A DNA stretch of 64,000 nt from Adlercreutzia caecimuris B7 (GTDB lineage: Bacteria; Actinomycetota; Coriobacteriia; Coriobacteriales; Eggerthellaceae): contig NZ_KE159646.1 in assembly GCF_000403355.2 (NCBI RefSeq), positions 955,226 to 1,019,225 of the forward strand, read 5' to 3'. Positions within the stretch are counted from its first letter, which is position 1. Every line of letters begins with the position of its first letter. The notes below the pieces were generated by a model. The model saw only the letters and a list, made by a program, of their open reading frames with translations, was not told the origin of the DNA and did no database searches. Position numbers and translations under genes: made by a program. Shown here one piece after another: positions 1 through 64,000 of this stretch.

Positions 1-3000
1 TGGTGGTCAGCCACGCCTTCTGCATATGCAGGCGCGTCTGGGACCACACCAGCGGCGTAGCCGACAGCTTCGCGGCGCTCTCGCGCAGGCTGCCCTCGCC
101 CGTGCCCAGGTTCACCACTTCGGTCTGGGTGTTGCTGCGGCCGCCGGTCACGGTGGCCAGGGCATCGGCGATGCGGCTGGAGGTCACGAAGGTGAAGTAG
201 TCGCGGGCCACCTTGCCGGTGGTGGTGCTGCCGGAAAGGCTCCAGGAATCCTTGGATACCAGGGAGAACTGGTTCGGCAGGCCCATCGCGGCATCGGCCA
301 CGGTGCCGGTGGTGGGCGTGCCGGTCAAAAGGTAGCTCACCTTCTGCTTGTTGTTGGCGGTCACGACATCGGCGTCCATGAACTGGCCGTTGGAGCCGGA
401 GGAGCCGTAGTCGTTGGAGTTCTCCCAGTTGGTGGTGTTGGTCACGTTCTCGGCGATGTAGCCGCCGCTCGGGCGCTTCACGTTGGACGCGGTGCCCGGG
501 ATGAAGGTGTAGGCATGGTTGAACATCTCGTAGGTGTCCACATGCTTGGGCTTGTCGGCGGTGAAGGCCGCCTCGTGCAGCAGGGAGTCCATGTCCATGA
601 GCACGTTCTCGGTGGCCACGCGGTTCACACCCGTCACGGCATTGGACAGGCCGAAGTCGGTCACGCCCACGCCGGGGTTGGTGAAGAAGCCGCCCGCGGC
701 GCAGCCGGCGTGCCCGCAGTGCAGGTGGTAGCTGGAGAAGTAGTACTCGCCCAGACGCGGCAGGTAGGCCGGCTTCAGGCCCGTGGTGTTGGCGGTGCCG
801 TCGGCATTGGTGGCCGTGGTGGTGGAGTCGTCCAGGTTCTTGTACACCTGGGGCAGGTTCTCCTCGGCGGCGCGCACGGGGAAGGCGATGGACACGGTGT
901 CGCCCACCTCTACCACGGCAGAGGTGTAGTCGGGGCGGTCCACCGGGCGCAGGCGGCGATTGGCCTCGTCCAGTTGAGAGCCGGTAATCAGTTCGTTCTC
1001 GTCCAGGAAACGGCTGTCGGCCGGATCGGTGATGTAGTGGCTCTTCGTGCCATCATTGCGCGTACCCTCATAATTGGGATCCACGACCCATTCGATCTTG
1101 AACAGGCCGAAGGTGGTCTTGTTCGACACGTTGCGGCCGCGCGGATCAAGGTCGTTGAAGGCTTTGCCCCACGTGTACTTGTTGGAGCCGCCGTCCAAGC
1201 AGGGATTGCTCAGGCCGCCGTTGGTGCACAGGCCCAGCTCCCGGGACGTGTAGTTCATCGATCCGCCGTAGTCGGACGCCTCGGTCTCGGTACCCACCAG
1301 GGTGGCCTTCAGCTTCAGGCCGCGGGTGCGCAGGGCGGTCACGTCGTTGCCGTAGCGGTCGTACCAGGCCACGCCCAAGGCCTCGCCGGTCGTGGCGTCC
1401 TTGGCGTTCAGCACGCGCTCGAGGTACTCCTCGTCGATGCGCGCGCCCAGATTCGCGGACACGTCGGCCGGGTTGTCGTAGGCGTGCTGGGCAGCCTGGC
1501 GCAGGTAGTCCAGGGGGATGCGCTCGTAGAACACCGGGTTGTAGATCTCGCCCTCGCCGGCGCCCTCCTCCTGGGTCTTCAGCACCTGGACCTTGTTCTT
1601 CTCCACTTCGCCCTCGCCCACAGCCAGATCCAGCGCGTCGGCCACCTTCAGGTTGCGCACATAGGCGGTGTCGCCATTGATGCTGACCGAGCCGTCCTTG
1701 GAGTACCAGAAGTAGATCTCCCAGTTACCGGGCGCGCAGTCCCACGACCAGTCGTGCCACGACGGGCTGTGGCCGGAGCCGGTGGAGTGCTGCAGCACGC
1801 CGTCCTTGTACAGCGACCAGCCGATCTTGTCGTAGCCGCTCTCGGAGCCCACGTACCACTGGAAGCTCAACTTCGTGGTGGAGTACACCGAGAAGGTGAA
1901 CTTCATCTGGGACGTCGTGGAGTCGTGGTTCTGATTGGTGGAATGCCACGCGCCGTCCTCGGGCCGCTGGGCCCAGGGGAAACCGCCGTAGGGCTGGGGT
2001 ACCGGCTTGGTGGCCACGGCAGCCAGCTTGGCGTTCTGCAGGGTATCGCGGTACCAGAAGGTCTCGCCGGCCACGTAGCCGGTCTTCTGATCGGCGTTCT
2101 CGTTGTAGGCGGCCGTCGCCTCGTCCTGGGTCTGGAACACCTGGTTCTGGAACTGCACGTTAGGGCTCTTGCGGTACACGCGGATCTTGTCGGTAGTCGC
2201 CCACTGGTTCTGGTGCACGCGCCACTGGCCGTGGCCCACGTTGGTGGACACGGGCTTGCCGAAGCCGGCGTTCATGTGGTCGGCGTTGTCGTAGAGCGGA
2301 CCGGCGAAGTCCAGGGTAGTGGTCTCGTTGTGGTAGTGGCTGAAGGCCACGTCCACAGCCACCGTGCCCTCGAACCAGTTCTTGATGTCGGTCCACTGGC
2401 TGGTGAGGCCGCGGGTGTCGTTGAAGCGGGCCACGCCGTCCAACGACACGTCATTCAGCTGGAAGGGGTTCAGCCCGTCGGCGGTGGCGGGCACGTCGTA
2501 GTAGGTCCAGCGCATGGCCTGGGCCTCGCGGAACAGGTTGATGTTGTACACACCGCGCTTGTCGTAGGTGGTGCCGTCGGCGGTCGTCAGGCCCGAGTAG
2601 GCGTTCACGGTGCCCGCCACGTAGTGGGTGCGCTCGGCGTACACCGTGCCGTCGGCGGCGGTGTATTCGCCCATGTACTGGCGCAGGGCGTGGCGATCCT
2701 GATCCTCGGCCATCCAGGCGCCCACGATCTTCTCGGTGCCGGGGGTGACGACGTTGCCGTTCTCGTCGGTCACATCCGCGGACTTCACCGTCACGAACTC
2801 CACGGTGTTGTCGTCGCGCTCGGCGTACTTGTCGCCGTAGGTGCGGTTTGCCGCGTAGTCGTCGGCGATGGCCCGGGCCTTGTCGATATCGGCCTGGGTG
2901 GCCAGGGGCACGTAGTACTCCACCTTGATGTTGCGGCGGCCGTTCACTACGGAATCGGCCTTGCCCGCATCCTTGTAGCCCGCCGTCAGCGCGCTGTTGG

Positions 3001-6000
3001 AATCGGTGCGGTTGCCCTCGGTGGTGGCGAAGGTCTGATCCGGGTTGATGGCGTCGTCGGCGGTGCTGCCGGCCACCGCACCGTCGCGCATCACGGCGTT
3101 TTCCGGCATGTTCGCTGGGTAGGCGATGTTGTGGCCGTAGAACTCGAAGATCTGGGTGCCCACCGGGCGCTGGTTGGCGGCGTCGTAGCCCTCGGTGAAG
3201 CGCACCGTGGTGCGGATGTCGTTGGTGTGGAAGGTGGGGTTCGCCAAGTTAGACACGGTTACCTTCAAGGGGTTACCGTCCTGGTTGGCCGTGGTGCGGC
3301 GGGTCTTGGACTGCTCGGTGTAGACGGCCTTGATCTTCACGTCGTTCTGATGGTTGTCCCCCACGGTGGCCATGCGCTTGCTCGTAGCGGTCTTCGCGTC
3401 GGTCGCGGCTGTGTAGCGCGTGTTGGGCGTCGTCGTGATCTGGCCGTACTGGTCGCGATTGGCGGCCGTGGCGGTCAGCAGGTCGTCGGTGCCCAGCACC
3501 AGCGAGCTCACGCGGGCGTGGATGCCGTTGCCCTTGCCGTCGGTGTTGCCGTTCTTGTAGAAGCGCACCTTCGACTCCACCTGCGAGCCGTACTGATCGC
3601 AGCCCGTGAGGTTGGCGACCGTGTCGGTGGGATGGCGGTGGTCGATGGGATCGAGGGCCTCGTCGTCCACGGTCTTGAAGGCGGCCTCGCCGTTGTTGTC
3701 GGCCTGCTCCACCTTGTACTGGGCATAGCCGTGGCGCGGCGCGGCGGTCACGGTGTAGGTGGCCTGCACGGTTTCGGCGGCGAAGGAGGGCTTCTCGGCG
3801 TCGTTGTTGAACGCCTTATTCTCGGAGCTGTTATAGCCCTTATCGGTCTCCAGCTCGTCGGTCATCTGGGTAATGACGCGGATGTAGACGCCCTCGCCCG
3901 GCAGCATCTGCTGGGTGAGCGAGCCCACGGAGAACACGAGCGCCCGGTTGGCGGTGTAGTGCTCGCCGGCCGCATCGGGCTGGGTCGCGCGAGCGAGTGC
4001 CTCGGAGACGCTCGCCGCGGAGGCGGGAGCCACCGTCGTCGGCGCGGCCTCGGAGCCGTCGGCATCGGGCAGCACCGGGTTCGTCGACGGGTCGGACGGG
4101 TCGGTGGGCTCGCCATCGCCCGCATCGGGGTCGGTGGGCTCGGGATCGGGCACCACGATATCGTCGTGGGCCATGATGGTCAGGTCGGTGGAGGCCGGGG
4201 CGTTGGCCATGGTCACCACATCGGCGCCGGCGGCGTTGGGCTCGCCGAGCAGCTTGGCGGTCACCCGGGCGGCGTTGGCGCCCAACAGCGTGTCCTTGTA
4301 GGAGTCGTCCTTCGGCGGGTTGGCGGTGTTCACGAGCGGCGCCGAGGCACTGAACGGACCGGTCACGCCGATGGTGTCGTTGGCGCCCACGAAGTTCAGC
4401 TGCTTGCGCTCGGTGCCGGTGCCGTCGGCGGTGGGAATGTCGTCGGTCACCACTTCCCAGCCCACGATGCGCTGGCCGCGGTTCACCGCGAAGCGGGCGT
4501 CCACGTGCTGCAGGGGCACGAGCGACTTCTCGTTGGCGCCCACGAACAGGGTGTACTCCACGTAGTCGCCGGCGTACAGGGCGCCGTCGGGAATGTCGTT
4601 GGCCGTGGTGGTGGGCTCGTAGCTGAAGATGCTCGTGGCCGAGCGCTCGTCGGCGTCGTAGGCGAACACCGTGTCCTTCTTGCGGGTCGTGCCCGTGGCG
4701 GTGCCGTCGGCGTTCTTCACATCGCCGTAGCCCACCGCAGGCTCGATCTTGCGCCCGCGCACGTAGGAGGTATCCATGGTGCCCAGCTTATGCGCCACAC
4801 GGTAGGCGGCGTTGCTGTCGACAAAGGCGGCCAGACCCTCGGTGTTGGGATCCTTGGCCTTCAGCTCCACGGTCAGCTTGTGGCGCGAGTCGGTACCGGC
4901 ATAGGCGCTGGCCTGCTTGCCGAAGGTCGGCGTGGAGTTGTAGTCCCAATTGCCGGCGTTCAGCTTGTCGCCGTCGCGATCGGCGGGAAGCAGGTTCTTC
5001 TTCGTCAGAGCCTGGTTCGTGGCGGCCTTGGCGTCGTGGAACAGCGCCACCGGACGGTCCACGTACACGCCCTCGTACTTGAAGGCGTAGTTCACCATCA
5101 GGTTGCTGTTGCTCGCCGTGGCCTCGGTGGTGCCCACGTTGCGCTGGCTCTTGCGGGCCAGCCACTGGCCGGAATCCAACAGGGTGTTGTCGAAGCGGCG
5201 GTTCGCGTTGGTCGCCTCGAAGGTGATCTGCAAGGACGTGAACAGCGGCTTGGCGTAGGTCTGATCCACCTCGGCGTTGTCGTAGGGCGCCACGGCGGCG
5301 TTCCCGTTGGCGAAGCCCTTGATGGTGTTGGTGGCATCGGTGGCCTTATAAGTGCTATAAGATATAATGTCTATAGCACTATTGCCCGTCACCGTATCGG
5401 GAGCCGCGTCGTCGGCCGCCGCGACCGCGCCGGCATCCGCGCCGTCGCCGCCCTCGGTGCCGTCGCCGTCGGCGCCCCCGTCGGGCTCGGTGGCCGGCAG
5501 GTCGTAGTTGCGGAAGAAGCTCTCGAAGTCGATGACGTAGTCGCCGTCGGCGTCGTAGATGGGAGCGTCGTTCTCGTCGTACACGATGCGGGCGGTGTTG
5601 CTGCCCGTGCCGTCGATGCCGGCCACCGGCTCGGTGTCGTCGATCTTCCACGGACCGCTCACGCGGCCGTCGCGCACCAGCTCGGCCCAGGTGACGGACT
5701 TCTTCTGCTCGGTTCCCTCGGCGTCCACGTAGGTGAAGGTGAAGTCGGTGGCGTTGAACCAGCCGCCGTCGCATTCCACGCAGGTGCACAGCTTGTGCTC
5801 CTGGCCGCCGCAGGCCTCGGCCTCAATGTAGGCCGCATCGTCTTTAGTGTAGGTGTCGCCGGTCACGGTCAGGTAGATCTGCTTGCCGTCATGCTCGCCG
5901 CCATCGGCCACCTGCTTGCCGTCGACGAGCTTGCGCGGGCCGTCGTAGGGCTCGTAGCTGTCGCCCGCCTTCACATAGGGGGCGTACTGGTAGCTGATGC

Positions 6001-9000
6001 AGGTGCCCTGCTCGTGGTCGGGGCACTTGTTGTTCTCGTCGTTCACCAGGTAGGCGGGCACGTACACGTTCTGCAGGCGGAACACCTTGCTGGCGGCCGC
6101 ATCGACGTTCTCGTCGAAGGTGCTCTTCAGCTTCACGCGGGCCAGATGCGCCGCGCGCAGATTGTCGGTGGTGCTCGCCGTGCCATCGAAGGCGTTCTGG
6201 AAGCGCACCTCGTAGGTGGCCTTGGTGGGCGTCAGGTTGTCGGTGTCGGTCTTCGTCACCTTCTGGCCGCCCACGAAGTCCTCCACGCGCGTATCGCCGT
6301 AGTCGTAGATGCGCTTGGTGTCCGACTTCCACAGGATGACGTTGGGGGTCGTCACGTTGCCGTAGCCGTCGGTGTAGTTGGTCAGGTTATAGGTGCCGTT
6401 GTTCTTCCACGCGCCGCTGGGCACCGCGTTGGCGGTGGAGGCCACATGGTTGAACGAGTTGGTGCTCGGCACGGTCTGGTTGTTGTCCACCCAGGCGCCG
6501 GAAGCGTTCTTCACCAGGGCGCGCGGCGTCAGCACGCCGGCGCCGTCGGGGTTCTCCACGTTCTCGGTCAGCCCGCCGTTGTTCTCGGTCTGGATACCGG
6601 TCTGGTAGCCGTAGCGCACCTTGTAGCCCACCATCCAGGCGGTGTCCATGGCGGAGTTGGACAGCACCAAGCTGTTCACATAGGAGCCCGGCGCGTTGTA
6701 CTGCCGCTCATAGCGACCTGCGGGCGTATCCACGATGCGCCAGTTGTTGTACAGGTAGCTGTTCTTATTGGCGCTGGTCAGGAACGTGTCGGGCGCGTAG
6801 TAGCGGTTGTAGTCCACATGGGCCGTGGACAGGGCGTTGTCGATGTAGCCGGCGAAGCGGCGCTCCTGCTCGGTGGCGCCGTCGGTGTAGAGTTTGTTGG
6901 TCTGGCCCTTGTAGATGTAGGGACGCCCCAGCACCTCGTAGTCGGATACCGCCTGGCCGCTGCCGGCGTCGCCGTCGTAGGCGCGGGCGGTCTCGGCCGT
7001 GGCGTCGGCATCGCCGCCGTAGGGGCCCAGATCCAGGGTGTAGCTGGTCACGAACTCGCCGTCGGGCAGGTTCAGGGTCAGCGGCTGGTGGTCGGTGTAG
7101 TAGCCGTCGGGGTTATCGGTCGTCTTGTTCAGCGAGAAGATGTTGAAGGTCTTCGTGCCGTCGCCGGCCACGGCCTTCTTCACGTGGGTGTACTCGGGCG
7201 CGCGGGTCCAGTTCACGGCGTCCATGAAGTCGGGGGTGTAGTCGTAGGGGCGCTTGAAGTAGATGACCGCGTCGCCGTCGGCATTCAAGCCCTTGGTGAA
7301 CAGGTAGGTCAGACCCGGTGAGGCCGGCTCGTTCACCGTCTCACCCTTGCTGGCGTTGGAGGTGGTGATGTCGGCCAGGTTCTGGTCGATCATGGTCTCC
7401 TTGTACACCACGTCGCCCTTCTTGGCGTTAGTCACCTTCACGCCCTCGGCCGTGTAGTAGATGGAATTGGCCTCCAGGGACTTGTAGTCGTTCGGCAGGT
7501 TGATCGGATCCACGCGGTACATGTTGTATTCGCGGATGCGGATGGTGCGGTTCACCGTGTGAGTGGTGGTGTTGCCGTCGGCCGTGGTGAAGCTGTACAG
7601 GGCTCCGGTCTTCTTCGTCCAGCCGTTGTCGGTCTTGGCGTTGGCCTCCGACCAGTTCGCGTTCTTATCCCAAGCGGTGGTGCGCAAGGTGATGGACACC
7701 TTGTCCATGTTGTCGAGGCGCTCGGCACGAGCGTAGTTGGTCACCGGGTTCAGGTGGGCCCACACGTTCGAGGCGGTCATGGAGGTCATAGAGCTCTCGT
7801 CATCGCCCTTCTTCGCGTTGCTCGTACGGAAGAACTTCAGGCCCGTGCCCAAAAAGCCGTAGTACTCGGTGTCCTGATCGGGGTAGATGGTGGGCAGCGA
7901 GTCGTTAATGCGAATGTTGTCGGCCGCGGTGATGTAGTGGCCCCACGGACGGTAGTCGTGGGTGTAGGAAGCCCCGTTGTTGGCCGTGTCCTTGTTGTTG
8001 TCGGTATGGTTGTAGCTGGTGGAATCGGAGCCGGGCGACCAGCGGTACAGGCTCATGAAGTAGCCCTCGTCGTTGGCGAAGATGCGCTGGTCGGAATGGT
8101 TGTCGGACACATTGGTGTTGCCGGCCCAGCCGATGGAGCCCGCGTCTCGCACCACGGACTTCTGCACGAAGTTGCGGCTCTCGTAGGGAATCATGGAGGA
8201 GGAGGTGCGCAGGTGACGCATCTTGCCCTCGTCGAAGCCGTAGTAGTGGTAGTGGCTGCCGTAGTAGTGGCGAGTGCAGCAGGAGCCGGAGCGGTGGAAG
8301 GTCTTGTAGCCCCAGGAGCCGCGGTCGGTCTCGTCGTAGGAGATGTTCAGCGACTCGGCCGCGCCGCCGGAATCGGTGTCGCCGTAGATGGTCTTGTAGG
8401 CTCCCCCGCCGGTGCCCGCGCGGCCGGCGTCGGCGCGCTGGTCGGGCGAGTCGTAGCGGGTGGCGGCCGCATGCACGTACTTGTCGCCGGAGTACTCGCC
8501 GCCGATGGTCATATTCACCGTGGTCTGCGAGGTCACGCGGTTGGAGGCCGTGGCCGAGGTGCCCTTGTCGGTGCGGATGAAGCGGCCGGTCAGCTCGAAG
8601 GACATGTTCTTGGCCCAGTCGGCAGAACCGGCGGCGATGGACTCGGCGAACCACTGGCCGTAGTCGGGGGCCTTCGGCAGGCCCTTGCCCGAGCCGCTCT
8701 CCTGCAGCGTGCCCTGGTTGATGGTCACGTCGTACACCACTTCGCTCACCTTGAAGGCGGGCACGTCGCGGGTGTAGTCGTTGAAGGTGTCGCGGTAGGC
8801 GTAGGTGGTGTCGGTGCCGAAGTCGGGCACGTGCTTGCTGTAAGAGGCCAGGGGGTTGGCTGCCAGATCCACCGGATTGCCGGCCGTATCCACCACCTTC
8901 ATGAGGTTCAGGCGGAAGTAGTAGTCGCCGTTCTCGTCGGTCTGAACCGAGGTGCCCTTCTTGATGGTGCCGTCGTTGTTCAGCGAATCGTAGTAGTTGG

Positions 9001-12000
9001 CGCGGATGGTCTTGCCGTCGATGGACATGGACTTGCCGTCGGTGAACCGCACGGTCACCTTGTCCAGGTACTGCAACGCCTGCTGCTTGATCTTCACGTA
9101 GTAGGCGTCGAAGCCCTCGCCGATCACCTTCTGCACCATCTCCAGGTGGGCGCCGGTGTTGTAGGTGTAGCTGCCCACGGAGTTGAAGCGGGGGCTTCCG
9201 TTGGCCCACTCGTAGCAGTAGTCGGTGCGATGGTAGTAGGTGTTGTGCACGTGGCGCTGGTCGATGATGGAGCCGGCACGGTCGCGGTAGGTGGCCTCGT
9301 CGTAGAAGCCGGTGCCGTACACCCAGCGGGAGTTCTTGTCGTAGTAGGCGTAGTAGCCGAAGTGGTGGTAGTAGGGGCAACGCACGTTGTAGAAGTTCGA
9401 GCTGCCCTGCTCCATGAACCACGTGCCCTCGGGCGCCACCGAGGAGATGCCCGCACGGGCGTTGTTGTCGTAGCCGATGTAGCCGGAGGGGTTGTAGGTG
9501 ATGTTGCCCAGGTTCTCCTGGGGCGTGGTGTCCACCTGGCGGAAGTCCACCAGGAACGAGCCTTGGGACTTGTAGCCGATGGCCAGGTCGCCCGAGGTCT
9601 CGTCCAGGGTGCTGCCCCAGCAGCTGGAGTGGCCCGCATGCCCATGGCCGTCGTTGGAGCCGTTGGACCAGTTCGAGAAGCGGTTGGCCTGCTTGGAGCC
9701 CTTCATGAGATCCATGGCGGCATAGGCGCCCGTCGTCAGGCGCTCGTCATAGGCCGTGGCCGTAAGCCCGTCGGCGCTCGGCTTCTTGGTGGCGGCGTCC
9801 TTCACCGACCAGCTGGGAGTGGTGGCGTGCTTCACCACCGTGGTGGGGCCGTCGGCGCCCGTGTCGACCGGGCCGGAGGACACCACGAGGCGCACGCGGG
9901 TGATGTCCAGGGGCGCGTCGTCGCCGGTGATGATCTCCTCGGTGCCGTTGGCGTTCACCTTCACCAGGCCCACGCACACCACCGCGCCCAGCGGCACGTC
10001 CTCGGAGGGCTGGCGGTCGGACTGCTCGTCCACCTGATAGCCCGCCTCGACCAGCAGCTCGCGAGCCTTCTCCTCGGTCTTGCCGGCCAGGGAGTTGAAC
10101 AGCTCGGCGCGCAGGGTGGCGGGGCTCTTGCCGTCGGACACGACGATCTTCACCAGGGCCTTGTAGGTCACGTCCTGGGTGGGCTTGGTCACCCACAGGC
10201 TGTCGTCGGCAACGTCGGGCTCGCCTTCGGCGCCCGTGGGATAGGAGCCGTCGTAGCCGGGATACAGGGCCGCGGCGTCGTCGGTCAGCACGCCGGGGAT
10301 GCCGGGCACCGTGTAGGGGCGCGTATCGGCCGCCACGCGCACGACGAGGCCCTTGGCGATCTTGTCGTTGTACTCGTGCTCCAGCTTGTCGGTCAGGTCG
10401 TAGGCGTAGCCGTTGTCGGCAAGCTTGCCCGTCGCGTCGTCCAGGCTCAGGCCCGTGTAATCCTCGGCCAGATGGCGGTTCTCCTCATCTTCGGCCGTGG
10501 GGCCCAGCGACACGTGCAGCTTCACGGTGCCCTTGTACTCGGCAGCGGGTACCGGGCGCACTTCCCACTTGTTCTCGTCGGTCGCAGGGGGCACCACTTC
10601 GCCGTCGGCCGGCACGTAGCCCAGGCGGTACTCGGGCTTCAGCACGCCTTCCACGGCCTCCTGCTTCCAGGGGCCGCGGGTCAGCTCGGCCTCGAACACG
10701 TCGTCTTTGGACACGTCGTTGCGATGCTCGTAGACGGTGTCCTCGTCCACCGCGTAGCCGCGCGAGGCCAGCAGGGCGCGGGCCTCGGCCTCGGTCAGGT
10801 AGGTCGTCGTGGTGTTGCCGTCCCCGTCGGTTTCGGTCTGCGGCAACAGCTCGTTCATCACGCCGTGGCCCTTGGAGATAACCACCTTCGCCACGCCGCG
10901 CTTGGTCACGTTGCCGTCCCCGTCGTAGGTGGGAGCGGCCACGCTCTCGGCGGAGACGACAAGGCCCTCGGCCACATCGCTGTACACCTCGGTGATGGTC
11001 TCCACCTTGTTGCCCGCCTCGTCGGTGTAGCTGGCGGGGATATCGTAGACGTAGGCGGCCAGGGCGGTGCGGGCCTCGGCCAGGGTCTTGCCCACCACCA
11101 GCGCGAAGGGATCCACCACCTCTTCCTTGCCGAGGGAGATGTACACCTTCACCACCGGCTTGCCAGAATCCACCGTATCCGGATCCACCTCGCAGCGGGT
11201 CACGTAACCGGCCGGCATGCCCTCTACCAGCTTGAAGTACTGCTTGCCGTCCTCCGGGTCGCCGGTTACGGCCACGTACACCGGCTCGCCGTTGGCGTTG
11301 GTCACCGGAGAGCCGTTCTCGTCAAGCTTCAGCTCGTACAGGTCGATGGTATCCAGGTCCTCGGAGCCGTCCAAGGGCTCGTAGGAGTCGTTGGAATGCT
11401 CGTAGTACTTCTGAATGGTGTAGCCGCCGTTGCGCAGGATCCACTTGGCGGTGCCCTTCTCGTTGTCCGGCGCCGTCGAGAAGATGTCGCCGCCGAACCA
11501 GTAGGTCAGAAGCTTCGCCCCCGCGTTGTCGGGATCGCCGTTTTCCTCCACGGTCACGGGCACGTAAGCCGGGTTGCCGGCGCCGTCGGTGCCCTGCTGC
11601 ACGTAGAGCTGGGTGCCGGCCACGCCGTTGCCGCCGTTCTGGACGGCCAGGGCATCGGCGGCGCTTACCGGCTCGAAGGTCTCGGCGTTGTCCTCGCCGA
11701 TGACCCGCTTGTAGAAGGTCACGCCGCCAGCCGAGAGGTCGGCCTCAAGCTCGAAGCGCTTGCCCACGGCCTCCTCGGTCGGGTCCTTCGTCTCGTTCTC
11801 GTCGTTCTTGTCCTCCACAGCCTCGCCGGAGTCCACATCGGCGTAGGCCGAGCGGGACACGGCGTCGAAGAACATCTTGGACACGAAGATGAGCGAGCGG
11901 TCGATGCGGGTGAGGGTGTAGTCGTCCTTCGTTTCGTTGAGCACCTTGTCGCCGTTGAAGCCGTGGTGGGCCTTGTTTCCGTCGGCGGTGAGGGCGCCGC

Positions 12001-15000
12001 TCGCGGTGCCGAAGTCCGGCAGGTCCAGAGGCTTATCGCGGAAGGAGTCTAGATGATTATAGGTTGCAATGTTGATAGTGCGCTGGGTCTCGAAGTAGCT
12101 GTCGGTGTAGCCCTGGATGAACACGGTCTGCTTGTCGATGGAGGCGCCCTTGCCGTCCGGGTTCGCCATATCCTCGGCCATGTCCTTCCACGAGTACAGC
12201 TGGAACATGGTGGGCACCTCGATGCCCATGTCGTAGACCTGCTGCTCGGTCATATAGAAGGAGCCGTCGTCGGCCAGCGGGATTCGCACGCGACCCGCGT
12301 CCACGCCGGCCCTATCGAAGCCGTGGGCTTTCAGAGTGGCAGCCGTCACGGCCTTCTGGTCGAAGGTGGTGTTGCCGCGGGCCTGCAGCGACCGGTTCGC
12401 CGTATTCGTGCCCGTGGCGTACTCCAGCTCGAAGCCGGCCAGCTTCTTCTTGCCGTCCTTTTCGGTGTAGTAGGGCCACAGCACCAGCTTGGTGGTGGCG
12501 TCCTGCTTCATCTTCGTGCCAATCTGGTAGGGCGAGTAGCCAAAGATGCGGATCTTGCCGACCTTCTCGTCGGGGAAGCAGGCCAAGTAGTTCTTGGAAA
12601 TCTCGTAGTTCACCGGGTGGAAGCCCGTATACGCGCTCGTCTTGCCGTTGTTGCCCACCACGGAGGACTTGCCGGTCTGGAAGGTTTCCCACTCGATGGG
12701 GAACGTGATGTTCACGTCGGTGTCGTCCAGCTTGGAAACCGCGCTCTCGTTCTTCAGCGTGGCCCAGTAGTTGAAGGTCTTGGCATAGGGCACCGTCACC
12801 TCGGTGCGGGTGCTGTCGGAAGCGTAGGAGGTGGAATCGCTCACAGTCTTGCCAGTGTAGTTGTTCTTGTCGCCGTAGCGCACATAGGAGTGCACTTCCA
12901 TGTAGGGCCGGGCCACCGACAGCGCCGCGCACTTACGCACGGTGTCGTGCAGGAAGCTCTTCGAGGAGACCTGGGCCACGTCGTTCTCGGAGTCGTTGAT
13001 CTTCGTGTTGTCCTGCCACTCCGAGGGCAACGGACCGCGCGTATCGTAGACGCCCTTCTGCTTCAGGAACAAGCGGGCATGGAGCGTCTGATTATGCGGG
13101 TAGTTCCAGCGATAGTAGGCGGTGTTGCTCGACGTATGGCTATAGGTGTAGTACAGGTTCACGCAGGGCGTGAGCTTCTTGCTGGTGCTGTTCAGCAGAT
13201 CGGAAGCGACATGGGCCGCCGTGTCCACCGCGGAAGAATTGCCCACGGAGTTGTACCAGTCGGCCTTGCCCGTGGCGGTCACCGTCAGCTCACCCATGGC
13301 ATCGGTCGGATCGCTGTAGGCGTTGTTTCCGGTCGTTGCGGGCACCTTGGCGCCGCTGGACCAGGAAGCACCGCCCGTGGCGCCATCCTCAACCGCATTG
13401 GAGTTCTGGATACCAGGACGCCACGAGGGCTCCAGCGAGTCGTAATTGAAGTCCACCTGGTACAGGTAGCAGTCGTCGATGGTGTAGGCCGTGGTGTTCT
13501 GGGTCAGCGGGCCGGTGTAGTTGCTCGCGGTGTAGCTGTTGTTGGTACCGGCAATGGTGGGCACCGTCAGGGTCTTGTTGTAGCCGTAGTTGTCCTGGGT
13601 GTTCACCAGCTTGGTGAAGGTCACGGTCTGGTTGGCGTCGCTGGGAATGGTGTTCAGCACCTTGCCGCCCCAGATGTTGTGGAAGTTCAGCGTGGTGGCC
13701 GTGCCCGCGTTCTGCAGCAGTGGGGAGTCAGCCGGCACCTTGATGATGAACTTCTCGCCGTTGGGCTGGTAGAAGGTCAGCTGCACGTCCTTCAGATGGC
13801 CCATGGTCTTCAAGGCCGTGCCGATGGCCAGCTCCTTGGTCTTGAAGCCGCGCACCACGCCACGATAACCGTAGAAGTTGTTGGTGTCCAGATCGGAGGA
13901 GGCTCCGTCGTTGGCCTCGGAGTAACCCGGGTCCAGCATGTTCTTGGCCTTCATGGACACACTCTCGATGCGCATGGACAGCGTGGCCGCGTCCGAGCGG
14001 GCGCGGGTGGCGTTGCGCAGGGTGAAGGTGTAGCCGGCGCCGTCGGCCTTGTTGGCCACGGTCACCACGGCCTGGTTGGAGGCGTTTGCCAGCGTGGAGT
14101 TGTCGACCACCTCGGGCGTCTTAGAGCTGGCCGCGGTGCCCGCGTTCGGGCGGCTGGCCGCCGCCTTGAAGGCCGTGGCCTCTGAGGCGCCCAGGTACTT
14201 GTCCACCACGAGGGTCTTGGTGGAGGTGCGGTCGATGTTGCCGTAGAAGCTCGACAGCGGGAAGTAGTACATCGTGGAGGACGTGCGGTTGTCGTAATGC
14301 GTGTTGAGGGCGTCGGTCGGCGAGGTAGGCGCGCCGTGGGTGCGCACATCGCCGTAGATGCGGGCGGTAAGCGTGGTGTTCATGCGCGCCTTCGTGGCGG
14401 CGGACAGGCCGTCTTCCGGATAGGTCTCGTACAGCTCGGCATTCATCGTGTTGTACAGCAGGCGCACGTTGCCGATGGCGTCGAAGCCGCCGGCAGCCTC
14501 GTCGCGCAGGGTGATGTTGGCGCCGGCGCCCACGAGGGCCTGCAAGCCGGCCTGGGTCAGCGGGATGTGCGCGATGGCCTCGTTCTCGGAGGCGCCGTTG
14601 GTGTAGATGCGGTCGGCATTACCGCTGTCGGTCAGCTCGGTGAAGCGAATGGTGTCGGTGCCGTTCTTCACGAGAAGCTCGATGGTGGCGTCGTCCATGA
14701 CGATGGTGGCCACCGGCGCGGTCACGGTCTTGGCGTGGGTGGTCAGGTTCTCCACCACAATGTCGCCGGTAACCGGGTCCATGGTGCGGCGGTACTTCAC
14801 GCTGCCGGAGGTGTACTCCTCCTTGGAGGCGTGGGGCACCACCGTGTCGCAGCCGTAGAGCCACAGGCGGCTCACGGTGCCGGCGCGGTTGGTCCACTTG
14901 GTGCCGGCGGGATCCTGGGTGGCCGGCAGCTTAGTGCGGGCATTGTCGTTATCGCGGTAGCGGTAGTAGCCGTCGATCTGCAGCTCGTCGGCAATGAAGC

Positions 15001-18000
15001 CGCGGGCCATCTCGTAGACGCTCTTGTTGTCGGGCACCGCCACGCCGTTGGCGTTCACGGTCACCTTGCGGTTGGCCACGTCATCGATGGACAGGTCCAG
15101 ATACCCGTTCTCGGCGGTGGACTTGGAGCGGTTCGTGAGGATGTACTCGTAGAAGGCGTCCTCGCGCGGGTTGGCGCCCGTCTTGTCGGGGGCGTCCACC
15201 GTATCGGTGAAGGCGGGGGTGCCGTGAATCTGGCCCACCAGCTGGCCCTTGCCCGCCCCGTTGCCGAAGTCGAGGAATGAGAAGTCGCCCTCGCCCCAGC
15301 GGTAGGGCACGTTGGTGATGGCGCTGTTCAGGATGCCGTCGATGGCGTTGCTCGTCTGCCAGTGGCCGTTCTCATCCACGGTGTGGGTGAGCGGGCGGTG
15401 GGTCGTCTGGTCCACCTCGATGTTGTTCTCGCCGGTCTTGCCGCCGGTCCAGTTGAAGAAGGTCTGGATCTCCGGCTCGGCCGTCAACGGGTTCATCTTG
15501 GCGTAGTCGCCGTCGATGGTGCGGGTGTACTTGTTGCGGTTCCAACCCTCGGTCTTGTACTCGGTGGAGAACTCGCCGTTTAGGGCCATCACAGTGGCGC
15601 GGGTGGGCACGCCGTGCATCTCCACCACGGCGGCGTCGGCGGCGGTGGGATCGGTCTGGGTCACCTTGGCGGCAAAGCCCGGCAGGTGGAAGACCACGCG
15701 GGTGACGTACAGCTCGTCGGTGCAGCCGGCGTCCTTGTTGTGGTCCACGCCGTCCTTGTGGGTGCAGCTGTCGCTGTGGTTGAGCCAAGCGGCGCTCGGC
15801 ACCGAGATGACCCAGTTGCCCGCGTCGTCACGCTTCACGTAGTCGGCCAACGCCAGAGGCTGGTACTTCGCTGTGCCATCGGCGCGGGTGAACACGCGCT
15901 CGGCGGTGTCGTTGCCGTCGTCGTCCTTATAGGGGGCGGTGGTGTCGGCCGCGCCGCCCATCTGATGGATGGGAAGGCTCGGCACCGTGGGCACCGTGAT
16001 GTCCTCGCGGGCAAACGAGCCGTCGCCCTGCATGCGGTTCACCGACTCGGTGGTCGAGAAGGTGGTGTCGGCGCGGCCCACAGCGTAAATGTCCACGGTG
16101 TAGCCGGCCAGCATCTCCTTCACCTGATCCTCGGAAAGCTTGTTCAGGGCCGCCAGATCGGCGGTCGGCGCGATGAAGTCGCTCTGCTGCTCGAAGCCGG
16201 CGATGCCGTCGGGACGCGTGGTCTTCGCCATCTTGCCGGCCAGGAAGGCTGCGAGCGCCGGGCCGTTCACGTACAGCGTCTGGGCATCGAAGCCGCGCCA
16301 CTGCCCGTCGACGAGCTCGCCGTAGACGGCGCTGCCGCCGTCGTAGTTGGCCACGCCGCCTACCACGTTTCCAGCAGATCCGGTGGAGCTCCAACCCGTG
16401 CCCTTATTGTCGGAAGCGGCGCCCTCGGCTACATAGGCCGTGCCCAACGTCACCCGTGCCGAGTCCATGGCGTAGTTCGAGTCGTTGGTCAGCGGGAAGC
16501 GCCAGCCGGCGTTGGCCGAGCCCATGAGGGTGTCGATGGGATCGTTCGGCTTGTTGTCGGCACTCCACTCCATGGCGGAGTTCACCTCGCCGGCGTTATC
16601 GGCGTACAGGAAGGTGTAGGCGCCGATGCGCGGCTTGATGGGATCCACCTCGGCCACCAGCGTAGCGTCGTCCGAGATGTTCATGCCGTTGGAGCGGTTC
16701 TGGTCGGTCAGACACTTGTCGTAGCGCGAAGAGCCCAGGGTCTTGTAATCCATGGCGGGGGCTTTGGCGTACAGCGGAGCCGTGGCCGCGGTGGCGGCCG
16801 AGGCGTTCTTCAGGTACACGTAGCCCGAGCTGCCGTTGTACTGCAGATGCGCCCAGTGGCCGTACTGCCCGTACTCCCCTGCCGCGTCGGTCACCTTGTC
16901 CGCATGGTCCCACGTGCCGGTCTGCAGCGCGCCGTCCAGGGCGCCCGTGGCGCCATAGCAGCTGTTAAAGGTGGAGCTGAGGGTCACGTTCTTGCTGGCC
17001 ACATCGGTGCGGCCCAGCACGTCGATGACCGCGCCCGCATCCTCGGTGACGCCCTTGTTGAAGTGCGCCACGTCCACGCGCAGGTTGCTGAAGTAGCCCT
17101 CATCCCACAGGGTGCTCGGCAGCACCAGGTTGCCGGCGTCGTCGAAGAAGGCGCCGCGCTTGACAAGCGTGCCGAAGGATGCGCCGGCGGCCTCGTCGGC
17201 GGCCAGGGTCACATCGAAGACATAGGTGATGGTCACCGCACCGGCGGCGTCCGTCTTCTTGACCCATTTCGTGCCGTCGGTACGGGTGGTCGTCACTTGG
17301 GTGGTACCGCCGGCCAGAACCTCGGTGACTTGGGTGTCACCTGCCTCGGCGGCCGGCTCGCTCCAGGCGGGCGCCTTGCGCGGCACCACGGTCACGGCCA
17401 CCGACTTCACCGCGTTGCCCGAGCGGCTGTCGCGGCGGGCACCGAGCTTGCTCCAGTTGGCGGCATCCAGAAGGCCCTTCGACAAGGTGAGGTACTTCGC
17501 ATCGTAGGTGCGCTTGGCGTTGCCGTAGTCGCCCGTCTCGGCGGCGGGCACGTCCTCGGAGGGCATGACGCCCACGTTCAGATAGCTGTCGAACATCTCG
17601 TAGTCGCGGTCGTACACGTTCGCATCCGGGTTCCACACGCTGTTGGCCTGCTGCTCGCCGGTCACCTTGGTGGGGTTGGCGTAGTTGGTGTAGGTGAAGC
17701 GCCAGCCCGCGCCGTAGTAGCGCAGGTAGGCGGCCGTGGTGTCGTTCAGCTTGCCGTTGGGGGCGGCGCCGTCCATGTTGGCCGTGGTGCCCCACGGGTT
17801 GCTGGAGGCGGGCATGTTCAGGGCGATGGAGGCCAAAGGCTTGCCCGTGGCCGGGGCGTTGTCGATGAAGTACGACTTCGCCGTCACCTTCTGGCTGGAC
17901 GCGGGCATGTGCGCGTACAGATCGCCGAAGTCGGTGGAGCGCGTCAGCTCGCTGAAGTCGTTCACGCCGTACTCGTTGGTGCGCGTGCTGCCCTCGGTAC

Positions 18001-21000
18001 CTTGGTTGTTGCCCACGTACAGGTTGTTCCAGTTCGCGTTGCCGTAGGTGGTGTGGAACAGCGAGGGCATGCGCACCTGGTCGTAGTACCAATCCCACCA
18101 CTGCACAACCGAGCCGCCGTCGCCCTGCTCCCAGCCGTGGTCCACGCACCAGGTGTCGGTCACGGACTTGCGCTTGGTCACGTCCGGCGAGTCGATGGTG
18201 TAGCCGAAGAAGTCCACGGAGGGCTCGTTGCCGTTGATGACCTTGTAGTCGGCGCCCTTGGCCTCCTCGCGGGTCAGGTCGTTCTTGTAGTAGCCGTAGT
18301 CGATGACGATCTGGTACAGGTCGCCGCCCGTCCACTTGGTGGAGGCCATGAGGATGTCGCCAGCGGAGGTTTTCTCCAGGCCGTAAGCGGCGCTATCCGA
18401 GGCGCTGCCCCCCTCGGGGGTGATGGGCCGCTCCTCGGCCACCACAGGGTTGCCGTCGGCGTCGAGCACCGGCACGGGGTTGCCCGCGGCGTCGGTCACC
18501 ACGTTGCCGTCGGCGTCCTTCTTGTACTCGTAGACAATGTCCACGCCGCGCTCGAACCAGGCGGCCACCTGCTCGCCGGTGAAGGTGCGCGACTTCCGCG
18601 TATCCGCCGCGGACAGGTTCTGCGCGGTGCCTCCCACCACGGACTCGGCCTTACCGCCGGCGGGGTACCACGTCAGCGTGATGGACTTGATGGAGCTGGC
18701 GTACTTCTGCTTGCCGCCCTCGATGACCGGGTCGCCCGCTTTATCGACAACCGGCTCGAGGCCCGCATCGAACAGCGCCCGGGACAGGGACAGGCGCGTG
18801 GTGCGGAAGCCCAGGTTCTGCTGGAGCGCCGGGGCCGCAGCCTCGGAACGCGGCGTAATGGGGCCCAAGGTCACCTGGGCGCCGTGGGTCATGGCGTAGC
18901 GCGATTTGTTGGACAGAAGCGCGCGGTAGCCCACGGCCTCGTCCTGCCAGTAGGCGCGCGGCTGGGTGTTCCACGTGTAGCTGCGGTACACCTTGTGGTC
19001 GGCGCCCAAGGTGGACGAGTTGCCGAGGCTGCCCTCGGCGACATCGTTCTTCACCAGCGAGGCGGAAAGGCCGCCGGTGAGCGTCGTGGGCGAGTAGTAG
19101 GTCTCGTACTTGTCCAGAGCGCCGAAGGCCTTGTTGTGCACGTCGGCGTCCTTGTAGGTGTACATGGCCACCACCGGGCGCACCGGCGGCAGCGCGATGT
19201 TCAGGCGCGCCGACACCGTGGCGGTGTAGGGCGCCTTGCCGCCGGCGCCGGCCAGCTTGGTGAGGTCGGCATCCATATAGCGGCTGCTGGAGGGGTTCCA
19301 GTAGGTGTACTTGCCCAAATAGTCGCTGTAGGTGTTGTAGGCGCCGATGGAATAGCCCGAGGTGCTGTTCACGCTTCCGTTGCTGTTATAGGAATAGCTC
19401 GTCGCGCTGTACCTATAGTTCTGGTAGGCCTTGTTGTACAGGGCGGCCGTGGTTTCGAACGGACCGGTCATACCGCGGTCGGCATAGCCCGGATCGCCGT
19501 TGATGATGGTGGTCGCGGTGCGGCTGCTGTTGCCCTCCACGTTGTTCGCCGTGTTGTTGGAGTTCCACCAGCTGGTGATCCAGTCGGTGCGGAAGGTGGC
19601 GCGCAGATCCCAGTTGGTCCAACGGTAGGTGCCCTCGCCCCAGTACTCGATGAAGGCGCGGTGGTCGTTGGTAGTCAGCGCCGCGAAATCGCGCAGGTGC
19701 ATCTCCAGGTTGCGGTAGTACTCGTTGTTCCACAGCGCGGCGCACAGCACCACGTCGCCGTCGGGCTGACGGTAGGCCAGCACATTGCCGGCGTCGTCGG
19801 TCACCTTGGCGGTCATCGTCGCGTCGCCGGTCACCACCTCGGCAGCTGCCACGCCGGGCACATTGGCGAAGATGGGCTTCATCACCGGGGTTACGCCGTC
19901 GGCCTCGAAAGCCGGCGTACCGTCGGCGTTGGAGGCCTGGCGCTGCAGGCCGGCGGTATCGGCGGCCTTCGCCAGCGCGATAAGGTCGGCGCCAGCGAGC
20001 TTGACCGAGTCGTCGGCGGCCGCCTCCTGCTTGGCATCCTTGTCGTAGGCGCGCCAGTACAGCGTGACGTCCTTCACCGTGGACACGTCGAAGAGCTCCT
20101 TGGACAGGGCGATCTTCTCCGTGAAGAAGTTCACCAGGGCCGCCTCCTTCTTGCCGGCCTTCACCTCCTCGTCGTCCTTGTTGTTCACAAACGGAATCTT
20201 CGAGGTGGCGAAGTAGGCCTTGCGCATGCGGAAGTGGCCGTCGGCACTCGTCAGATTGCCAGACTTGTCGGTGAAGTCGGCGGCCTTCTTGTCGGTGTCG
20301 CTGTTGTTGGACAGGGTGAAGCGGTAGCCGGAACCCTCTTCCTCGTAGTAGCCGGTAGTAGTGCCCGACAGCTTCAGCTTGCCGCCGAGGGACTGCTCCT
20401 GGGCGGTGGTGTCGGTGTGGTCGTCGTAGCCGTACTCGCTCGTCACGTCGTCGGAGCGCATGAAGGTCTCGGGCTTGATGGCCTCGTTCACCTCGTAGGG
20501 ACGCCCCATGATCCAGGCCGTGGCCGCGCCGTTGTGGTAGGCGTTGGCGCCCTTCCAGTAGGGGTTCCAGCTGGCCACGCAGCGCTTGAACTGCGGCATG
20601 TAGGAGTTCCAGTGCTGGGTGATGTAGCTGTGGTTCGAGGCGTTGGCGCGGCACCAGTTGACCACCGAGGCACCGGGGTAGGTCATGAACTGCACCCAGT
20701 CGCCCACGCGGGTGTAGCCAGAACCGTAGGCCGAGGGATTGCGGGAGTTCCAGGCCCACACGTTCGGCCAGGAGCCCAGGGCGTAGCCGGCCACGTTGGT
20801 GCCGTAGGGGCGGGTGGGCTCATCGCGGTCGTAGTGCCAGCCCTGGTGGTCGTAGGTGCAGCCGAACCAGGCGGACAGCGGCATGTCGCGCACGTTGTTG
20901 GCCTCGCCCCACACATCGACGAAGGCGTCGTGGGTCTTGGTGGTGCCGTCGGCAGCCAAACCCGTAGACGGATCCACCCGGTTGAAGCGCACGACCACGT

Positions 21001-24000
21001 TCAGCACGTAGCCCTCGCGCCACTCGTCCCAGGGGATGATGAGCGAGCCGTCAGAATCGTAGGCCTTCGTGGCCTTGCTCTGATCGTAGTCCGGGTCGCC
21101 CGGCTTCTTGCCGGCGCTGTCGCGCTCGCCGGTCAGGTAGGCGTAGGGCAGCGTCACCACGGTCTTGGTCGGGGCGGTGGCAAGGGGCAGGTCGCTCGTC
21201 GCCTTCTCGTAGAAGGTAACCTCCACTTCCTTGATGTCGGAGTTCTCGCGCAGCGCCTTCGAGATCATGATGTTCTTGGTCTGGAAGCCGCGCACGGCAT
21301 TCTCGTAGTCCTCCACATCATCGGTGCCGGGCACCAGCTCCCACGACACCTCGGTGCCCTGGGGCGTGATGCGCCCGTAGGTCACGTCGGCGTTGTCGGC
21401 GTTCACCCAGTACTTCGTGCCCTTGGTGCCGATTTGCAGCTCGCTCTCGAACATGGTGCGGGCGCCGTTGGACACGTTGAAGCGGTAGGCCGCGCCGTCC
21501 TCGCCCCACCAGGCCTTGGTCTGGGAGGCCATGCCGGTCACGTTGGTGGTGGCGGCCATCTCGGCCACCGAGCGCTTGGCTGCGTCCTCGTAGGCCTCCC
21601 CCGTCGCGGGCTCCACGGCCTTGAAGTAGGTGTGGGCCTCCAGGCCGATGTTGGGCTGGCCGCCGATGGCGTACAGGTTCGCCTTGTCCTGGGCAAAGGT
21701 GCGCACGCCGTCGGAGTTCACGCCGGCGTTGGAGGCAGTGGCGCCGTTGGTGGAGCCGGAGATGTTCGACCAGCTGGCATCGGGGTACAGGGCCTTCAGC
21801 TCAGAATCGGCGTCGACGACCACGTAGTAGTTGCCCACGTAGGCGTAGCGGCCGAGATACTGGCGATCGATGCGCGAAGCTCCGTTGCCCGGGTTGCCGC
21901 CGCCCCAGCAGCCCCAGCCGTGGGTCTGGCCCACATGCACCACGTTGTAGGAGTCGCCGTAGGCGTAGGCGTCGTCGGACTCGGCGTAGTAGGGGTCGGT
22001 GGCGTTGTTCACGTTCGGCGAGTCGATGCCGTAGCCGAACAGGTCCACATAGGCGTTCTCGGTCAGCTCCAGGTGGGCGTCGACCGACTTGAACTTCACC
22101 TCGAAGTAGTAGGCGTCGCCGCCGAGCCAGGCGCTCGCGGGAATGTTGATGCGCTCGCCGTCCCAGCTGCCGTCGGGCCTGGTGCCCATCCAGTTGGCCT
22201 TGATCTGATCCCACGTGTAGACAGTCTCGATGGCCTTGGCCGCATGGCCCAGCACATTGGGCTTGCCGGTGATCTGGGTGGCAGACGCGCCCACGGCAAA
22301 CGAGCCGCCGGAGGTGTAGCGAGTGTAGGCCGGCACCGAACGGATGGTCACCGACTCCACCTCGGCGTTCTCGAGCAGACCTGCCGACAGGGTCATGTAG
22401 GCGGTATGGTAGCCGAGCGTCTGATCCAAGGCCTCGCCGGGCTTGTCGCCCTTCTTGTGGCCTGCGCCATCGCTGCCCCACTCGGCCTGGTCCCAACGGG
22501 GCGTCAGGTTGCCGATGGTCAGCTTCGCGCCGTGCTTCATGGCGTGGTCGGAGTCGTTGGTCACCACGGCGCGGTAGCCGGAGTTCTCCTCGTTGCGGTA
22601 GGCGATGGGCTTCTTGTCGCGCACCTCCGACGAGGTGATGGGGTACTGGTTGTAGTAGTTGCCGAAGTTGGTCTGCTCGCGGTAGGTGCCCGAGTTGTAC
22701 AGCGTCGTCTTGTTCATGTGGATGGTATTGATGCCGCCGTAGGTGTTCACGTTGCCGGGCACGATCATGCTCGGATCGGTCTCGCCGGCCGCGTTCACGT
22801 CCTGGTCGGCACCGTAGGCGCCCATGTTCATGGTGGGGCGGATGGGGGCGAGCACGCTCGTGAGCGCCACGGCGCTCGTCCAGGAGCGGGTCCATTCCTC
22901 AATGGCCTGCTTGGTCTTGAAGGTGGTGTTCATCTGGAAGGTGCCCAGGTTGCTCGTGCGACCGCGCAGCTCCACATAGGCGTTGGTCTTCTCGTTCACC
23001 CAGCTGTTGAACTGGCCGTAGTCCAGCTCAAGACCGACCAGATAACCCTTGTTCCAGGCCTGCCAGTTGATGATGATGTTGCCCTGGGCATCCTTGGTAA
23101 GCACCTTCTCGCCGGTGGCGTTGCCCTCGTCGTCCAGCACATCGGCGTTGCCCCAGCCGGGCTTGGCAATGTTGCCGGGCGCGAACGTGCCCACGGTGTA
23201 GCCCTTGTCGTTGGTGATGGTAATGGTGGCCTCGTTGGCCCACTCCACCAAATCGTGCAGCGGCAGCGTCTTCAGGGTGGCCTTGCCCGCGTCGGTGATC
23301 TCATAGTAGGTGATCTTCGCGTCGATCAGCTGACCGGCGAAGTTCGCCTGCTTCTCATCGGCGATGACGTCGCCGGCGCGGAACAGCTCCTTGGACAGCT
23401 TCACGCTGTGGGTCTCGAAGTCGACGAGCTTCTCTACGGCCGCTGGGTCGCGCACGTCCTTCAGCTTATCGGCCGGCAGGGGCTCCACGGTGAAGCGGCC
23501 GCCGAGCGCAATGGCGTACTTGGTGTCGTTGGCCAGGTTGATGCGGTAGCCCGAATCCTCGTAGTCGTAGTAGGCCTTGCGCCGGGGCACATCCACGCGG
23601 CTTCCATCGGGCTTGGTGGCCCACACCTCGTCGGTGCCGGTGGTGGACTTCGTGCGCAGGCCGGCGCGATAGCCCAGGCTCGGGCTGGAATAGCCGTCGC
23701 TCGTCAGATAGTTCTTGTTGCCGTCCTTCTCGTTCTCGCCGCGCATATCGGAGAAGGCCTTCACGATGGGAGTGCCGTCGGCGGGGTACGGGGCGCCGTT
23801 GAGCACGCCCTTGGAGTCCACGGCCGTGTCCCAGCTGGGATTGGCGTAGTTGGTGGAGAAGATGCCGCCGATCTCCATCTCGGCCTTGTTCACCACGGTG
23901 CCGTAGATATCCAGATAGGCGCCATCGTCCAGGGTCAGACCCGCGCCGAAGTGCACGAACTGCTGCTCCAGGCCGCGCAGGTAGTACTTTCCGCCGCCGG

Positions 24001-27000
24001 CCTTCCACACCGAGCAGTTGGCGAGCGTCACCACGATGGTGCCGTCGGCGGCCTTGGACAGGCCGTAGCTCTTCCAATAGGCCTCGTTGTAGAAGGCCTT
24101 CAGCTTCGCCGTCACGGCCGCGTCGTCCAGGTTGGCGTCGGCGGGGTTCTTCTCGCGCCACTCGTCGCAGTCCTCGGCGGTGAACAGGTCCAGCATGGCG
24201 CGGAAGGCCTCGCCGGGAATGACCAGCTTCACCGGCGTCTGGGCATCGGAGGCGTTGCCGGTATTGAACACCTCGAGCGTCAGGTCGTCGGGGATGCCGC
24301 CGCGGCGCACATCCTTCTCCACGGCCACGGCATCGGGGCAGTCGGCCGTGTGCACGTGGGCCGTGGGGCAGGTGTTGGTCTCGTACACGGTCATCTTCTT
24401 GGTCTGCCACAGCGCCGGGGAAAGGGCAATGTGGGAGGCCTCGAAGTCGGTGTGGCCGTCAGTCATGTAGGGGATCTTCTTGTCCACGGTCTCGGTGGAG
24501 TCCACCGGCTTGCCCGTGCCCAGAGAGTCCTTCAGCACCACGCCGGCCTTGATGACCGCGTTGCCGATGTCGTAGGCCGAGGCGTTGGACACGGTGATAC
24601 GCCAACCCGAGCCCGGGTCGCCGATATAGCCCTCGAACTTCTTATCGTGGTTCGCGTCGTCCTTCTCCACCACGGGCTTCTCGTTGCCGGTGGCGGGCTT
24701 GGTCTGCACGTTGTCCACATCCACCACGTAGGAGAAGTTGTCGCCGTCCTTCACGCCCTCGACCGCCTTGCCGTCGATCGTGGCCTGATAGCGCACGCGG
24801 TTGGCGCTGTCGCGGCGCAGGGTGAGGGACTCGGACACATCCACCGTGGTCTGTTTGTCCACCTTGCGGATGTAGGTGAACCAGCCGTCCTTGATGTAGC
24901 CGGTCTGGCCGTCGGGACGGGCGTACTCGTCGTAGGTCGTCCCGTCCACCGTCACGGTGTTGCCCGTCGCATCGAAGGTGGCGTTCTTCTCGTGGGTCGT
25001 GGTGGTCTGGTTGTCGCCCTCCCCTTCGGTCACCGCGTAAATGAACTTGCCATCTTCGAGGTAGCCCTGGTTGCCGGACTTATCCATGTACTGGTCATGG
25101 CCTCCCTCGGACACATGCACGGCGACCACGGTCTTGCGCTCGGCCTCGGCTCCGTCGCGCACCACCACGAAGTCGTTGCCGTCCAGATAGCCCACCAAAC
25201 CGTCGGTGTCCTCGTAGAGCATGTGCGACGTGCCGTCGGCATCCGTGAACTCGTCGGGCTTCGTGCCGCCCGCGCCATCGCTTACCATCTTCACGGAGAT
25301 GCGCTTGCCATCCACCTCCATGGCCGTCACCGCGGTGAACTCGGCGTCCTCGGTCACCGTCTCATCCACCTTCTCGGTGTAGGTGAACTTGCCGTTGGCC
25401 AGGGTGCCGTCGTGGGTGCCGTCGGTGTAGACGGTCTGGCCCGTTACCGTGTCCGCCTTCTCCCACACGGGCACCGTGCGGGTCTGCTCCTCGTCGTTGG
25501 CGTCGCGGTAGACGAACTGGTTGCCCCGCAGCACGCCCTGCACGCCGTCCTTGTCAATATAGCAGGGCAGCATGGTGGCGGCGTTGAAGGGCTCGTTCTT
25601 GGTCACCTTGTCCACCTTGCCGTAGGTGAACTGCCCGTCCTTGATAATGCCCTTGTTGCCCGAGGCATCGGTATAGTAGATGTTGCCGTCGTTGTCGCGC
25701 TCGTACTCCAGGTTGCCCACGAAGGCGTTCGGGTCGCCGGGCACCTTGCTCTCGCGCATACCGGTGGTGGTCACGCCCAGCACATAGGGCGCCTTGCGTG
25801 ACGTGAAGGAGGCCGTGGCCTTGGCCATCACGTTGCGGCCGGACATGGCCGCAGCCAGCTGCTCGTAGTTAGTGGTCAGGGTGCCGGACATCTCCATCTT
25901 GGCCAAGTCCTCGGCCGAGCCCTGGATCTCCACGTACATCTTGCGGCTGCCGATGTCCTTCTTGCCCTTGATCTCATCGAAGGACAGGGTCATGGAGGAG
26001 AAGTAGCCCTCCCCCGCAAGCGGATCGGTCCAATCCTCGGGAATGAGCACCACGCCGTTCTTCGTCCAGGTCTCGATGTCGGCCGCTTCCTGGTTGGGAA
26101 TCACATTGCCCTTGATGTCGACGAACTTGCCGTCGGCGTTCTTCTTCCAAATCTCCTGGCCGCCGTGGGTGTAGGCGGCGCGGGACGCCAGCAGCTGGGC
26201 CAGGTCCTTCTCGCCCTTGCTGGCATCGGGATTCAGCGTGTAGATGGCATGCTTGGTGGTGAACAGCGCGCCTTCCTTCACACGATAGGTCACATCGATC
26301 TTGTTCAGCACGCCGTTGTCCAACAGCGCCTGGTTGATGCCCACGCGCTCGGTGGTGAAGCCGGCGGCCACGTCGGATCCGTAGGTAGTGCCCACGGTGA
26401 AGCTAGCCGGCTCCATCTTCGAGACGGAGTTGTTGTTCACCTGGAAGCGCCAGCCCGAGCCGGTGCGCGCCAGAATGGGCTGCTTGGCAGCATCGGTGGG
26501 GGCAATGGCGGCGCCCTCGTCGTAGAGCTTGGCGGCCATGGCCACGGCCGTGGCGGTCACCTGGGGCGTCGGAGACAGGGCCGAGGTGAAGGCTGCCTGG
26601 GAGCGTTCGGAGGTCTCCACCGTGGCGGCGTACTTCATAGAGGGGGTGTTCCACACGCGCTTGCCGTAGGTCACGTCCACCGAGTTGCGGTAGTCGGCCA
26701 GGGGCAGCGTCATGGTGCCGGTCACGCGCACGGTCACCGGCAGCGTGACGTTCGCCTGCACCGGAGCCTTCAGCACAATGCGGATGTCGCCGGTGAAGTT
26801 CTTCACGTCGGTCTCGTCCACGACATTCTGGTCGGTCAGGCCGGGCAGCGGGCTGATCTTGCGGGCGGCCAGCTGGCTGGCGAGGCTCGTAGCCTTATCG
26901 GTGCCGCCGAGGCGGTAGATGTGCTTGTAACGGGTCACGGACTCGCCGTCCACCGTGGTGGTGTAGGGCTTGCTCTCCACATAGGCCGGCGTGCCCATAT

Positions 27001-30000
27001 TCACCCACCAGTAGTCGTCGGACTCGGCCTCGGCGTCGCCCTCGCCCTTCTTGCCCGGGGTGGACACCTGGAACTGCACAACCGCGCTCGACTTCGGAGC
27101 CGTTGCGTCATCGGCGAACTTGTCCTTGAAGTGGGCCGGGTTCGTGTCGAAGTAGCGCTCGAGGGGATCCATGTTGTCGGTATAGCTTCCCTCGCCGATG
27201 TTATAGGCGCTGTCCACCTCGAACTCGAGGTTGTACAGGCGGAAGTAGTCGGGCAGCGCGTCGTTGATGGCCGGACCGTAGGGCTTGTCCTCATCATCGC
27301 CCGCCTCGGGCTCGGCCACACGCTCGCCGTACAGCGGCATGTTGCCCTTGGAGGAGAAGTTGCTGATCTCGTAGGTGACCGGGTAGCCCAGGTAGCTGAA
27401 CGCCGTGGACAGCACGCCTTGGGGCTCGGGGCGCTCGGTGGGGTTGGCCGTGGAGCCGGTGTACTTGTCCATGGCCAGCTTCTCGCCGGTCATCGTGGCC
27501 TCGGGAATGCCGAAGGGATAGGAGAACTTCGCCGGGGAGTCGGACCAAGAGTAGTCGTTCTCCTTGGCCGCGGCGCCAACGCCCAGCTTGCCGAAGTAGA
27601 TAGTGGTCTTCGGGCTCATGTCCACGTAGTAGCCGCGGCCCTTGGCGCCGTCGGTCTCGGGCAGGTTGGTCGTGTAGGGAACGGCCACGATAAAGGAGTA
27701 CTGGCCGTGGGAGTCGGTGTTCGGCACGCCCTTCTGGGGGTACAGCAGGCCGCCGTCGGCGTCGATGACGGTGAAGTTCACGTAGCCGGCCTGGTCGTTC
27801 TGGCGGTACGGGAGAGACGGCGTGGTCACGTTCACGCTGCCGTCCTCGTTCAGCTCGCCCTCGATGTCCACCAAGTCATCGCCGCTGTCGTCGTACTCGA
27901 TCCACTTCTTGGTCTTGGTGCCGTCGACCTCCTCCCTCAGGATGCGCGGACGGTCGGCGGCGCGCTTCATGATTTTGTCCAGGTTGCTGAACAAGGTCTT
28001 ATCCAGGTCCTCGTAGTCTTGGGGCAGCCAGTCGGAGGTGTTGTAAATGAGCACACCGCCCTTGTTGGGCACGCCCACGTACTCCCGGTTCGTCGTCTCG
28101 CGCGGATTGACGAGCGGCAAGTCGCTCGAAAGCGACAGACCCTTGAGCAGCGGGTTGGGGTAATCGGGGTTCAGCACGGGTTTTTTGGCATCGGCATCCC
28201 AGATCCACTGCATGTGGTCCTGCTTGGTGAGACCGGTGTTGTTGTTGGTCTCGGTGTTGTGCACGCGCATGAAGTACTCCAGCGCGTCGATCTCGGCCGA
28301 ACCCGTGGAGGTGTTGGTGGTGGTCACCTTGTACACCATATAGTTGTAGCGGTCGTACAGCACGTTGTCGGAAATGGGCTCGTAGGTGGTGTCCCACGTC
28401 AGGTTCGTCTTCAGCAAGGTCACCTTGCGCACGGAGCCGGAATAGCCCACGCCCATGGTGGCCTGATAGGTCTGGCCGATACCCTCTTTGGGATAGTAGA
28501 CGCGGTTTCCCGAGGTGAGCACGTCGGTGAACACGCGGGCGCGGCCGCCGTACTCAATGGTGCCGCCGGCGTTCTCGGGAATGTCGCCGAGCATCTTCAC
28601 GTTCACGTTGGGCGAGCGGGACAGGTGGTTGCTCACCATCAGCTTCTCGTTGTAGCCCGTATCCGTAGAGCCATCGGCGTTGCCATGCCACACGAAGATG
28701 AGCTCGCCGGTGAGGCCCTGATTGAAGTTCAGCCCCTGAAGCTGCGGGTAGGACGCGGTCAGTTCGGCCAGAATTTCCTCTTTGGTGATGGTGCTTCCCT
28801 CGCGGCCGCCGTTCAGGTAGTCGTCCAGCAGGATGCGGTCGTCGGTCGTGCCGGGCACGCGCAGGTACACCGACCAGTTGTTGCGCAGACCGACCCAGTT
28901 ATCGCCGAAGTTAACGGAGATGAGCGGGGCGCCCGTGGGATCGGAGGGGTTGCCGTCGGCATTGTAGCCGCCGTTGTGCTCTTCGTGCCACACCTTGTAG
29001 CTGTAGGTGCCCACCAAGCCGCCCGCGGCGTTCTTGTACAGATAGGGTACGCGCAGCTCGAACTCGGTGCGCATGGCCAGATAGCCCTCCTGGGCCTTCT
29101 GCTCGTTGTACTCCGCCAGACGCGCCTTATTCTTCACATCAATATTGGCAGAGTCAACATCGGGATTGACCGGTGTCCCATCGGGCTTTTTCGTTGGCTG
29201 GCGGTTGTCCGTCTTCTCAGCATAGTCGATGGCCGCTTGAAGCGTGGTAACATCAGCGGGCAGATCATTGAAAGGATTGCTGCTGGAATGCTGGCGCCGC
29301 TGGTACACCTCGTTGCCGTCGCCGTCCTCTACCATAGAGCCGTAATAGTCGTCGCCGTACAGGTTCAGGGCGCCCATGTAGCCGGTCTGGCCCTTGAACA
29401 AGCAGGACAGGCTCAGCTTCGGGTTGTTCTTGTCGTTGATGAGGTAGGTGTCGGCGCCGGTCTTCTCGTCCTTGCCCAGGGGCGTACCCATGTCCTGGGC
29501 CACGAGCGTGGGGTTGAAGTTCGACTCGTTCAGAATGCCGGCACGCGGCGGCAGGGCGAACAGCGAGATGCCCGTGTTGGCAGCCGAGCGCGTCATGAGC
29601 GCTGCGGCAATTTCCACCACATCGTAATCGGCAAAGCCGTTGTCGGCGAAGGTGAGCTCGTCGCGGCTGTTGCGATCGACGGCGTCGGCCAACTCGTCGA
29701 AGGACTCGATGCCCGAGCCCTCGATGACACGGTCGGCGTCGGCGACCATATCGTTCTCGTACTCGGCAAGAGCGCTGTCCTCGGCCGGCTCCTCTTCGGC
29801 GGCGGGCTCGTCGGCCGGCTCGTCCGCGGGCTCATCCGCGGGCTCGTCGGTCGGCTCATCGGCCGGTTCGTCGGTCGGCTCGGACGGCTCCGCAGGCTCG
29901 GGCTCGGTCGGCTCGGGCTCGACGGGCTCGGCCGGCTTCGGGAAGGTGACCTCCTGGGTGGCCACGTCGGTGTCCACGGCAAGCATCTCCTCGGCCAGCG

Positions 30001-32362
30001 TGTCATTCACGGCCTCGGCACCTTCCACCTTCTCTTCCTGAACCGCCTTACTATATATAGTAGAGGTAAGCGCGAAATCGATGGCCTCCGGATTGTAGGC
30101 CGCACCGTCCTCGGTGACGGTAAGGGCAGAGGCGGCGTAGGGCACGGCTACGTACAGCACGCGCTCGCCGTCGGCCTTCTTCTCCACCGCATCGAAGGAC
30201 AGGGTGGCCTCGGCCGGCAGCTTCGCCTTCTTCTTAATCAGCTCGGCGGTGGTCTCGGCGTTCTCCTCGGAGCTGCTTGCCAGGTCTTTGAAGGTCACCT
30301 CGGCCACGCCCTCGGCGGTCTTCTTCACCTCCGCGGCGGTCACGCCCGCGGCGGCCAGGGTGGCGCCGTCGGCGGGGTTGATGGAGGCCAGTTGCTCGTC
30401 GGTAAGCCCCGTGGCGTCGAAGGCCACGATGCCCTCGGCATCCAGCATGCCCGCGCCGGCAGCCGTGTCGGGCGTATCGCTCACGCGCAGGGTGTGTGTC
30501 TCGTCGATAAGGGCACCCTTGGCCGCCGACACCTTAATAAGGTAGGCGGCAAAACCGCGCTCGCCCTCGAGTGCCGGGGTGCTCTGCGGAGTGATGGCGG
30601 CATCCAGCAGCGACTGAGCCTCCACGTTCGCAAGCTCCAGGGTGACGGCATCGGTCACGGCGGCGGCGGCGAAGCGCACCGCGTCCTTCGGCTCGAAAGC
30701 CTCCCCGGCGGCATTGTCGTTCTCATTAGTATTAGTATCGGCGGCGGTGCCGTCGGCGCTGTTGTCGTCGGTATCGGCGGCATCGCCCTTCCCCGCCTCG
30801 GCGTCGAGCGCCGAGTAGGAGTTCACGATGTAGCCGGCCTGCACCGCCAGCTTCTCCGTCGCAGGCACGCCCTCGGACAGGCGCACGGTCAGCGCGGGCA
30901 GGGGCGTGGCGGCATCCAAGCGGCCGCGCGTGGCGCGCTCGGTGATGCCGTTCTTGTCCTGGGCACCCTCGTAGCGCAGCACGATGGTACCGGACAGACC
31001 GCGCTTGAGTTCCTTGGCGGTGCGCTCCTGATACTGGCCCATGTGCTCGGTGTACACCGTCCAGCCCTGGGGCAACTCGTCGCATGCCACCACGGCGCGC
31101 ATGTTGGCGTCGGCGCCGCCGGCCGCCTTCCACTCCTCGGTGGAGTTAGTGCGCACGTAATCGCCCTTGGCGTTCTGGTACAGGTACGGGGCGTTGAAGG
31201 TGAGAGCTACCACATCGCCCGCCTCGGAACCGCCGAGGTAGCCGCCGGCCAGCGATACGGCCAGGTTGCCGAAGCTGGGGGCAAGGGTCACCGAGGAGCC
31301 GCCCACGTGCAGGACGCCGTCGGTGGCGCGCAGGGCACCGGCAGTGCCGAGCGAGAACTGGAAGCGATCGGCGAAGGCGGCCTTCAGGTCGTCCTCGCTC
31401 GTGCTTGCGCGGTTCAGCACGCCGTCAGCCTTCTTGTCCTGGGCATCGTCGGACAGCTGCGGCAGAACCTTATCGGCATCGAGCAGGTCTTTAGGAAGAT
31501 ATGCCTGCATATCTTCCTCGCTGACAGCGCTGTCAGCGGCCGCGTCGTCGCCGGCGTTCTCGGCATCCTCGCCGCTCTCGGCGTCTTCGCCGTTCTCGGC
31601 ATCTGCCCCGTCGCCCTCGTCAGACGAGTCGGCGTCATCGCCGTTCTTGTTGGCCGCCTGCTCGAGGCTGTCGTCGTCCACGTCGTCGAGCAGGGTGTCG
31701 CCGTCACCGGCGGCCATGGGGGTGGCATCGTCGCCGATGATCATCTCGCGGGCCACCTCGATGGACGAGGCGTTCCAGGTGGTAAGGGCCACCAGCACGG
31801 AGAGCACACAGGCGATGGCCTTGCCGAACGGGTTCAGCTGACGGGGCGCGTTGCGGCTGATGACGCCGTTGGGCGCATAGGCACCGGCCACGTTGAAGTC
31901 GTAGTTGTCGAACCCGGCCGGGGCCTTGGGCGCCGCGTCGACGCCAGGGGCGGCATTGGTCGCTTGGTCGGCGACCTGCTTCGCGGCCTCGTCGCCAGCG
32001 GCGGCGTCGGCTGCGGCGCCGGTGGAGCCGGCGGGGGCGTCGACCTCGGCAGCATCGGCGGCGTCGGCGGGGTCCTCGACCTGGGTGTCGGCGGCGTCGA
32101 CAGCCTCGGCGGCGTCGGCCGCGTCGGCCGTCACGGCCTGCACCTCGACGGCCTCCTCGGCAATCTCGGCGGAGTCGGTCGCCACAACCTCGCCAGTGAC
32201 CTCCCCGGCGGTCTCGGCGGAAACCACTACCTCCGCCTTGACAGCCTCCTCGGCCTGGCTCTCAGCCTGGATCTCGGCACGCTCCGGCGTGCGGCCCATC
32301 GTGCGGCGTGCCCAGTTCAGCCATGCGGCCGGGGCACCTGCGAGGCCCTTGCTCTCGTTCAT
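1..32362 (-). CDS. Giant surface/adhesin-like protein, 3' end outside window
   Basis: One uninterrupted minus-strand frame of at least 10,787 codons; I read it codon by codon and met no stop before the window edge. ATG at 32362 is preferred because CAGGAG lies 9 nt upstream; an in-frame ATG at 32401 adds 13 residues but its GGAG is about 15 nt away. Order from the N-terminus: Ala/Asp/Glu-rich stretch (about residues 40-150), one hydrophobic segment (182-197), an Asp-rich stretch, a Pro-Glu linker (about 806-864), repeated modules marked G-[WY]-R-[FI], PASTA-like repeats, then Tyr/Asn/His-rich segments and more acidic linkers. Asn, Asp, Thr, Tyr and Gly dominate, as in exported stalk or adhesin proteins. 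No enzyme domain was recognised, and any C-terminal cell-wall anchor would lie outside the window. The function as a surface adhesin is inferred from architecture only. Confidence 0.88.
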   Translation of the reverse strand, partial: MNESKGLAGAPAAWLNWARRTMGRTPERAEIQAESQAEEAVKAEVVVSAETAGEVTGEVVATDSAEIAEEAVEVQAVTADAADAAEAVDAADTQVEDPADAADAAEVDAPAGSTGAAADAAAGDEAAKQVADQATNAAPGVDAAPKAPAGFDNYDFNVAGAYAPNGVISRNAPRQLNPFGKAIACVLSVLVALTTWNASSIEVAREMIIGDDATPMAAGDGDTLLDDVDDDSLEQAANKNGDDADSSDEGDGADAENGEDAESGEDAENAGDDAAADSAVSEEDMQAYLPKDLLDADKVLPQLSDDAQDKKADGVLNRASTSEDDLKAAFADRFQFSLGTAGALRATDGVLHVGGSSVTLAPSFGNLAVSLAGGYLGGSEAGDVVALTFNAPYLYQNAKGDYVRTNSTEEWKAAGGADANMRAVVACDELPQGWTVYTEHMGQYQERTAKELKRGLSGTIVLRYEGAQDKNGITERATRGRLDAATPLPALTVRLSEGVPATEKLAVQAGYIVNSYSALDAEAGKGDAADTDDNSADGTAADTNTNENDNAAGEAFEPKDAVRFAAAAVTDAVTLELANVEAQSLLDAAITPQSTPALEGERGFAAYLIKVSAAKGALIDETHTLRVSDTPDTAAGAGMLDAEGIVAFDATGLTDEQLASINPADGATLAAAGVTAAEVKKTAEGVAEVTFKDLASSSEENAETTAELIKKKAKLPAEATLSFDAVEKKADGERVLYVAVPYAASALTVTEDGAAYNPEAIDFALTSTIYSKAVQEEKVEGAEAVNDTLAEEMLAVDTDVATQEVTFPKPAEPVEPEPTEPEPAEPSEPTDEPADEPTDEPADEPADEPADEPAAEEEPAEDSALAEYENDMVADADRVIEGSGIESFDELADAVDRNSRDELTFADNGFADYDVVEIAAALMTRSAANTGISLFALPPRAGILNESNFNPTLVAQDMGTPLGKDEKTGADTYLINDKNNPKLSLSCLFKGQTGYMGALNLYGDDYYGSMVEDGDGNEVYQRRQHSSSNPFNDLPADVTTLQAAIDYAEKTDNRQPTKKPDGTPVNPDVDSANIDVKNKARLAEYNEQKAQEGYLAMRTEFELRVPYLYKNAAGGLVGTYSYKVWHEEHNGGYNADGNPSDPTGAPLISVNFGDNWVGLRNNWSVYLRVPGTTDDRILLDDYLNGGREGSTITKEEILAELTASYPQLQGLNFNQGLTGELIFVWHGNADGSTDTGYNEKLMVSNHLSRSPNVNVKMLGDIPENAGGTIEYGGRARVFTDVLTSGNRVYYPKEGIGQTYQATMGVGYSGSVRKVTLLKTNLTWDTTYEPISDNVLYDRYNYMVYKVTTTNTSTGSAEIDALEYFMRVHNTETNNNTGLTKQDHMQWIWDADAKKPVLNPDYPNPLLKGLSLSSDLPLVNPRETTNREYVGVPNKGGVLIYNTSDWLPQDYEDLDKTLFSNLDKIMKRAADRPRILREEVDGTKTKKWIEYDDSGDDLVDIEGELNEDGSVNVTTPSLPYRQNDQAGYVNFTVIDADGGLLYPQKGVPNTDSHGQYSFIVAVPYTTNLPETDGAKGRGYYVDMSPKTTIYFGKLGVGAAAKENDYSWSDSPAKFSYPFGIPEATMTGEKLAMDKYTGSTANPTERPEPQGVLSTAFSYLGYPVTYEISNFSSKGNMPLYGERVAEPEAGDDEDKPYGPAINDALPDYFRLYNLEFEVDSAYNIGEGSYTDNMDPLERYFDTNPAHFKDKFADDATAPKSSAVVQFQVSTPGKKGEGDAEAESDDYWWVNMGTPAYVESKPYTTTVDGESVTRYKHIYRLGGTDKATSLASQLAARKISPLPGLTDQNVVDETDVKNFTGDIRIVLKAPVQANVTLPVTVRVTGTMTLPLADYRNSVDVTYGKRVWNTPSMKYAATVETSERSQAAFTSALSPTPQVTATAVAMAAKLYDEGAAIAPTDAAKQPILARTGSGWRFQVNNNSVSKMEPASFTVGTTYGSDVAAGFTTERVGINQALLDNGVLNKIDVTYRVKEGALFTTKHAIYTLNPDASKGEKDLAQLLASRAAYTHGGQEIWKKNADGKFVDIKGNVIPNQEAADIETWTKNGVVLIPEDWTDPLAGEGYFSSMTLSFDEIKGKKDIGSRKMYVEIQGSAEDLAKMEMSGTLTTNYEQLAAAMSGRNVMAKATASFTSRKAPYVLGVTTTGMRESKVPGDPNAFVGNLEYERDNDGNIYYTDASGNKGIIKDGQFTYGKVDKVTKNEPFNAATMLPCYIDKDGVQGVLRGNQFVYRDANDEEQTRTVPVWEKADTVTGQTVYTDGTHDGTLANGKFTYTEKVDETVTEDAEFTAVTAMEVDGKRISVKMVSDGAGGTKPDEFTDADGTSHMLYEDTDGLVGYLDGNDFVVVRDGAEAERKTVVAVHVSEGGHDQYMDKSGNQGYLEDGKFIYAVTEGEGDNQTTTTHEKNATFDATGNTVTVDGTTYDEYARPDGQTGYIKDGWFTYIRKVDKQTTVDVSESLTLRRDSANRVRYQATIDGKAVEGVKDGDNFSYVVDVDNVQTKPATGNEKPVVEKDDANHDKKFEGYIGDPGSGWRITVSNASAYDIGNAVIKAGVVLKDSLGTGKPVDSTETVDKKIPYMTDGHTDFEASHIALSPALWQTKKMTVYETNTCPTAHVHTADCPDAVAVEKDVRRGGIPDDLTLEVFNTGNASDAQTPVKLVIPGEAFRAMLDLFTAEDCDEWREKNPADANLDDAAVTAKLKAFYNEAYWKSYGLSKAADGTIVVTLANCSVWKAGGGKYYLRGLEQQFVHFGAGLTLDDGAYLDIYGTVVNKAEMEIGGIFSTNYANPSWDTAVDSKGVLNGAPYPADGTPIVKAFSDMRGENEKDGNKNYLTSDGYSSPSLGYRAGLRTKSTTGTDEVWATKPDGSRVDVPRRKAYYDYEDSGYRINLANDTKYAIALGGRFTVEPLPADKLKDVRDPAAVEKLVDFETHSVKLSKELFRAGDVIADEKQANFAGQLIDAKITYYEITDAGKATLKTLPLHDLVEWANEATITITNDKGYTVGTFAPGNIAKPGWGNADVLDDEGNATGEKVLTKDAQGNIIINWQAWNKGYLVGLELDYGQFNSWVNEKTNAYVELRGRTSNLGTFQMNTTFKTKQAIEEWTRSWTSAVALTSVLAPIRPTMNMGAYGADQDVNAAGETDPSMIVPGNVNTYGGINTIHMNKTTLYNSGTYREQTNFGNYYNQYPITSSEVRDKKPIAYRNEENSGYRAVVTNDSDHAMKHGAKLTIGNLTPRWDQAEWGSDGAGHKKGDKPGEALDQTLGYHTAYMTLSAGLLENAEVESVTIRSVPAYTRYTSGGSFAVGASATQITGKPNVLGHAAKAIETVYTWDQIKANWMGTRPDGSWDGERINIPASAWLGGDAYYFEVKFKSVDAHLELTENAYVDLFGYGIDSPNVNNATDPYYAESDDAYAYGDSYNVVHVGQTHGWGCWGGGNPGNGASRIDRQYLGRYAYVGNYYVVVDADSELKALYPDASWSNISGSTNGATASNAGVNSDGVRTFAQDKANLYAIGGQPNIGLEAHTYFKAVEPATGEAYEDAAKRSVAEMAATTNVTGMASQTKAWWGEDGAAYRFNVSNGARTMFESELQIGTKGTKYWVNADNADVTYGRITPQGTEVSWELVPGTDDVEDYENAVRGFQTKNIMISKALRENSDIKEVEVTFYEKATSDLPLATAPTKTVVTLPYAYLTGERDSAGKKPGDPDYDQSKATKAYDSDGSLIIPWDEWREGYVLNVVVRFNRVDPSTGLAADGTTKTHDAFVDVWGEANNVRDMPLSAWFGCTYDHQGWHYDRDEPTRPYGTNVAGYALGSWPNVWAWNSRNPSAYGSGYTRVGDWVQFMTYPGASVVNWCRANASNHSYITQHWNSYMPQFKRCVASWNPYWKGANAYHNGAATAWIMGRPYEVNEAIKPETFMRSDDVTSEYGYDDHTDTTAQEQSLGGKLKLSGTTTGYYEEEGSGYRFTLSNNSDTDKKAADFTDKSGNLTSADGHFRMRKAYFATSKIPFVNNKDDEEVKAGKKEAALVNFFTEKIALSKELFDVSTVKDVTLYWRAYDKDAKQEAAADDSVKLAGADLIALAKAADTAGLQRQASNADGTPAFEADGVTPVMKPIFANVPGVAAAEVVTGDATMTAKVTDDAGNVLAYRQPDGDVVLCAALWNNEYYRNLEMHLRDFAALTTNDHRAFIEYWGEGTYRWTNWDLRATFRTDWITSWWNSNNTANNVEGNSSRTATTIINGDPGYADRGMTGPFETTAALYNKAYQNYRYSATSYSYNSNGSVNSTSGYSIGAYNTYSDYLGKYTYWNPSSSRYMDADLTKLAGAGGKAPYTATVSARLNIALPPVRPVVAMYTYKDADVHNKAFGALDKYETYYSPTTLTGGLSASLVKNDVAEGSLGNSSTLGADHKVYRSYTWNTQPRAYWQDEAVGYRALLSNKSRYAMTHGAQVTLGPITPRSEAAAPALQQNLGFRTTRLSLSRALFDAGLEPVVDKAGDPVIEGGKQKYASSIKSITLTWYPAGGKAESVVGGTAQNLSAADTRKSRTFTGEQVAAWFERGVDIVYEYKKDADGNVVTDAAGNPVPVLDADGNPVVAEERPITPEGGSASDSAAYGLEKTSAGDILMASTKWTGGDLYQIVIDYGYYKNDLTREEAKGADYKVINGNEPSVDFFGYTIDSPDVTKRKSVTDTWCVDHGWEQGDGGSVVQWWDWYYDQVRMPSLFHTTYGNANWNNLYVGNNQGTEGSTRTNEYGVNDFSELTRSTDFGDLYAHMPASSQKVTAKSYFIDNAPATGKPLASIALNMPASSNPWGTTANMDGAAPNGKLNDTTAAYLRYYGAGWRFTYTNYANPTKVTGEQQANSVWNPDANVYDRDYEMFDSYLNVGVMPSEDVPAAETGDYGNAKRTYDAKYLTLSKGLLDAANWSKLGARRDSRSGNAVKSVAVTVVPRKAPAWSEPAAEAGDTQVTEVLAGGTTQVTTTRTDGTKWVKKTDAAGAVTITYVFDVTLAADEAAGASFGTLVKRGAFFDDAGNLVLPSTLWDEGYFSNLRVDVAHFNKGVTEDAGAVIDVLGRTDVASKNVTLSSTFNSCYGATGALDGALQTGTWDHADKVTDAAGEYGQYGHWAHLQYNGSSGYVYLKNASAATAATAPLYAKAPAMDYKTLGSSRYDKCLTDQNRSNGMNISDDATLVAEVDPIKPRIGAYTFLYADNAGEVNSAMEWSADNKPNDPIDTLMGSANAGWRFPLTNDSNYAMDSARVTLGTAYVAEGAASDNKGTGWSSTGSAGNVVGGVANYDGGSAVYGELVDGQWRGFDAQTLYVNGPALAAFLAGKMAKTTRPDGIAGFEQQSDFIAPTADLAALNKLSEDQVKEMLAGYTVDIYAVGRADTTFSTTESVNRMQGDGSFAREDITVPTVPSLPIHQMGGAADTTAPYKDDDGNDTAERVFTRADGTAKYQPLALADYVKRDDAGNWVISVPSAAWLNHSDSCTHKDGVDHNKDAGCTDELYVTRVVFHLPGFAAKVTQTDPTAADAAVVEMHGVPTRATVMALNGEFSTEYKTEGWNRNKYTRTIDGDYAKMNPLTAEPEIQTFFNWTGGKTGENNIEVDQTTHRPLTHTVDENGHWQTSNAIDGILNSAITNVPYRWGEGDFSFLDFGNGAGKGQLVGQIHGTPAFTDTVDAPDKTGANPREDAFYEYILTNRSKSTAENGYLDLSIDDVANRKVTVNANGVAVPDNKSVYEMARGFIADELQIDGYYRYRDNDNARTKLPATQDPAGTKWTNRAGTVSRLWLYGCDTVVPHASKEEYTSGSVKYRRTMDPVTGDIVVENLTTHAKTVTAPVATIVMDDATIELLVKNGTDTIRFTELTDSGNADRIYTNGASENEAIAHIPLTQAGLQALVGAGANITLRDEAAGGFDAIGNVRLLYNTMNAELYETYPEDGLSAATKARMNTTLTARIYGDVRTHGAPTSPTDALNTHYDNRTSSTMYYFPLSSFYGNIDRTSTKTLVVDKYLGASEATAFKAAASRPNAGTAASSKTPEVVDNSTLANASNQAVVTVANKADGAGYTFTLRNATRARSDAATLSMRIESVSMKAKNMLDPGYSEANDGASSDLDTNNFYGYRGVVRGFKTKELAIGTALKTMGHLKDVQLTFYQPNGEKFIIKVPADSPLLQNAGTATTLNFHNIWGGKVLNTIPSDANQTVTFTKLVNTQDNYGYNKTLTVPTIAGTNNSYTASNYTGPLTQNTTAYTIDDCYLYQVDFNYDSLEPSWRPGIQNSNAVEDGATGGASWSSGAKVPATTGNNAYSDPTDAMGELTVTATGKADWYNSVGNSSAVDTAAHVASDLLNSTSKKLTPCVNLYYTYSHTSSNTAYYRWNYPHNQTLHARLFLKQKGVYDTRGPLPSEWQDNTKINDSENDVAQVSSKSFLHDTVRKCAALSVARPYMEVHSYVRYGDKNNYTGKTVSDSTSYASDSTRTEVTVPYAKTFNYWATLKNESAVSKLDDTDVNITFPIEWETFQTGKSSVVGNNGKTSAYTGFHPVNYEISKNYLACFPDEKVGKIRIFGYSPYQIGTKMKQDATTKLVLWPYYTEKDGKKKLAGFELEYATGTNTANRSLQARGNTTFDQKAVTAATLKAHGFDRAGVDAGRVRIPLADDGSFYMTEQQVYDMGIEVPTMFQLYSWKDMAEDMANPDGKGASIDKQTVFIQGYTDSYFETQRTINIATYNHLDSFRDKPLDLPDFGTASGALTADGNKAHHGFNGDKVLNETKDDYTLTRIDRSLIFVSKMFFDAVSRSAYADVDSGEAVEDKNDENETKDPTEEAVGKRFELEADLSAGGVTFYKRVIGEDNAETFEPVSAADALAVQNGGNGVAGTQLYVQQGTDGAGNPAYVPVTVEENGDPDNAGAKLLTYWFGGDIFSTAPDNEKGTAKWILRNGGYTIQKYYEHSNDSYEPLDGSEDLDTIDLYELKLDENGSPVTNANGEPVYVAVTGDPEDGKQYFKLVEGMPAGYVTRCEVDPDTVDSGKPVVKVYISLGKEEVVDPFALVVGKTLAEARTALAAYVYDIPASYTDEAGNKVETITEVYSDVAEGLVVSAESVAAPTYDGDGNVTKRGVAKVVISKGHGVMNELLPQTETDGDGNTTTTYLTEAEARALLASRGYAVDEDTVYEHRNDVSKDDVFEAELTRGPWKQEAVEGVLKPEYRLGYVPADGEVVPPATDENKWEVRPVPAAEYKGTVKLHVSLGPTAEDEENRHLAEDYTGLSLDDATGKLADNGYAYDLTDKLEHEYNDKIAKGLVVRVAADTRPYTVPGIPGVLTDDAAALYPGYDGSYPTGAEGEPDVADDSLWVTKPTQDVTYKALVKIVVSDGKSPATLRAELFNSLAGKTEEKARELLVEAGYQVDEQSDRQPSEDVPLGAVVCVGLVKVNANGTEEIITGDDAPLDITRVRLVVSSGPVDTGADGPTTVVKHATTPSWSVKDAATKKPSADGLTATAYDERLTTGAYAAMDLMKGSKQANRFSNWSNGSNDGHGHAGHSSCWGSTLDETSGDLAIGYKSQGSFLVDFRQVDTTPQENLGNITYNPSGYIGYDNNARAGISSVAPEGTWFMEQGSSNFYNVRCPYYHHFGYYAYYDKNSRWVYGTGFYDEATYRDRAGSIIDQRHVHNTYYHRTDYCYEWANGSPRFNSVGSYTYNTGAHLEMVQKVIGEGFDAYYVKIKQQALQYLDKVTVRFTDGKSMSIDGKTIRANYYDSLNNDGTIKKGTSVQTDENGDYYFRLNLMKVVDTAGNPVDLAANPLASYSKHVPDFGTDTTYAYRDTFNDYTRDVPAFKVSEVVYDVTINQGTLQESGSGKGLPKAPDYGQWFAESIAAGSADWAKNMSFELTGRFIRTDKGTSATASNRVTSQTTVNMTIGGEYSGDKYVHAAATRYDSPDQRADAGRAGTGGGAYKTIYGDTDSGGAAESLNISYDETDRGSWGYKTFHRSGSCCTRHYYGSHYHYYGFDEGKMRHLRTSSSMIPYESRNFVQKSVVRDAGSIGWAGNTNVSDNHSDQRIFANDEGYFMSLYRWSPGSDSTSYNHTDNNKDTANNGASYTHDYRPWGHYITAADNIRINDSLPTIYPDQDTEYYGFLGTGLKFFRTSNAKKGDDESSMTSMTASNVWAHLNPVTNYARAERLDNMDKVSITLRTTAWDKNANWSEANAKTDNGWTKKTGALYSFTTADGNTTTHTVNRTIRIREYNMYRVDPINLPNDYKSLEANSIYYTAEGVKVTNAKKGDVVYKETMIDQNLADITTSNASKGETVNEPASPGLTYLFTKGLNADGDAVIYFKRPYDYTPDFMDAVNWTRAPEYTHVKKAVAGDGTKTFNIFSLNKTTDNPDGYYTDHQPLTLNLPDGEFVTSYTLDLGPYGGDADATAETARAYDGDAGSGQAVSDYEVLGRPYIYKGQTNKLYTDGATEQERRFAGYIDNALSTAHVDYNRYYAPDTFLTSANKNSYLYNNWRIVDTPAGRYERQYNAPGSYVNSLVLSNSAMDTAWMVGYKVRYGYQTGIQTENNGGLTENVENPDGAGVLTPRALVKNASGAWVDNNQTVPSTNSFNHVASTANAVPSGAWKNNGTYNLTNYTDGYGNVTTPNVILWKSDTKRIYDYGDTRVEDFVGGQKVTKTDTDNLTPTKATYEVRFQNAFDGTASTTDNLRAAHLARVKLKSTFDENVDAAASKVFRLQNVYVPAYLVNDENNKCPDHEQGTCISYQYAPYVKAGDSYEPYDGPRKLVDGKQVADGGEHDGKQIYLTVTGDTYTKDDAAYIEAEACGGQEHKLCTCVECDGGWFNATDFTFTYVDAEGTEQKKSVTWAELVRDGRVSGPWKIDDTEPVAGIDGTGSNTARIVYDENDAPIYDADGDYVIDFESFFRNYDLPATEPDGGADGDGTEGGDGADAGAVAAADDAAPDTVTGNSAIDIISYSTYKATDATNTIKGFANGNAAVAPYDNAEVDQTYAKPLFTSLQITFEATNANRRFDNTLLDSGQWLARKSQRNVGTTEATASNSNLMVNYAFKYEGVYVDRPVALFHDAKAATNQALTKKNLLPADRDGDKLNAGNWDYNSTPTFGKQASAYAGTDSRHKLTVELKAKDPNTEGLAAFVDSNAAYRVAHKLGTMDTSYVRGRKIEPAVGYGDVKNADGTATGTTRKKDTVFAYDADERSATSIFSYEPTTTANDIPDGALYAGDYVEYTLFVGANEKSLVPLQHVDARFAVNRGQRIVGWEVVTDDIPTADGTGTERKQLNFVGANDTIGVTGPFSASAPLVNTANPPKDDSYKDTLLGANAARVTAKLLGEPNAAGADVVTMANAPASTDLTIMAHDDIVVPDPEPTDPDAGDGEPTDPSDPSTNPVLPDADGSEAAPTTVAPASAASVSEALARATQPDAAGEHYTANRALVFSVGSLTQQMLPGEGVYIRVITQMTDELETDKGYNSSENKAFNNDAEKPSFAAETVQATYTVTAAPRHGYAQYKVEQADNNGEAAFKTVDDEALDPIDHRHPTDTVANLTGCDQYGSQVESKVRFYKNGNTDGKGNGIHARVSSLVLGTDDLLTATAANRDQYGQITTTPNTRYTAATDAKTATSKRMATVGDNHQNDVKIKAVYTEQSKTRRTTANQDGNPLKVTVSNLANPTFHTNDIRTTVRFTEGYDAANQRPVGTQIFEFYGHNIAYPANMPENAVMRDGAVAGSTADDAINPDQTFATTEGNRTDSNSALTAGYKDAGKADSVVNGRRNIKVEYYVPLATQADIDKARAIADDYAANRTYGDKYAERDDNTVEFVTVKSADVTDENGNVVTPGTEKIVGAWMAEDQDRHALRQYMGEYTAADGTVYAERTHYVAGTVNAYSGLTTADGTTYDKRGVYNINLFREAQAMRWTYYDVPATADGLNPFQLNDVSLDGVARFNDTRGLTSQWTDIKNWFEGTVAVDVAFSHYHNETTTLDFAGPLYDNADHMNAGFGKPVSTNVGHGQWRVHQNQWATTDKIRVYRKSPNVQFQNQVFQTQDEATAAYNENADQKTGYVAGETFWYRDTLQNAKLAAVATKPVPQPYGGFPWAQRPEDGAWHSTNQNHDSTTSQMKFTFSVYSTTKLSFQWYVGSESGYDKIGWSLYKDGVLQHSTGSGHSPSWHDWSWDCAPGNWEIYFWYSKDGSVSINGDTAYVRNLKVADALDLAVGEGEVEKNKVQVLKTQEEGAGEGEIYNPVFYERIPLDYLRQAAQHAYDNPADVSANLGARIDEEYLERVLNAKDATTGEALGVAWYDRYGNDVTALRTRGLKLKATLVGTETEASDYGGSMNYTSRELGLCTNGGLSNPCLDGGSNKYTWGKAFNDLDPRGRNVSNKTTFGLFKIEWVVDPNYEGTRNDGTKSHYITDPADSRFLDENELITGSQLDEANRRLRPVDRPDYTSAVVEVGDTVSIAFPVRAAEENLPQVYKNLDDSTTTATNADGTANTTGLKPAYLPRLGEYYFSSYHLHCGHAGCAAGGFFTNPGVGVTDFGLSNAVTGVNRVATENVLMDMDSLLHEAAFTADKPKHVDTYEMFNHAYTFIPGTASNVKRPSGGYIAENVTNTTNWENSNDYGSSGSNGQFMDADVVTANNKQKVSYLLTGTPTTGTVADAAMGLPNQFSLVSKDSWSLSGSTTTGKVARDYFTFVTSSRIADALATVTGGRSNTQTEVVNLGTGEGSLRESAAKLSATPLVWSQTRLHMQKAWLTT
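5351..5380. other. AT-rich intragenic inverted repeat with TATAAT at its centre
   Basis: AGTGCTATA (5351-5359) and TATAGCACT (5372-5380) are perfect 9-bp arms 12 nt apart, and the spacer holds a TATAAT. It lies in an otherwise GC-rich coding stretch at the junction between an acidic linker and the next domain of the giant protein. An internal promoter or operator is possible but unsupported by a good -35. Confidence 0.35.
9860..11190 (-). repeat. Four PASTA-like repeats inside the giant protein
   Basis: Four consecutive segments carry the PASTA pattern: a G-x-[TS]-x-x-[ED]-A-[RT]-x-x-L-x-x-x-G-Y helix (for example GKTLAEARTAL, YLTEAEARALL, GLSLDDATGKL, GKTEEKARELL), a variable part with G-x-V, and a final strand V-x-[VI]-x-[VI]-S-x-G. 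PASTA domains bind peptidoglycan stem peptides or act as spacers in penicillin-binding proteins and Ser/Thr kinases. The loops here are longer than usual, so the assignment is by pattern only. Confidence 0.6.
13975..26470 (-). repeat. About ten copies of a roughly 1-1.4 kb module (GS-G-[WY]-R-F-x-V-x-N)
   Basis: A signature such as GSGWRF, NSGYRA, GAGWRF or NAGWRF followed by three or four residues and N-x-[ST] occurs near 26430, 24610, 23545, 22580, 21490, 20320, 18920, 17700, 16510 and 14035. Spacing is about 1.0-1.8 kb, with one gap of about 2.5 kb. After most copies comes a second block of type F-x-T-x-x-[LI]-x-[LI]-[ST]-x-x-L, then a segment ending in V-T-[FW]-Y, then a third block with A-Y-V-[DE]-x-x-G. 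This order implies a repeated multi-domain cassette of about 350-450 residues that has diverged strongly. Confidence 0.65.
24860..25665 (-). repeat. Six short repeats, motif G-x-x-G-[YIVT]-[LI]-x-[DNG]-G-x-F-x-Y
   Basis: Within about 270 residues I count six versions of one motif: GNKGIIKDGQFTY, GVQGVLRGNQFVY, DGTLANGKFTY, GLVGYLDGNDFVV, GNQGYLEDGKFIY and GQTGYIKDGWFTY. Spacing is about 30-55 residues and several are followed by K-V-D. They resemble short aromatic/glycine wall-binding repeats, but I cannot assign a named family. Confidence 0.65.
29770..29945 (-). repeat. Pro/Glu/Asp-rich linker repeats (E-P-x-D-E-P-A type)
   Basis: About 58 residues of the giant protein (about 806-864) are tandem four-residue units such as EPTD, EPAD and EPAE. 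Such acidic proline-rich tracts act as extended stalks in Gram-positive surface proteins. Shorter acidic Pro/Asp linkers recur near 4050-4170 and 5390-5500, dividing the protein into blocks. Confidence 0.75.
31772..31819 (-). other. Single hydrophobic segment (signal anchor) of the giant protein
   Basis: Residues 182-197 form the only obvious hydrophobic run near the N-terminus (A-I-A-C-V-L-S-V-L-V-A-L-T-T-W). It is preceded by N-P-F-G-K and about 160 mainly acidic and Ala-rich residues, and followed by a long Asp/Glu-rich stretch. A normal signal peptide starts within about 30 residues of the N-terminus, so this is either a signal peptide with an unusually long N-region or a type II membrane anchor. 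Confidence 0.6.
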
Positions 32363-32520
32363 ATCGTTCGGCTCCTGAGTTTCGATTCGCTCGTTGCTCA
32401 TGCTTCGCTCGTTCTCTCTCCTGCCTGACCGAGCAGCTTATGCACCCGCCCGATCGGCTATCCACATTGCCGTTTCTCCTGATGAAACGACGCTTCTTGC
32501 ATTCCTCAAAACTACGCGTT

Positions 32521-32557
32521 CCTCTTTTTGGGCATAGGAATGCCAAAGAGGGTTTTT
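32521..32557 (+). terminator. Stem-loop with T-run, antisense to the giant gene leader
   Basis: Plus strand: CCTCTTT and GGCAT pair with ATGCC and AAAGAGG around an AGGA loop, with a 3-nt bulge, followed by GTTTTTG. In plus orientation it looks like an intrinsic terminator that would stop antisense transcription leaving the giant gene. In minus orientation it would be a structured element of the giant mRNA leader. Confidence 0.45.
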
Positions 32558-32568
32558 GTTCATGAATA

Positions 32569-32596
32569 ATTATCTACAAATCGGCAACGATGTAAA
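32569..32596 (-). promoter_or_regulatory. Candidate promoter of the giant gene
   Basis: On the minus strand TTTACA (32596-32591) and GATAAT (32574-32569) are separated by 16 nt. Transcription would start near 32562, leaving a leader of about 200 nt. It is the best sigma70-like match I found upstream of the gene. Confidence 0.4.
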
Positions 32597-32689
32597 GTCG
32601 GGAAGATGACAATAGTGACCATTACGCTGGGGTTTTAATTGTGACACTCGGTCAATTTCAGCGAATTTTGGTTGACTTTTTCCAATTTC

Positions 32690-32990
32690 TTTTTTAGCGA
32701 AATCTCGAAAAATTCACGCGAAGTTGAAAATTGACTGAAAATCAATAGTAGTATAATCATTATATGCTTCTATATATTAATAATATATTCATGTATTGGT
32801 ATATTAGAGATAAGGGAATGCCCAGCTCAAAATATTTTTTAGCTCAATTTATCTATATGACTATATTTCTATATGACTATAGAATACTGCGTTTGCAATT
32901 TCGCTTTATATCTATATTATATAGATCAATAATCATTATATATAATAAGGTGTATATATCCTGACAGTTTGGTAACAAAGAAAACTTTTC
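32690..32990. other. AT-rich intergenic island between the giant gene and the parA operon
   Basis: This stretch of about 300 bp is strongly AT-rich in a GC-rich chromosome, with many TATA and ATAT runs and a direct repeat CTATATGACTATA present twice near 32853-32882. I see no convincing gene. Such islands often serve as regulatory regions or sites for AT-binding nucleoid proteins. The rest of the 720-bp gap holds the candidate promoter, the hairpin at 32521 and the hairpin at 33061. Confidence 0.6.
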
Positions 32991-33060
32991 GCTAATTTTT
33001 TTCCATTGACACGCAAAGAGCAAATTTCTCCGACGAACGGCAAAGGGCCCGGCACATACA

Positions 33061-33092
33061 CGGGGACCCCGACCATAGGGCCGGGGTCCCCG
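33061..33092 (-). terminator. Strong GC stem-loop after the parA operon
   Basis: CGGGGACCCCG (33061-33071) and CGGGGTCCCCG (33082-33092) form a perfect 11-bp stem around a 10-nt loop, 30 nt downstream of the last gene of the parA operon. No U-tract follows, so it may be a U-less terminator or an mRNA 3'-end stabiliser. Confidence 0.45.
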
Positions 33093-33121
33093 CAATCCTC
33101 GTCGGTCGGCGGATACGCCGT

Positions 33122-33895
33122 TTACTTCATCAACTTGCGAATGAGCTGCTCGTAGGCCGCCACGGCCGCCTGCAGCTCGGACTTGTGGTTGTCCCAATAC
33201 TCGTCCAGCGCCTGGCGCATCACCTCGGCCCGGGTGATCTTCATCACCTGGGCGAGCAAGTCGGCGTGCTCGCGCTGCTCGGCGGTCATGGGAACGAGCA
33301 CCTGGGCGGTCATGCGGCTCGCGCCCCCTTCCGCCGCCTCTTCCGCATCCGCCATTTTCTTGCGGGGCTTGCGCGCCCGCTTCGGCTTTGCAGCCGGCTG
33401 CGCAGGAGCCACCGTATCTGGTGCCGTTGGAGGATGGGCGGCCATTCCCCCCGCCACGGTCGCGGGCTCGCTTGCGGGCGAGCTCGTCGCACCTCCGGCG
33501 CCCAGCATCGTGTCGGCGAAGAAGTCCGGCACCATGGCGGGCGCCGTCACGTCCGAGGCGGCGTTTTTCACCTGGCGCGGCGTGCGCTTCGACGACCGGG
33601 GCGCCTTGGCCGCCGATTCCCCCGTCGCGGAAGCGGCAGCCGGCTGCGCCTTCGCCGCGGGGACGGCAAGCTCCTGCGGCCCGCCGACAGCCGCCGCATC
33701 CTCAACCCTCACCCGACTCGGCGCCCCCGCCTCCTCCGCAACCGCCTCCGAGGCCTTCCCGCCGGTCTTCACGCCAGACGCAACAGACGCCGCATCCTCT
33801 TCCGATTCCGCGTGCGCGCTCTCCTGGGCTGCCCCGATGAACGCTGCAGCCGCACGGGCCGCATCCATCTGCGCGCGCAAGTCCTTCTTAGCCAT
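33122..33895 (-). CDS. ParA-partner protein with C-terminal ribbon-helix-helix-like domain
   Basis: 257 residues. ATG at 33895 is chosen over the upstream in-frame start because GGAGGG lies 5 nt before it and because the gene then overlaps the parA stop by 8 nt, which suggests translational coupling. A short basic N-terminal helix (M-A-K-K-D-L-R) is followed by about 150 Ala/Pro-rich, probably disordered residues, a basic patch K-P-K-R-A-R-K-P-R-K-K, and a C-terminal region of about 60 residues starting M-T-A-Q-V-L-V-P-M-T with two predicted helices, which resembles a ribbon-helix-helix DNA-binding domain. Small partners of ParA often combine an ATPase-stimulating basic N-terminus with such a DNA- or cargo-binding C-terminus. 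The role is inferred from architecture and context. Confidence 0.65.
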   Translation of the reverse strand: MAKKDLRAQMDAARAAAAFIGAAQESAHAESEEDAASVASGVKTGGKASEAVAEEAGAPSRVRVEDAAAVGGPQELAVPAAKAQPAAASATGESAAKAPRSSKRTPRQVKNAASDVTAPAMVPDFFADTMLGAGGATSSPASEPATVAGGMAAHPPTAPDTVAPAQPAAKPKRARKPRKKMADAEEAAEGGASRMTAQVLVPMTAEQREHADLLAQVMKITRAEVMRQALDEYWDNHKSELQAAVAAYEQLIRKLMK

Positions 33896-34649
33896 TGACG
33901 CCCTCCATGAGCTCCTCGATGAAGAACCGGTAGTCGTAGGCCACCTTGGCCGATGGTGCGTACTCGAACAGCGGCTGCTTGACCGCCTGCGCCTCCTTAA
34001 TGACCGTGGCCTCGCGGATCCACGCGCGGAACACCTTGGTGTCCAGCTCCGCGGCCATGGCCTCGGCATCCTCGTGAATGATGCGCGAGATGGAGGTGCG
34101 CGGATTGTAGCGCGTGAGCAAGATGCCGGCGATCTTCAGGTCGGGGTTGGTGTACTCGCGGATAGCCTCGATGGTGGCAGCCAGATCGGTCACGCCGTCG
34201 AGCGAGTAGGCATCGGCCTGGGCCGGGATAACCACCCAGTCCGATGCCGTCAGCGCGTTTACCGTAAGCGTGCCGAGGGCCGGCGGAGTGTCCAGAATGG
34301 CGAAGTCGTAATCGTCGGCCACAGCGGAAAGCGCCTTGCGCAGGCGGTAGTCCTTCCCCACGCTGGACATGAGGTCGTCGGCCTTGCCGTTCAGGCGGCT
34401 GGCCGGCACCACCGCGTAGCCGTCGATGAGTTGGGCTGCCCCGGCGATGGTAGCCTCACCCGTGAGCACCTCGAGCGACGAGGCAACGCCGGCAGTCGCG
34501 GCCTTCAACGTGGTGGAGAGGTTCATCTGAGGATCCAGGTCGATGTAGAGCACCCGTGCCCCATCCTGAGTGAGCTTGGCGCCGATGGCCAGATTGGTGG
34601 TCGTCTTCGCCACGCCGCCCTTCTGCGAGGCCGCCGCCAGTGTAATCAT
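33888..34649 (-). CDS. ParA/Soj-family ATPase
   Basis: 253 residues. The deviant Walker A motif K-G-G-V-A-K-T-T-T is at residues 10-18; D-L-D-P-Q follows at about 40, and the Walker B-like L-D-T-P-P-A at about 120, all diagnostic of ParA/MinD ATPases. These bind nucleoid DNA in the ATP state and move or space plasmids, chromosome origins or protein cargo. The start has AAGGA 7 nt upstream. It is followed by an overlapping partner gene, giving a two-gene operon without a classical ParB, as in small type Ib plasmid systems and some cargo-positioning pairs. No replication gene is nearby, so this is not obviously a plasmid remnant. Its cargo is unknown. Confidence 0.85.
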   Translation of the reverse strand: MITLAAASQKGGVAKTTTNLAIGAKLTQDGARVLYIDLDPQMNLSTTLKAATAGVASSLEVLTGEATIAGAAQLIDGYAVVPASRLNGKADDLMSSVGKDYRLRKALSAVADDYDFAILDTPPALGTLTVNALTASDWVVIPAQADAYSLDGVTDLAATIEAIREYTNPDLKIAGILLTRYNPRTSISRIIHEDAEAMAAELDTKVFRAWIREATVIKEAQAVKQPLFEYAPSAKVAYDYRFFIEELMEGVNG

Positions 34650-34723
34650 TCCGCTGTCCTTCCCCGTCCGTCCTCAGACGATCGCCCATCTTCAGACGAC
34701 GTAGTTCTCCCATAATCTCTCTG

Positions 34724-34750
34724 TAACAACTATAACATATAATGTTGTTA
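34724..34750. promoter_or_regulatory. Palindromic operator/centromere candidate upstream of parA
   Basis: TAACAAC (34724-34730) and GTTGTTA (34744-34750) are perfect arms 13 nt apart, with a nested AACAT-ATA-ATGTT palindrome at 34734-34746. It lies about 75 bp upstream of the parA start in an AT-rich promoter region. Ribbon-helix-helix partners of ParA usually bind such sites to autoregulate, so this is a plausible operator and possibly a centromere. Confidence 0.55.
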
Positions 34751-34859
34751 GGAATATAGGGTGTAATAGGTCACGGAAATTGTTTTACATAACTTGGGGC
34801 GGCACAGGAGAGCAGCGCGGGGGTGCGGCTCGGTGCGTGCACGGGGGTGCGCTGGATCG

Positions 34860-36026
34860 TTAAGAGCCAGGGTGCCAGACGCCCTTCTCGGTAATGATGG
34901 CGGTGATGAGCGCAGCCGGAGTCACATCGAACGCGGGGTTGAACACCTCCACCCCTTCGATGGGGTGGGCAAGCACCTCAGCGGCGTCGCGCTCCTCGAT
35001 GGGGATATCGGCACCCGTGGCGCACGCGTTATCGCGGGTGCTCTCGGGCGCGGCAACGTAGAAGGGCACGCCGAAGTGATGCGCGAGAACCGCCACGCCC
35101 AGGGTGCCGATCTTGTTAGCGGCGTCTCCGTTGGCTGCGATGCGGTCGGCGCCCACCACAACAGCATCGATACGACCGGCTGCCATAAGGCTTGCGGCCA
35201 TGTTGTCGCAGATGAGCGTCGCCGGCACCCCGGCCCGGGACAGCTCCCACACCGTCAGGCGCGCACCCTGGCCCACCGGACGCGTCTCGTCGGCGTACAC
35301 GCGCTCCACCAGTCCCTGCTCGGCCGCGGCGTACACCACGCCGAGGGCCGTGCCGTAGAAGGCCGTGGCCAAGCTGCCAGCGTTGCAGTGGGTGAGGATG
35401 GTCAGCGGACGCTCCTTCGCGGCGGCGATCGGGGCCAGAGGCGCCGCCCCATGGGCCCCGACGGCCCGGTTGATAGCCTCGTCCTCAACGATGAGATCGC
35501 CCGTGAGCTCGCGAAGCGCCTCCGCCGTCTGTCGAGGAGTCTTCCCCGCTTTCAGGGCCCCAGCGGCCACCTGAATCGCCCTGTTCACGCCCCACGACAG
35601 GTTCACCGCCGTAGGCCGCGCCTCGGCGATGACACGCGCCGCCTCCCGCAGCCGCACCGCGAACAGCGCCGCCGCCGTCGATGCCGCCGGCGCCCCTCTC
35701 TCTGCCAGCTCGTAGGCCGCCAGCATCACGGCGGCAGCCCCTGCCACGCCGATGGCCGGCGCCCCGCGCACCGCGAGCGTCTTCACCGCATCCACCACCT
35801 GCCGCCAATCCGACGTGCGGATTTCAACCAACTCAGAGGGCAGCGCGCGCTGATCGATCATCGCCACCTGGGGCACGGCGGGCACCCCCGCATCTACAAC
35901 CGCGTCCCCACACGAGACTCCCCCGCAGCCGGCACGCGCGGCATCCCCGTTGGCAGCGTCTGCGAGGTTATCAACAGCCCAATGCACCGAAATCGTCCGC
36001 GGCAGATTTTCCAGATGCAGGTTCAT
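34860..36026 (-). CDS. mtnA: S-methyl-5-thioribose-1-phosphate isomerase
   Basis: 388 residues. Converts methylthioribose-1-phosphate to methylthioribulose-1-phosphate in methionine salvage. Family marks include V-R-G-A-P-A-I-G (about 87-94), T-H-C-N-A-G with the catalytic Cys at 214, and G-A-D-R-I-A-A-N-G-D with the catalytic Asp at 294. ATG at 36026 is preferred because AAGGAA lies just upstream; starts up to 12 codons earlier are possible. Compared with the family, the N-terminal region carries an extra stretch of about 35 Ala/Gly/Cys-rich residues (20-55) between the R-T-I strand and the I-D-Q-R motif. No other salvage gene is in the window. Eukaryotic eIF2B-like relatives share the fold, but the active-site motifs favour MtnA. 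Confidence 0.93.
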   Translation of the reverse strand: MNLHLENLPRTISVHWAVDNLADAANGDAARAGCGGVSCGDAVVDAGVPAVPQVAMIDQRALPSELVEIRTSDWRQVVDAVKTLAVRGAPAIGVAGAAAVMLAAYELAERGAPAASTAAALFAVRLREAARVIAEARPTAVNLSWGVNRAIQVAAGALKAGKTPRQTAEALRELTGDLIVEDEAINRAVGAHGAAPLAPIAAAKERPLTILTHCNAGSLATAFYGTALGVVYAAAEQGLVERVYADETRPVGQGARLTVWELSRAGVPATLICDNMAASLMAAGRIDAVVVGADRIAANGDAANKIGTLGVAVLAHHFGVPFYVAAPESTRDNACATGADIPIEERDAAEVLAHPIEGVEVFNPAFDVTPAALITAIITEKGVWHPGS

Positions 36027-36186
36027 AGAAGTTCCTTTTCCCAGGTCAATCATCATATTCAAAAGTCAAGACTGTAATTGCAATAAGTATTACGATACTT
36101 TGTACTCGCTAACGGTGTAAGTCCCGCGTGCTGGCAGTGCCTTCTGCATCTATTGGCTCGTCCAACAGGGCAGGAGGTGATGGCCT

Positions 36187-36357
36187 ATGGAGATAGCTCT
36201 CGTTGTCATTCAGTTGCTGACCGCTCTCACAGGGTTGGCAACGGCGGCGGTGAAACTCTGTATCCAGAGCACCGAGCAGAAGCGTCCACTGGTTGATAAA
36301 GAAGGCTCGGACGTAGCGGCGTCCGAGCCTCACAACCAGAACGGCACTGCCCGATAA
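36187..36357 (+). CDS. Small hydrophobic peptide, candidate type I toxin (copy 1)
   Basis: 56 residues. AGGAGGTGAT at 36172-36181, the full anti-Shine-Dalgarno complement, precedes the ATG by 5 nt. Residues 3-25 form one hydrophobic helix (I-A-L-V-V-I-Q-L-L ... G-L-A-T-A-A-V-K), followed by a polar, charged tail. The copy 2 peptide shares the pattern M-[ED]-x4-8-[QK]-L-x5-G-L-A-x-A-x-V-K. Short single-helix membrane peptides with antisense RNAs are typical of type I toxins. The tail of this copy reads through the antisense hairpin, unlike copy 2. Toxicity is an inference. Confidence 0.6.
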   Translation: MEIALVVIQLLTALTGLATAAVKLCIQSTEQKRPLVDKEGSDVAASEPHNQNGTAR

Positions 36358-36375
36358 CCACACCGGGCTTCCGTT
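36296..36375 (-). ncRNA. Predicted antisense RNA of module copy 1
   Basis: A predicted RNA of about 80 nt starting near 36375 and ending after the stem GGCTCGGACG/CGTCCGAGCC (36304-36329), which on the minus strand is followed by T-rich TTCTTTAT. Its 5' end would carry a hairpin GCCCG...CGGGC. It overlaps the last 60 nt of the peptide ORF and the mRNA 3' end, as expected of a type I antitoxin. Confidence 0.5.
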
Positions 36376-36381
36376 AGCACT

Positions 36382-36410
36382 ATTGTAGCACCCCCAACTC
36401 ACGCACGCAA
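36382..36410 (-). promoter_or_regulatory. Promoter of the antisense RNA, copy 1
   Basis: Minus strand TTGCGT (36410-36405), 17-nt spacer, TACAAT (36387-36382). The -10 and its immediate context T-G-C-TACAAT are identical in copy 2. Confidence 0.6.
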
Positions 36411-36425
36411 CGCCATTCTGGCATG

Positions 36426-36457
36426 AAAAGGCGCGGGAGACCGAAGCCTTCCGCGCC
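36426..36457 (-). terminator. Intrinsic terminator downstream of ppdK
   Basis: Minus strand: GGCGCGG (36457-36451) pairs with CCGCGCC (36436-36430) around a 14-nt loop and is followed by TTTT. It lies about 140 nt after the ppdK stop codon. Confidence 0.6.
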
Positions 36458-36598
36458 TCAAACGTCGCGCTCGCACGTTCCGCAAGCCGCCTCTCGGCAC
36501 CGCAGACCGCCTCGCATGGGAGGACGAAACCCTGCGCCGCCAAGCGCAACGGTCGCCCATTCCGCAAGCCGTCCCACACTGAGCGGGGCGCGCCTTCC

Positions 36599-39316
36599 CT
36601 AGCGCTGCTTGATGGCAGCCTGGGCGGCAGCCAGACGGGCCACCGGCACGCGGTAAGGCGAGCAGCTCACGTAGTTCAGCCCGATGCGGTTGAACGTGTG
36701 GATGGACTCCGGATCGCCGCCGTGCTCGCCGCACACGCCGCACACGATGTCGGGATTGCCCTCGTGGCCGAGCTCCACGCCCATCTCCACGAGCTTCGCC
36801 ACGCCGGGATCGATGGTGGCGAACGGGTTGTAGGGCAGCAGGTGCTCGTTGAGGTACTGCGGCACGAACTCGCCCTCCACGTCGTCGCGGCTGAAGCCGA
36901 AGGTGGTCTGGGTGAGGTCGTTGGTGCCGAAGGAGAAGAAGTCCGCCTCGGTGGCGATCTCGTTGGCGGTCACGGCCGCGCGCGGCAGCTCGATCATGGT
37001 GCCCACGGGGATGGACAGCTCAACGCCCTCGGCAGCGGCCACCTCGGCGATGACGGCCTCGGCCACGCTGCGCAGCTTCGCCAGCTCGGGCAGCACCGAC
37101 ACGAGCGGGATCATGATCTCCGGCTTCGGCGCGAAGCCCTCCTTCTGCAGACGGGCGCAGGCAGTGGCGATGGCGCGCACCTGCATCTCGGGCAGAATGG
37201 GATACACGATGCCCAGACGGCAGCCGCGCATACCCAGCATCGGGTTCTGCTCGGCAAAGCCGTCGATCTTCTCCAGCAGGGCGCGCTTCTCGGCGATGGC
37301 GTCGGACGGGGCGCCGGCGGCCTCCAGCTTCGCGATCTCCACGTCCAGCTCACGCGGGCTCTCCAGGAACTCGTGCAGCGGCGGGTCGAGCAGGCGCACG
37401 ATGACCGGCAGGCCGTCCATGGCCTTGAACATGCCGTAGAAGTCGCCCACCTGGGCCTCGTACAGATCGGCCACGGCCTTCTCACGGATAAGCTCGTCGT
37501 CGTTCAGGATGAAGGTCTGGATGATCTGCTTGCGGTCACCCAGGAACATGTGCTCGGTACGGCAGAGCCCAATGCCCTCGGCACCGAAGTCGCGGGACAG
37601 CTCGGCGTCCTCGGGGTTGTCGGCGTTGGCGCGCACGCCCAGGGTGCGGAACTCGTCGGCCCACTCCAGGATGGTGTCCAAATCGCCCGTGAGCTCGGGC
37701 ATCACGAGGTCAACCGCGCCCAGCACCACGATGCCGGTGGTGCCGTCGATGGAGATCATGTCGCCCTCGCGGATGACGATATCGGTGCCAGCGACGGCGG
37801 CCTCCTTCTTGGCGGCGTCGATCTTCAGCGCCTCCACGCCGCAGACGCACGGCGCGCCCATGCCGCGGGCGATAACGGCCGCATGGCTGGTCTTGCCGCC
37901 GTGCGAGGTGAGGATGCCCTCGGCGGCGATCATGCCGGCCAGGTCATCGGGGTTGGTCTCCCAGCGCACGAGCACGCATTTGCGGCCGGCCTCGGCGGCG
38001 GCCACGGCGTCGGCGGCGGAGAACACGGCCTCGCCCACCGCGGCACCCGGGGACGCGTTCAGGCCGCGGGCCACCACGTCGTAGGAGGCGTCCTTGTCGA
38101 ACTGCGGGTGCAGCAGCTGGTCGAGCTGGTCGGGGGCCACGCGCATGACGGCCTCCTCCTTGGTGATGAGGCCCTCCTTCTCCATGGCGATGGCGATGGC
38201 GAGCGCGGCCGCGGCGGTGCGCTTGCCGGCGCGGGTCTGGAGCATCCAGAGCTTGCCCTGCTCGATGGTGAACTCGATGTCGCACATGTCGCGGAAGTGG
38301 TTCTCCAGCACCTCGAAGATCTCCTCAAGCTGGGCGCCGGCCTCTTCCAGGCCCTCCACTTCCTTCAGCTCGGCGATGGGGCTCGTGTTGCGGATGCCGG
38401 CCACCACGTCCTCGCCCTGGGCGTTCACCAGGTAGTCGCCGTAGAACTCCTTGGTGCCGTTGGCGGGGTTGCGCGTGAAGGCCACGCCCGTGGCGGACGT
38501 CTCGCCCTTGTTGCCGAACACCATGGACTGCACGTTCACGGCCGTGCCCAGATCGTCGGCGATCTTCTCCTTCTGGCGGTAGAGGACCGCGCGCGGGTTG
38601 TTCCAGGAGCCGAACACGGCCTCGATGGCCAGCTGCAGCTGCACCATGGGATCCTGCGGGAACTGCACGGCGCCATCGACCACCAGCGTCGGGTAGGCCG
38701 CGCCGTCCACGTTCTCGGAGAAGATGGCCTTGAACTCGGAGACGAGCTCTTGCAGGTCCTCGGCGGTCAGGTCGGTATCGGAGGCCACGTTCCGGTCGTT
38801 TTTCATGGCCACGATGGCGTTCTCGAACAGGTCGCCGTCAAGACCCATCACTACGTTGGAGAACATCTGGATGAAGCGGCGGTAGGAGTCCCAGGCGAAG
38901 CGCGGGTTCTCGGTCTGCTTGATGAGGCCGTTGATGGACTCGTCGTTCAGGCCGAGGTTCAGCACGGTGTCCATCATGCCCGGCATGGAGAAGGGGGCGC
39001 CGGAGCGAACGGACACGAGCAGCGGATCTTCCGCATCGCCGAGGCGCTTGCCCATGCGCTCCTCGAGATCGGCGCGGTACTCGGCGATGGTGTCGAGCGC
39101 GCCGGCCGGCCAGGTATTGTCGGCGTTGGCGTACTCCATGCAGGTCTGGCAGGTGATGGTGAATCCCGGAGGCACCGGCAGCCCGATATTGGCCATCTCG
39201 GCGAGGTTCGCGCCCTTGCCGCCGAGCACCCACTTCATATCGGTGTTGCCCTCGGTCACGTTGTTCCCGTTGGCGTCCTTGCCGAAGGCGTAGACGCGCT
39301 TCACTGCTTCTGTCAC
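36599..39316 (-). CDS. ppdK: Pyruvate, phosphate dikinase
   Basis: 905 residues. Interconverts pyruvate + ATP + phosphate and phosphoenolpyruvate + AMP + PPi. The GTG start at 39316 has AAGGAG 7 nt upstream; longer in-frame extensions lack protein-like composition. Domains: N-terminal nucleotide-binding region with G-G-K-G-A-N-L-A-E (about 32-40) and S-V-R-S-G-A (102-107); swivelling phosphohistidine domain with G-G-K-T-S-H-A-A-V, catalytic His478; C-terminal PEP/pyruvate TIM barrel with the catalytic Cys at about 862 in V-C-G-E-H-G-G-D-P. Thr476, two residues before the catalytic His, is the residue that PPDK regulatory proteins phosphorylate in this family, and such a regulator is encoded at 42308-43219. 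A TATAAT lies about 220 nt upstream of the start. Confidence 0.97.
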   Translation of the reverse strand: MTEAVKRVYAFGKDANGNNVTEGNTDMKWVLGGKGANLAEMANIGLPVPPGFTITCQTCMEYANADNTWPAGALDTIAEYRADLEERMGKRLGDAEDPLLVSVRSGAPFSMPGMMDTVLNLGLNDESINGLIKQTENPRFAWDSYRRFIQMFSNVVMGLDGDLFENAIVAMKNDRNVASDTDLTAEDLQELVSEFKAIFSENVDGAAYPTLVVDGAVQFPQDPMVQLQLAIEAVFGSWNNPRAVLYRQKEKIADDLGTAVNVQSMVFGNKGETSATGVAFTRNPANGTKEFYGDYLVNAQGEDVVAGIRNTSPIAELKEVEGLEEAGAQLEEIFEVLENHFRDMCDIEFTIEQGKLWMLQTRAGKRTAAAALAIAIAMEKEGLITKEEAVMRVAPDQLDQLLHPQFDKDASYDVVARGLNASPGAAVGEAVFSAADAVAAAEAGRKCVLVRWETNPDDLAGMIAAEGILTSHGGKTSHAAVIARGMGAPCVCGVEALKIDAAKKEAAVAGTDIVIREGDMISIDGTTGIVVLGAVDLVMPELTGDLDTILEWADEFRTLGVRANADNPEDAELSRDFGAEGIGLCRTEHMFLGDRKQIIQTFILNDDELIREKAVADLYEAQVGDFYGMFKAMDGLPVIVRLLDPPLHEFLESPRELDVEIAKLEAAGAPSDAIAEKRALLEKIDGFAEQNPMLGMRGCRLGIVYPILPEMQVRAIATACARLQKEGFAPKPEIMIPLVSVLPELAKLRSVAEAVIAEVAAAEGVELSIPVGTMIELPRAAVTANEIATEADFFSFGTNDLTQTTFGFSRDDVEGEFVPQYLNEHLLPYNPFATIDPGVAKLVEMGVELGHEGNPDIVCGVCGEHGGDPESIHTFNRIGLNYVSCSPYRVPVARLAAAQAAIKQR

Positions 39317-39538
39317 CTTACTTCTCCTTAAGCTGTGCACGATTGCGTGCGGCTTACCTTGTTCGCCCGGGCCCTCGTCCGCAATGCGACCGCAACCACG
39401 CGATGCCCCCTCCCGCGGTGCCGCCGGCAGCTGTGAGGCGGCGCAGCAGCGCGAACGCGAGGCAACGGAAGCGGCGCGGTCGGTCGCCTGCGGCGCGATG
39501 CCGACGGCCCCGACGCGCTCATAAATGAACTGTCCCTG

Positions 39539-39544
39539 ATTATA
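39539..39544 (-). promoter_or_regulatory. ppdK: Candidate -10 element of ppdK
   Basis: A perfect TATAAT on the minus strand 223 nt upstream of the ppdK start. The -35 region (TGCCAT, 16 nt away) is poor, so this is tentative. Confidence 0.35.
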
Positions 39545-39797
39545 GGCTATTTCCCGTCCGATGGCACTCCCAGCGGCCATGGACTTGCCGCTGCACCGCA
39601 AAATCTCCCGAGCGGTGGCCCAAGCAGCCGGCCGTCCAAGCCGTCGACCCCCAAGCTGTCGAGCCCCGTGCCACTGGCCCACCCCTGCCCTGTCGACCGC
39701 CAAGCTGTCCGCCTCTCCAAGCATACCCCGACAGCCGCAGGTCACAGAATGCGGGGGAATCTCGCTGACTGCGGCAGCCTCGGGCCACAATTCACAC

Positions 39798-40053
39798 GAT
39801 GTATATGACTTTTTTACCCCATCACGCCCTTTCTGGTCGCAAACGCAGCAATTTATAAGATTTTGCGACCCCTGTCGGGCCATTTTGAATCGCGAGAACC
39901 CCGTTCATTTCTTTCCAAGCATCTCACCTAGGTTTTCTCCATAAGCCTCCCCCTTTCTTGCCGAACCAATCCACCTGCAACGGCAAAACCCCATAGACAT
40001 CTCCCTCTTTCTGGCCAAAACACACCTCTTTGAGCTTCAAAGGCATATACATC
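39798..40053. repeat. 256-bp inverted-repeat element, copy 1
   Basis: Both ends point inward with GATGTATATG (39798-39807, and 40053-40044 on the minus strand). In each arm TGG[CT]C lies at element positions 37-41, followed by AAA at 44-46, and a second [GA]AT[GT]T[AC]TA[AT]G at positions 53-62 (39850-39859; 40001-39992). Copy 2 at 41752-42007 has the same length and the same positions. The rest of the 39317-40557 gap shows only the ppdK leader and GC-rich sequence with a direct repeat of GCGCGCAACCGGCCCC; I see no gene there. Confidence 0.6.
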
Positions 40054-40557
40054 AGCCCATTCGTGACCATAGCCGCTGCCAGCGGCACCTGCGCCCCGGA
40101 ATCCAGCGCGCAACCGGCCCCCGCCCGACCCGCAGCAGCGCGCAACCGGCCCCGCCAACTTGCAAGACGCACGCAACCATAGCCCCACCGACCTGCAATC
40201 TGCTGCGACCGTGCGCACGTCACAGATAGTATGCGCCGCCGCGCAAACCCGTAGCCCGTTGCGGCCGGTGCAACGCCACCAACCCGCAACAGGCAAGCAC
40301 CCACTGCATTCCCCGATCCCCTTGATCAGCTTTGCTGCCATCATCTCTCCACGAACACCGTCGCGCGTGCAGGCTCCGAACCCTCTTGACCGCCAACGAC
40401 GCTCGCTGCGATCAAGCTGCTCACCAGCACATTCGGGTGCAATGAGACACAACTGGGAATCTGCGGCGACTCTCGAGCGGTTCGGGGGCGGCACGGCGGC
40501 GGTTGAAATGACGACACGCTTTCATCTAGTCTCCCCTCCCCCAGGAAAGGAGGATTC

Positions 40558-41592
40558 ATGCGACTCATCTTGTATGGCCCGACGGCCCTTGCGTGGTGGC
40601 TTACCGCCCGCACTCGACCCGAAGCGCGCGGAACAACCGATGACAGCGTGCTTCAAAGCGGCGGCGTGAGCGCGACCGGTCTCGCCTATCTCCGCGAACG
40701 CGCGCCGTTTCTCCCGATGCCCCATCATGTGCTGACGCGCCTCTGGAACCGACCGCAGCCACCCGGCTGCCGAGTTCATTCCTCGCGCCGTCCCTATCCG
40801 CGCGGCTCGTTTCTCCGCGTCGATCATGGCATCCTCGCTGCCTGCCCTGAACTGTGTCTGGCCCACATGGCCCAAATCCTCAGCCTTCCCCAAATCGTGC
40901 GAATCGGAAGCGCCCTCTGTTCGGAGTTCGCACTCGATCCCACATCCCGCGGAGGTCTCCTGCGACGCCGTCCGCTGACAGATGTCGCGCGTATCGAAAG
41001 TTATCTCGACCGATGCCCGTCCGTCGACGGAAGCCGACCTCTGCGGGAGGCGCTCCTGTTCATGACGGAGCACGCTTACTCGCCGCCCGAGGTGTTCATG
41101 CGCATGGTGCTCGGCTTGCCCGCACGGTTCGGCGGGTTTGGCCTCACTGGCTCAACAGTCAACGAACGGCTCGCTCCCACGCAACGGGCCCAGCGTGTCG
41201 CGGGACGACGCACGCTTATTCCCGACCTGTGCTGGCCAGAGGAAAAGCTTGTTGTGGAGTACGACTCAAACGCCGAGCACCTCGCCCCAAGTCAAATAAC
41301 CCAAGATGCGAAGAAGCGCTTGGCCTTGGAGGCGGACGGCTACGCGGTGGTCACCGTTACCACCAGCCAGCTGGCATCAACCGAATCGATGGAGACCGTG
41401 GCCCGGGAAATCGGCCGCCGATTGCATCGTCGCCTGCGTATTCGAGCATCAGGCTTTCACCGTCGCCAGACCGAGTTGTACCGTATCGGCTGGTCGTTGG
41501 ATGGTTATCTCGATCAACAATGGTTAACGCGACAGCGCGCCAAAACTCAAGCGATGGCTTCGCGCGGCGAAACAGCAGAGCCGACCTGGTAG
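40558..41592 (+). CDS. AbiEi/DUF559-like protein with PD-(D/E)xK-type C-terminus
   Basis: 344 residues. AAAGGAGG lies 4 nt before the ATG. The N-terminal part (M-R-L-I-L-Y-G-P-T-A-L) resembles the start of AbiEi-type proteins; the C-terminal part has I-P-D-L-C-W-P-E-E-K-L-V-V-E-Y-D (221-236) followed by H241 and A-K-K-R-L-A-L (251-257). An I-P-D strand, about 10 residues, then [VI]-E-Y-D and a downstream Lys/Arg helix is the pattern of DUF559/Vsr-like nuclease folds. Asp223, Glu234 and Asp236 would be the metal ligands. It is the only plus-strand gene in a long minus-strand block, stands alone without a partner nucleotidyltransferase, and is bracketed by two 256-bp repeat elements. Function (defence, antitoxin-like regulator or nuclease) is unproven. 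Confidence 0.6.
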   Translation: MRLILYGPTALAWWLTARTRPEARGTTDDSVLQSGGVSATGLAYLRERAPFLPMPHHVLTRLWNRPQPPGCRVHSSRRPYPRGSFLRVDHGILAACPELCLAHMAQILSLPQIVRIGSALCSEFALDPTSRGGLLRRRPLTDVARIESYLDRCPSVDGSRPLREALLFMTEHAYSPPEVFMRMVLGLPARFGGFGLTGSTVNERLAPTQRAQRVAGRRTLIPDLCWPEEKLVVEYDSNAEHLAPSQITQDAKKRLALEADGYAVVTVTTSQLASTESMETVAREIGRRLHRRLRIRASGFHRRQTELYRIGWSLDGYLDQQWLTRQRAKTQAMASRGETAEPTW

Positions 41593-41751
41593 CAGACCGA
41601 GCGATAACGGAAATGCGCGGTGGGGCATGGCAGGCGATAACGCGCGGGTCGGTAACGCACGGGGGGGGAGGCAACGCGCAGAGGGGGTGTCGCCATCCTG
41701 CGTGCCGGCTTTTGCGCCATCGGGGTCAACGGCAGTGGTCAAAATTACGAG

Positions 41752-42007
41752 GATATATATGCGTTTCACAGCCCTTCCGAGCATTTTTGGCCAGAAACCC
41801 CATGATGTATAAGGAAAACGACGACAAGCGAGCGGGCATCGGCAGCCTCCCGTTTTGTCAACTTGCATTTCCCCTGGTCATAACCTACGACGCAAGAGCG
41901 AGGCGAAGGGATCTGCCATCCTTTAGGGTAAGCCGAGATAAAAATCATAGAAATCCAGGAAGTTGTGGCCAGATTTACGGTACTGCACATGAAATCGCTT
42001 ATACATC
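41752..42007. repeat. 256-bp inverted-repeat element, copy 2
   Basis: Left arm GATATATATG (41752-41761) and second unit GATGTATAAG (41804-41813); right arm on the minus strand GATGTATAAG (42007-41998) and second unit GATTTCTATG (41955-41946). TGGCCA is at positions 37-42 of both arms. Unit spacing is 52 bp in every arm, as in copy 1, although the centres differ. It starts 160 bp after the AbiEi-like gene. I see no gene in 41593-42307. Confidence 0.6.
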
Positions 42008-42135
42008 TTATGCTTTGTGACCTCAAGCCTAAAGCTCTCACAGCGCGGTCGGGCGCGAATCGCGGGTCTTGGCGGCACGCAACATGTTTCGGGGCCTCAT
42101 CGGGGCCGTGCCGGGCCTGGGGTACCGAGCAGAGC

Positions 42136-42296
42136 TCCTCCCCGCTGGCGCGACGCGGCGCGGCATCCGCAGGCTGCGGGCGCGGCCCCTCCCCGCTGGC
42201 GCCGCACGGCCCACCGCCCCCGCTGTCGCGACGCGGCGAGGCACTCGCTCTTCGCACGGCGGCGCGACGCGGCGCGGCGGCCGCAGGCTGCGGGCG
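42136..42296. repeat. GC-rich direct repeats downstream of the PPDK regulator gene
   Basis: GCGACGCGGCGCGGC followed by CGCAGGCTGCGGGCG occurs twice (about 42150-42183 and 42264-42296), and CCTCCCCGCTGGCG also twice (near 42138 and 42188). The tract is low-complexity and very GC-rich, and I see no gene. It abuts the 3' end of the minus-strand gene at 42308. Confidence 0.5.
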
Positions 42297-42307
42297 AGAG
42301 CCGCCTC

Positions 42308-43219
42308 CTACCCGAGCACGTCGGCGGCGGTGGGGTGGCTGCGCTCGTAGTAGCGGAGAATCTCCTGGGCGGTCTCCTCCACGGCGCGACCCTCGGTATG
42401 GATGACAATGCACCCGAGCCGCCGCATGAGTGCGCGGGAGGCCTCCAGATCGCGGTAGATGTACTCGGGATCGGCGTAGTTCTTCGCCAGCATGGCGAAC
42501 TGGCCGCCGCCGTTTTTGCCCGCGGCCTTCTTGATGCGCTTCTGACGGATGCTGATGAGCACCTCGGGGGTAATCATCAGGCCGAACAGGCGCGTGCGAT
42601 CCACGTCGAAGATCTGTGCAGGCGGCTCGGTGGACGGGTCCAGCGGCACGTTGGCCACTTTATAGCCCTGCTGCGACAGATAGATGGACAGCGGCGTCTT
42701 CGAGGAGCGCGATACCCCCAAAAGCACGATGTCGGCCTGGGTGAGGTCCTCGGGCGCACGGCCATCGTCGTGGGCGATGGTGAACTCGATGGCGCTGATG
42801 CGGCGGAAGTAGTTGTGATCCACCACGCGCAAGGCCCCCGGCTCCCCCACCGGTTCCATGCCGCTCATGTCCGCGATGGCGTCCACCGCGCTCGTCATGA
42901 CGTCCACAGCCAGAATGTTGGGATGTCGCTCGGTGAAGGCCGCCAGCTCGCGGCGGATGCCGTCATCCACGATGGTGTAGAACACGAGAATGCGGTCATC
43001 GCCGTAGGTGCGCTGATGGTAGGCCACGTGGTTTACCAGGTAGTCGTGCACCTCCTGGTAGCTCTTGATCTTGGAGAACACCTCGAGCCGGGGGTTGGTG
43101 ACCCCGAACTGGGCTGCGGCTGCGCGGGCCACCACCTGGGCTGTCTCGCCGATGGAATCGGATACCACGTGAATGGTGGGCACGCGGGCGGCACGCTCGT
43201 CAGGGGTGTGGTTGTGCAC
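42308..43219 (-). CDS. PPDK regulatory protein (bifunctional kinase/phosphorylase, DUF299)
   Basis: 303 residues. Regulates PPDK by ADP-dependent phosphorylation of the active-site Thr and phosphate-dependent dephosphorylation. Hallmarks: H-V-V-S-D-S-I-G-E-T-A near the N-terminus (17-27) and the nucleotide-binding loop G-V-S-R-S-S-K-T-P-L-S (168-178). GTG at 43219 is chosen because GAGAGG lies 8 nt upstream and the family starts just before the H-V-V-S-D strand; a longer in-frame extension is Arg/Pro-rich and looks non-coding. The presence of ppdK close by makes PPDK rather than PEP synthase the likely target. It lies downstream of glyS, a common neighbour of this family in Gram-positives. 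Confidence 0.92.
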   Translation of the reverse strand: MHNHTPDERAARVPTIHVVSDSIGETAQVVARAAAAQFGVTNPRLEVFSKIKSYQEVHDYLVNHVAYHQRTYGDDRILVFYTIVDDGIRRELAAFTERHPNILAVDVMTSAVDAIADMSGMEPVGEPGALRVVDHNYFRRISAIEFTIAHDDGRAPEDLTQADIVLLGVSRSSKTPLSIYLSQQGYKVANVPLDPSTEPPAQIFDVDRTRLFGLMITPEVLISIRQKRIKKAAGKNGGGQFAMLAKNYADPEYIYRDLEASRALMRRLGCIVIHTEGRAVEETAQEILRYYERSHPTAADVLG

Positions 43220-43406
43220 TTTGAAATCCTCTCGTAGGTTCGCCCGGGGAGCCTGGAGAAGCTCCGACAGGCGCCCGCATCCGTGCCGAGCCGCGGCCGA
43301 ACGGCCTGTAGGCCGTAAGGGCAGGCGGCAAGGTGCACAAGGCAGGCGCAGTCGCAACCGCAGCATCGAGCCGTCCGCTCGTTCCGTCAGGACGAACGGA
43401 CCAGCA

Positions 43407-45494
43407 CTACTTCTTCGCCATCTGGCCGAAGTCGGCCACGTGCGAGAACACGTTGGCAAAACGGTTCAGCAGCTTCAGGCGGTTCGCACGAACCTCGGCG
43501 TCCTCGTCCATGACCATGGTGGTCTCGAAGAAACGGTCCACCGGCGCGCGCAGGGCGGCCAGGGCCGTAAGGGCGTCGGCGAAGCGGTCCTCGCGCAGGG
43601 CGGCGGCCACAGCCTCCTCGGCGGCCTCCACGGCATCCGACAGATCGCGCTCCACCGCGGTGAGCTCGGCAGTCTTGTAGCCGGTGCCGAGCCCGATCTC
43701 ACGCAGGTTATTGGCGCGGGCGAAAGCGGTGGCCAGATCGGCGAACACCTCGGGCTCGTGGGTGCGCGCGGCCTCCAGGGCACGGGCGCGGGCGGCGAGC
43801 ACCATGGGCTCCTCGATGCACGAGGCGAGCACCGCGTCGATGGTGTCGGCCTTCACGCCCGCATCGCGCAGGGCCACCTTCTCGCGGGTGATGAAGAAGT
43901 CGATGATCTCGCGGCGCACCGAGGCGTTGTCGAACTCAAGCCCGGCCTCGCGGTAGATGATGAGCGAGGCGTCGATGGTCTCCACGAGGCTTATGGGCAG
44001 CCCCGTCTCCTCCAGGATGGCCAGCACGCCCAAAGCCGCGCGACGCAGAGCGAACGGGTCGGAGGAGCCGGTGGGGGCCTGGCCCACGGCAAACAGGCCG
44101 CAGATGGTGTCGATCTTATCGGAAAGCGCCACCACCTGGCCGATCACATCGGCGGGGATGGCGTCGCCGGAGAAACGCGGGCGGTAGTGCTCGGCGATGG
44201 CGCGGGCCACGCGCTCGGGCTCGCCGGCAGCTGCGGCATAGTAGCTGCCCATGATGCCCTGCACGCTCGTGAACTCCACGACCGCGCCCGTGACCAGGTC
44301 GGCCTTGGCCAGGTAGGCGGCCCGCGCGATGTCGCGCATCTCGGAGGCCTCGATGCCGGCGGCCGCGGTGATACGGGCCGACAGCTTCACCACGCGGGCG
44401 GTCTTGTCGCGCATGGTACCCAAAGCCTCCTGGAACACCACCTCGTCCAGGCGCTGCACATAATCCTCCAGCGGGCGCTTCAGATCCTCCTCGTAGAAGA
44501 ACTTCGCGTCGTAGAGGCGGGCGGCCACCACGCGCTCGTTGCCGTCGACGATAGTGGCCTCGTGGGCCGGATCGCCATTGGACACGATGACGAAGCGGTT
44601 GGTGAGGTTGCCATCGGCATCGTAGAGCGGGAAGTAGCGCTGATGCATGAGCATGGCATCGACGATGATCTCCTCGGGAACCTTCAGGAACTCCTCGTCG
44701 AAGGTGCCCACCATGGGCGTGGGGTACTCGGAGAGGTTGATGACCTCGGTAAGCGTCTTAGCCGGAAGCTCGGCAGTCGCCCCGCACGCCGCCTCGATGG
44801 CGGCTACGCCGTCGCGGATGACGGCCTCGCGCTCGGCCTGGGTCGGCACCACGTAGGCGCCACGCACCACGTCCACCAGCGCGTCAGCCGAAGCCACCTC
44901 GTGCGGCCCGGGAGCCAGGAAGCGATGGCCGCGGGTCGCGCGCCCGGCGGTGATGCCCGCATACCGAACGGGAATCACCTCGTCGCCCAGAAGCGCCACC
45001 AGCCAGCGCACCGGACGCGAGAACATCTCGCTCGTGGTGCCCCAGCGGCACGACTTCGGCCAGCTGATGTCGTCGATCACACCGCGCAGCACACTCGGCA
45101 GAAGCGCGGCGGTCTCCTGGGCGGGCACCTGGCGCACGGCGTAGACGTACTCGGTGCCGTTCTCGTCACGGCGCTCCAGGCCGTCCACGGAAAGCCCCTT
45201 GCCGCGGGCGAATCCCTCGGCGGCCTTGGTGGGCCTGCCGGCCTCGTCGAAGGCAATGGCGACGGCCGGCCCGCGGAAGACCTCCTCCAGGGCCTCGGTG
45301 GACGCGGCCACGTCGGCCACCACGGCGATGAGGCGGCGCGGACTCGTGTAGACGGCCACATCCCCGTGGGGAATGCGCACCGCGTCCAAGGCGGCGGGCA
45401 CAAGCTCGGCCAGCTGCTCGGTGGCGCGCTTCAGATCGAAGGCGGGAATCTCCTCGGTGCCGATCTCGAAGGCAAGGGTTGCAGTGTTCGCCAT
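43407..45494 (-). CDS. glyS: Glycyl-tRNA synthetase, beta subunit
   Basis: 695 residues, normal for the family. Part of the heterotetrameric bacterial-type enzyme that charges tRNA-Gly; the beta subunit provides tRNA recognition and an HD-like region. The N-terminus L-A-F-E-I-G-T-E-E-I-P-A is diagnostic, and the C-terminus carries the anticodon-binding helical domain. ATG at 45494 sits 1 nt after the glyQ stop, indicating coupled translation; the longer upstream frame is the antisense of glyQ codons and is rejected. Confidence 0.97.
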   Translation of the reverse strand: MANTATLAFEIGTEEIPAFDLKRATEQLAELVPAALDAVRIPHGDVAVYTSPRRLIAVVADVAASTEALEEVFRGPAVAIAFDEAGRPTKAAEGFARGKGLSVDGLERRDENGTEYVYAVRQVPAQETAALLPSVLRGVIDDISWPKSCRWGTTSEMFSRPVRWLVALLGDEVIPVRYAGITAGRATRGHRFLAPGPHEVASADALVDVVRGAYVVPTQAEREAVIRDGVAAIEAACGATAELPAKTLTEVINLSEYPTPMVGTFDEEFLKVPEEIIVDAMLMHQRYFPLYDADGNLTNRFVIVSNGDPAHEATIVDGNERVVAARLYDAKFFYEEDLKRPLEDYVQRLDEVVFQEALGTMRDKTARVVKLSARITAAAGIEASEMRDIARAAYLAKADLVTGAVVEFTSVQGIMGSYYAAAAGEPERVARAIAEHYRPRFSGDAIPADVIGQVVALSDKIDTICGLFAVGQAPTGSSDPFALRRAALGVLAILEETGLPISLVETIDASLIIYREAGLEFDNASVRREIIDFFITREKVALRDAGVKADTIDAVLASCIEEPMVLAARARALEAARTHEPEVFADLATAFARANNLREIGLGTGYKTAELTAVERDLSDAVEAAEEAVAAALREDRFADALTALAALRAPVDRFFETTMVMDEDAEVRANRLKLLNRFANVFSHVADFGQMAKK

Positions 45495-45495
45495 C

Positions 45496-46605
45496 TTAGG
45501 CCTCCTCATCGGTCGTCTCGGCAATAGTCGCGAACTCGAAGGCCCGCTCGGAGCGGTCGGCCGCGGCAGCGGAGCCGGGGCAGCCCGCGGCCGGCTCGGG
45601 ATGGGCGGGCACGATGTTGGCAGGCTTCTCCTCCACCGCCTTCGCGCGCGGGTCGGGCACGGCGGCCAGCAGTGCATCCAGCTCGGCGGTGTCCACATCC
45701 ATTCCCACGACGTTCTTCATGTAGGAAGCGCAGCAGGCCTTGGCCAGCGTGCGCACGCGCAGGATGTAGGCCATGCGCTCGGTGGCCGAGATGACCCCGC
45801 GGGCGTCCAACAGGTTGAAGGCGTGGCAGCATTTCAGCACCGAGTCGTAGGCCGGCAGCGGCAGATCGGCGCGCAGCGTGCGCAGGCACTCGGTCTCGCG
45901 GTCGGCGAACTCCTGGAACAGGAACTCGGTATCGGCCACCTCGAAGTTGTAGGCGGAGTACTCGCGCTCGTTCTCCAGATACACGTCGCCGTAGGTGAAC
46001 GTGACGCCGTCGTCGCCGCGGGCCCACACGATGTCGTACATGTTGTCCACGCCCTGGACGAACATGGTAAGCCGCTCCAGGCCGTAGGCGATCTCCACGG
46101 GCACGGGACTGCACTCGAAGCCGCCCACTTGCTGGAAGTAGGTGAACTGGGTGACCTCCATGCCGTCGATCCACACTTCCCAGCCCAGGCCCCAGGCGCC
46201 CAGCGTGGGGCTTTCCCAGTCGTCTTCCACGAAGCGCACGTCGTGGGCCGCGACATCGATGCCAATGGCCTTAAGCGACCCCAGGTACAGATCCTGGATG
46301 TTGTCGGGCGAGGGTTTGATGAGCACCTGGAACTGGTAGTAGAACTGCCCGCGGTTGGGGTTCTCGCCGTAGCGCCCGTCGGTGGGACGGCGGCAGCCCT
46401 GCACGTAGCAGGTGCGCCACGTGTCCGGGCCCAGCGAGCGCAGCGTGGTGGCCGGGGCGTTGGTGCCGGCGCCCACCTCGTTGTCGTAGGGCTGCAGCAC
46501 CACGCACCCGACAGACGCCCAGTAGCGCTGCAGGTTCATGATGACGTCTTGGAACGTGGGGGGCAACTTCTCGCCGGAGGCGGCGGGGGCGGCGTCCTTG
46601 ATCAT
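45496..46605 (-). CDS. glyQ: Glycyl-tRNA synthetase, alpha subunit
   Basis: 369 residues. The catalytic class II subunit: [13 protein letters not shown] (about 17-29), [22 protein letters not shown] and the F-Q-V-L-I-K-P motif are all classic GlyQ. ATG at 46605 has AAGGAG 4 nt upstream; a TTG start 8 codons earlier is less likely. The C-terminus is about 60-70 residues longer than in most GlyQ proteins and is Pro/Ala/Glu-rich, probably disordered. It is followed directly by glyS. Confidence 0.97.
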
Positions 46606-46665
46606 AGCTCTCCTTCTCTGGTCGGACAACGTTCTCAGGGGAAACGGAACACGGCGCGCAAGGCG

Positions 46666-47238
46666 CTACAGCAGGCCGATATCGGTCAGCGGCCAGTAGA
46701 TGAACAGGGCCTTCCCGGTCACGCTCGATTCCGGAATAGCACCGAAATAGCGGGAATCCTGGGAATTGGTGCGGTTGTCGCCCATCACCCACAGCCCTCC
46801 GGGAGGCACCGTGTAAGGATAGGTGATCTCCTCGAACAGGTAGCTGCGCAGGGCCAGCGAGGGCTCACCGTGGGTGTAGGGCTCGTTTTGCAGCACGTCG
46901 TCCACGTACACGCGCCCGTCGCGCAAGTCAACGGTCTGGCCGCCCGTGGCGATGACGCGCTTGATGAGAATGCGGCCCATATGCTCGGGGTCGGGGTCCT
47001 CGAAGGTGACGATGTCGCCGGCGGCAGGCGGGCGGCCGTAGTAGGTGATCTTCTCGGAGAGTACCATGTCGCCGGGCATGATGGTAGTCTCCATGGAGCC
47101 CGAGGGAATCTCGTAGGCTTGGAAGATGAACGTGCGCAGGCCCCACGTCAGCCCCAGCACCAGGGCGACGAGAACGATGATGCTGAGAAGCGTATGCAGA
47201 ATACCTTCGGGCTGAGAAGCCTGTTTGCGCTCGTGCAT
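46666..47238 (-). CDS. lepB: Signal peptidase I
   Basis: 190 residues. Cleaves signal peptides of exported proteins at the outer face of the membrane. One N-terminal transmembrane helix (about 14-33), the catalytic Ser48 in I-P-S-G-S-M, the general-base Lys93 in L-I-K-R-V-I-A, and the C-terminal G-D-N-R-x-N-S-x-D-S-R box (box E) are all present. The N-terminal start (M-H-E-R-K-Q) follows GGAAGGG by about 11 nt, so the start is a little uncertain. It lies between trmD and glyQ; rplS, often found near here, is absent. Confidence 0.95.
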   Translation of the reverse strand: MHERKQASQPEGILHTLLSIIVLVALVLGLTWGLRTFIFQAYEIPSGSMETTIMPGDMVLSEKITYYGRPPAAGDIVTFEDPDPEHMGRILIKRVIATGGQTVDLRDGRVYVDDVLQNEPYTHGEPSLALRSYLFEEITYPYTVPPGGLWVMGDNRTNSQDSRYFGAIPESSVTGKALFIYWPLTDIGLL

Positions 47239-47282
47239 CGAGAATCGAACCCTTCCCTGCGGTGGAAAATTACAGTGAACAG

Positions 47283-48257
47283 CTATGATACCGCTTCGGA
47301 TTCGCCGCGCCTGCCGGGTTTGCAAGACAACAGAAATTTCTGGTCAGCGGCCGTAAGCCGGCCGGACTTCTCGAAGGCCGCCAGCAGGTCGGGGCGCGCT
47401 TCGGCCGTGCGGGCCAGGCTCTGCTCGCGGCGCCAGCGGGCCACCGCCGCGTGGTTGCCCGACAAAAGCACCGCCGGCACCTCCATGCCGCGGAAGTTAG
47501 CCGGCCGCGTGTACTGGGGATACTCCAGAAGGCCGCTCGTGAACGACTCGTCGATGGGGCCGTCGGCCGCGCCGAGCACCCCCGGAATCTTGCGCACCAC
47601 CGCGTCGATAACCACCATACTGGCCAGCTCGCCGGAGGTGAGCACGTAGTCGCCCAGAGAGATGATGTGATCGGCCAGGGAGTACACGCGCTCGTCGATG
47701 CCCTCGTAGTGGCCGCACACGAACAGCAGGCGGTCGACGGCGGCAAGCTCGGCGGCGCAGGCGTCGTCGAAGGTGCGGCCCTGGGGCGCGAGAAAGACGA
47801 TCTGGGGGGCGGGGTTCCCCTCAGTCGAGGGCGGCGGGCATTCCCATTCGCTCAGACAGTCCTCGGGGGCGGGGCTCCGGGTAATGCTCAGTCGCTCGGA
47901 CAGTCCTCGCTCGGCGCGACAGCCCACTGGGCTGATCGCGTTCGCTGCGGAACTCGCTTGGCGAGCACCACCCGGAACCCCTCGGCACCCAGCCTCGGCT
48001 GAGGCCAGCTTCGCCGCGACGCAGCCCTTCCCCGCAATAGCCTCCACGGCCTCGAAGATGGGCTCGCACTTCATGACGAGGCCGGCCCCTCCGCCGTAGG
48101 GGTCGTCGTCGGTGGTGCGATGGCGGTCGTAGGTCCAGTCGCGCAGGTCGTAGGCGCGAAAATCGAGGATGCCCTTCTCCTGGGCACGCTTCATCATGGA
48201 CTCGCCCATGACCGAGTCGTACATATGGGGAAACGTCGAGAGGGTTTCGATGAGCAT
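47283..48257 (-). CDS. trmD: tRNA (guanine-N1)-methyltransferase with internal insertion
   Basis: 324 residues against about 240-250 usual. Methylates G37 next to the anticodon using AdoMet bound in a trefoil knot. Family motifs: R-D-W-T-Y-D-R-H-R-T-T-D-D-D-P-Y-G-G-G near the N-terminus, V-F-L-A-P-Q-G-R, L-F-V-C-G-H-Y-E-G-I-D-E-R-V, and I-G-D-Y-V-L-T-S-G-E-L types in the knot. A 73-residue segment of unlike composition is inserted between the E-A-V-E-A-I-A-G-K helix and the Q-I-V-F-L-A-P strand, a loop that should tolerate it. ATG at 48257 begins with the expected M-L-I-E-T-L-S-T-F-P; its ribosome-binding site is weak. Confidence 0.93.
   Translation of the reverse strand: MLIETLSTFPHMYDSVMGESMMKRAQEKGILDFRAYDLRDWTYDRHRTTDDDPYGGGAGLVMKCEPIFEAVEAIAGKGCVAAKLASAEAGCRGVPGGARQASSAANAISPVGCRAERGLSERLSITRSPAPEDCLSEWECPPPSTEGNPAPQIVFLAPQGRTFDDACAAELAAVDRLLFVCGHYEGIDERVYSLADHIISLGDYVLTSGELASMVVIDAVVRKIPGVLGAADGPIDESFTSGLLEYPQYTRPANFRGMEVPAVLLSGNHAAVARWRREQSLARTAEARPDLLAAFEKSGRLTAADQKFLLSCKPGRRGESEAVS
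47808..48026 (-). other. 219-bp in-frame insertion in trmD
   Basis: Exactly 73 codons, rich in Ala, Gly, Pro, Ser and Cys. The DNA contains two 17-bp copies of CGCTC-R-GACAGTCCTCG (47849-47865 and 47893-47909, one mismatch) each preceded or followed by GGGGCGGGG, unlike the surrounding gene. This suggests a small repeat-type element inserted without breaking the frame, similar in effect to palindromic elements known in other bacteria. Confidence 0.55.
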
Positions 48258-48381
48258 GGCGCGAATCCGTTCGTTGCGGGGCGGGAAGAAACAGAAGGGC
48301 CGCAAGGCGGCGATAGCGGGGCCGCAAGGCGGCTAAACGGCGCCGAGAGACGGAGACGGCAAGCCGGCGGGCCGCCGGCAG

Positions 48382-48906
48382 CTACAAATCCAGCAGACCC
48401 TCGGGGCAGGACAGGCGAATGGCGCGGGCGTCCTCGTCCACCGCCTCCACGAACGCATCCACCAGCGGCACAAGGGTCTCGCGGCCGTCGTCGCGGCGCA
48501 CCACGAGCAAAGGCTGCATAGCCCGATCGTCCAGCGCGGCCACCTCGCCCACGAAGCCGGCGCGAACGTCTTCCACGCGCCAGCCCTCCCAGTCGGGCAG
48601 ATCATCGTCTGCCTCGATGAGGGAAAGGTCGACCTCGGCCTCGCGCACGAGGCAGCGGCAGCCGACGACGAGCTCGGCCACGCCGAGGTCGGGCACCTCG
48701 TCGAAGGCGACGAGCGCCTCGGTTTCGGACAGCTCGGCCACCGAGGCCACATGCACGCGCCGCGGGGCATCGAGCGCCGGGGGCACGAGAGCCACCTCCA
48801 ACCCCTCGTACAGCAAAACGGGAAGGCCCGGCGCACCTCGTGCGACGAGCCCTCCGTTCAAATTCTTCGTTTTCGCCAGATAGGCGATATCGCACCAGCC
48901 GCGCAT
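48382..48906 (-). CDS. rimM: 16S rRNA processing protein RimM
   Basis: 174 residues, usual length. Assists maturation of the 30S head by binding S19. The N-terminal domain runs from I-A-Y-L-A-K-T-K-N-L-N-G-G-L-V-A to E-A-E-V-D-L; a PRC-barrel follows with V-G-E-V-A-A-L, L-V-P-L-V-D-A-F-V and a final R-L-S-C-P-E-G-L-L-D-L. The motif normally read as G-K-[IV]-x-x-x-H-G-x-x-G is divergent here. The start codon directly abuts the khpA stop (48907), so the two are translationally coupled. Position between khpA and trmD supports the call. Confidence 0.9.
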   Translation of the reverse strand: MRGWCDIAYLAKTKNLNGGLVARGAPGLPVLLYEGLEVALVPPALDAPRRVHVASVAELSETEALVAFDEVPDLGVAELVVGCRCLVREAEVDLSLIEADDDLPDWEGWRVEDVRAGFVGEVAALDDRAMQPLLVVRRDDGRETLVPLVDAFVEAVDEDARAIRLSCPEGLLDL

Positions 48907-49161
48907 TTAATCGATGAGCTCCACATCGACCATCTTGCCCGAGCGCGATGCCGCGGCACGGGCAAGCGTGCGGATAGCTTTGATGACGCGGCCCTGGCGG
49001 CCGATGACCTTGCCGGCATCGCCCTCGGCGACCCGGATCTCGATGACCATGCCGCCATCCTCGGCCTCGACGGAGGCCACCTCCAGCGCGTCGGGCTCGT
49101 CGACCAGCGGGCGAACGATGGAATCGACCAGGCCGGCCAGATCTTCCGTCAGATCGGCCAT
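48907..49161 (-). CDS. khpA: KH-domain RNA-binding protein
   Basis: 84 residues. One KH domain with the GxxG loop I-G-R-Q-G (53-57), followed by V-I-K-A-I-R-T-L-A. KhpA proteins bind RNA and act with KhpB in cell-shape and division control in several Gram-positives. It lies 4 nt after the rpsP stop and directly before rimM, the conserved place for this gene. ATG at 49161 is the natural start; the much longer frame upstream is the antisense of other genes. Confidence 0.95.
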   Translation of the reverse strand: MADLTEDLAGLVDSIVRPLVDEPDALEVASVEAEDGGMVIEIRVAEGDAGKVIGRQGRVIKAIRTLARAAASRSGKMVDVELID

Positions 49162-49165
49162 GGCG

Positions 49166-49411
49166 TTAGGCGTTCTCGCGAGCAGCCTTGTACAGACGCT
49201 CCACCGTGTCGGTGGGCTGGGCGCCGTTGGCCAGCCACTTCTCCATCTTCTCCATGTCGAACTTGATGAGGTGCGGATGGCAGCAGGGATTGTAGCGGCC
49301 CACCTCCTCGATGAAGCGGCCGTCGCGCGGAGCGCGGGAATCGGCGGCGACGATACGGTAGTACGGGCGCTTCTTGGCGCCGTGGCGGGCGAGGCGAATC
49401 TTGACTGCCAT
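49166..49411 (-). CDS. rpsP: 30S ribosomal protein S16
   Basis: 81 residues. Typical [21 protein letters not shown] start, [13 protein letters not shown] and a C-terminal [12 protein letters not shown] motif. AAGGAG lies 9 nt upstream. First gene of the rpsP-khpA-rimM-trmD-lepB cluster; a short GCACTG/CAGTGC stem is present in its leader at about 49454-49471. Confidence 0.98.
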
Positions 49412-49502
49412 GAAATGGAACTCCTTCTACAACTGATACGTTCTCTATACGCAAGCACTGCTCGCACAGTGCGGCGAAAACAGCAATTGCTTATATTACG
49501 GC

Positions 49503-50159
49503 TTAGCGGCTCGTTTGACAAGCGTGCGTCCACGAACTATCCACGGACGGCGCGACCGCCGGCCCCACCCCCACCACGCGGGTGGCGATGCGGGCGGCGA
49601 GGGCCGCGGAATGGGTGGTGAGGACAAGGCCCAGGCCGCGGGTTTCGACCTCGGCGAGAAGGGCCCGCCAGATCTGGGCTTGGGTGAGGGCATCGAGCAT
49701 GGTGGAGATCTCGTCGGCGATGAGGTAGCGGGGGCTTGCGGCCAGGGCGCGAACGATGCAGAAGCGCTGGAGCTCGCCGCCGGAGAGCTCGTGGGGGTAG
49801 CGGGAAAGCCAGCGGTCCTGGATGCCGAAGGCCTCGCGCAGACGGGCAAGCTCCTCTTCGCCTGCCGGCGCCTCGGCGAGCATGGCGCCCATGCGGCAGC
49901 GCGCGTCGACGGCGCGCTCGGGATGCTGGCCGATAAGCTGCACAGGGCTTGTTCCCCGCTTGGGAAGCGGCGCGCCGTCGATACGCACCTCGCCCGCCTG
50001 GGGCAGCGCGTAGCCGGCGAGGATACGGGCCAGCGTGGTCTTGCCAGCGCCCGAGGGGGCCGCCACCTGCACGCGCTCGCCGGGGGCCACCGCAAGGCTC
50101 AGATCCCGAAAGATGATGCGGCCGTCGAAGGCGGCCGTGAGGTTGCGGGCTTCTAGCAT
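49503..50159 (-). CDS. nikE: ABC transporter ATP-binding protein, NikE/DppF type
   Basis: 218 residues. Walker A A-P-S-G-A-G-K-T-T (34-42), signature L-S-G-G-E-L-Q-R-F (about 124-132) and Walker B Y-L-I-A-D-E-I-S. It is the shorter ATPase of a nickel/peptide importer and lacks the C-terminal oligopeptide extension. The start overlaps the nikD stop by 7 nt. The nickel assignment comes from the operator boxes and the His-rich NikD, not from this protein alone. Confidence 0.82.
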   Translation of the reverse strand: MLEARNLTAAFDGRIIFRDLSLAVAPGERVQVAAPSGAGKTTLARILAGYALPQAGEVRIDGAPLPKRGTSPVQLIGQHPERAVDARCRMGAMLAEAPAGEEELARLREAFGIQDRWLSRYPHELSGGELQRFCIVRALAASPRYLIADEISTMLDALTQAQIWRALLAEVETRGLGLVLTTHSAALAARIATRVVGVGPAVAPSVDSSWTHACQTSR

Positions 50160-51250
50160 GACGACGCTCCTTCCGGATATGGGCCGGCGGCGCCTTCAGC
50201 CGACCGCTCGGGCAGGGCGCCCTCTTCCGCGGGCTGCCGGCACGCCTCCTCCTCCGTCACCGTAAAGCCGTGCTCGGGCAGGGCGTGCCAGAGCTGACGG
50301 GTGAAGGGATGGGCGAGCAAGTCGGGAGAGGCGAAGTTGGCCACGGCGGTCTCCTCTACCACGGTGCCGTCGCGAAACACCGCCACGCGGTCGGCCACGG
50401 TGAGGGCGAGCTCGATGTCGTGGGTGATGAGCATGACGCCTCCGCCCGCATCGGCAAAGGCGCGGAAATCGGCCAGGGCCTTGGCCGCCAGGGCCGCGTC
50501 CAGCCCCGGCGTGGGCTCGTCGGCGACGATGAGCTTGGGCGACTCCATGAGCGCGCAGCACAGAAGCACGCGGCGGGCCATGCCGCCGGACAGCTCGTGG
50601 GGGTACAGGCGCGCCACCGATTCGGCCAGGCCGTAGCGCTCGAAGAGCTGCCGACGGCGGGCCCGGCGGGCGGCGGCGTCGGCACGGCGGGTGCCCCCGC
50701 GCCCGTGCGGCGCGCCTTCCACCTGCCGGCCCACGCGCATGAGCGGGTCGAGGCTTCCCACCGATTGGGGCACGTAGGCGATGCCGCGGCCGCGCTCGGC
50801 GGCGAGCGCGGCCGCGTCCATGGGCGCGCCGTCGTACCAGATGCGGCCGCGCACGAGGGCGTTGGGCTCGAACAGGCCGAGGATCGCGTCGGCCAGCAGG
50901 GTCTTGCCCGAGCCGGACGCGCCCACCACGGCCACGATCTCCCCCTCGTGCACCGAGATGGACAGGCTGCGGATGACCTCCACCTCCCGGCGCTTCGCAT
51001 CCAGGTAGGCGCGAGCGCGGCTTTGCCCCTCCCCTTCCTCGTACATGCGGAAGGAGATGGAGAGATCCTCCACGGTGAGCAGATGGTGGCCGTGGGCGTG
51101 ACGGGAGTCGCAGGCGTGCGAGTGATGATGGTGCACCGGGGAGGCAGCATGGTCCAGGTGCTCGTGGCTGCGCTCGGAACCTTCCGACCCGCTGCGCTCG
51201 CCCGGGACGGCGGCGGCTTCGGTGCGCGCGCTGTTGGCTGCTTCGGTCAT
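50153..51250 (-). CDS. nikD: ABC transporter ATP-binding protein, NikD/DppD type, His-rich N-terminus
   Basis: 365 residues. Walker A G-A-S-G-S-G-K-T-L (110-118), signature L-S-G-G-M-A-R-R, Walker B L-I-V-A-D-E-P-T-P-G-L-D and a switch His in I-T-H-D-I. Residues 29-56 contain twelve histidines, including H-H-H-H at 40-43 and H-A-H-G-H-H at 51-56, ahead of the ATPase core. Such tails bind Ni or Zn and are common on nickel-handling proteins, so this favours nickel over peptide transport. AGGAGG lies 5 nt before the ATG. The gene is followed by an overlapping nikE. Confidence 0.85.
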   Translation of the reverse strand: MTEAANSARTEAAAVPGERSGSEGSERSHEHLDHAASPVHHHHSHACDSRHAHGHHLLTVEDLSISFRMYEEGEGQSRARAYLDAKRREVEVIRSLSISVHEGEIVAVVGASGSGKTLLADAILGLFEPNALVRGRIWYDGAPMDAAALAAERGRGIAYVPQSVGSLDPLMRVGRQVEGAPHGRGGTRRADAAARRARRRQLFERYGLAESVARLYPHELSGGMARRVLLCCALMESPKLIVADEPTPGLDAALAAKALADFRAFADAGGGVMLITHDIELALTVADRVAVFRDGTVVEETAVANFASPDLLAHPFTRQLWHALPEHGFTVTEEEACRQPAEEGALPERSAEGAAGPYPEGASSC

Positions 51251-51259
51251 CTTCCCCTC

Positions 51260-52150
51260 CTACTCCTGGGCGCTTGCGGGATCGACGAGCTTGCGAAGAC
51301 TCTCGCCCACAGCATCGAACAGCATGACGACGAGCACGAGGGCCGCCCCGGGAAACACCGCGAGCCACCAAAGCCCCGCGGAGAGATACCCCATGGACTC
51401 GCTGAGAACGATGCCGATGGCGGGCATCTCGGGCGGCAGCCCGAAACCGAGGAAGGTGACGGCCGCCTCATGCAGGATGGCGTGCGGGAACAGCAGCACA
51501 AGCCCCACAACGAACTGGGGAAGCACGTAGGGCAGCATATGGCGCGCGGCGATGGCCAGGCGGCTCTGGCCGAGGCGGGCGGCCGCGATCACGTAGTCGG
51601 CGTTCCTGCATTGCAGGATCTCCGCGCGCAGCACGCGGGTGAGGCTCGGCCAGTGCGTGAGGGCCACGCCGATGGTGACGCCCCAGAAGCCCTTGCCGAG
51701 CGCGTAGGAGATGAGAATGAGCAGCACGATATGGGGAATGCCCATCATGAGGTCCACAAGCCAGCTGACCGCCGCGTCGGCCCAGCGGGGCCCGAGCGCC
51801 GCCGCAGCCGCCAGGACAAGCGCGATCAGCGCCGAGGACAGGGCGGCCCCAAGGCCCACGAGCACGCTGGTGGAAAGACCGGCGAGCGTGCGGCAGAGCA
51901 TGTCGCGGCCCATCCAGTCGGTGCCGAAGGGGTGCGAAAGCGACGGCGCCAGGCTCTTCGCCGCGAAATCGGTCGCCTGGGCCGCAGGCTGCAGCAGCAG
52001 TCCCGCGATGATCACAACGGCCAGCAGCACCGCCCCGGCCGCCGCCAAGGCCACCGAGCACTTGCGATTGGGAAGCCGGCCCGTGCGCGGCGCGGAGAGC
52101 ACCGGCGCCTCGCAGATGTCGACGGCGGCGTTCAGGGAGATCCGCGTCAT
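51260..52150 (-). CDS. nikC: ABC transporter permease, NikC/DppC type
   Basis: 296 residues with about five to six transmembrane segments. The permease loop region is L-R-A-E-I-L-Q-C-R-N-A-D-Y-V-I-A-A, and the N-terminal part H-P-F-G-T-D-W-M-G-R-D is a hallmark of DppC/NikC proteins. ATG at 52150 overlaps the nikB stop (ATGA-type, 4 nt); the longer frame upstream is an antisense shadow. It pairs with NikB to form the channel. Confidence 0.9.
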   Translation of the reverse strand: MTRISLNAAVDICEAPVLSAPRTGRLPNRKCSVALAAAGAVLLAVVIIAGLLLQPAAQATDFAAKSLAPSLSHPFGTDWMGRDMLCRTLAGLSTSVLVGLGAALSSALIALVLAAAAALGPRWADAAVSWLVDLMMGIPHIVLLILISYALGKGFWGVTIGVALTHWPSLTRVLRAEILQCRNADYVIAAARLGQSRLAIAARHMLPYVLPQFVVGLVLLFPHAILHEAAVTFLGFGLPPEMPAIGIVLSESMGYLSAGLWWLAVFPGAALVLVVMLFDAVGESLRKLVDPASAQE

Positions 52151-53184
52151 AGCTGCCCCCCTTCGCCATGGGAAGGGGCCCCGGCTCGCCGCGCTCGCCC
52201 CGAACGGGAGGGGGCCGTCGGCCGCATGCGGGGGTCTACCAGGCCGTAGATGAGGTTGGCGGCCAGATTGCCCGCGAAGACGATGGCGGCGGATACGAGC
52301 GCGATGCCGGCGAGCAGGGCCACGTCCCCGCCGAGGCCGGCCGTGACGGCGGCCTGGCCGAGGCCGGGGTAGCTGAACACCTCTTCCACGAGCACCGAGC
52401 CGCCGAAAATCTCCGCCACCTGGGCGAACTGCAACGTCACCGCCGGCAGCACCAGGTTGCGCAGCCCGTGGCGGGCCATGGCCGCACGGCGCGAGAGCCC
52501 CCGGGCGCGGGCGAAGCGAATGTAGTCGGAGGCCATCACCTCGACGGCCTTGGCGCGGGTATGCAGCGCCACGTTCGCCACCCCCACGAGCGAGAGCGTA
52601 AGAGCCGGCAGCGCCATATGGCGCAACGCGTCGGCGAAGGTGACATCGGCGGCGGACAGGCCTATGGGCACCGAGAAGCCAATGGGAAACCACCCGAGCC
52701 ACACCGCGAACACCATGAGCAGCAGAAGTCCTATCCAGAATGCAGGCGACGCCGCCAAGACGAAGCAATACCCCTTCACAACGCGGTCGACGAGGCGCCC
52801 CTCGTTCAGCGCCGCGACCACGCCGAGGGCAAACCCGAGCACGCCCGAGACCACCCAGGCCACTCCCATGAGCGCCAGCGAGTTCAGCGCCCGAGAGGCG
52901 ATGACCTCGGTCACCGGCATGTTGTAGCGCAGAGACGTGCCCAAATCCCCCTGGAGCAGGCCGCCGAACCAGGCGATGAACCGCTCGTGCATGGGGGTGC
53001 CAGCCCCCCAGTAGGCCGCGAGCGCCGCCCGCTTCTCCTCACTCATGCCGAGCAGCGCCGCCTGGCCCACGTTCGCCTGCAGCGGGTCCACCGGCGACAG
53101 GCTCACAAGCGCAAACGTGACCACCGCCACCGCCACCATAAGCAGCCCAAACCGCGCGATATGCGATGCAATATATTTAATCAT
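52147..53184 (-). CDS. nikB: ABC transporter permease, NikB/DppB type
   Basis: 345 residues. A DppB/NikB signature G-D-L-G-T-S-L-R-Y-N-x-P-V is present, as is the loop A-S-D-Y-I-R-F-A-R-A-R-G-L-S and F-S-Y-P-G-L-G near the C-terminus; about six transmembrane segments. ATG at 53184 is preferred to a TTG four codons earlier. It is separated from the binding-protein gene by 250 bp with two hairpins, and the AT-rich sequence just before it (ATATAT) could be a secondary promoter. Confidence 0.9.
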   Translation of the reverse strand: MIKYIASHIARFGLLMVAVAVVTFALVSLSPVDPLQANVGQAALLGMSEEKRAALAAYWGAGTPMHERFIAWFGGLLQGDLGTSLRYNMPVTEVIASRALNSLALMGVAWVVSGVLGFALGVVAALNEGRLVDRVVKGYCFVLAASPAFWIGLLLLMVFAVWLGWFPIGFSVPIGLSAADVTFADALRHMALPALTLSLVGVANVALHTRAKAVEVMASDYIRFARARGLSRRAAMARHGLRNLVLPAVTLQFAQVAEIFGGSVLVEEVFSYPGLGQAAVTAGLGGDVALLAGIALVSAAIVFAGNLAANLIYGLVDPRMRPTAPSRSGRARRAGAPSHGEGGQL

Positions 53185-53299
53185 TATATATTCCAAAAAC
53201 TCGATGGCCGCCCAAGGAAGTCAGCGAGGTTTCGACAGGTGCCTGGAATTGCCCCGCCTTTTGCCCAAGCGGCCTTCGCGCCGCGCCGTGGTGAAAACA

Positions 53300-53322
53300 G
53301 TCAACAATCCAGTGGATTGTTG
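53300..53322 (-). terminator. Stem-loop with short T-run between the binding-protein gene and nikB
   Basis: TCAACAATCCA (53300-53310) and TGGATTGTTGA (53312-53322) are perfect arms; on the minus strand the hairpin is followed by CTGTTTTC. It may act as a weak terminator that lowers permease expression relative to the binding protein. Confidence 0.45.
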
Positions 53323-53408
53323 AGCACTGCCTCTGCGCCCGAGAGGGCGCGCTCTGAGCAGCGCAGCTGATCAGAACTCCAGGTGCCTGTCGGAACCGCA
53401 GCGTCGGC

Positions 53409-53442
53409 GGAGTTAGGGAATGATTCATCATTCCCTAACTCC
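53409..53442 (-). other. Perfect 15-bp stem-loop at the stop of the binding-protein gene
   Basis: GGAGTTAGGGAATGA (53409-53423) pairs with TCATTCCCTAACTCC (53428-53442) around a TTCA loop and covers the last codons and the stop at 53435. No T-run follows, so it is more likely an mRNA-stabilising hairpin than a terminator. Confidence 0.55.
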
Positions 53443-55111
53443 AAGACCAGCGGTCGATATTATTCACCAGCGACCAGCCGTGCCCGTGGGGGTGCGGCTT
53501 CTGCTCGGCCACGGCAAGCCCCTCGCGCTCGAAGTACAGATGGTCCACATTGGCGAGCCACACCCAGGTGGCCGCCCCCTCGGGCGCCACGCCGGTCCCA
53601 CTGGCCGCATCCCATTGGGCCGCCTGGTAGAAGGGATAGGACTCCTCCACCGTGCGCGCCGCCTGGGCCGCTTCCAGATTGGCATCCACCGTCTCGTTCA
53701 TGTACTGGGCGTAGTTGCCCCAGCCCGTGGAGTAGGTCAGCTCGTACAGCTCCACCGGCGAGTTGGAGCCCCAGCCCCACAGCACCGGGTCGGCGTACTG
53801 GCGCACGTAGATGTCGTCCCAGCTGGCGCCCTTGGGCGTCACGGCGATGCCGAGGGCGGCGCACTGGTCGGCGAAGTCGTAGGCGAGCGCCTGGCGGGTG
53901 GAGTCGTTGGCGGCGTAGTACAGGTCGAAGGCGCAGGGCACGCCATCGCGGGACCGCATGCCGCCATCGCCCCGCGCCCAGCCGGCCTCATCGAGCAGCG
54001 CCTCGGCGGCGGCCACGTCGGTTTCCACCTCCATGGCCGCACTCGACCAGGGCATGCCGTCGCCCACCGAGTAAGCGGCGCGTCCGAAACCGGCCAGCAC
54101 GTGCTCGATCATAGCCGCGCGGTCGATGCCGAGGTTCAGGGCGCGGCGCACGGCGATATCGCTCGTCACGTCGTTGCCGCCCATATACACCATGTCGCCC
54201 TCCACCACCACGTCGGTGCCGGCCGGGTTGCACGGCAGCGAGATGCCGCGGGAGTCCACCGACGCGCAGTTGAGCAAGGTGTAGCCCGCGGGCACCGCAC
54301 CGGCAAGGGCCGCCGAGGTGTAGGCCACGTCCACCGTGCCCGCGCTCGCGGCGGCAAGCGAGGCATCCTCTTCCATGAACAGCACCACTACCCGGTCCAT
54401 GAGCGGCTTCTCGCCGTAGTAGTCGGGATTCGCGCGCAGGATCACCTGCTGGCCGCGATCCCACTGCTCGAGCATGTAGCGGCCCGACCCGATGGGATGC
54501 TCGCCGTAATCCTCGCCGTAGCCGTGGGCCGGCACGATGCCCACCACCGCGAGCGTGTACAGAAGCGCGTTGTTCGGGCGCTCCATGGCGATCTCGCAGG
54601 TGACGGCGTCCACGGCGCGGGCCTCGCGCACCATGGACAGATCGGCCTCGGCCGCTTGGCCGTTCACAATGCCGTTGATGGTGAAGGCCACGTCCTCGGC
54701 CGTGAGCGGCACCCCGTCGGTGAACTTCACGTCGTCGCGGATATGGAAGGTCCAGGTGAGCCCGTCGTCGGAGCAGCCGTAGTCGGTGGCCAGGTCGTTC
54801 ACGAAGGCGAGGTTGTTGTCGGTGGCGATGAGAGTGGACTGGATGAGCGGCTCGTGCACGTGCTCGCCCGCCCCCCAGTTCACGAGCGGGTCGAAGCCGG
54901 CCGCCGGCTCGGAGGAGGGCGTCATGGTGATGACCACCTGGCTCTCGCCGTCAGGGCCGACGCCGACTCCCGCGGCCGGCGACGCGCCGTCCGCACCCGC
55001 AGCGGCAGAGCCCGCCGCCCCATCGCTTCCGCAACCGACAAGCGCCCCGGCGCCGAGTGCGCCCGCCGCGCACCCGCAAGCCTTCAGAAACATCCTTCTC
55101 GACAGCACCAT
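53435..55111 (-). CDS. nikA: Nickel/peptide-type substrate-binding lipoprotein (Tat-exported)
   Basis: 558 residues. S-R-R-M-F-L-K (4-10) is a twin-arginine motif and L-V-G-C (24-27) a lipobox, so the protein is probably Tat-exported and anchored by lipid at Cys27. The rest is an SBP family 5 protein: N-D-L-A-T-D-Y, D-D-V-K-F-T-D-G-V-P-L-T-A-E-D-V, and G-S-G-R-Y-M-L. The C-terminus has H-P-H-G-H-G-W, a possible metal site. Two NikR-like boxes lie directly upstream, and permease and ATPase genes follow, so nickel is the best substrate guess; peptides remain possible. ATG at 55111 has AAGGAGA 6 nt upstream. Confidence 0.85.
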   Translation of the reverse strand: MVLSRRMFLKACGCAAGALGAGALVGCGSDGAAGSAAAGADGASPAAGVGVGPDGESQVVITMTPSSEPAAGFDPLVNWGAGEHVHEPLIQSTLIATDNNLAFVNDLATDYGCSDDGLTWTFHIRDDVKFTDGVPLTAEDVAFTINGIVNGQAAEADLSMVREARAVDAVTCEIAMERPNNALLYTLAVVGIVPAHGYGEDYGEHPIGSGRYMLEQWDRGQQVILRANPDYYGEKPLMDRVVVLFMEEDASLAAASAGTVDVAYTSAALAGAVPAGYTLLNCASVDSRGISLPCNPAGTDVVVEGDMVYMGGNDVTSDIAVRRALNLGIDRAAMIEHVLAGFGRAAYSVGDGMPWSSAAMEVETDVAAAEALLDEAGWARGDGGMRSRDGVPCAFDLYYAANDSTRQALAYDFADQCAALGIAVTPKGASWDDIYVRQYADPVLWGWGSNSPVELYELTYSTGWGNYAQYMNETVDANLEAAQAARTVEESYPFYQAAQWDAASGTGVAPEGAATWVWLANVDHLYFEREGLAVAEQKPHPHGHGWSLVNNIDRWSWS

Positions 55112-55126
55112 GATGAATCTCCTTCG

Positions 55127-55153
55127 GTGTTACTTCTCTTCAAGACGTAACAA
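55127..55153. promoter_or_regulatory. NikR-like operator box 1
   Basis: GTGTTAC (55127-55133), 13-nt spacer, GTAACAA (55147-55153). It matches in spacing, and in 13 of 14 bases, the GTGTTAC-N13/14-GTAACAC site that I recall for a Geobacter NikR. It lies 16 nt upstream of the binding-protein start. Confidence 0.6.
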
Positions 55154-55172
55154 TACCATAGAAATTCCCTCA

Positions 55173-55199
55173 GTGTTACGAAAATTAATTTCGTAATCC
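55173..55199. promoter_or_regulatory. NikR-like operator box 2
   Basis: GTGTTAC (55173-55179), 13-nt spacer, GTAATCC (55193-55199). It also contains the palindrome TTACGAAA-N5-TTTCGTAA (55176-55196). A weak promoter (TTTCGT, 17 nt, TATGGT on the minus strand) falls between and over the two boxes, as expected for repression. Confidence 0.55.
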
Positions 55200-55364
55200 T
55201 TGAATGCACGTTGCGACAACCGAAAGACATGCGGAGCGATACGCAGGTTGCAGGGTCGCAGCCCGCTATCCACTGTTGTACTATTGTGTTATCATATCGT
55301 TGGTCAGCGGAGTAAGCCCCGTTTGCTGGCAGCGCCTTCTCGTGTGGAAGGAGGTGATTTGCCC

Positions 55365-55490
55365 ATGGACTTTATTATCCAGCTGCTCAAGCTTGCCGCT
55401 TCGACGGTGGGGTTGGCGGCGGCGGTGGTGAAGGCCATGTCCGCAGCGCAGGGCTCGCGCCCCGAAACGAAGGCTGACCGTAAGCGTTAG
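55365..55490 (+). CDS. Small hydrophobic peptide, candidate type I toxin (copy 2)
   Basis: 41 residues. Residues 3-22 are one hydrophobic helix (F-I-I-Q-L-L-K-L-A-A-S-T-V-G-L-A-A-A-V-V), followed by a basic tail ending D-R-K-R. The anti-Shine-Dalgarno match is perfect and 6 nt from the ATG. The stop lies in the loop of the downstream hairpin. The size, single helix and charged tail resemble Fst/Ldr-type membrane toxins, though the sequence is not close to any I can name. Confidence 0.65.
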   Translation: MDFIIQLLKLAASTVGLAAAVVKAMSAAQGSRPETKADRKR

Positions 55491-55552
55491 TTAGCTTACG
55501 GTCAGCTGAAACACAAACGGCGTTGCCCGCATCCCAACCACGGGCATCCGCT
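55465..55552 (-). ncRNA. Predicted antisense RNA of module copy 2
   Basis: Predicted start near 55552, ending after the stem GCTGACCGTAAGC/GCTTACGGTCAGC (55473-55506), followed on the minus strand by CTTCGTTTC. It overlaps the last 25 nt of the peptide ORF and the mRNA 3' end. Confidence 0.5.
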
Positions 55553-55558
55553 GGCCTT

Positions 55559-55588
55559 ATTGTAGCAAATCGCATCAGCTCCCTGCAA
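55559..55588 (-). promoter_or_regulatory. Promoter of the antisense RNA, copy 2
   Basis: Minus strand TTGCAG (55588-55583), 18-nt spacer, TACAAT (55564-55559), preceded by T-G-C as in copy 1. Confidence 0.6.
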
Positions 55589-55673
55589 GATGCGGGACCA
55601 AGCGATCCGACGCCCTCCCGGCATACCGACGCCGCGGCCTCTGCCGCCTCGGCGCCATCGGGACGCGTCTTCC

Positions 55674-57092
55674 CTATTGTCCCATCATGTCTTGGATCTT
55701 CTTCAGGTCCTTCATGGACATGCCGCCCATGCCGGGAATACCGAGCCCGCGGCGACGCTTGCCCTTACCCTTCTTCCCCTTCTTGCCGCGGCCCATCTGC
55801 GCGTCCATGCCGGCGGTGGCCTGCTTCACCATCTTCTTCGTCTCGTTGAACTTCTTCATCATCTGGTTCACAGCCGTCACGCTCACGCCGGCGCCCTTGG
55901 CGATGCGGGCGCGGCGGCTGCCGTTCAAAAGCTCGGGCTTGGCGCGCTCTTCCTTGGTCATGGAGTTGATGATCACCTCCATGGCGTCGAGCGCGCCCTC
56001 GTCCACCTGACCGGACGCGAGCGCCTTGTCGCCGCCGGGCAGGGCGCTGACGAGCTTCTGCACGCCGCCCATCTTGCGCATCTGGGCGTTCATCATCACG
56101 AAGTCGTCCAGGGTGATGTTCCCGCGCATCATGCGCTCGGCCTCGAGTTCCTCTTCCTCGGCCTGCTGCACGCGCACGGCGTTCTCGATGAGCGAGACCA
56201 CATCTCCCATGCCCAAAATGCGCTTGGCCATGCGGTCAGGGTGGAACACCTCCAGCGAGTCGGGCTTCTCGCCCGAGGAGATGAACTTGATGGGCTTGCC
56301 GGTCACCTCGCGGATGGACAGCGCGCCGCCGCCGCGGGCATCGCCATCCATCTTCGACATGATGACGCCGTCGAAGTCCACGGAATCGGCGAAGGCCTCC
56401 ACCACGTTCACCACGTCCTGGCCGGTCATGGCGTCCACCACCATGAGGATCTGGTCGGGCTTCACGGCCTCCTTGATGGCAGCGGCCTCGGCCATCATGT
56501 CCTCGTCCACGTGCAGACGGCCCGCCGTGTCGATGATGACCACGTCGCGCAGGTTGTCGATGGCATCCTGCACGCCTTCCTTGGCGATGGCCACCGGATC
56601 GCGCCCGTCGCCGCGGTACACGCGCACGCCGATCTCGTCGCCCAGCGTCTGCAGCTGGTCGGCGGCGGCGGGACGGTACACGTCTCCGGCGATGAGCAGC
56701 GGGGAATGGTTCTCCTGCTTCAGGCGGTAGGCCAGCTTGGCCGCGGCCGTGGTCTTGCCGGAGCCCTGCAGGCCCACGAGCATGATGACGTTGGGGATGC
56801 GGCTGCCCAGCACGAGCCGCGAGTCGGTGCGGCCCAGAAGCTCGGTGAGCTCGTCGAGCACGATCTTCACGACGTTCTGCGCCGGGGTGAGCGAATCGAG
56901 CACCTCGGAGGAGAGGCAGCGCTCCTTCGTGCGGGCCACGAAGACCTTCACCACCTTGAAGTTGACGTCGGCTTCCAGAAGCGCCAGGCGAATCTCGCGC
57001 ATGGCGGCGTTGATGTCCTCCTCGGTGAGGCGCCCCTTCGAGCGCAGCCCCGAGAAGATGCCCTGAAGGCGTTCGGAAAGATTCTCAAGCAT
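55674..57092 (-). CDS. ffh: Signal recognition particle protein Ffh
   Basis: 472 residues. The SRP54 GTPase that binds nascent signal sequences with 4.5S RNA. N domain, then G-L-Q-G-S-G-K-T-T (107-115), I-D-T-A-G-R (187-192) and S-K-M-D-G (246-250); the methionine-rich M domain occupies about 320-472 and ends in G-M-G-G-M-S-M-K-D-L-K-K. It lies 47 bp downstream of ftsY. The conserved downstream neighbour rpsP is displaced about 6 kb by the nik operon. Confidence 0.98.
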   Translation of the reverse strand: MLENLSERLQGIFSGLRSKGRLTEEDINAAMREIRLALLEADVNFKVVKVFVARTKERCLSSEVLDSLTPAQNVVKIVLDELTELLGRTDSRLVLGSRIPNVIMLVGLQGSGKTTAAAKLAYRLKQENHSPLLIAGDVYRPAAADQLQTLGDEIGVRVYRGDGRDPVAIAKEGVQDAIDNLRDVVIIDTAGRLHVDEDMMAEAAAIKEAVKPDQILMVVDAMTGQDVVNVVEAFADSVDFDGVIMSKMDGDARGGGALSIREVTGKPIKFISSGEKPDSLEVFHPDRMAKRILGMGDVVSLIENAVRVQQAEEEELEAERMMRGNITLDDFVMMNAQMRKMGGVQKLVSALPGGDKALASGQVDEGALDAMEVIINSMTKEERAKPELLNGSRRARIAKGAGVSVTAVNQMMKKFNETKKMVKQATAGMDAQMGRGKKGKKGKGKRRRGLGIPGMGGMSMKDLKKIQDMMGQ

Positions 57093-57139
57093 GCAGGTTC
57101 CTTACTCTTGCGGTGCGGTGCGAATGGGATGCGGAAGGC

Positions 57140-58549
57140 CTAGTCGAACAGGCGCTTCCAGAAGCTCTTCTTCTCGGGTTCGGGGGCAGGCTCGGGATCC
57201 CCGGCTTCCTCGGCGCCTTCACCGTTCTCGTCGGCGGCCAGGGCCAACTCGGCAAGCTCGTCGTCGGTGAAGGGGGCGCCGTCTCCCTCCTCGTCGGCAG
57301 GCTCATCGGCTACCTCGGCCACGATGGTCTCGTGGGTGCGCCGCCCGAGCGCCGCCTCCACAAGATCGCCGTCGGCGGGCTCGGCCACCATCTCCTCGGC
57401 CGCCTCCACGAGCGCTTCTTCCACATCGCCCTGCTCGTCGATTACCGGCTCGCCGGCCGCGCCGGCCTCGGCGATGCCCGCGGGAGCAGCAGCCTCGGCA
57501 TCGGCCGCAGCCACCCCGGCCTCCCCCACTGCCGCCGCCGGCGCCCCTTCCAGCACGTCGCGGCGGCGCTCGCCAGCCGTGACGGCGGCCTCCTTGGCGT
57601 TCTCGCCGCGCAGGGAGTCCCCGTCCTCGTCGAAGCGCTCGTCGAAGGCGCCCACGAGGGCCGCGGCGAACTCGCGGGCATTGAAGTCGCGCAGGTCGTC
57701 GATGCCCTCGCCCACGCCGATCTTCACGATGGGCAGCTCGAGATCGTGGCTCACCGCCAACGCGATGCCGCCCTTGGCGGTGCCGTCGAGCTTCGTGACG
57801 ATGAGCGCATCCAAGTCGAGCGCCCGATTGAACTCGCGAGCCTGCTGCAGGCCGTTCTGGCCGGTGGTGGCGTCGATGACGAGCACGGTGTACACCGGCA
57901 GCTTCGAGCGCTTCCGCACCACGTTCACCACCTTCTCCAGCTCGCGCATGAGGTCGGCGGAGGTGTGCAGGCGCCCGGCCGTGTCGATGAGCACCAGATC
58001 GGCGCCTGTCGCCTCGGCGCGCTCCAGAGTGTCGTAGCACACGCTCGCCGGATCGGCCCCGCGCTCGCGGGTGACCATCTCCACGCCCGAGCGGCGCGCC
58101 CACACCTCCAGCTGCTCGATGGCGGCGGCGCGGAAGGTGTCGGCCGAGCCCAAGATGACGGCCCGCCCCGCGTCGGTGGAGGCCTTCGCGAGCTTGCCCA
58201 CCGTGGTGGTCTTGCCCGTGCCGTTGATGCCCACGAACAGCACCACGGCCTCCCCGCCGCCGAAGATGTCCTCGCCGCCCTCGGTGAAGGTAGCGGCAAT
58301 CTCGTCGTTCAGCAGATCGAGCACCGCGTAGGCGTCGGGCAGCGCTCGGCGGGTGGCCAAATCACGCAGACGCTCCACGATGTCGGCCGCCGCGGCCCCG
58401 CCCACATCGGACAAAATGAGCGTCTCCTCCAAACCCTCCCAGAACTCTTCGTCCAGATCGGGCCCGCGGTCCAACAGGACGTTCATCGACTCCTTGAATT
58501 TGTCGCGAGAGCGGGCAAGCCCCTCGTTAATGCGATCGAACAAGCCCAT
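57140..58549 (-). CDS. ftsY: SRP receptor FtsY with C-terminal acidic extension
   Basis: 469 residues. The NG GTPase starts almost at the N-terminus: M-G-L-F-D-R-I-N-E-G-L, G-I-N-G-T-G-K-T-T (107-115), D-T-A-G-R (189-193), T-K-L-D-G (252-256). The usual acidic region lies before the NG domain; here about 160 Ala/Glu/Asp-rich residues (310-469) lie after it and end K-K-S-F-W-K-R-L-F-D, a short amphipathic basic/aromatic helix like the membrane-targeting helix normally at the N-terminus. ATG at 58549 has AAGGAGG 4 nt upstream and is chosen because the longer frame is not protein-like. Confidence 0.95.
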   Translation of the reverse strand: MGLFDRINEGLARSRDKFKESMNVLLDRGPDLDEEFWEGLEETLILSDVGGAAAADIVERLRDLATRRALPDAYAVLDLLNDEIAATFTEGGEDIFGGGEAVVLFVGINGTGKTTTVGKLAKASTDAGRAVILGSADTFRAAAIEQLEVWARRSGVEMVTRERGADPASVCYDTLERAEATGADLVLIDTAGRLHTSADLMRELEKVVNVVRKRSKLPVYTVLVIDATTGQNGLQQAREFNRALDLDALIVTKLDGTAKGGIALAVSHDLELPIVKIGVGEGIDDLRDFNAREFAAALVGAFDERFDEDGDSLRGENAKEAAVTAGERRRDVLEGAPAAAVGEAGVAAADAEAAAPAGIAEAGAAGEPVIDEQGDVEEALVEAAEEMVAEPADGDLVEAALGRRTHETIVAEVADEPADEEGDGAPFTDDELAELALAADENGEGAEEAGDPEPAPEPEKKSFWKRLFD

Positions 58550-58831
58550 GGGGCCTCCTTCGGGTACGGAATCCGGCTGCCGGGTGACCCCGCAGGCCCC
58601 GGCGTTCAGTTTGCCTATAGTGTACGCCATCGCGCACCCGAAGACGGCCAACCCAGCTGAATCTGCCAAGTTTCGCCTTTTTCCGACGCATAGGGTGCCC
58701 TGCCAAGCCAACGAACACGCAACAGGTCATCAATGGGGCGGCATCAGTCGGATCGGACGGCCGCAAGAGCACTCGACGCAACCCTATGATAGCCGCCAGG
58801 TTTGTACGCCATCCCTGAAAGGAGATGCACC

Positions 58832-59164
58832 ATGAGCTTTTTCGACAAGATGAAAGACGCCGGCGAGGACATTAAAGACGCGTTCGCCGAGGGAGCCCAC
58901 GATCTGGCCGAGAAGGCCGGCGAGATAAAGGACGCCGCCGCCGACAAGGCCGGCGACATCAAGGACGCGGTCGTGGACAAGGCCGGCGACATCAAGGACG
59001 CCGCCGCCGACAAGGCCGAAGACCTGAAGCAGGCGGCGGGCGACGCGGCTGATAAGGCCAAGGATGCGGCCGCCGATGCGAAGCAGGCCGTGGCCGAGAA
59101 GGCCGGCGAGGCCAAGCAGGCAGCCGATGATGCCGCCGACAAGGCCAAGGACGCCGCCAAATAG
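58832..59164 (+). CDS. LEA-like small repeat protein
   Basis: 110 residues of Ala, Lys, Asp and Glu, with repeats of about 11 residues (for example K-A-G-D-I-K-D-A-[VA]-[VA]-D). This is the LEA group 3 / apolipophorin-like pattern of amphipathic helices found in stress-related hydrophilic proteins. AAAGGAG lies 9 nt before ATG 58832, which opens M-S-F-F-D-K-M-K-D; an upstream in-frame start lacks that site. It is divergent from ftsY and has its own terminator. The 282-bp gap between ftsY and this gene shows only weak promoter-like sequence. A stress role is inferred. Confidence 0.8.
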   Translation: MSFFDKMKDAGEDIKDAFAEGAHDLAEKAGEIKDAAADKAGDIKDAVVDKAGDIKDAAADKAEDLKQAAGDAADKAKDAAADAKQAVAEKAGEAKQAADDAADKAKDAAK

Positions 59165-59212
59165 CGCTTCCGAAGCCACGATGGGGCGGAAAAGCCCACG
59201 AGGGAAGAACCG

Positions 59213-59260
59213 GGGTTCCGAGACCATGACATTTGTCGGGTCTCGGAACCCTTCTTTCTG
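59213..59260 (+). terminator. Intrinsic terminator of the LEA-like gene
   Basis: GGGTTCCGAGACC (59213-59225) pairs perfectly with GGTCTCGGAACCC (59239-59251), a 13-bp stem followed by TTCTTTCT. Confidence 0.85.
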
Positions 59261-59336
59261 GTAGCATGGCAGGGTTACCGCCAACTTCGACGCCCCGGCC
59301 GCCCTGCGCCGGCGTCCCACCCATAAAGGAGACCCC

Positions 59337-60719
59337 ATGGAACGCGAGCGCTTCGGCAGCCGCCTCGGCTTCATCCTCATCTCGGCCGGCTGCGCCATCG
59401 GCCTCGGCAACGTATGGCGCTTCCCCTACATCACCGGCGAGTACGGCGGCGCGGCGTTCCTCGTGCTGTACCTCATCTTCCTCGTGGTGCTGGGACTGCC
59501 CATCCTCGTCATGGAGTTCGCCGTGGGCCGCGGCTCGCAGCGCTCCATCGCCCGGGCCTTCAACGTGCTGGAGCCGGCCGGCACCCACTGGCACAAGTAC
59601 AAGTGGATAGGCGGCGCAGGCTGCTACCTGCTCATGATGTTCTACACCACCGTGGCCGGCTGGATGCTCGCCTACGTGCCGAAGATGGCATCGGGCCAGC
59701 TCGCCGGCGCCGACGCCGCGGGCACCCAGGCCGTCTTCGACGCCATGCTCGCCAACCCCGTGGAAGTGGTGTTCTGGATGGTGCTCGTGTGCGTGATCGC
59801 CATCCTCATCTGCTCCCTGGGCGTGCAGAAGGGCGTCGAGCGCGTCACGAAGGTGATGATGCTCGCGCTGCTGGCCATCTTGGGCGTGCTCGTGGTGCGC
59901 GCGCTCACCCTGCCCGGCGCGGGCGAGGGCGTGTCCTTCTACCTGCTGCCCGACTTCTCGAAGATCTTCGCCAGCCCCGACACCTTCTTCAAGGCAGCCT
60001 ACGCGGCCATGGGCCAGGCGTTCTTCACCCTGTCCATCGGCATGGGCTCCATGACCATCTTCGGCAGCTACATCGACAAGCACCGCTCGCTCATGGGCGA
60101 GGCGGCCACCATCGGTGCCTTGGACACCGGCGTGGCGCTCGCCACGGGTCTCATCATCTTCCCTGCCTGCTTCGCCTTCGGTGTGGCCCCCGATTCGGGC
60201 CCGGGCCTGGTGTTCATCACCCTGCCGAGCGTATTCGAGCAAATGTGGCTCGGCCAGGTCTGGGGCACGCTCTTCTTCGTGTTCATGAGCTTCGCGGCGC
60301 TCTCCACGGTCATCGCCGTGTTCGAGGGCATCCTGCGCTTCTCCATGGACCAGTGGGGCTGGTCGCGCAAGCGGGCGGTCATCGTGAACCTCATCGCCAT
60401 CCCGCTTTTGTCCCTGCCCTGCGCGCTGGGCTTCAATGTGCTCTCGGACGTGGTCATGCCCGGCGTGGGTGACATCCAGACCGTGGAGGACTTCCTCGTG
60501 TCCAGCAACATCATGCCCTTAGGCTCGCTGGTCTTCGTGCTGTTCTGCGTGAGCCGCCGGGGCTGGGGCTGGAAGAACTTCCTCGCCGAGGCCAACGAGG
60601 GCACGGGGCTCAAGTTCCCCGGCTGGCTGCATAACTGGATGCGCTTCGGCGTGCCGGTGCTCGTGGTCATCATCCTCATCATGGGCTGGGTCCCCATCGT
60701 CACCGCCTGGCTGGCGTAA
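59337..60719 (+). CDS. NSS-family sodium-dependent transporter
   Basis: 460 residues with about 11-12 transmembrane segments. The first helix has G-F-I-L-I-S-A-G-C-A-I-G-L-G-N-V-W-R-F-P, the unwound substrate/sodium-binding region of NSS (LeuT-type) transporters, and E-Y-G-G-A-A-F-L follows. The likely substrate is an amino acid or tryptamine-like amine; this cannot be read from the sequence. AAAGGAG lies 8 nt before the ATG. It is convergent with rnr. Confidence 0.93.
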   Translation: MERERFGSRLGFILISAGCAIGLGNVWRFPYITGEYGGAAFLVLYLIFLVVLGLPILVMEFAVGRGSQRSIARAFNVLEPAGTHWHKYKWIGGAGCYLLMMFYTTVAGWMLAYVPKMASGQLAGADAAGTQAVFDAMLANPVEVVFWMVLVCVIAILICSLGVQKGVERVTKVMMLALLAILGVLVVRALTLPGAGEGVSFYLLPDFSKIFASPDTFFKAAYAAMGQAFFTLSIGMGSMTIFGSYIDKHRSLMGEAATIGALDTGVALATGLIIFPACFAFGVAPDSGPGLVFITLPSVFEQMWLGQVWGTLFFVFMSFAALSTVIAVFEGILRFSMDQWGWSRKRAVIVNLIAIPLLSLPCALGFNVLSDVVMPGVGDIQTVEDFLVSSNIMPLGSLVFVLFCVSRRGWGWKNFLAEANEGTGLKFPGWLHNWMRFGVPVLVVIILIMGWVPIVTAWLA

Positions 60720-60730
60720 CAGCGGCGATC

Positions 60731-60798
60731 GAAGGGCAGGGACGGAACCCCCAGGCGCGGATCGAGCCCGCCTGACGGAGGGGTGCCCGCTGCCCTTC
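60731..60798. terminator. Bidirectional stem-loop between the NSS gene and rnr
   Basis: GAAGGGCAG (60731-60739) pairs with CTGCCCTTC (60790-60798), and a second stem CCCCCAGGCG / CGCCT...GGAGGGG lies inside. It fills the gap between convergent genes; T-runs are absent. Confidence 0.5.
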
Positions 60799-60823
60799 AG
60801 CTGCCGCTCCCCCCGCCGTTTCC

Positions 60824-62839
60824 CTACCGGCTGCCCGCCAAGGCGAACTCGAGGGCGGCGGTGGGCACGTCCACGCTCTTCAGAACCACAGGCACCCGCT
60901 GGCCCAAACGGAAGGCGCGCCCGCTCTCCTCGCCGGTAAGCGTGTAGCGCACCGGATCGAAGGCGAAGTACTCCTCGCCCAAGGCCCGTACGGGCAGAAT
61001 GCCCTCGGCAGTGCAGTCGAGGCGCACGTAGAGCCCGTAGGAGGCCACTCCGCTCACCACGCCCGAGAACGCCTGGCCCGTAAAGGCACTCAGGTACTCG
61101 GCCATCTTCAGCTCCTGGGACTGGCGTGCGGCCGTGTCGGCCACCCGCTCCATGTCGCTTGAATGCTCGGCAATCCAGGGCAGGGCCGCCATCTCCTGGT
61201 CGAACTTCTCGGGACGCCGGGTGAGCGCCGCCCGCAGCATGCGGTGCACCACGAGGTCGGGGTAGCGCCGAATGGGGCTCGTAAAGTGGCAGTAGGCCTC
61301 GCTCGCCAGCCCATAGTGCCCGAGGTTGTCGGGCCGGTAGACAGCCCGCTTCATGGCTCGCAGAAGCAGCGAGCTTACCAGCTCTCCTTCGCTACGGTCG
61401 GCGGAAGCAGCGAGAATCTCCTGGATGGTGCGGGCATCCCCCGCTACCAGGCGCGCCTCCATGGGCCGTGTGAACCACGGGAACTCCTGGAACACGGGGA
61501 TGAGCGAGCCCAGGGCATCGGCGGCAGGCGGCTCGTGCACGCGGAACAAACAGGGGAATCCGCGAGTCTCGAGGCAGCCCGCCACCGCTTCGTTGGCCAG
61601 AATCATGGCCTCCTCCACAAGGCGCGTGGCGTCGGTCTTGCGTCGCAGCACGATATCGACCGGCCGCCCCTCCCCGTCCAGAGCCACCTTGGCCTCGGTG
61701 GTGGCGAAATCGATGCCGCCGGCTCGGGTGCGGGCCGCCTCGCGCAGGCCGGCGAGCCGCGAGCACTGCACGAGCCGCCAGGCGAGGTCTCCCCCGGCGG
61801 CGACGGCCTCCTTGTAGTCCAGGAGGATGGCGTCGGCCTCGTTATAGGCAAGCCGCGCGTCCGAGCGGATGAGCGCCGGGTAGAAGTCGGCGCGCACAAA
61901 CTCGCCGGCATCGTTCAGGTACAGGTCGGCCGTCATGGACCGACGCACCTCGCCGGGCTTCAGCGAGCACAGCTCGTCGGAGAGCGCCGGGGGCAGCATG
62001 GGAATCACCCGGTCGGCCAGATACACGCTCGTGGCACGCCGGCGGGCATCCAAATCCACCGACGAGTTCCACGGCACGTAATGGGACACGTCGGCGATAT
62101 GCACCCCGAGCCGCCACAGCCTCTCGTCCTCCAGATAGTCCAGCGACAGCGCGTCGTCGAAGTCCTTGGCGTCGGCGGGATCGATGGTGAATACGAAGCG
62201 CTCCGTCAGATCGCGATAGCCCGCGACGAGCGCCCCTTCCGCATCCAGCACGGCCGCAGCGGCCTCGGCAAGCGCTCCGTCCGAGAACACCGTCTCCAAT
62301 TTGTGGCGCGCCACAATGAGATCCACTCCCACCCGCACCTCGTCGGCCGCATCGGCGATAACCTCCTCGATATGCCCCGTAGCCGCGCTCTTGCGCGTGG
62401 GAAACTGGGCGATGCGCACGCGCACGAGGGCCCCGTCGGGCACCTCCGGATAGTCGGAGCGCAAGGTGAACACGTCGTAGGGAATGCGCGGGTCGGCGGG
62501 CACCACCACGCCGAAGGGCTCGGCCACCTCGTAACGGCCCACCACCGTGTCATGGGCCCGGTCGATCACCCGCAGTACCCGGGCCGCCGGAAGCCCGGCC
62601 CCCTCGCCTGTGGCACCCGCCCGTGCGCCGGCCCTCCCGTCTCCCTTGGAGGCGCCCTTGCGCGAGATCGGCGCCAGCTCAACCAAATCGCCGTCGAACG
62701 CGCCGGCCATGGCGCTGTGCGGAACGAAGTACTCCCCCTCTGCCGTGGCCACGAACCCGTAGCCCTCGGCCCGCGAGACAAGCACGCCGGTCGGATTCGC
62801 CTTGGGCTTGCGGCGCACGGCCTTTCTCCCCTTTGCCAT
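60824..62839 (-). CDS. rnr: Ribonuclease R (RNB family)
   Basis: 671 residues, shorter than E. coli RNase R. A basic N-terminus is followed by cold-shock-like domains; the RNB catalytic core has T-I-D-P-A-D-A-K-D-F-D-D-A (218-230), where the aspartates bind two Mg ions, and Y-C-H-F-T-S-P-I-R-R-Y-P-D-L near 540. A single S1 domain ends the protein. It degrades structured RNA 3' to 5'. It starts 9 nt after the stop of the protease gene at 62849 and probably shares its transcript. Confidence 0.95.
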   Translation of the reverse strand: MAKGRKAVRRKPKANPTGVLVSRAEGYGFVATAEGEYFVPHSAMAGAFDGDLVELAPISRKGASKGDGRAGARAGATGEGAGLPAARVLRVIDRAHDTVVGRYEVAEPFGVVVPADPRIPYDVFTLRSDYPEVPDGALVRVRIAQFPTRKSAATGHIEEVIADAADEVRVGVDLIVARHKLETVFSDGALAEAAAAVLDAEGALVAGYRDLTERFVFTIDPADAKDFDDALSLDYLEDERLWRLGVHIADVSHYVPWNSSVDLDARRRATSVYLADRVIPMLPPALSDELCSLKPGEVRRSMTADLYLNDAGEFVRADFYPALIRSDARLAYNEADAILLDYKEAVAAGGDLAWRLVQCSRLAGLREAARTRAGGIDFATTEAKVALDGEGRPVDIVLRRKTDATRLVEEAMILANEAVAGCLETRGFPCLFRVHEPPAADALGSLIPVFQEFPWFTRPMEARLVAGDARTIQEILAASADRSEGELVSSLLLRAMKRAVYRPDNLGHYGLASEAYCHFTSPIRRYPDLVVHRMLRAALTRRPEKFDQEMAALPWIAEHSSDMERVADTAARQSQELKMAEYLSAFTGQAFSGVVSGVASYGLYVRLDCTAEGILPVRALGEEYFAFDPVRYTLTGEESGRAFRLGQRVPVVLKSVDVPTAALEFALAGSR

Positions 62840-62848
62840 CGGCCGCGC

Positions 62849-64000
62849 CTACTTTGCCTTCTTCGCGAGGCTGCGGGCCGTATCCACCGCCAGAGCCATC
62901 TGCTCGTCGGCGCCATCCGCATCGCCTGTCACCACGGTCACCTGGGGCACGATGCCCACGCCGTCGATAGCGTTCCCGCGCGGCGTCAGATAGTAGGCGG
63001 CCGTGTAGCGCACCGCACCGCCGAAATCCAGCTCGCGCACCACCTGCACCGAGCCCTTGCCGAGCGTCGTCTCGCCCACAACCGTCGCCCGCTGATTGTC
63101 CAGCAGGGCCGCGGCGAGCACCTCGGCGGCAGCGGCCGTGTACTTGTTCACAAGCACCACCATGGGCGCCTCGGTGATGGACACGCCCGCGGCGCTCTTC
63201 TCCGTGGGCTCGCCCTCGTTGTTCTGCACCTCCACGAGCACGCCGCTCGACACGAACAGGCTCGCAATGTCCACCGCCTGGGTAAGATACCCGCCGGGGT
63301 TGTCCCGAAGATCGAGCACGAAGGCCGTAGCCCCCTGGGTCGTGAGCGACTCGACCGCCTGCTGCACAAGTTCGGCGGCGTTGCTCGTGATCTGGCGCAG
63401 CTTGATAACGCCCACCTTGCGCGTCAGATCGGTGGTGAGGTTTGCCTCCTCGTACACCTTGCACACAAGCGCGGTGGTGAACTGGTCGCCGGTCTGGGCA
63501 TCCAGGCTCGAGGGGCGCATCCAGGTGATGGACACGTTATCGCCCTCGTCTTTGGCCAGCGCGTTCACCACTTCGGTCATCGACCAGGCGGACACGTCGG
63601 TGCCGTCGATGGTCATGAGGAAGTCACCCTGCTGCACGCCCTTGGCCTCGGCCTCGGAGCCCTCGAACACATCGGCCACGTAGGCACGGCCGTTGTAGTC
63701 GGCGAACACCACTCCAATGCCCGCGTAGCTGCGGTCGGTGCTCTCCTTGATGTAGTTGTTGTACAGGTCGGGGTTGTAGTAGGCGGCATAGGGGTCGCCG
63801 GTTGACTTCATCAAGTCGGCGAGCATGGTGTAGGTCGCCTCGGTCAGGTTGATCTCGTCTAGGCTGTAGGTGGACAGAATCTGCTCCACGTCGCGCACCC
63901 GCGCGGTGATGGAGGTATCGTAGGACTCGCGATTGGCGGCGGTGGCAAGAGCCTCGCTCTCCTCATCGCTCACGGGAATGCCCCAGCTGTCGATGAGATC
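62849..64000 (-). CDS. S41-type C-terminal processing protease homologue, 5' end outside window
   Basis: 384 codons visible; the start is beyond the window. It has an N-terminal helical region, a PDZ domain (G-I-G-V-V-F-A ... G-V-Q-Q-G-D-F-L-M-T-I-D-G), and the S41 core with L-D-L-R-D-N-P-G-G and V-G-E-T-T-L-G-K-G. Active S41 proteases carry S-A-S-A-S-E with the nucleophile at the middle Ser, 25 residues before the catalytic Lys. Here the motif reads T-A-A-A-A-E, so the nucleophile is Ala while the Lys is kept. The rest of the fold looks intact, so it may be a non-proteolytic homologue that still binds C-terminal peptides. Confidence 0.85.
   Translation of the reverse strand, partial: DLIDSWGIPVSDEESEALATAANRESYDTSITARVRDVEQILSTYSLDEINLTEATYTMLADLMKSTGDPYAAYYNPDLYNNYIKESTDRSYAGIGVVFADYNGRAYVADVFEGSEAEAKGVQQGDFLMTIDGTDVSAWSMTEVVNALAKDEGDNVSITWMRPSSLDAQTGDQFTTALVCKVYEEANLTTDLTRKVGVIKLRQITSNAAELVQQAVESLTTQGATAFVLDLRDNPGGYLTQAVDIASLFVSSGVLVEVQNNEGEPTEKSAAGVSITEAPMVVLVNKYTAAAAEVLAAALLDNQRATVVGETTLGKGSVQVVRELDFGGAVRYTAAYYLTPRGNAIDGVGIVPQVTVVTGDADGADEQMALAVDTARSLAKKAK

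Follow-up and report, generated by a model that had tools for sequence, protein, structure and literature searches.

For BsrG/SR4, the parts of the two papers drawn on here describe antisense binding as raising sequestration of the Shine-Dalgarno (SD) sequence and triggering decay (PMC8167048, PMC4147584). The hok system, in the relevant part of its source, depends on a leader ORF, mok, and the target of Sok is the 5' leader (PMC4147584), while for AapA the cited sections report end-pairing that is conserved in relatives (PMC6733600, PMC4147584). A 2021 review, as far as the portion cited extends, confines the membrane type I toxin-antitoxin modules so far described to Proteobacteria and Firmicutes (PMC8309996); an E. 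lenta plasmid carries a toxin-antitoxin module whose type is not given in the passages of the paper used here (PMC9734109).

Here we describe a module found twice in a 64,000-nucleotide stretch of the Adlercreutzia caecimuris B7 genome (the window), a third time elsewhere in that genome, and repeatedly across the order. We read each copy, with a probability of about 0.72, as a chromosomal type I toxin-antitoxin-like module of Coriobacteriia. The name is given by anatomy, the toxin role of the peptide being putative, and we set the module outside the hok, AapA and BsrG families. The family is probably a toxin-antitoxin kind previously unreported in Coriobacteria; the original prediction knew of none in Coriobacteriia, and our literature searches, with most subscription papers outside their coverage, likewise found no such system reported there. 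The recurrence of the module and the pairing of its ends are confirmed, and are stronger than first claimed.

Anatomy of the two window copies

Copy 1 occupies 36108-36378 of the + strand, flanked by minus-strand genes for an IF-2B-family protein and a PEP-utilising (PPDK-like) enzyme. Its probable sense RNA start is the 5' strand of helix P1, GCTAACGG (36108..36115, from fold and covariation), which pairs with the 3' strand CCGTTAGC (36371..36378; sequence, fold and covariation). Helix P2 joins GGCAGTGCC (36133..36141; sequence, fold and covariation) to GGCACTGCC (36343..36351; sequence and covariation). A weak putative sense -10, TACTTT (36096..36101, 6 nt upstream of P1), was placed by alignment to relatives with TATAAT as their -10. 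The SD AGGAGGTGAT (36172..36181), evident in sequence and fold, has its 5' part paired to upstream CCTTCTGC in the minimum-energy fold, and the ORF at 36187..36357 encodes a putative membrane toxin of 56 aa, MEIALVVIQLLTALTGLATAAVKL..., all of these features lying on the + strand. On the minus strand, the hairpin GGCTCGGACG-N6-CGTCCGAGCC within the ORF (36304..36329), with tail TTCTTTATCA, is a putative antisense terminator, and an extended -10, TGCTACAAT, stands in the sequence at 36382..36390 with a possible -35, TTGCGT, at 36410-36405 (spacer 17). From this box and the hairpin an antisense RNA of ~80 nt is predicted at 36297..36375, its start falling approximately at the P1 3' strand as read on the minus strand.

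Copy 2 spans 55302-55557, again on the + strand and flanked by minus-strand genes, here for a family 5 solute-binding protein and an SRP54-type protein (Ffh). In order along the + strand, the sequence has a sense extended -10, TGTTATCAT (55287..55295), the P1 5' strand GGTCAGCGGA (55302..55311; sequence, fold and covariation), the P2 5' strand GGCAGCGCC (55328..55336; sequence and covariation) and an anti-SD, CCTTC (55335-55339), assigned from the fold, the SD hairpin being without covariation support. The final CC of the P2 5' strand doubles as the start of the anti-SD and is thus common to P2 and the SD hairpin. There follow the SD AAGGAGGTGA (55348-55357; sequence and fold), the 41-aa ORF of a putative membrane toxin, MDFIIQLLKLAASTVGLAAAVVKAMSAAQGSRPETKADRKR (55365..55490), the P2 3' strand GGCGTTGCC (55519..55527; sequence and covariation) and the P1 3' strand TCCGCTGGCC (55547..55556; sequence, fold and covariation). 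A hairpin across the stop codon (55473..55506, minus strand; covariation), with tail CTTCGTTTCG, is the putative antisense terminator; the antisense extended -10 is again TGCTACAAT (55559..55567, minus strand; sequence), with a possible -35, TTGCAG, at 55588-55583 (spacer 18). Box and hairpin together predict an antisense RNA of ~85-90 nt at 55465..55552 of the minus strand. Elsewhere in the window, positions 26-32428 hold very long + strand ORFs of 2431, 1497, 3395 and 2087 aa.

The original prediction held that in both copies the 5' and 3' ends of the mRNA pair through two helices, and the sequences and folds bear this out: the sense RNAs of copies 1 and 2 fold with z of -5.4 and -5.5, none of 200 shuffles being as stable in either case. 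The minus strands likewise fold well, with z -5.45 for copy 1 (36280-36375; 0/200 shuffles as stable) and z -3.7 for copy 2 (55460-55556; 1/200). The SDs ascribed to both copies are present as described (AGGAGGTGAT, AAGGAGGTGA), and the short single-helix peptide corresponds to the ORFs of 56 and 41 aa. The predicted antisense promoter and terminator fared less evenly. The TGCTACAAT box is at both copies, yet a generic sigma-70 promoter scan, with 9/12 bases required, is negative for the antisense at both; the terminator hairpin is likewise present in both, yet a generic terminator scan detects the antisense terminator of copy 2 alone and misses that of copy 1. On the sense strand, too, the promoter scan returned nothing at either copy.

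A third copy and relatives across the order

The third copy of this genome lies outside the window (G000 contig C1, 274233-274334; ~1420-1700 of locus L180), with a TTG start codon, an SD, a stop hairpin and its own P2 containing G-U wobbles. A peptide profile built from 8 peptides and then from 25 (the A4 profile) was searched against 395 genomes of the order and matches at 127 places in 77 of them (E<=1e-3), with 1-4 copies in each genome that has matches. Outside the order, a profile search of 396 genomes sampled from the phylum yielded nothing convincing; the matches there, in 11 of the 396, have E of 1.4e-3 or worse and are all open frames of at least 70 aa. A DNA pattern scan names among the relatives Adlercreutzia mucosicola, Slackia, Collinsella aerofaciens (strain 1001136B having three matches), Olsenella and an Atopobiaceae bacterium. 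At one locus (L048; G089 contig C33, 2839-4466) three module copies stand in tandem within ~1.6 kb. Four others (L225, L231, L233 and L210) are apparently decayed, their peptide being cut short (MVALVSLFTALIELSEALK...) and their scores lying under the pairing threshold, and in two more (L141, which adjoins a contig end, and L211) the ORF ends early in ...KTI and the 3' part is different, as by recombination at the same point.

Covariation of the paired ends

Two copies alone are insufficient to establish covariation, and it is the relatives that supply the proof. Three tests, namely nested-pairing scores, alignment and tree events, agree on the end-pairing, and with them the claim that pairing is kept despite differing bases holds well beyond the pair of copies from which it was drawn. 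The nested-pairing test took 117 of the 127 places without hand selection, 10 being dropped for flank or length. Nested 5'/3' pairing exceeds the shuffle 99th percentile for 92 of the 117 with their own arms, as against 95 of 351 with swapped arms, and the mean score is 52.0 with own arms, 33.6 for dinucleotide shuffles and 39.8 with the 3' arms of other genomes. The 25 places of the 117 that fall under the threshold include some clearly decayed copies, and copy 1 itself, at 43.0, is narrowly below its threshold of 43.8 (shuffle 99th percentile).

For the alignment, 74 of 77 oriented matches were used (one too long, one with a short flank and one duplicate were dropped), 63 of the 74 were kept after 11 without clear arms had been removed by eye, and thinning to <85% identity left 48; the alignment, tree-event and stop-hairpin covariation results thus apply to elements whose arms can be recognised. 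With these 48 diverse elements aligned by MAFFT in a structure-blind manner and judged against 500 swaps, P2 is paired in 426/432 cells (98.6%, as against 91.2% in swaps, maximum 93.3%) and shows 28 both-side changes, one position being A-T in 32 sequences, C-G in 11 and G-C in 5. P1 is paired in 76.4% of cells against 66.1% in swaps (maximum 70.5%).

Compensatory branch events, counted on a tree built from the ORF columns alone (null n=500), number 36 over all 23 end-pairs, against a null mean of 2.9 and maximum of 11. P2 contributes 13 (null 0.8, maximum 6) and P1 19 (null 2.5, maximum 8). Single changes that break P1 pairs number 51, above the null mean of 35.9, so that the alignment or register is imperfect at P1. 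P1b is without clear covariation: 67.5% of its cells are paired, swaps giving 66.6%, and it has 4 events where the null averages 0.8 and reaches 4. The same is true of the SD hairpin and of H, a local hairpin on the 3' side, each with 1 event on the tree.

A DNA pattern consisting of the 5' arm, SD and ATG alone offers an independent view. Among the 80 loci listed of its 83 stretches, 34 of 36 Coriobacteriia matches have a 9-bp partner 139-183 nt downstream, whereas 5 of 44 matches from outside Coriobacteriia have a 9-bp partner anywhere within 300 nt. Class membership was checked for three of the names that are less familiar. Of the two misses, one has an 8-bp partner instead (L101) and the other (L141) diverges at the ORF end, its contig stopping soon after. 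At the level of sequence, then, pairing of the mRNA ends through P1 and P2 is shown by covariation; the further copies with compensatory changes that the original prediction called for are present elsewhere in the genome and across the order.

The peptide and the antisense signals

The peptide has the consensus MxLxxxxxKLATALVGLAxAxVxxxxxARGxxxxxKxxRxR. Hydropathy reaches at least 1.6 over 19 residues in 97 of 104 distinct peptides, the tail is positively charged in 82 and negatively in 15 of the 104, and AlphaFold gives a single helix at residues 2-29 (mean pLDDT 77). With pN/pS of 0.55, 0.64 and 0.44 in three groups, a hydrophobic helix peptide under purifying selection is well supported, in keeping with the conservation at the protein level that the original prediction required.

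Database models place it nowhere firmly. Neither window copy attains a curated cut-off in Pfam or NCBIfam, Rfam yields nothing at its gathering scores anywhere in the window, and none of 8 members was matched by PADLOC. Among 25 members, the Pfam and NCBIfam matches include no Hok, BsrG or TxpA model, and Fst and Ldr models are likewise missing from the 8 Pfam families listed for them. Weak matches to Pfam TisB_toxin occur in 3 of the 25 (best E 0.11), copy 2 scoring E 0.29 and 12.1 bits against a cut-off of 25, and the best Rfam match in 14 loci is rdlD at one locus (E 0.3, 25.9 bits against a gathering score of 50). We did not take up Pfam DUF6223, the best peptide match at E 0.0014 yet found in 1 of 25 members, nor the weak matches to Pfam LapA_dom (E 0.019, 2/25 members), NCBIfam TrbK_Ti (E 0.032, 2/25) and a PHROGs holin (E 0.11, 1/8 members).

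A selected protein with blank promoter scans would also be expected were the peptide a small membrane protein, such as a stress or envelope regulator, made from a structured mRNA subject to translational repression, with no working antitoxin from the 3' box and hairpin and no toxicity. This alternative, the best of those considered and nonetheless an unlikely one, draws on the pN/pS of 0.44-0.64 and on the generic scans at the window copies. Against it stand the signals on the opposite strand, counted in the 88 of 117 elements left after thinning by shared 8-mers. An antisense -10 lies outside the paired ends in 64/88, compared with 4/88 for an adjacent control stretch of like GC and 84/880 shuffles; the sense -10, for comparison, is found in 54/88 against 7/88 for a neighbouring stretch and 97/880 shuffles. 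The stop hairpin covaries, with 30 compensatory events on the tree against a null of 3.0 (maximum 10), its pairs holding in 394/526 cells, and a perfect stem of at least 9 bp surrounds the stop in 40/88 elements as opposed to 34/440 shuffles. The side richer in U is that of the antisense direction: over 78 hairpins from a loose search (at least 5 bp), which missed the copy 1 hairpin located further inside the ORF, there are 4.0 U per 10 nt in the tail on the antisense side, compared with 1.7 on the sense side, many antisense U tracts being interrupted. No clear terminator was seen for the sense RNA. The duplicated and patchy copies also suit a toxin-antitoxin module. The conserved -10 and the covarying, U-richer hairpin are the signals of a predicted antisense gene at the locus, for which the generic scans are largely negative.

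More tentatively, the codons for the basic C-terminus of the toxin may double as the antisense terminator, and, as part of the same joint reading, AAA lysine codons may supply the antisense U tract in several members. With the terminator inside toxin codons, RNA and protein would constrain each other.

Access to the SD and a proposed mechanism

Folding models were made for 62 of 63 members, the remaining one being without an SD by the pattern used. The SD is mostly paired in every modelled state, with mean unpaired probabilities for the SD core of 0.14 at full length, 0.08 once the region covered by the antisense is blocked and 0.10 once the 3' arm is removed. The core is more open in the full length than in the blocked state in 28/62 and less open in 2/62, a small effect that stands without unrelated genes as comparison. 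An SD complement of at least 5 bases is found in 82% of 77 members against 53% of shuffles. In these models antisense binding tends to close the SD. In copy 2, the CC common to P2 and the anti-SD would provide a structural cause for such closing. Removal of the 3' arm leaves the SD closed, so that trimming at the 3' end, which acts as the trigger in hok and AapA, would not be expected to expose it. As the modelled change is closing by antisense and not opening by trimming, we prefer a logic of the BsrG/SR4 kind (PMC4147584), here built on an mRNA whose ends pair as in hok and AapA.

The module might then operate as follows. A sense RNA of ~260 nt would encode the single-helix membrane peptide, mostly of 37-58 aa and probably toxic when overproduced, with its 5' and 3' ends paired by P1 and P2 and its SD predicted to be buried in a local hairpin adjoining P2. 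An antisense RNA of ~80-90 nt would begin at the outer edge of P1, read back across the 3' UTR and stop at the hairpin of the ORF end, as the conserved -10 box, the covarying hairpin and the U-rich antisense side suggest. Being the complement of the 3' arm of the mRNA, this RNA would nearly repeat the mRNA 5' leader in its own 5' part. It could thereby invade the end-pairing by strand exchange and replace the leader in the duplex, which may be open to RNase III, and the released leader strand, GCC(TTC), would then close over the SD if the switch runs in this direction.

A strict hok-type scheme would have the full-length mRNA inert until 3' trimming enabled both its translation and its binding to the antisense. 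The covarying end-pairing is as in hok and AapA1, so far as the part of the source cited describes them (PMC6733600), yet we regard this scheme as very improbable. Modelled trimming takes the SD from 0.14 to 0.10 and does not open it, and little of the predicted antisense target would be left after it. A reading in another frame overlaps the toxin start in 66/88 elements, with an SD-like sequence in 12/88 only, so that few elements offer a candidate for a mok-like leader ORF. We do not accept hok membership, on these 12/88 and on the predicted position of the antisense over the 3' end. Of the hok-like type I logic originally proposed, the type I-like anatomy and the hok-like end-pairing stand, while the predicted antisense position over the 3' end and the closed SD after modelled trimming depart from it.

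Gain, loss and spread of the module

The neighbours of copy 1 are kept in three congeners (L026, L028 and L030; genomes G004, G007 and G008) and those of copy 3 in one (L217). At the copy 2 site the element is missing from the four relatives whose sequence aligns to either side of it (L241, L244, L245 and L246); for L242 and L247 just one side could be aligned, the comparison did not take in G003 and G006, and the intergenic DNA did not align and so gave no view of target-site duplications. Searches of phages (with one peptide) and plasmids (with two) gave no match. Three viral-contig pattern matches proved to be unrelated proteins without a pairing partner, and no relative was confirmed by a peptide scan of viral contigs. 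Such gain and loss, together with the duplicated copies, is in keeping with chromosomal type I modules.

Least likely of all is a miniature mobile element having the paired ends as terminal inverted repeats and the ORF as a passenger: the inverted ends, the 1-4 copies per genome, the tandem copies on G089 C33 and the four relatives without copy 2 at its site would fit it, but transposon ends are usually alike, whereas copies in one genome here differ in end sequence and yet stay paired, and the ORF is under selection, the neighbours of copy 1 are kept, and no relative appeared in those searches of phages, plasmids and viral contigs.

If the type I toxin-antitoxin reading is true, membrane type I modules would extend to gut Actinomycetota (among them Adlercreutzia, Slackia, Collinsella and Olsenella). 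Transformation methods exist for Eggerthella and Gordonibacter, according to the part of the paper cited (PMC9734109). About a hundred natural variants of the module are on offer for tests of mechanism.

Comparison with known systems

The peptide has the short N-terminal helix and polar tail of TisB, Fst/Ldr and other small membrane toxins. The module differs from them in that its TisB_toxin matches are weak and the rdlD match lies below the Rfam gathering score.

With hok/Sok and AapA/IsoA, as the cited portions of the papers present them, the module has in common the end-pairing of a toxin mRNA, multi-copy loci and a small toxin (PMC6733600, PMC4147584). It differs from both in having no recognised peptide homology (Pfam/NCBIfam, 25 members). 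The predicted antisense signals of the Coriobacteriia module lie over the 3' end, unlike those of hok/Sok, where the 5' leader is bound; with AapA/IsoA the end-pairing is common to both, whereas the SD hairpin of the Coriobacteriia module is without covariation.

The likeness to BsrG/SR4 and TxpA/RatA, within the sections of the papers used here, lies in a short membrane peptide and in an antisense RNA, predicted in our case, over the mRNA 3' end; a charged peptide tail recalls BsrG and a strong SD recalls TxpA (PMC8167048, PMC4147584). The predicted geometry of this overlap is of the BsrG/SR4-TxpA/RatA type, its length being ~80-90 nt as predicted in Coriobacteriia compared with ~120 nt for BsrG/SR4 in the cited part of PMC4147584. 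Here again there is no recognised peptide homology (Pfam/NCBIfam, 25 members), and the Coriobacteriia module differs further in having mRNA ends paired by the covarying P1 and P2 and a predicted antisense terminator at or inside the ORF end. The module would thus join end-pairing to a 3'-overlapping antisense.
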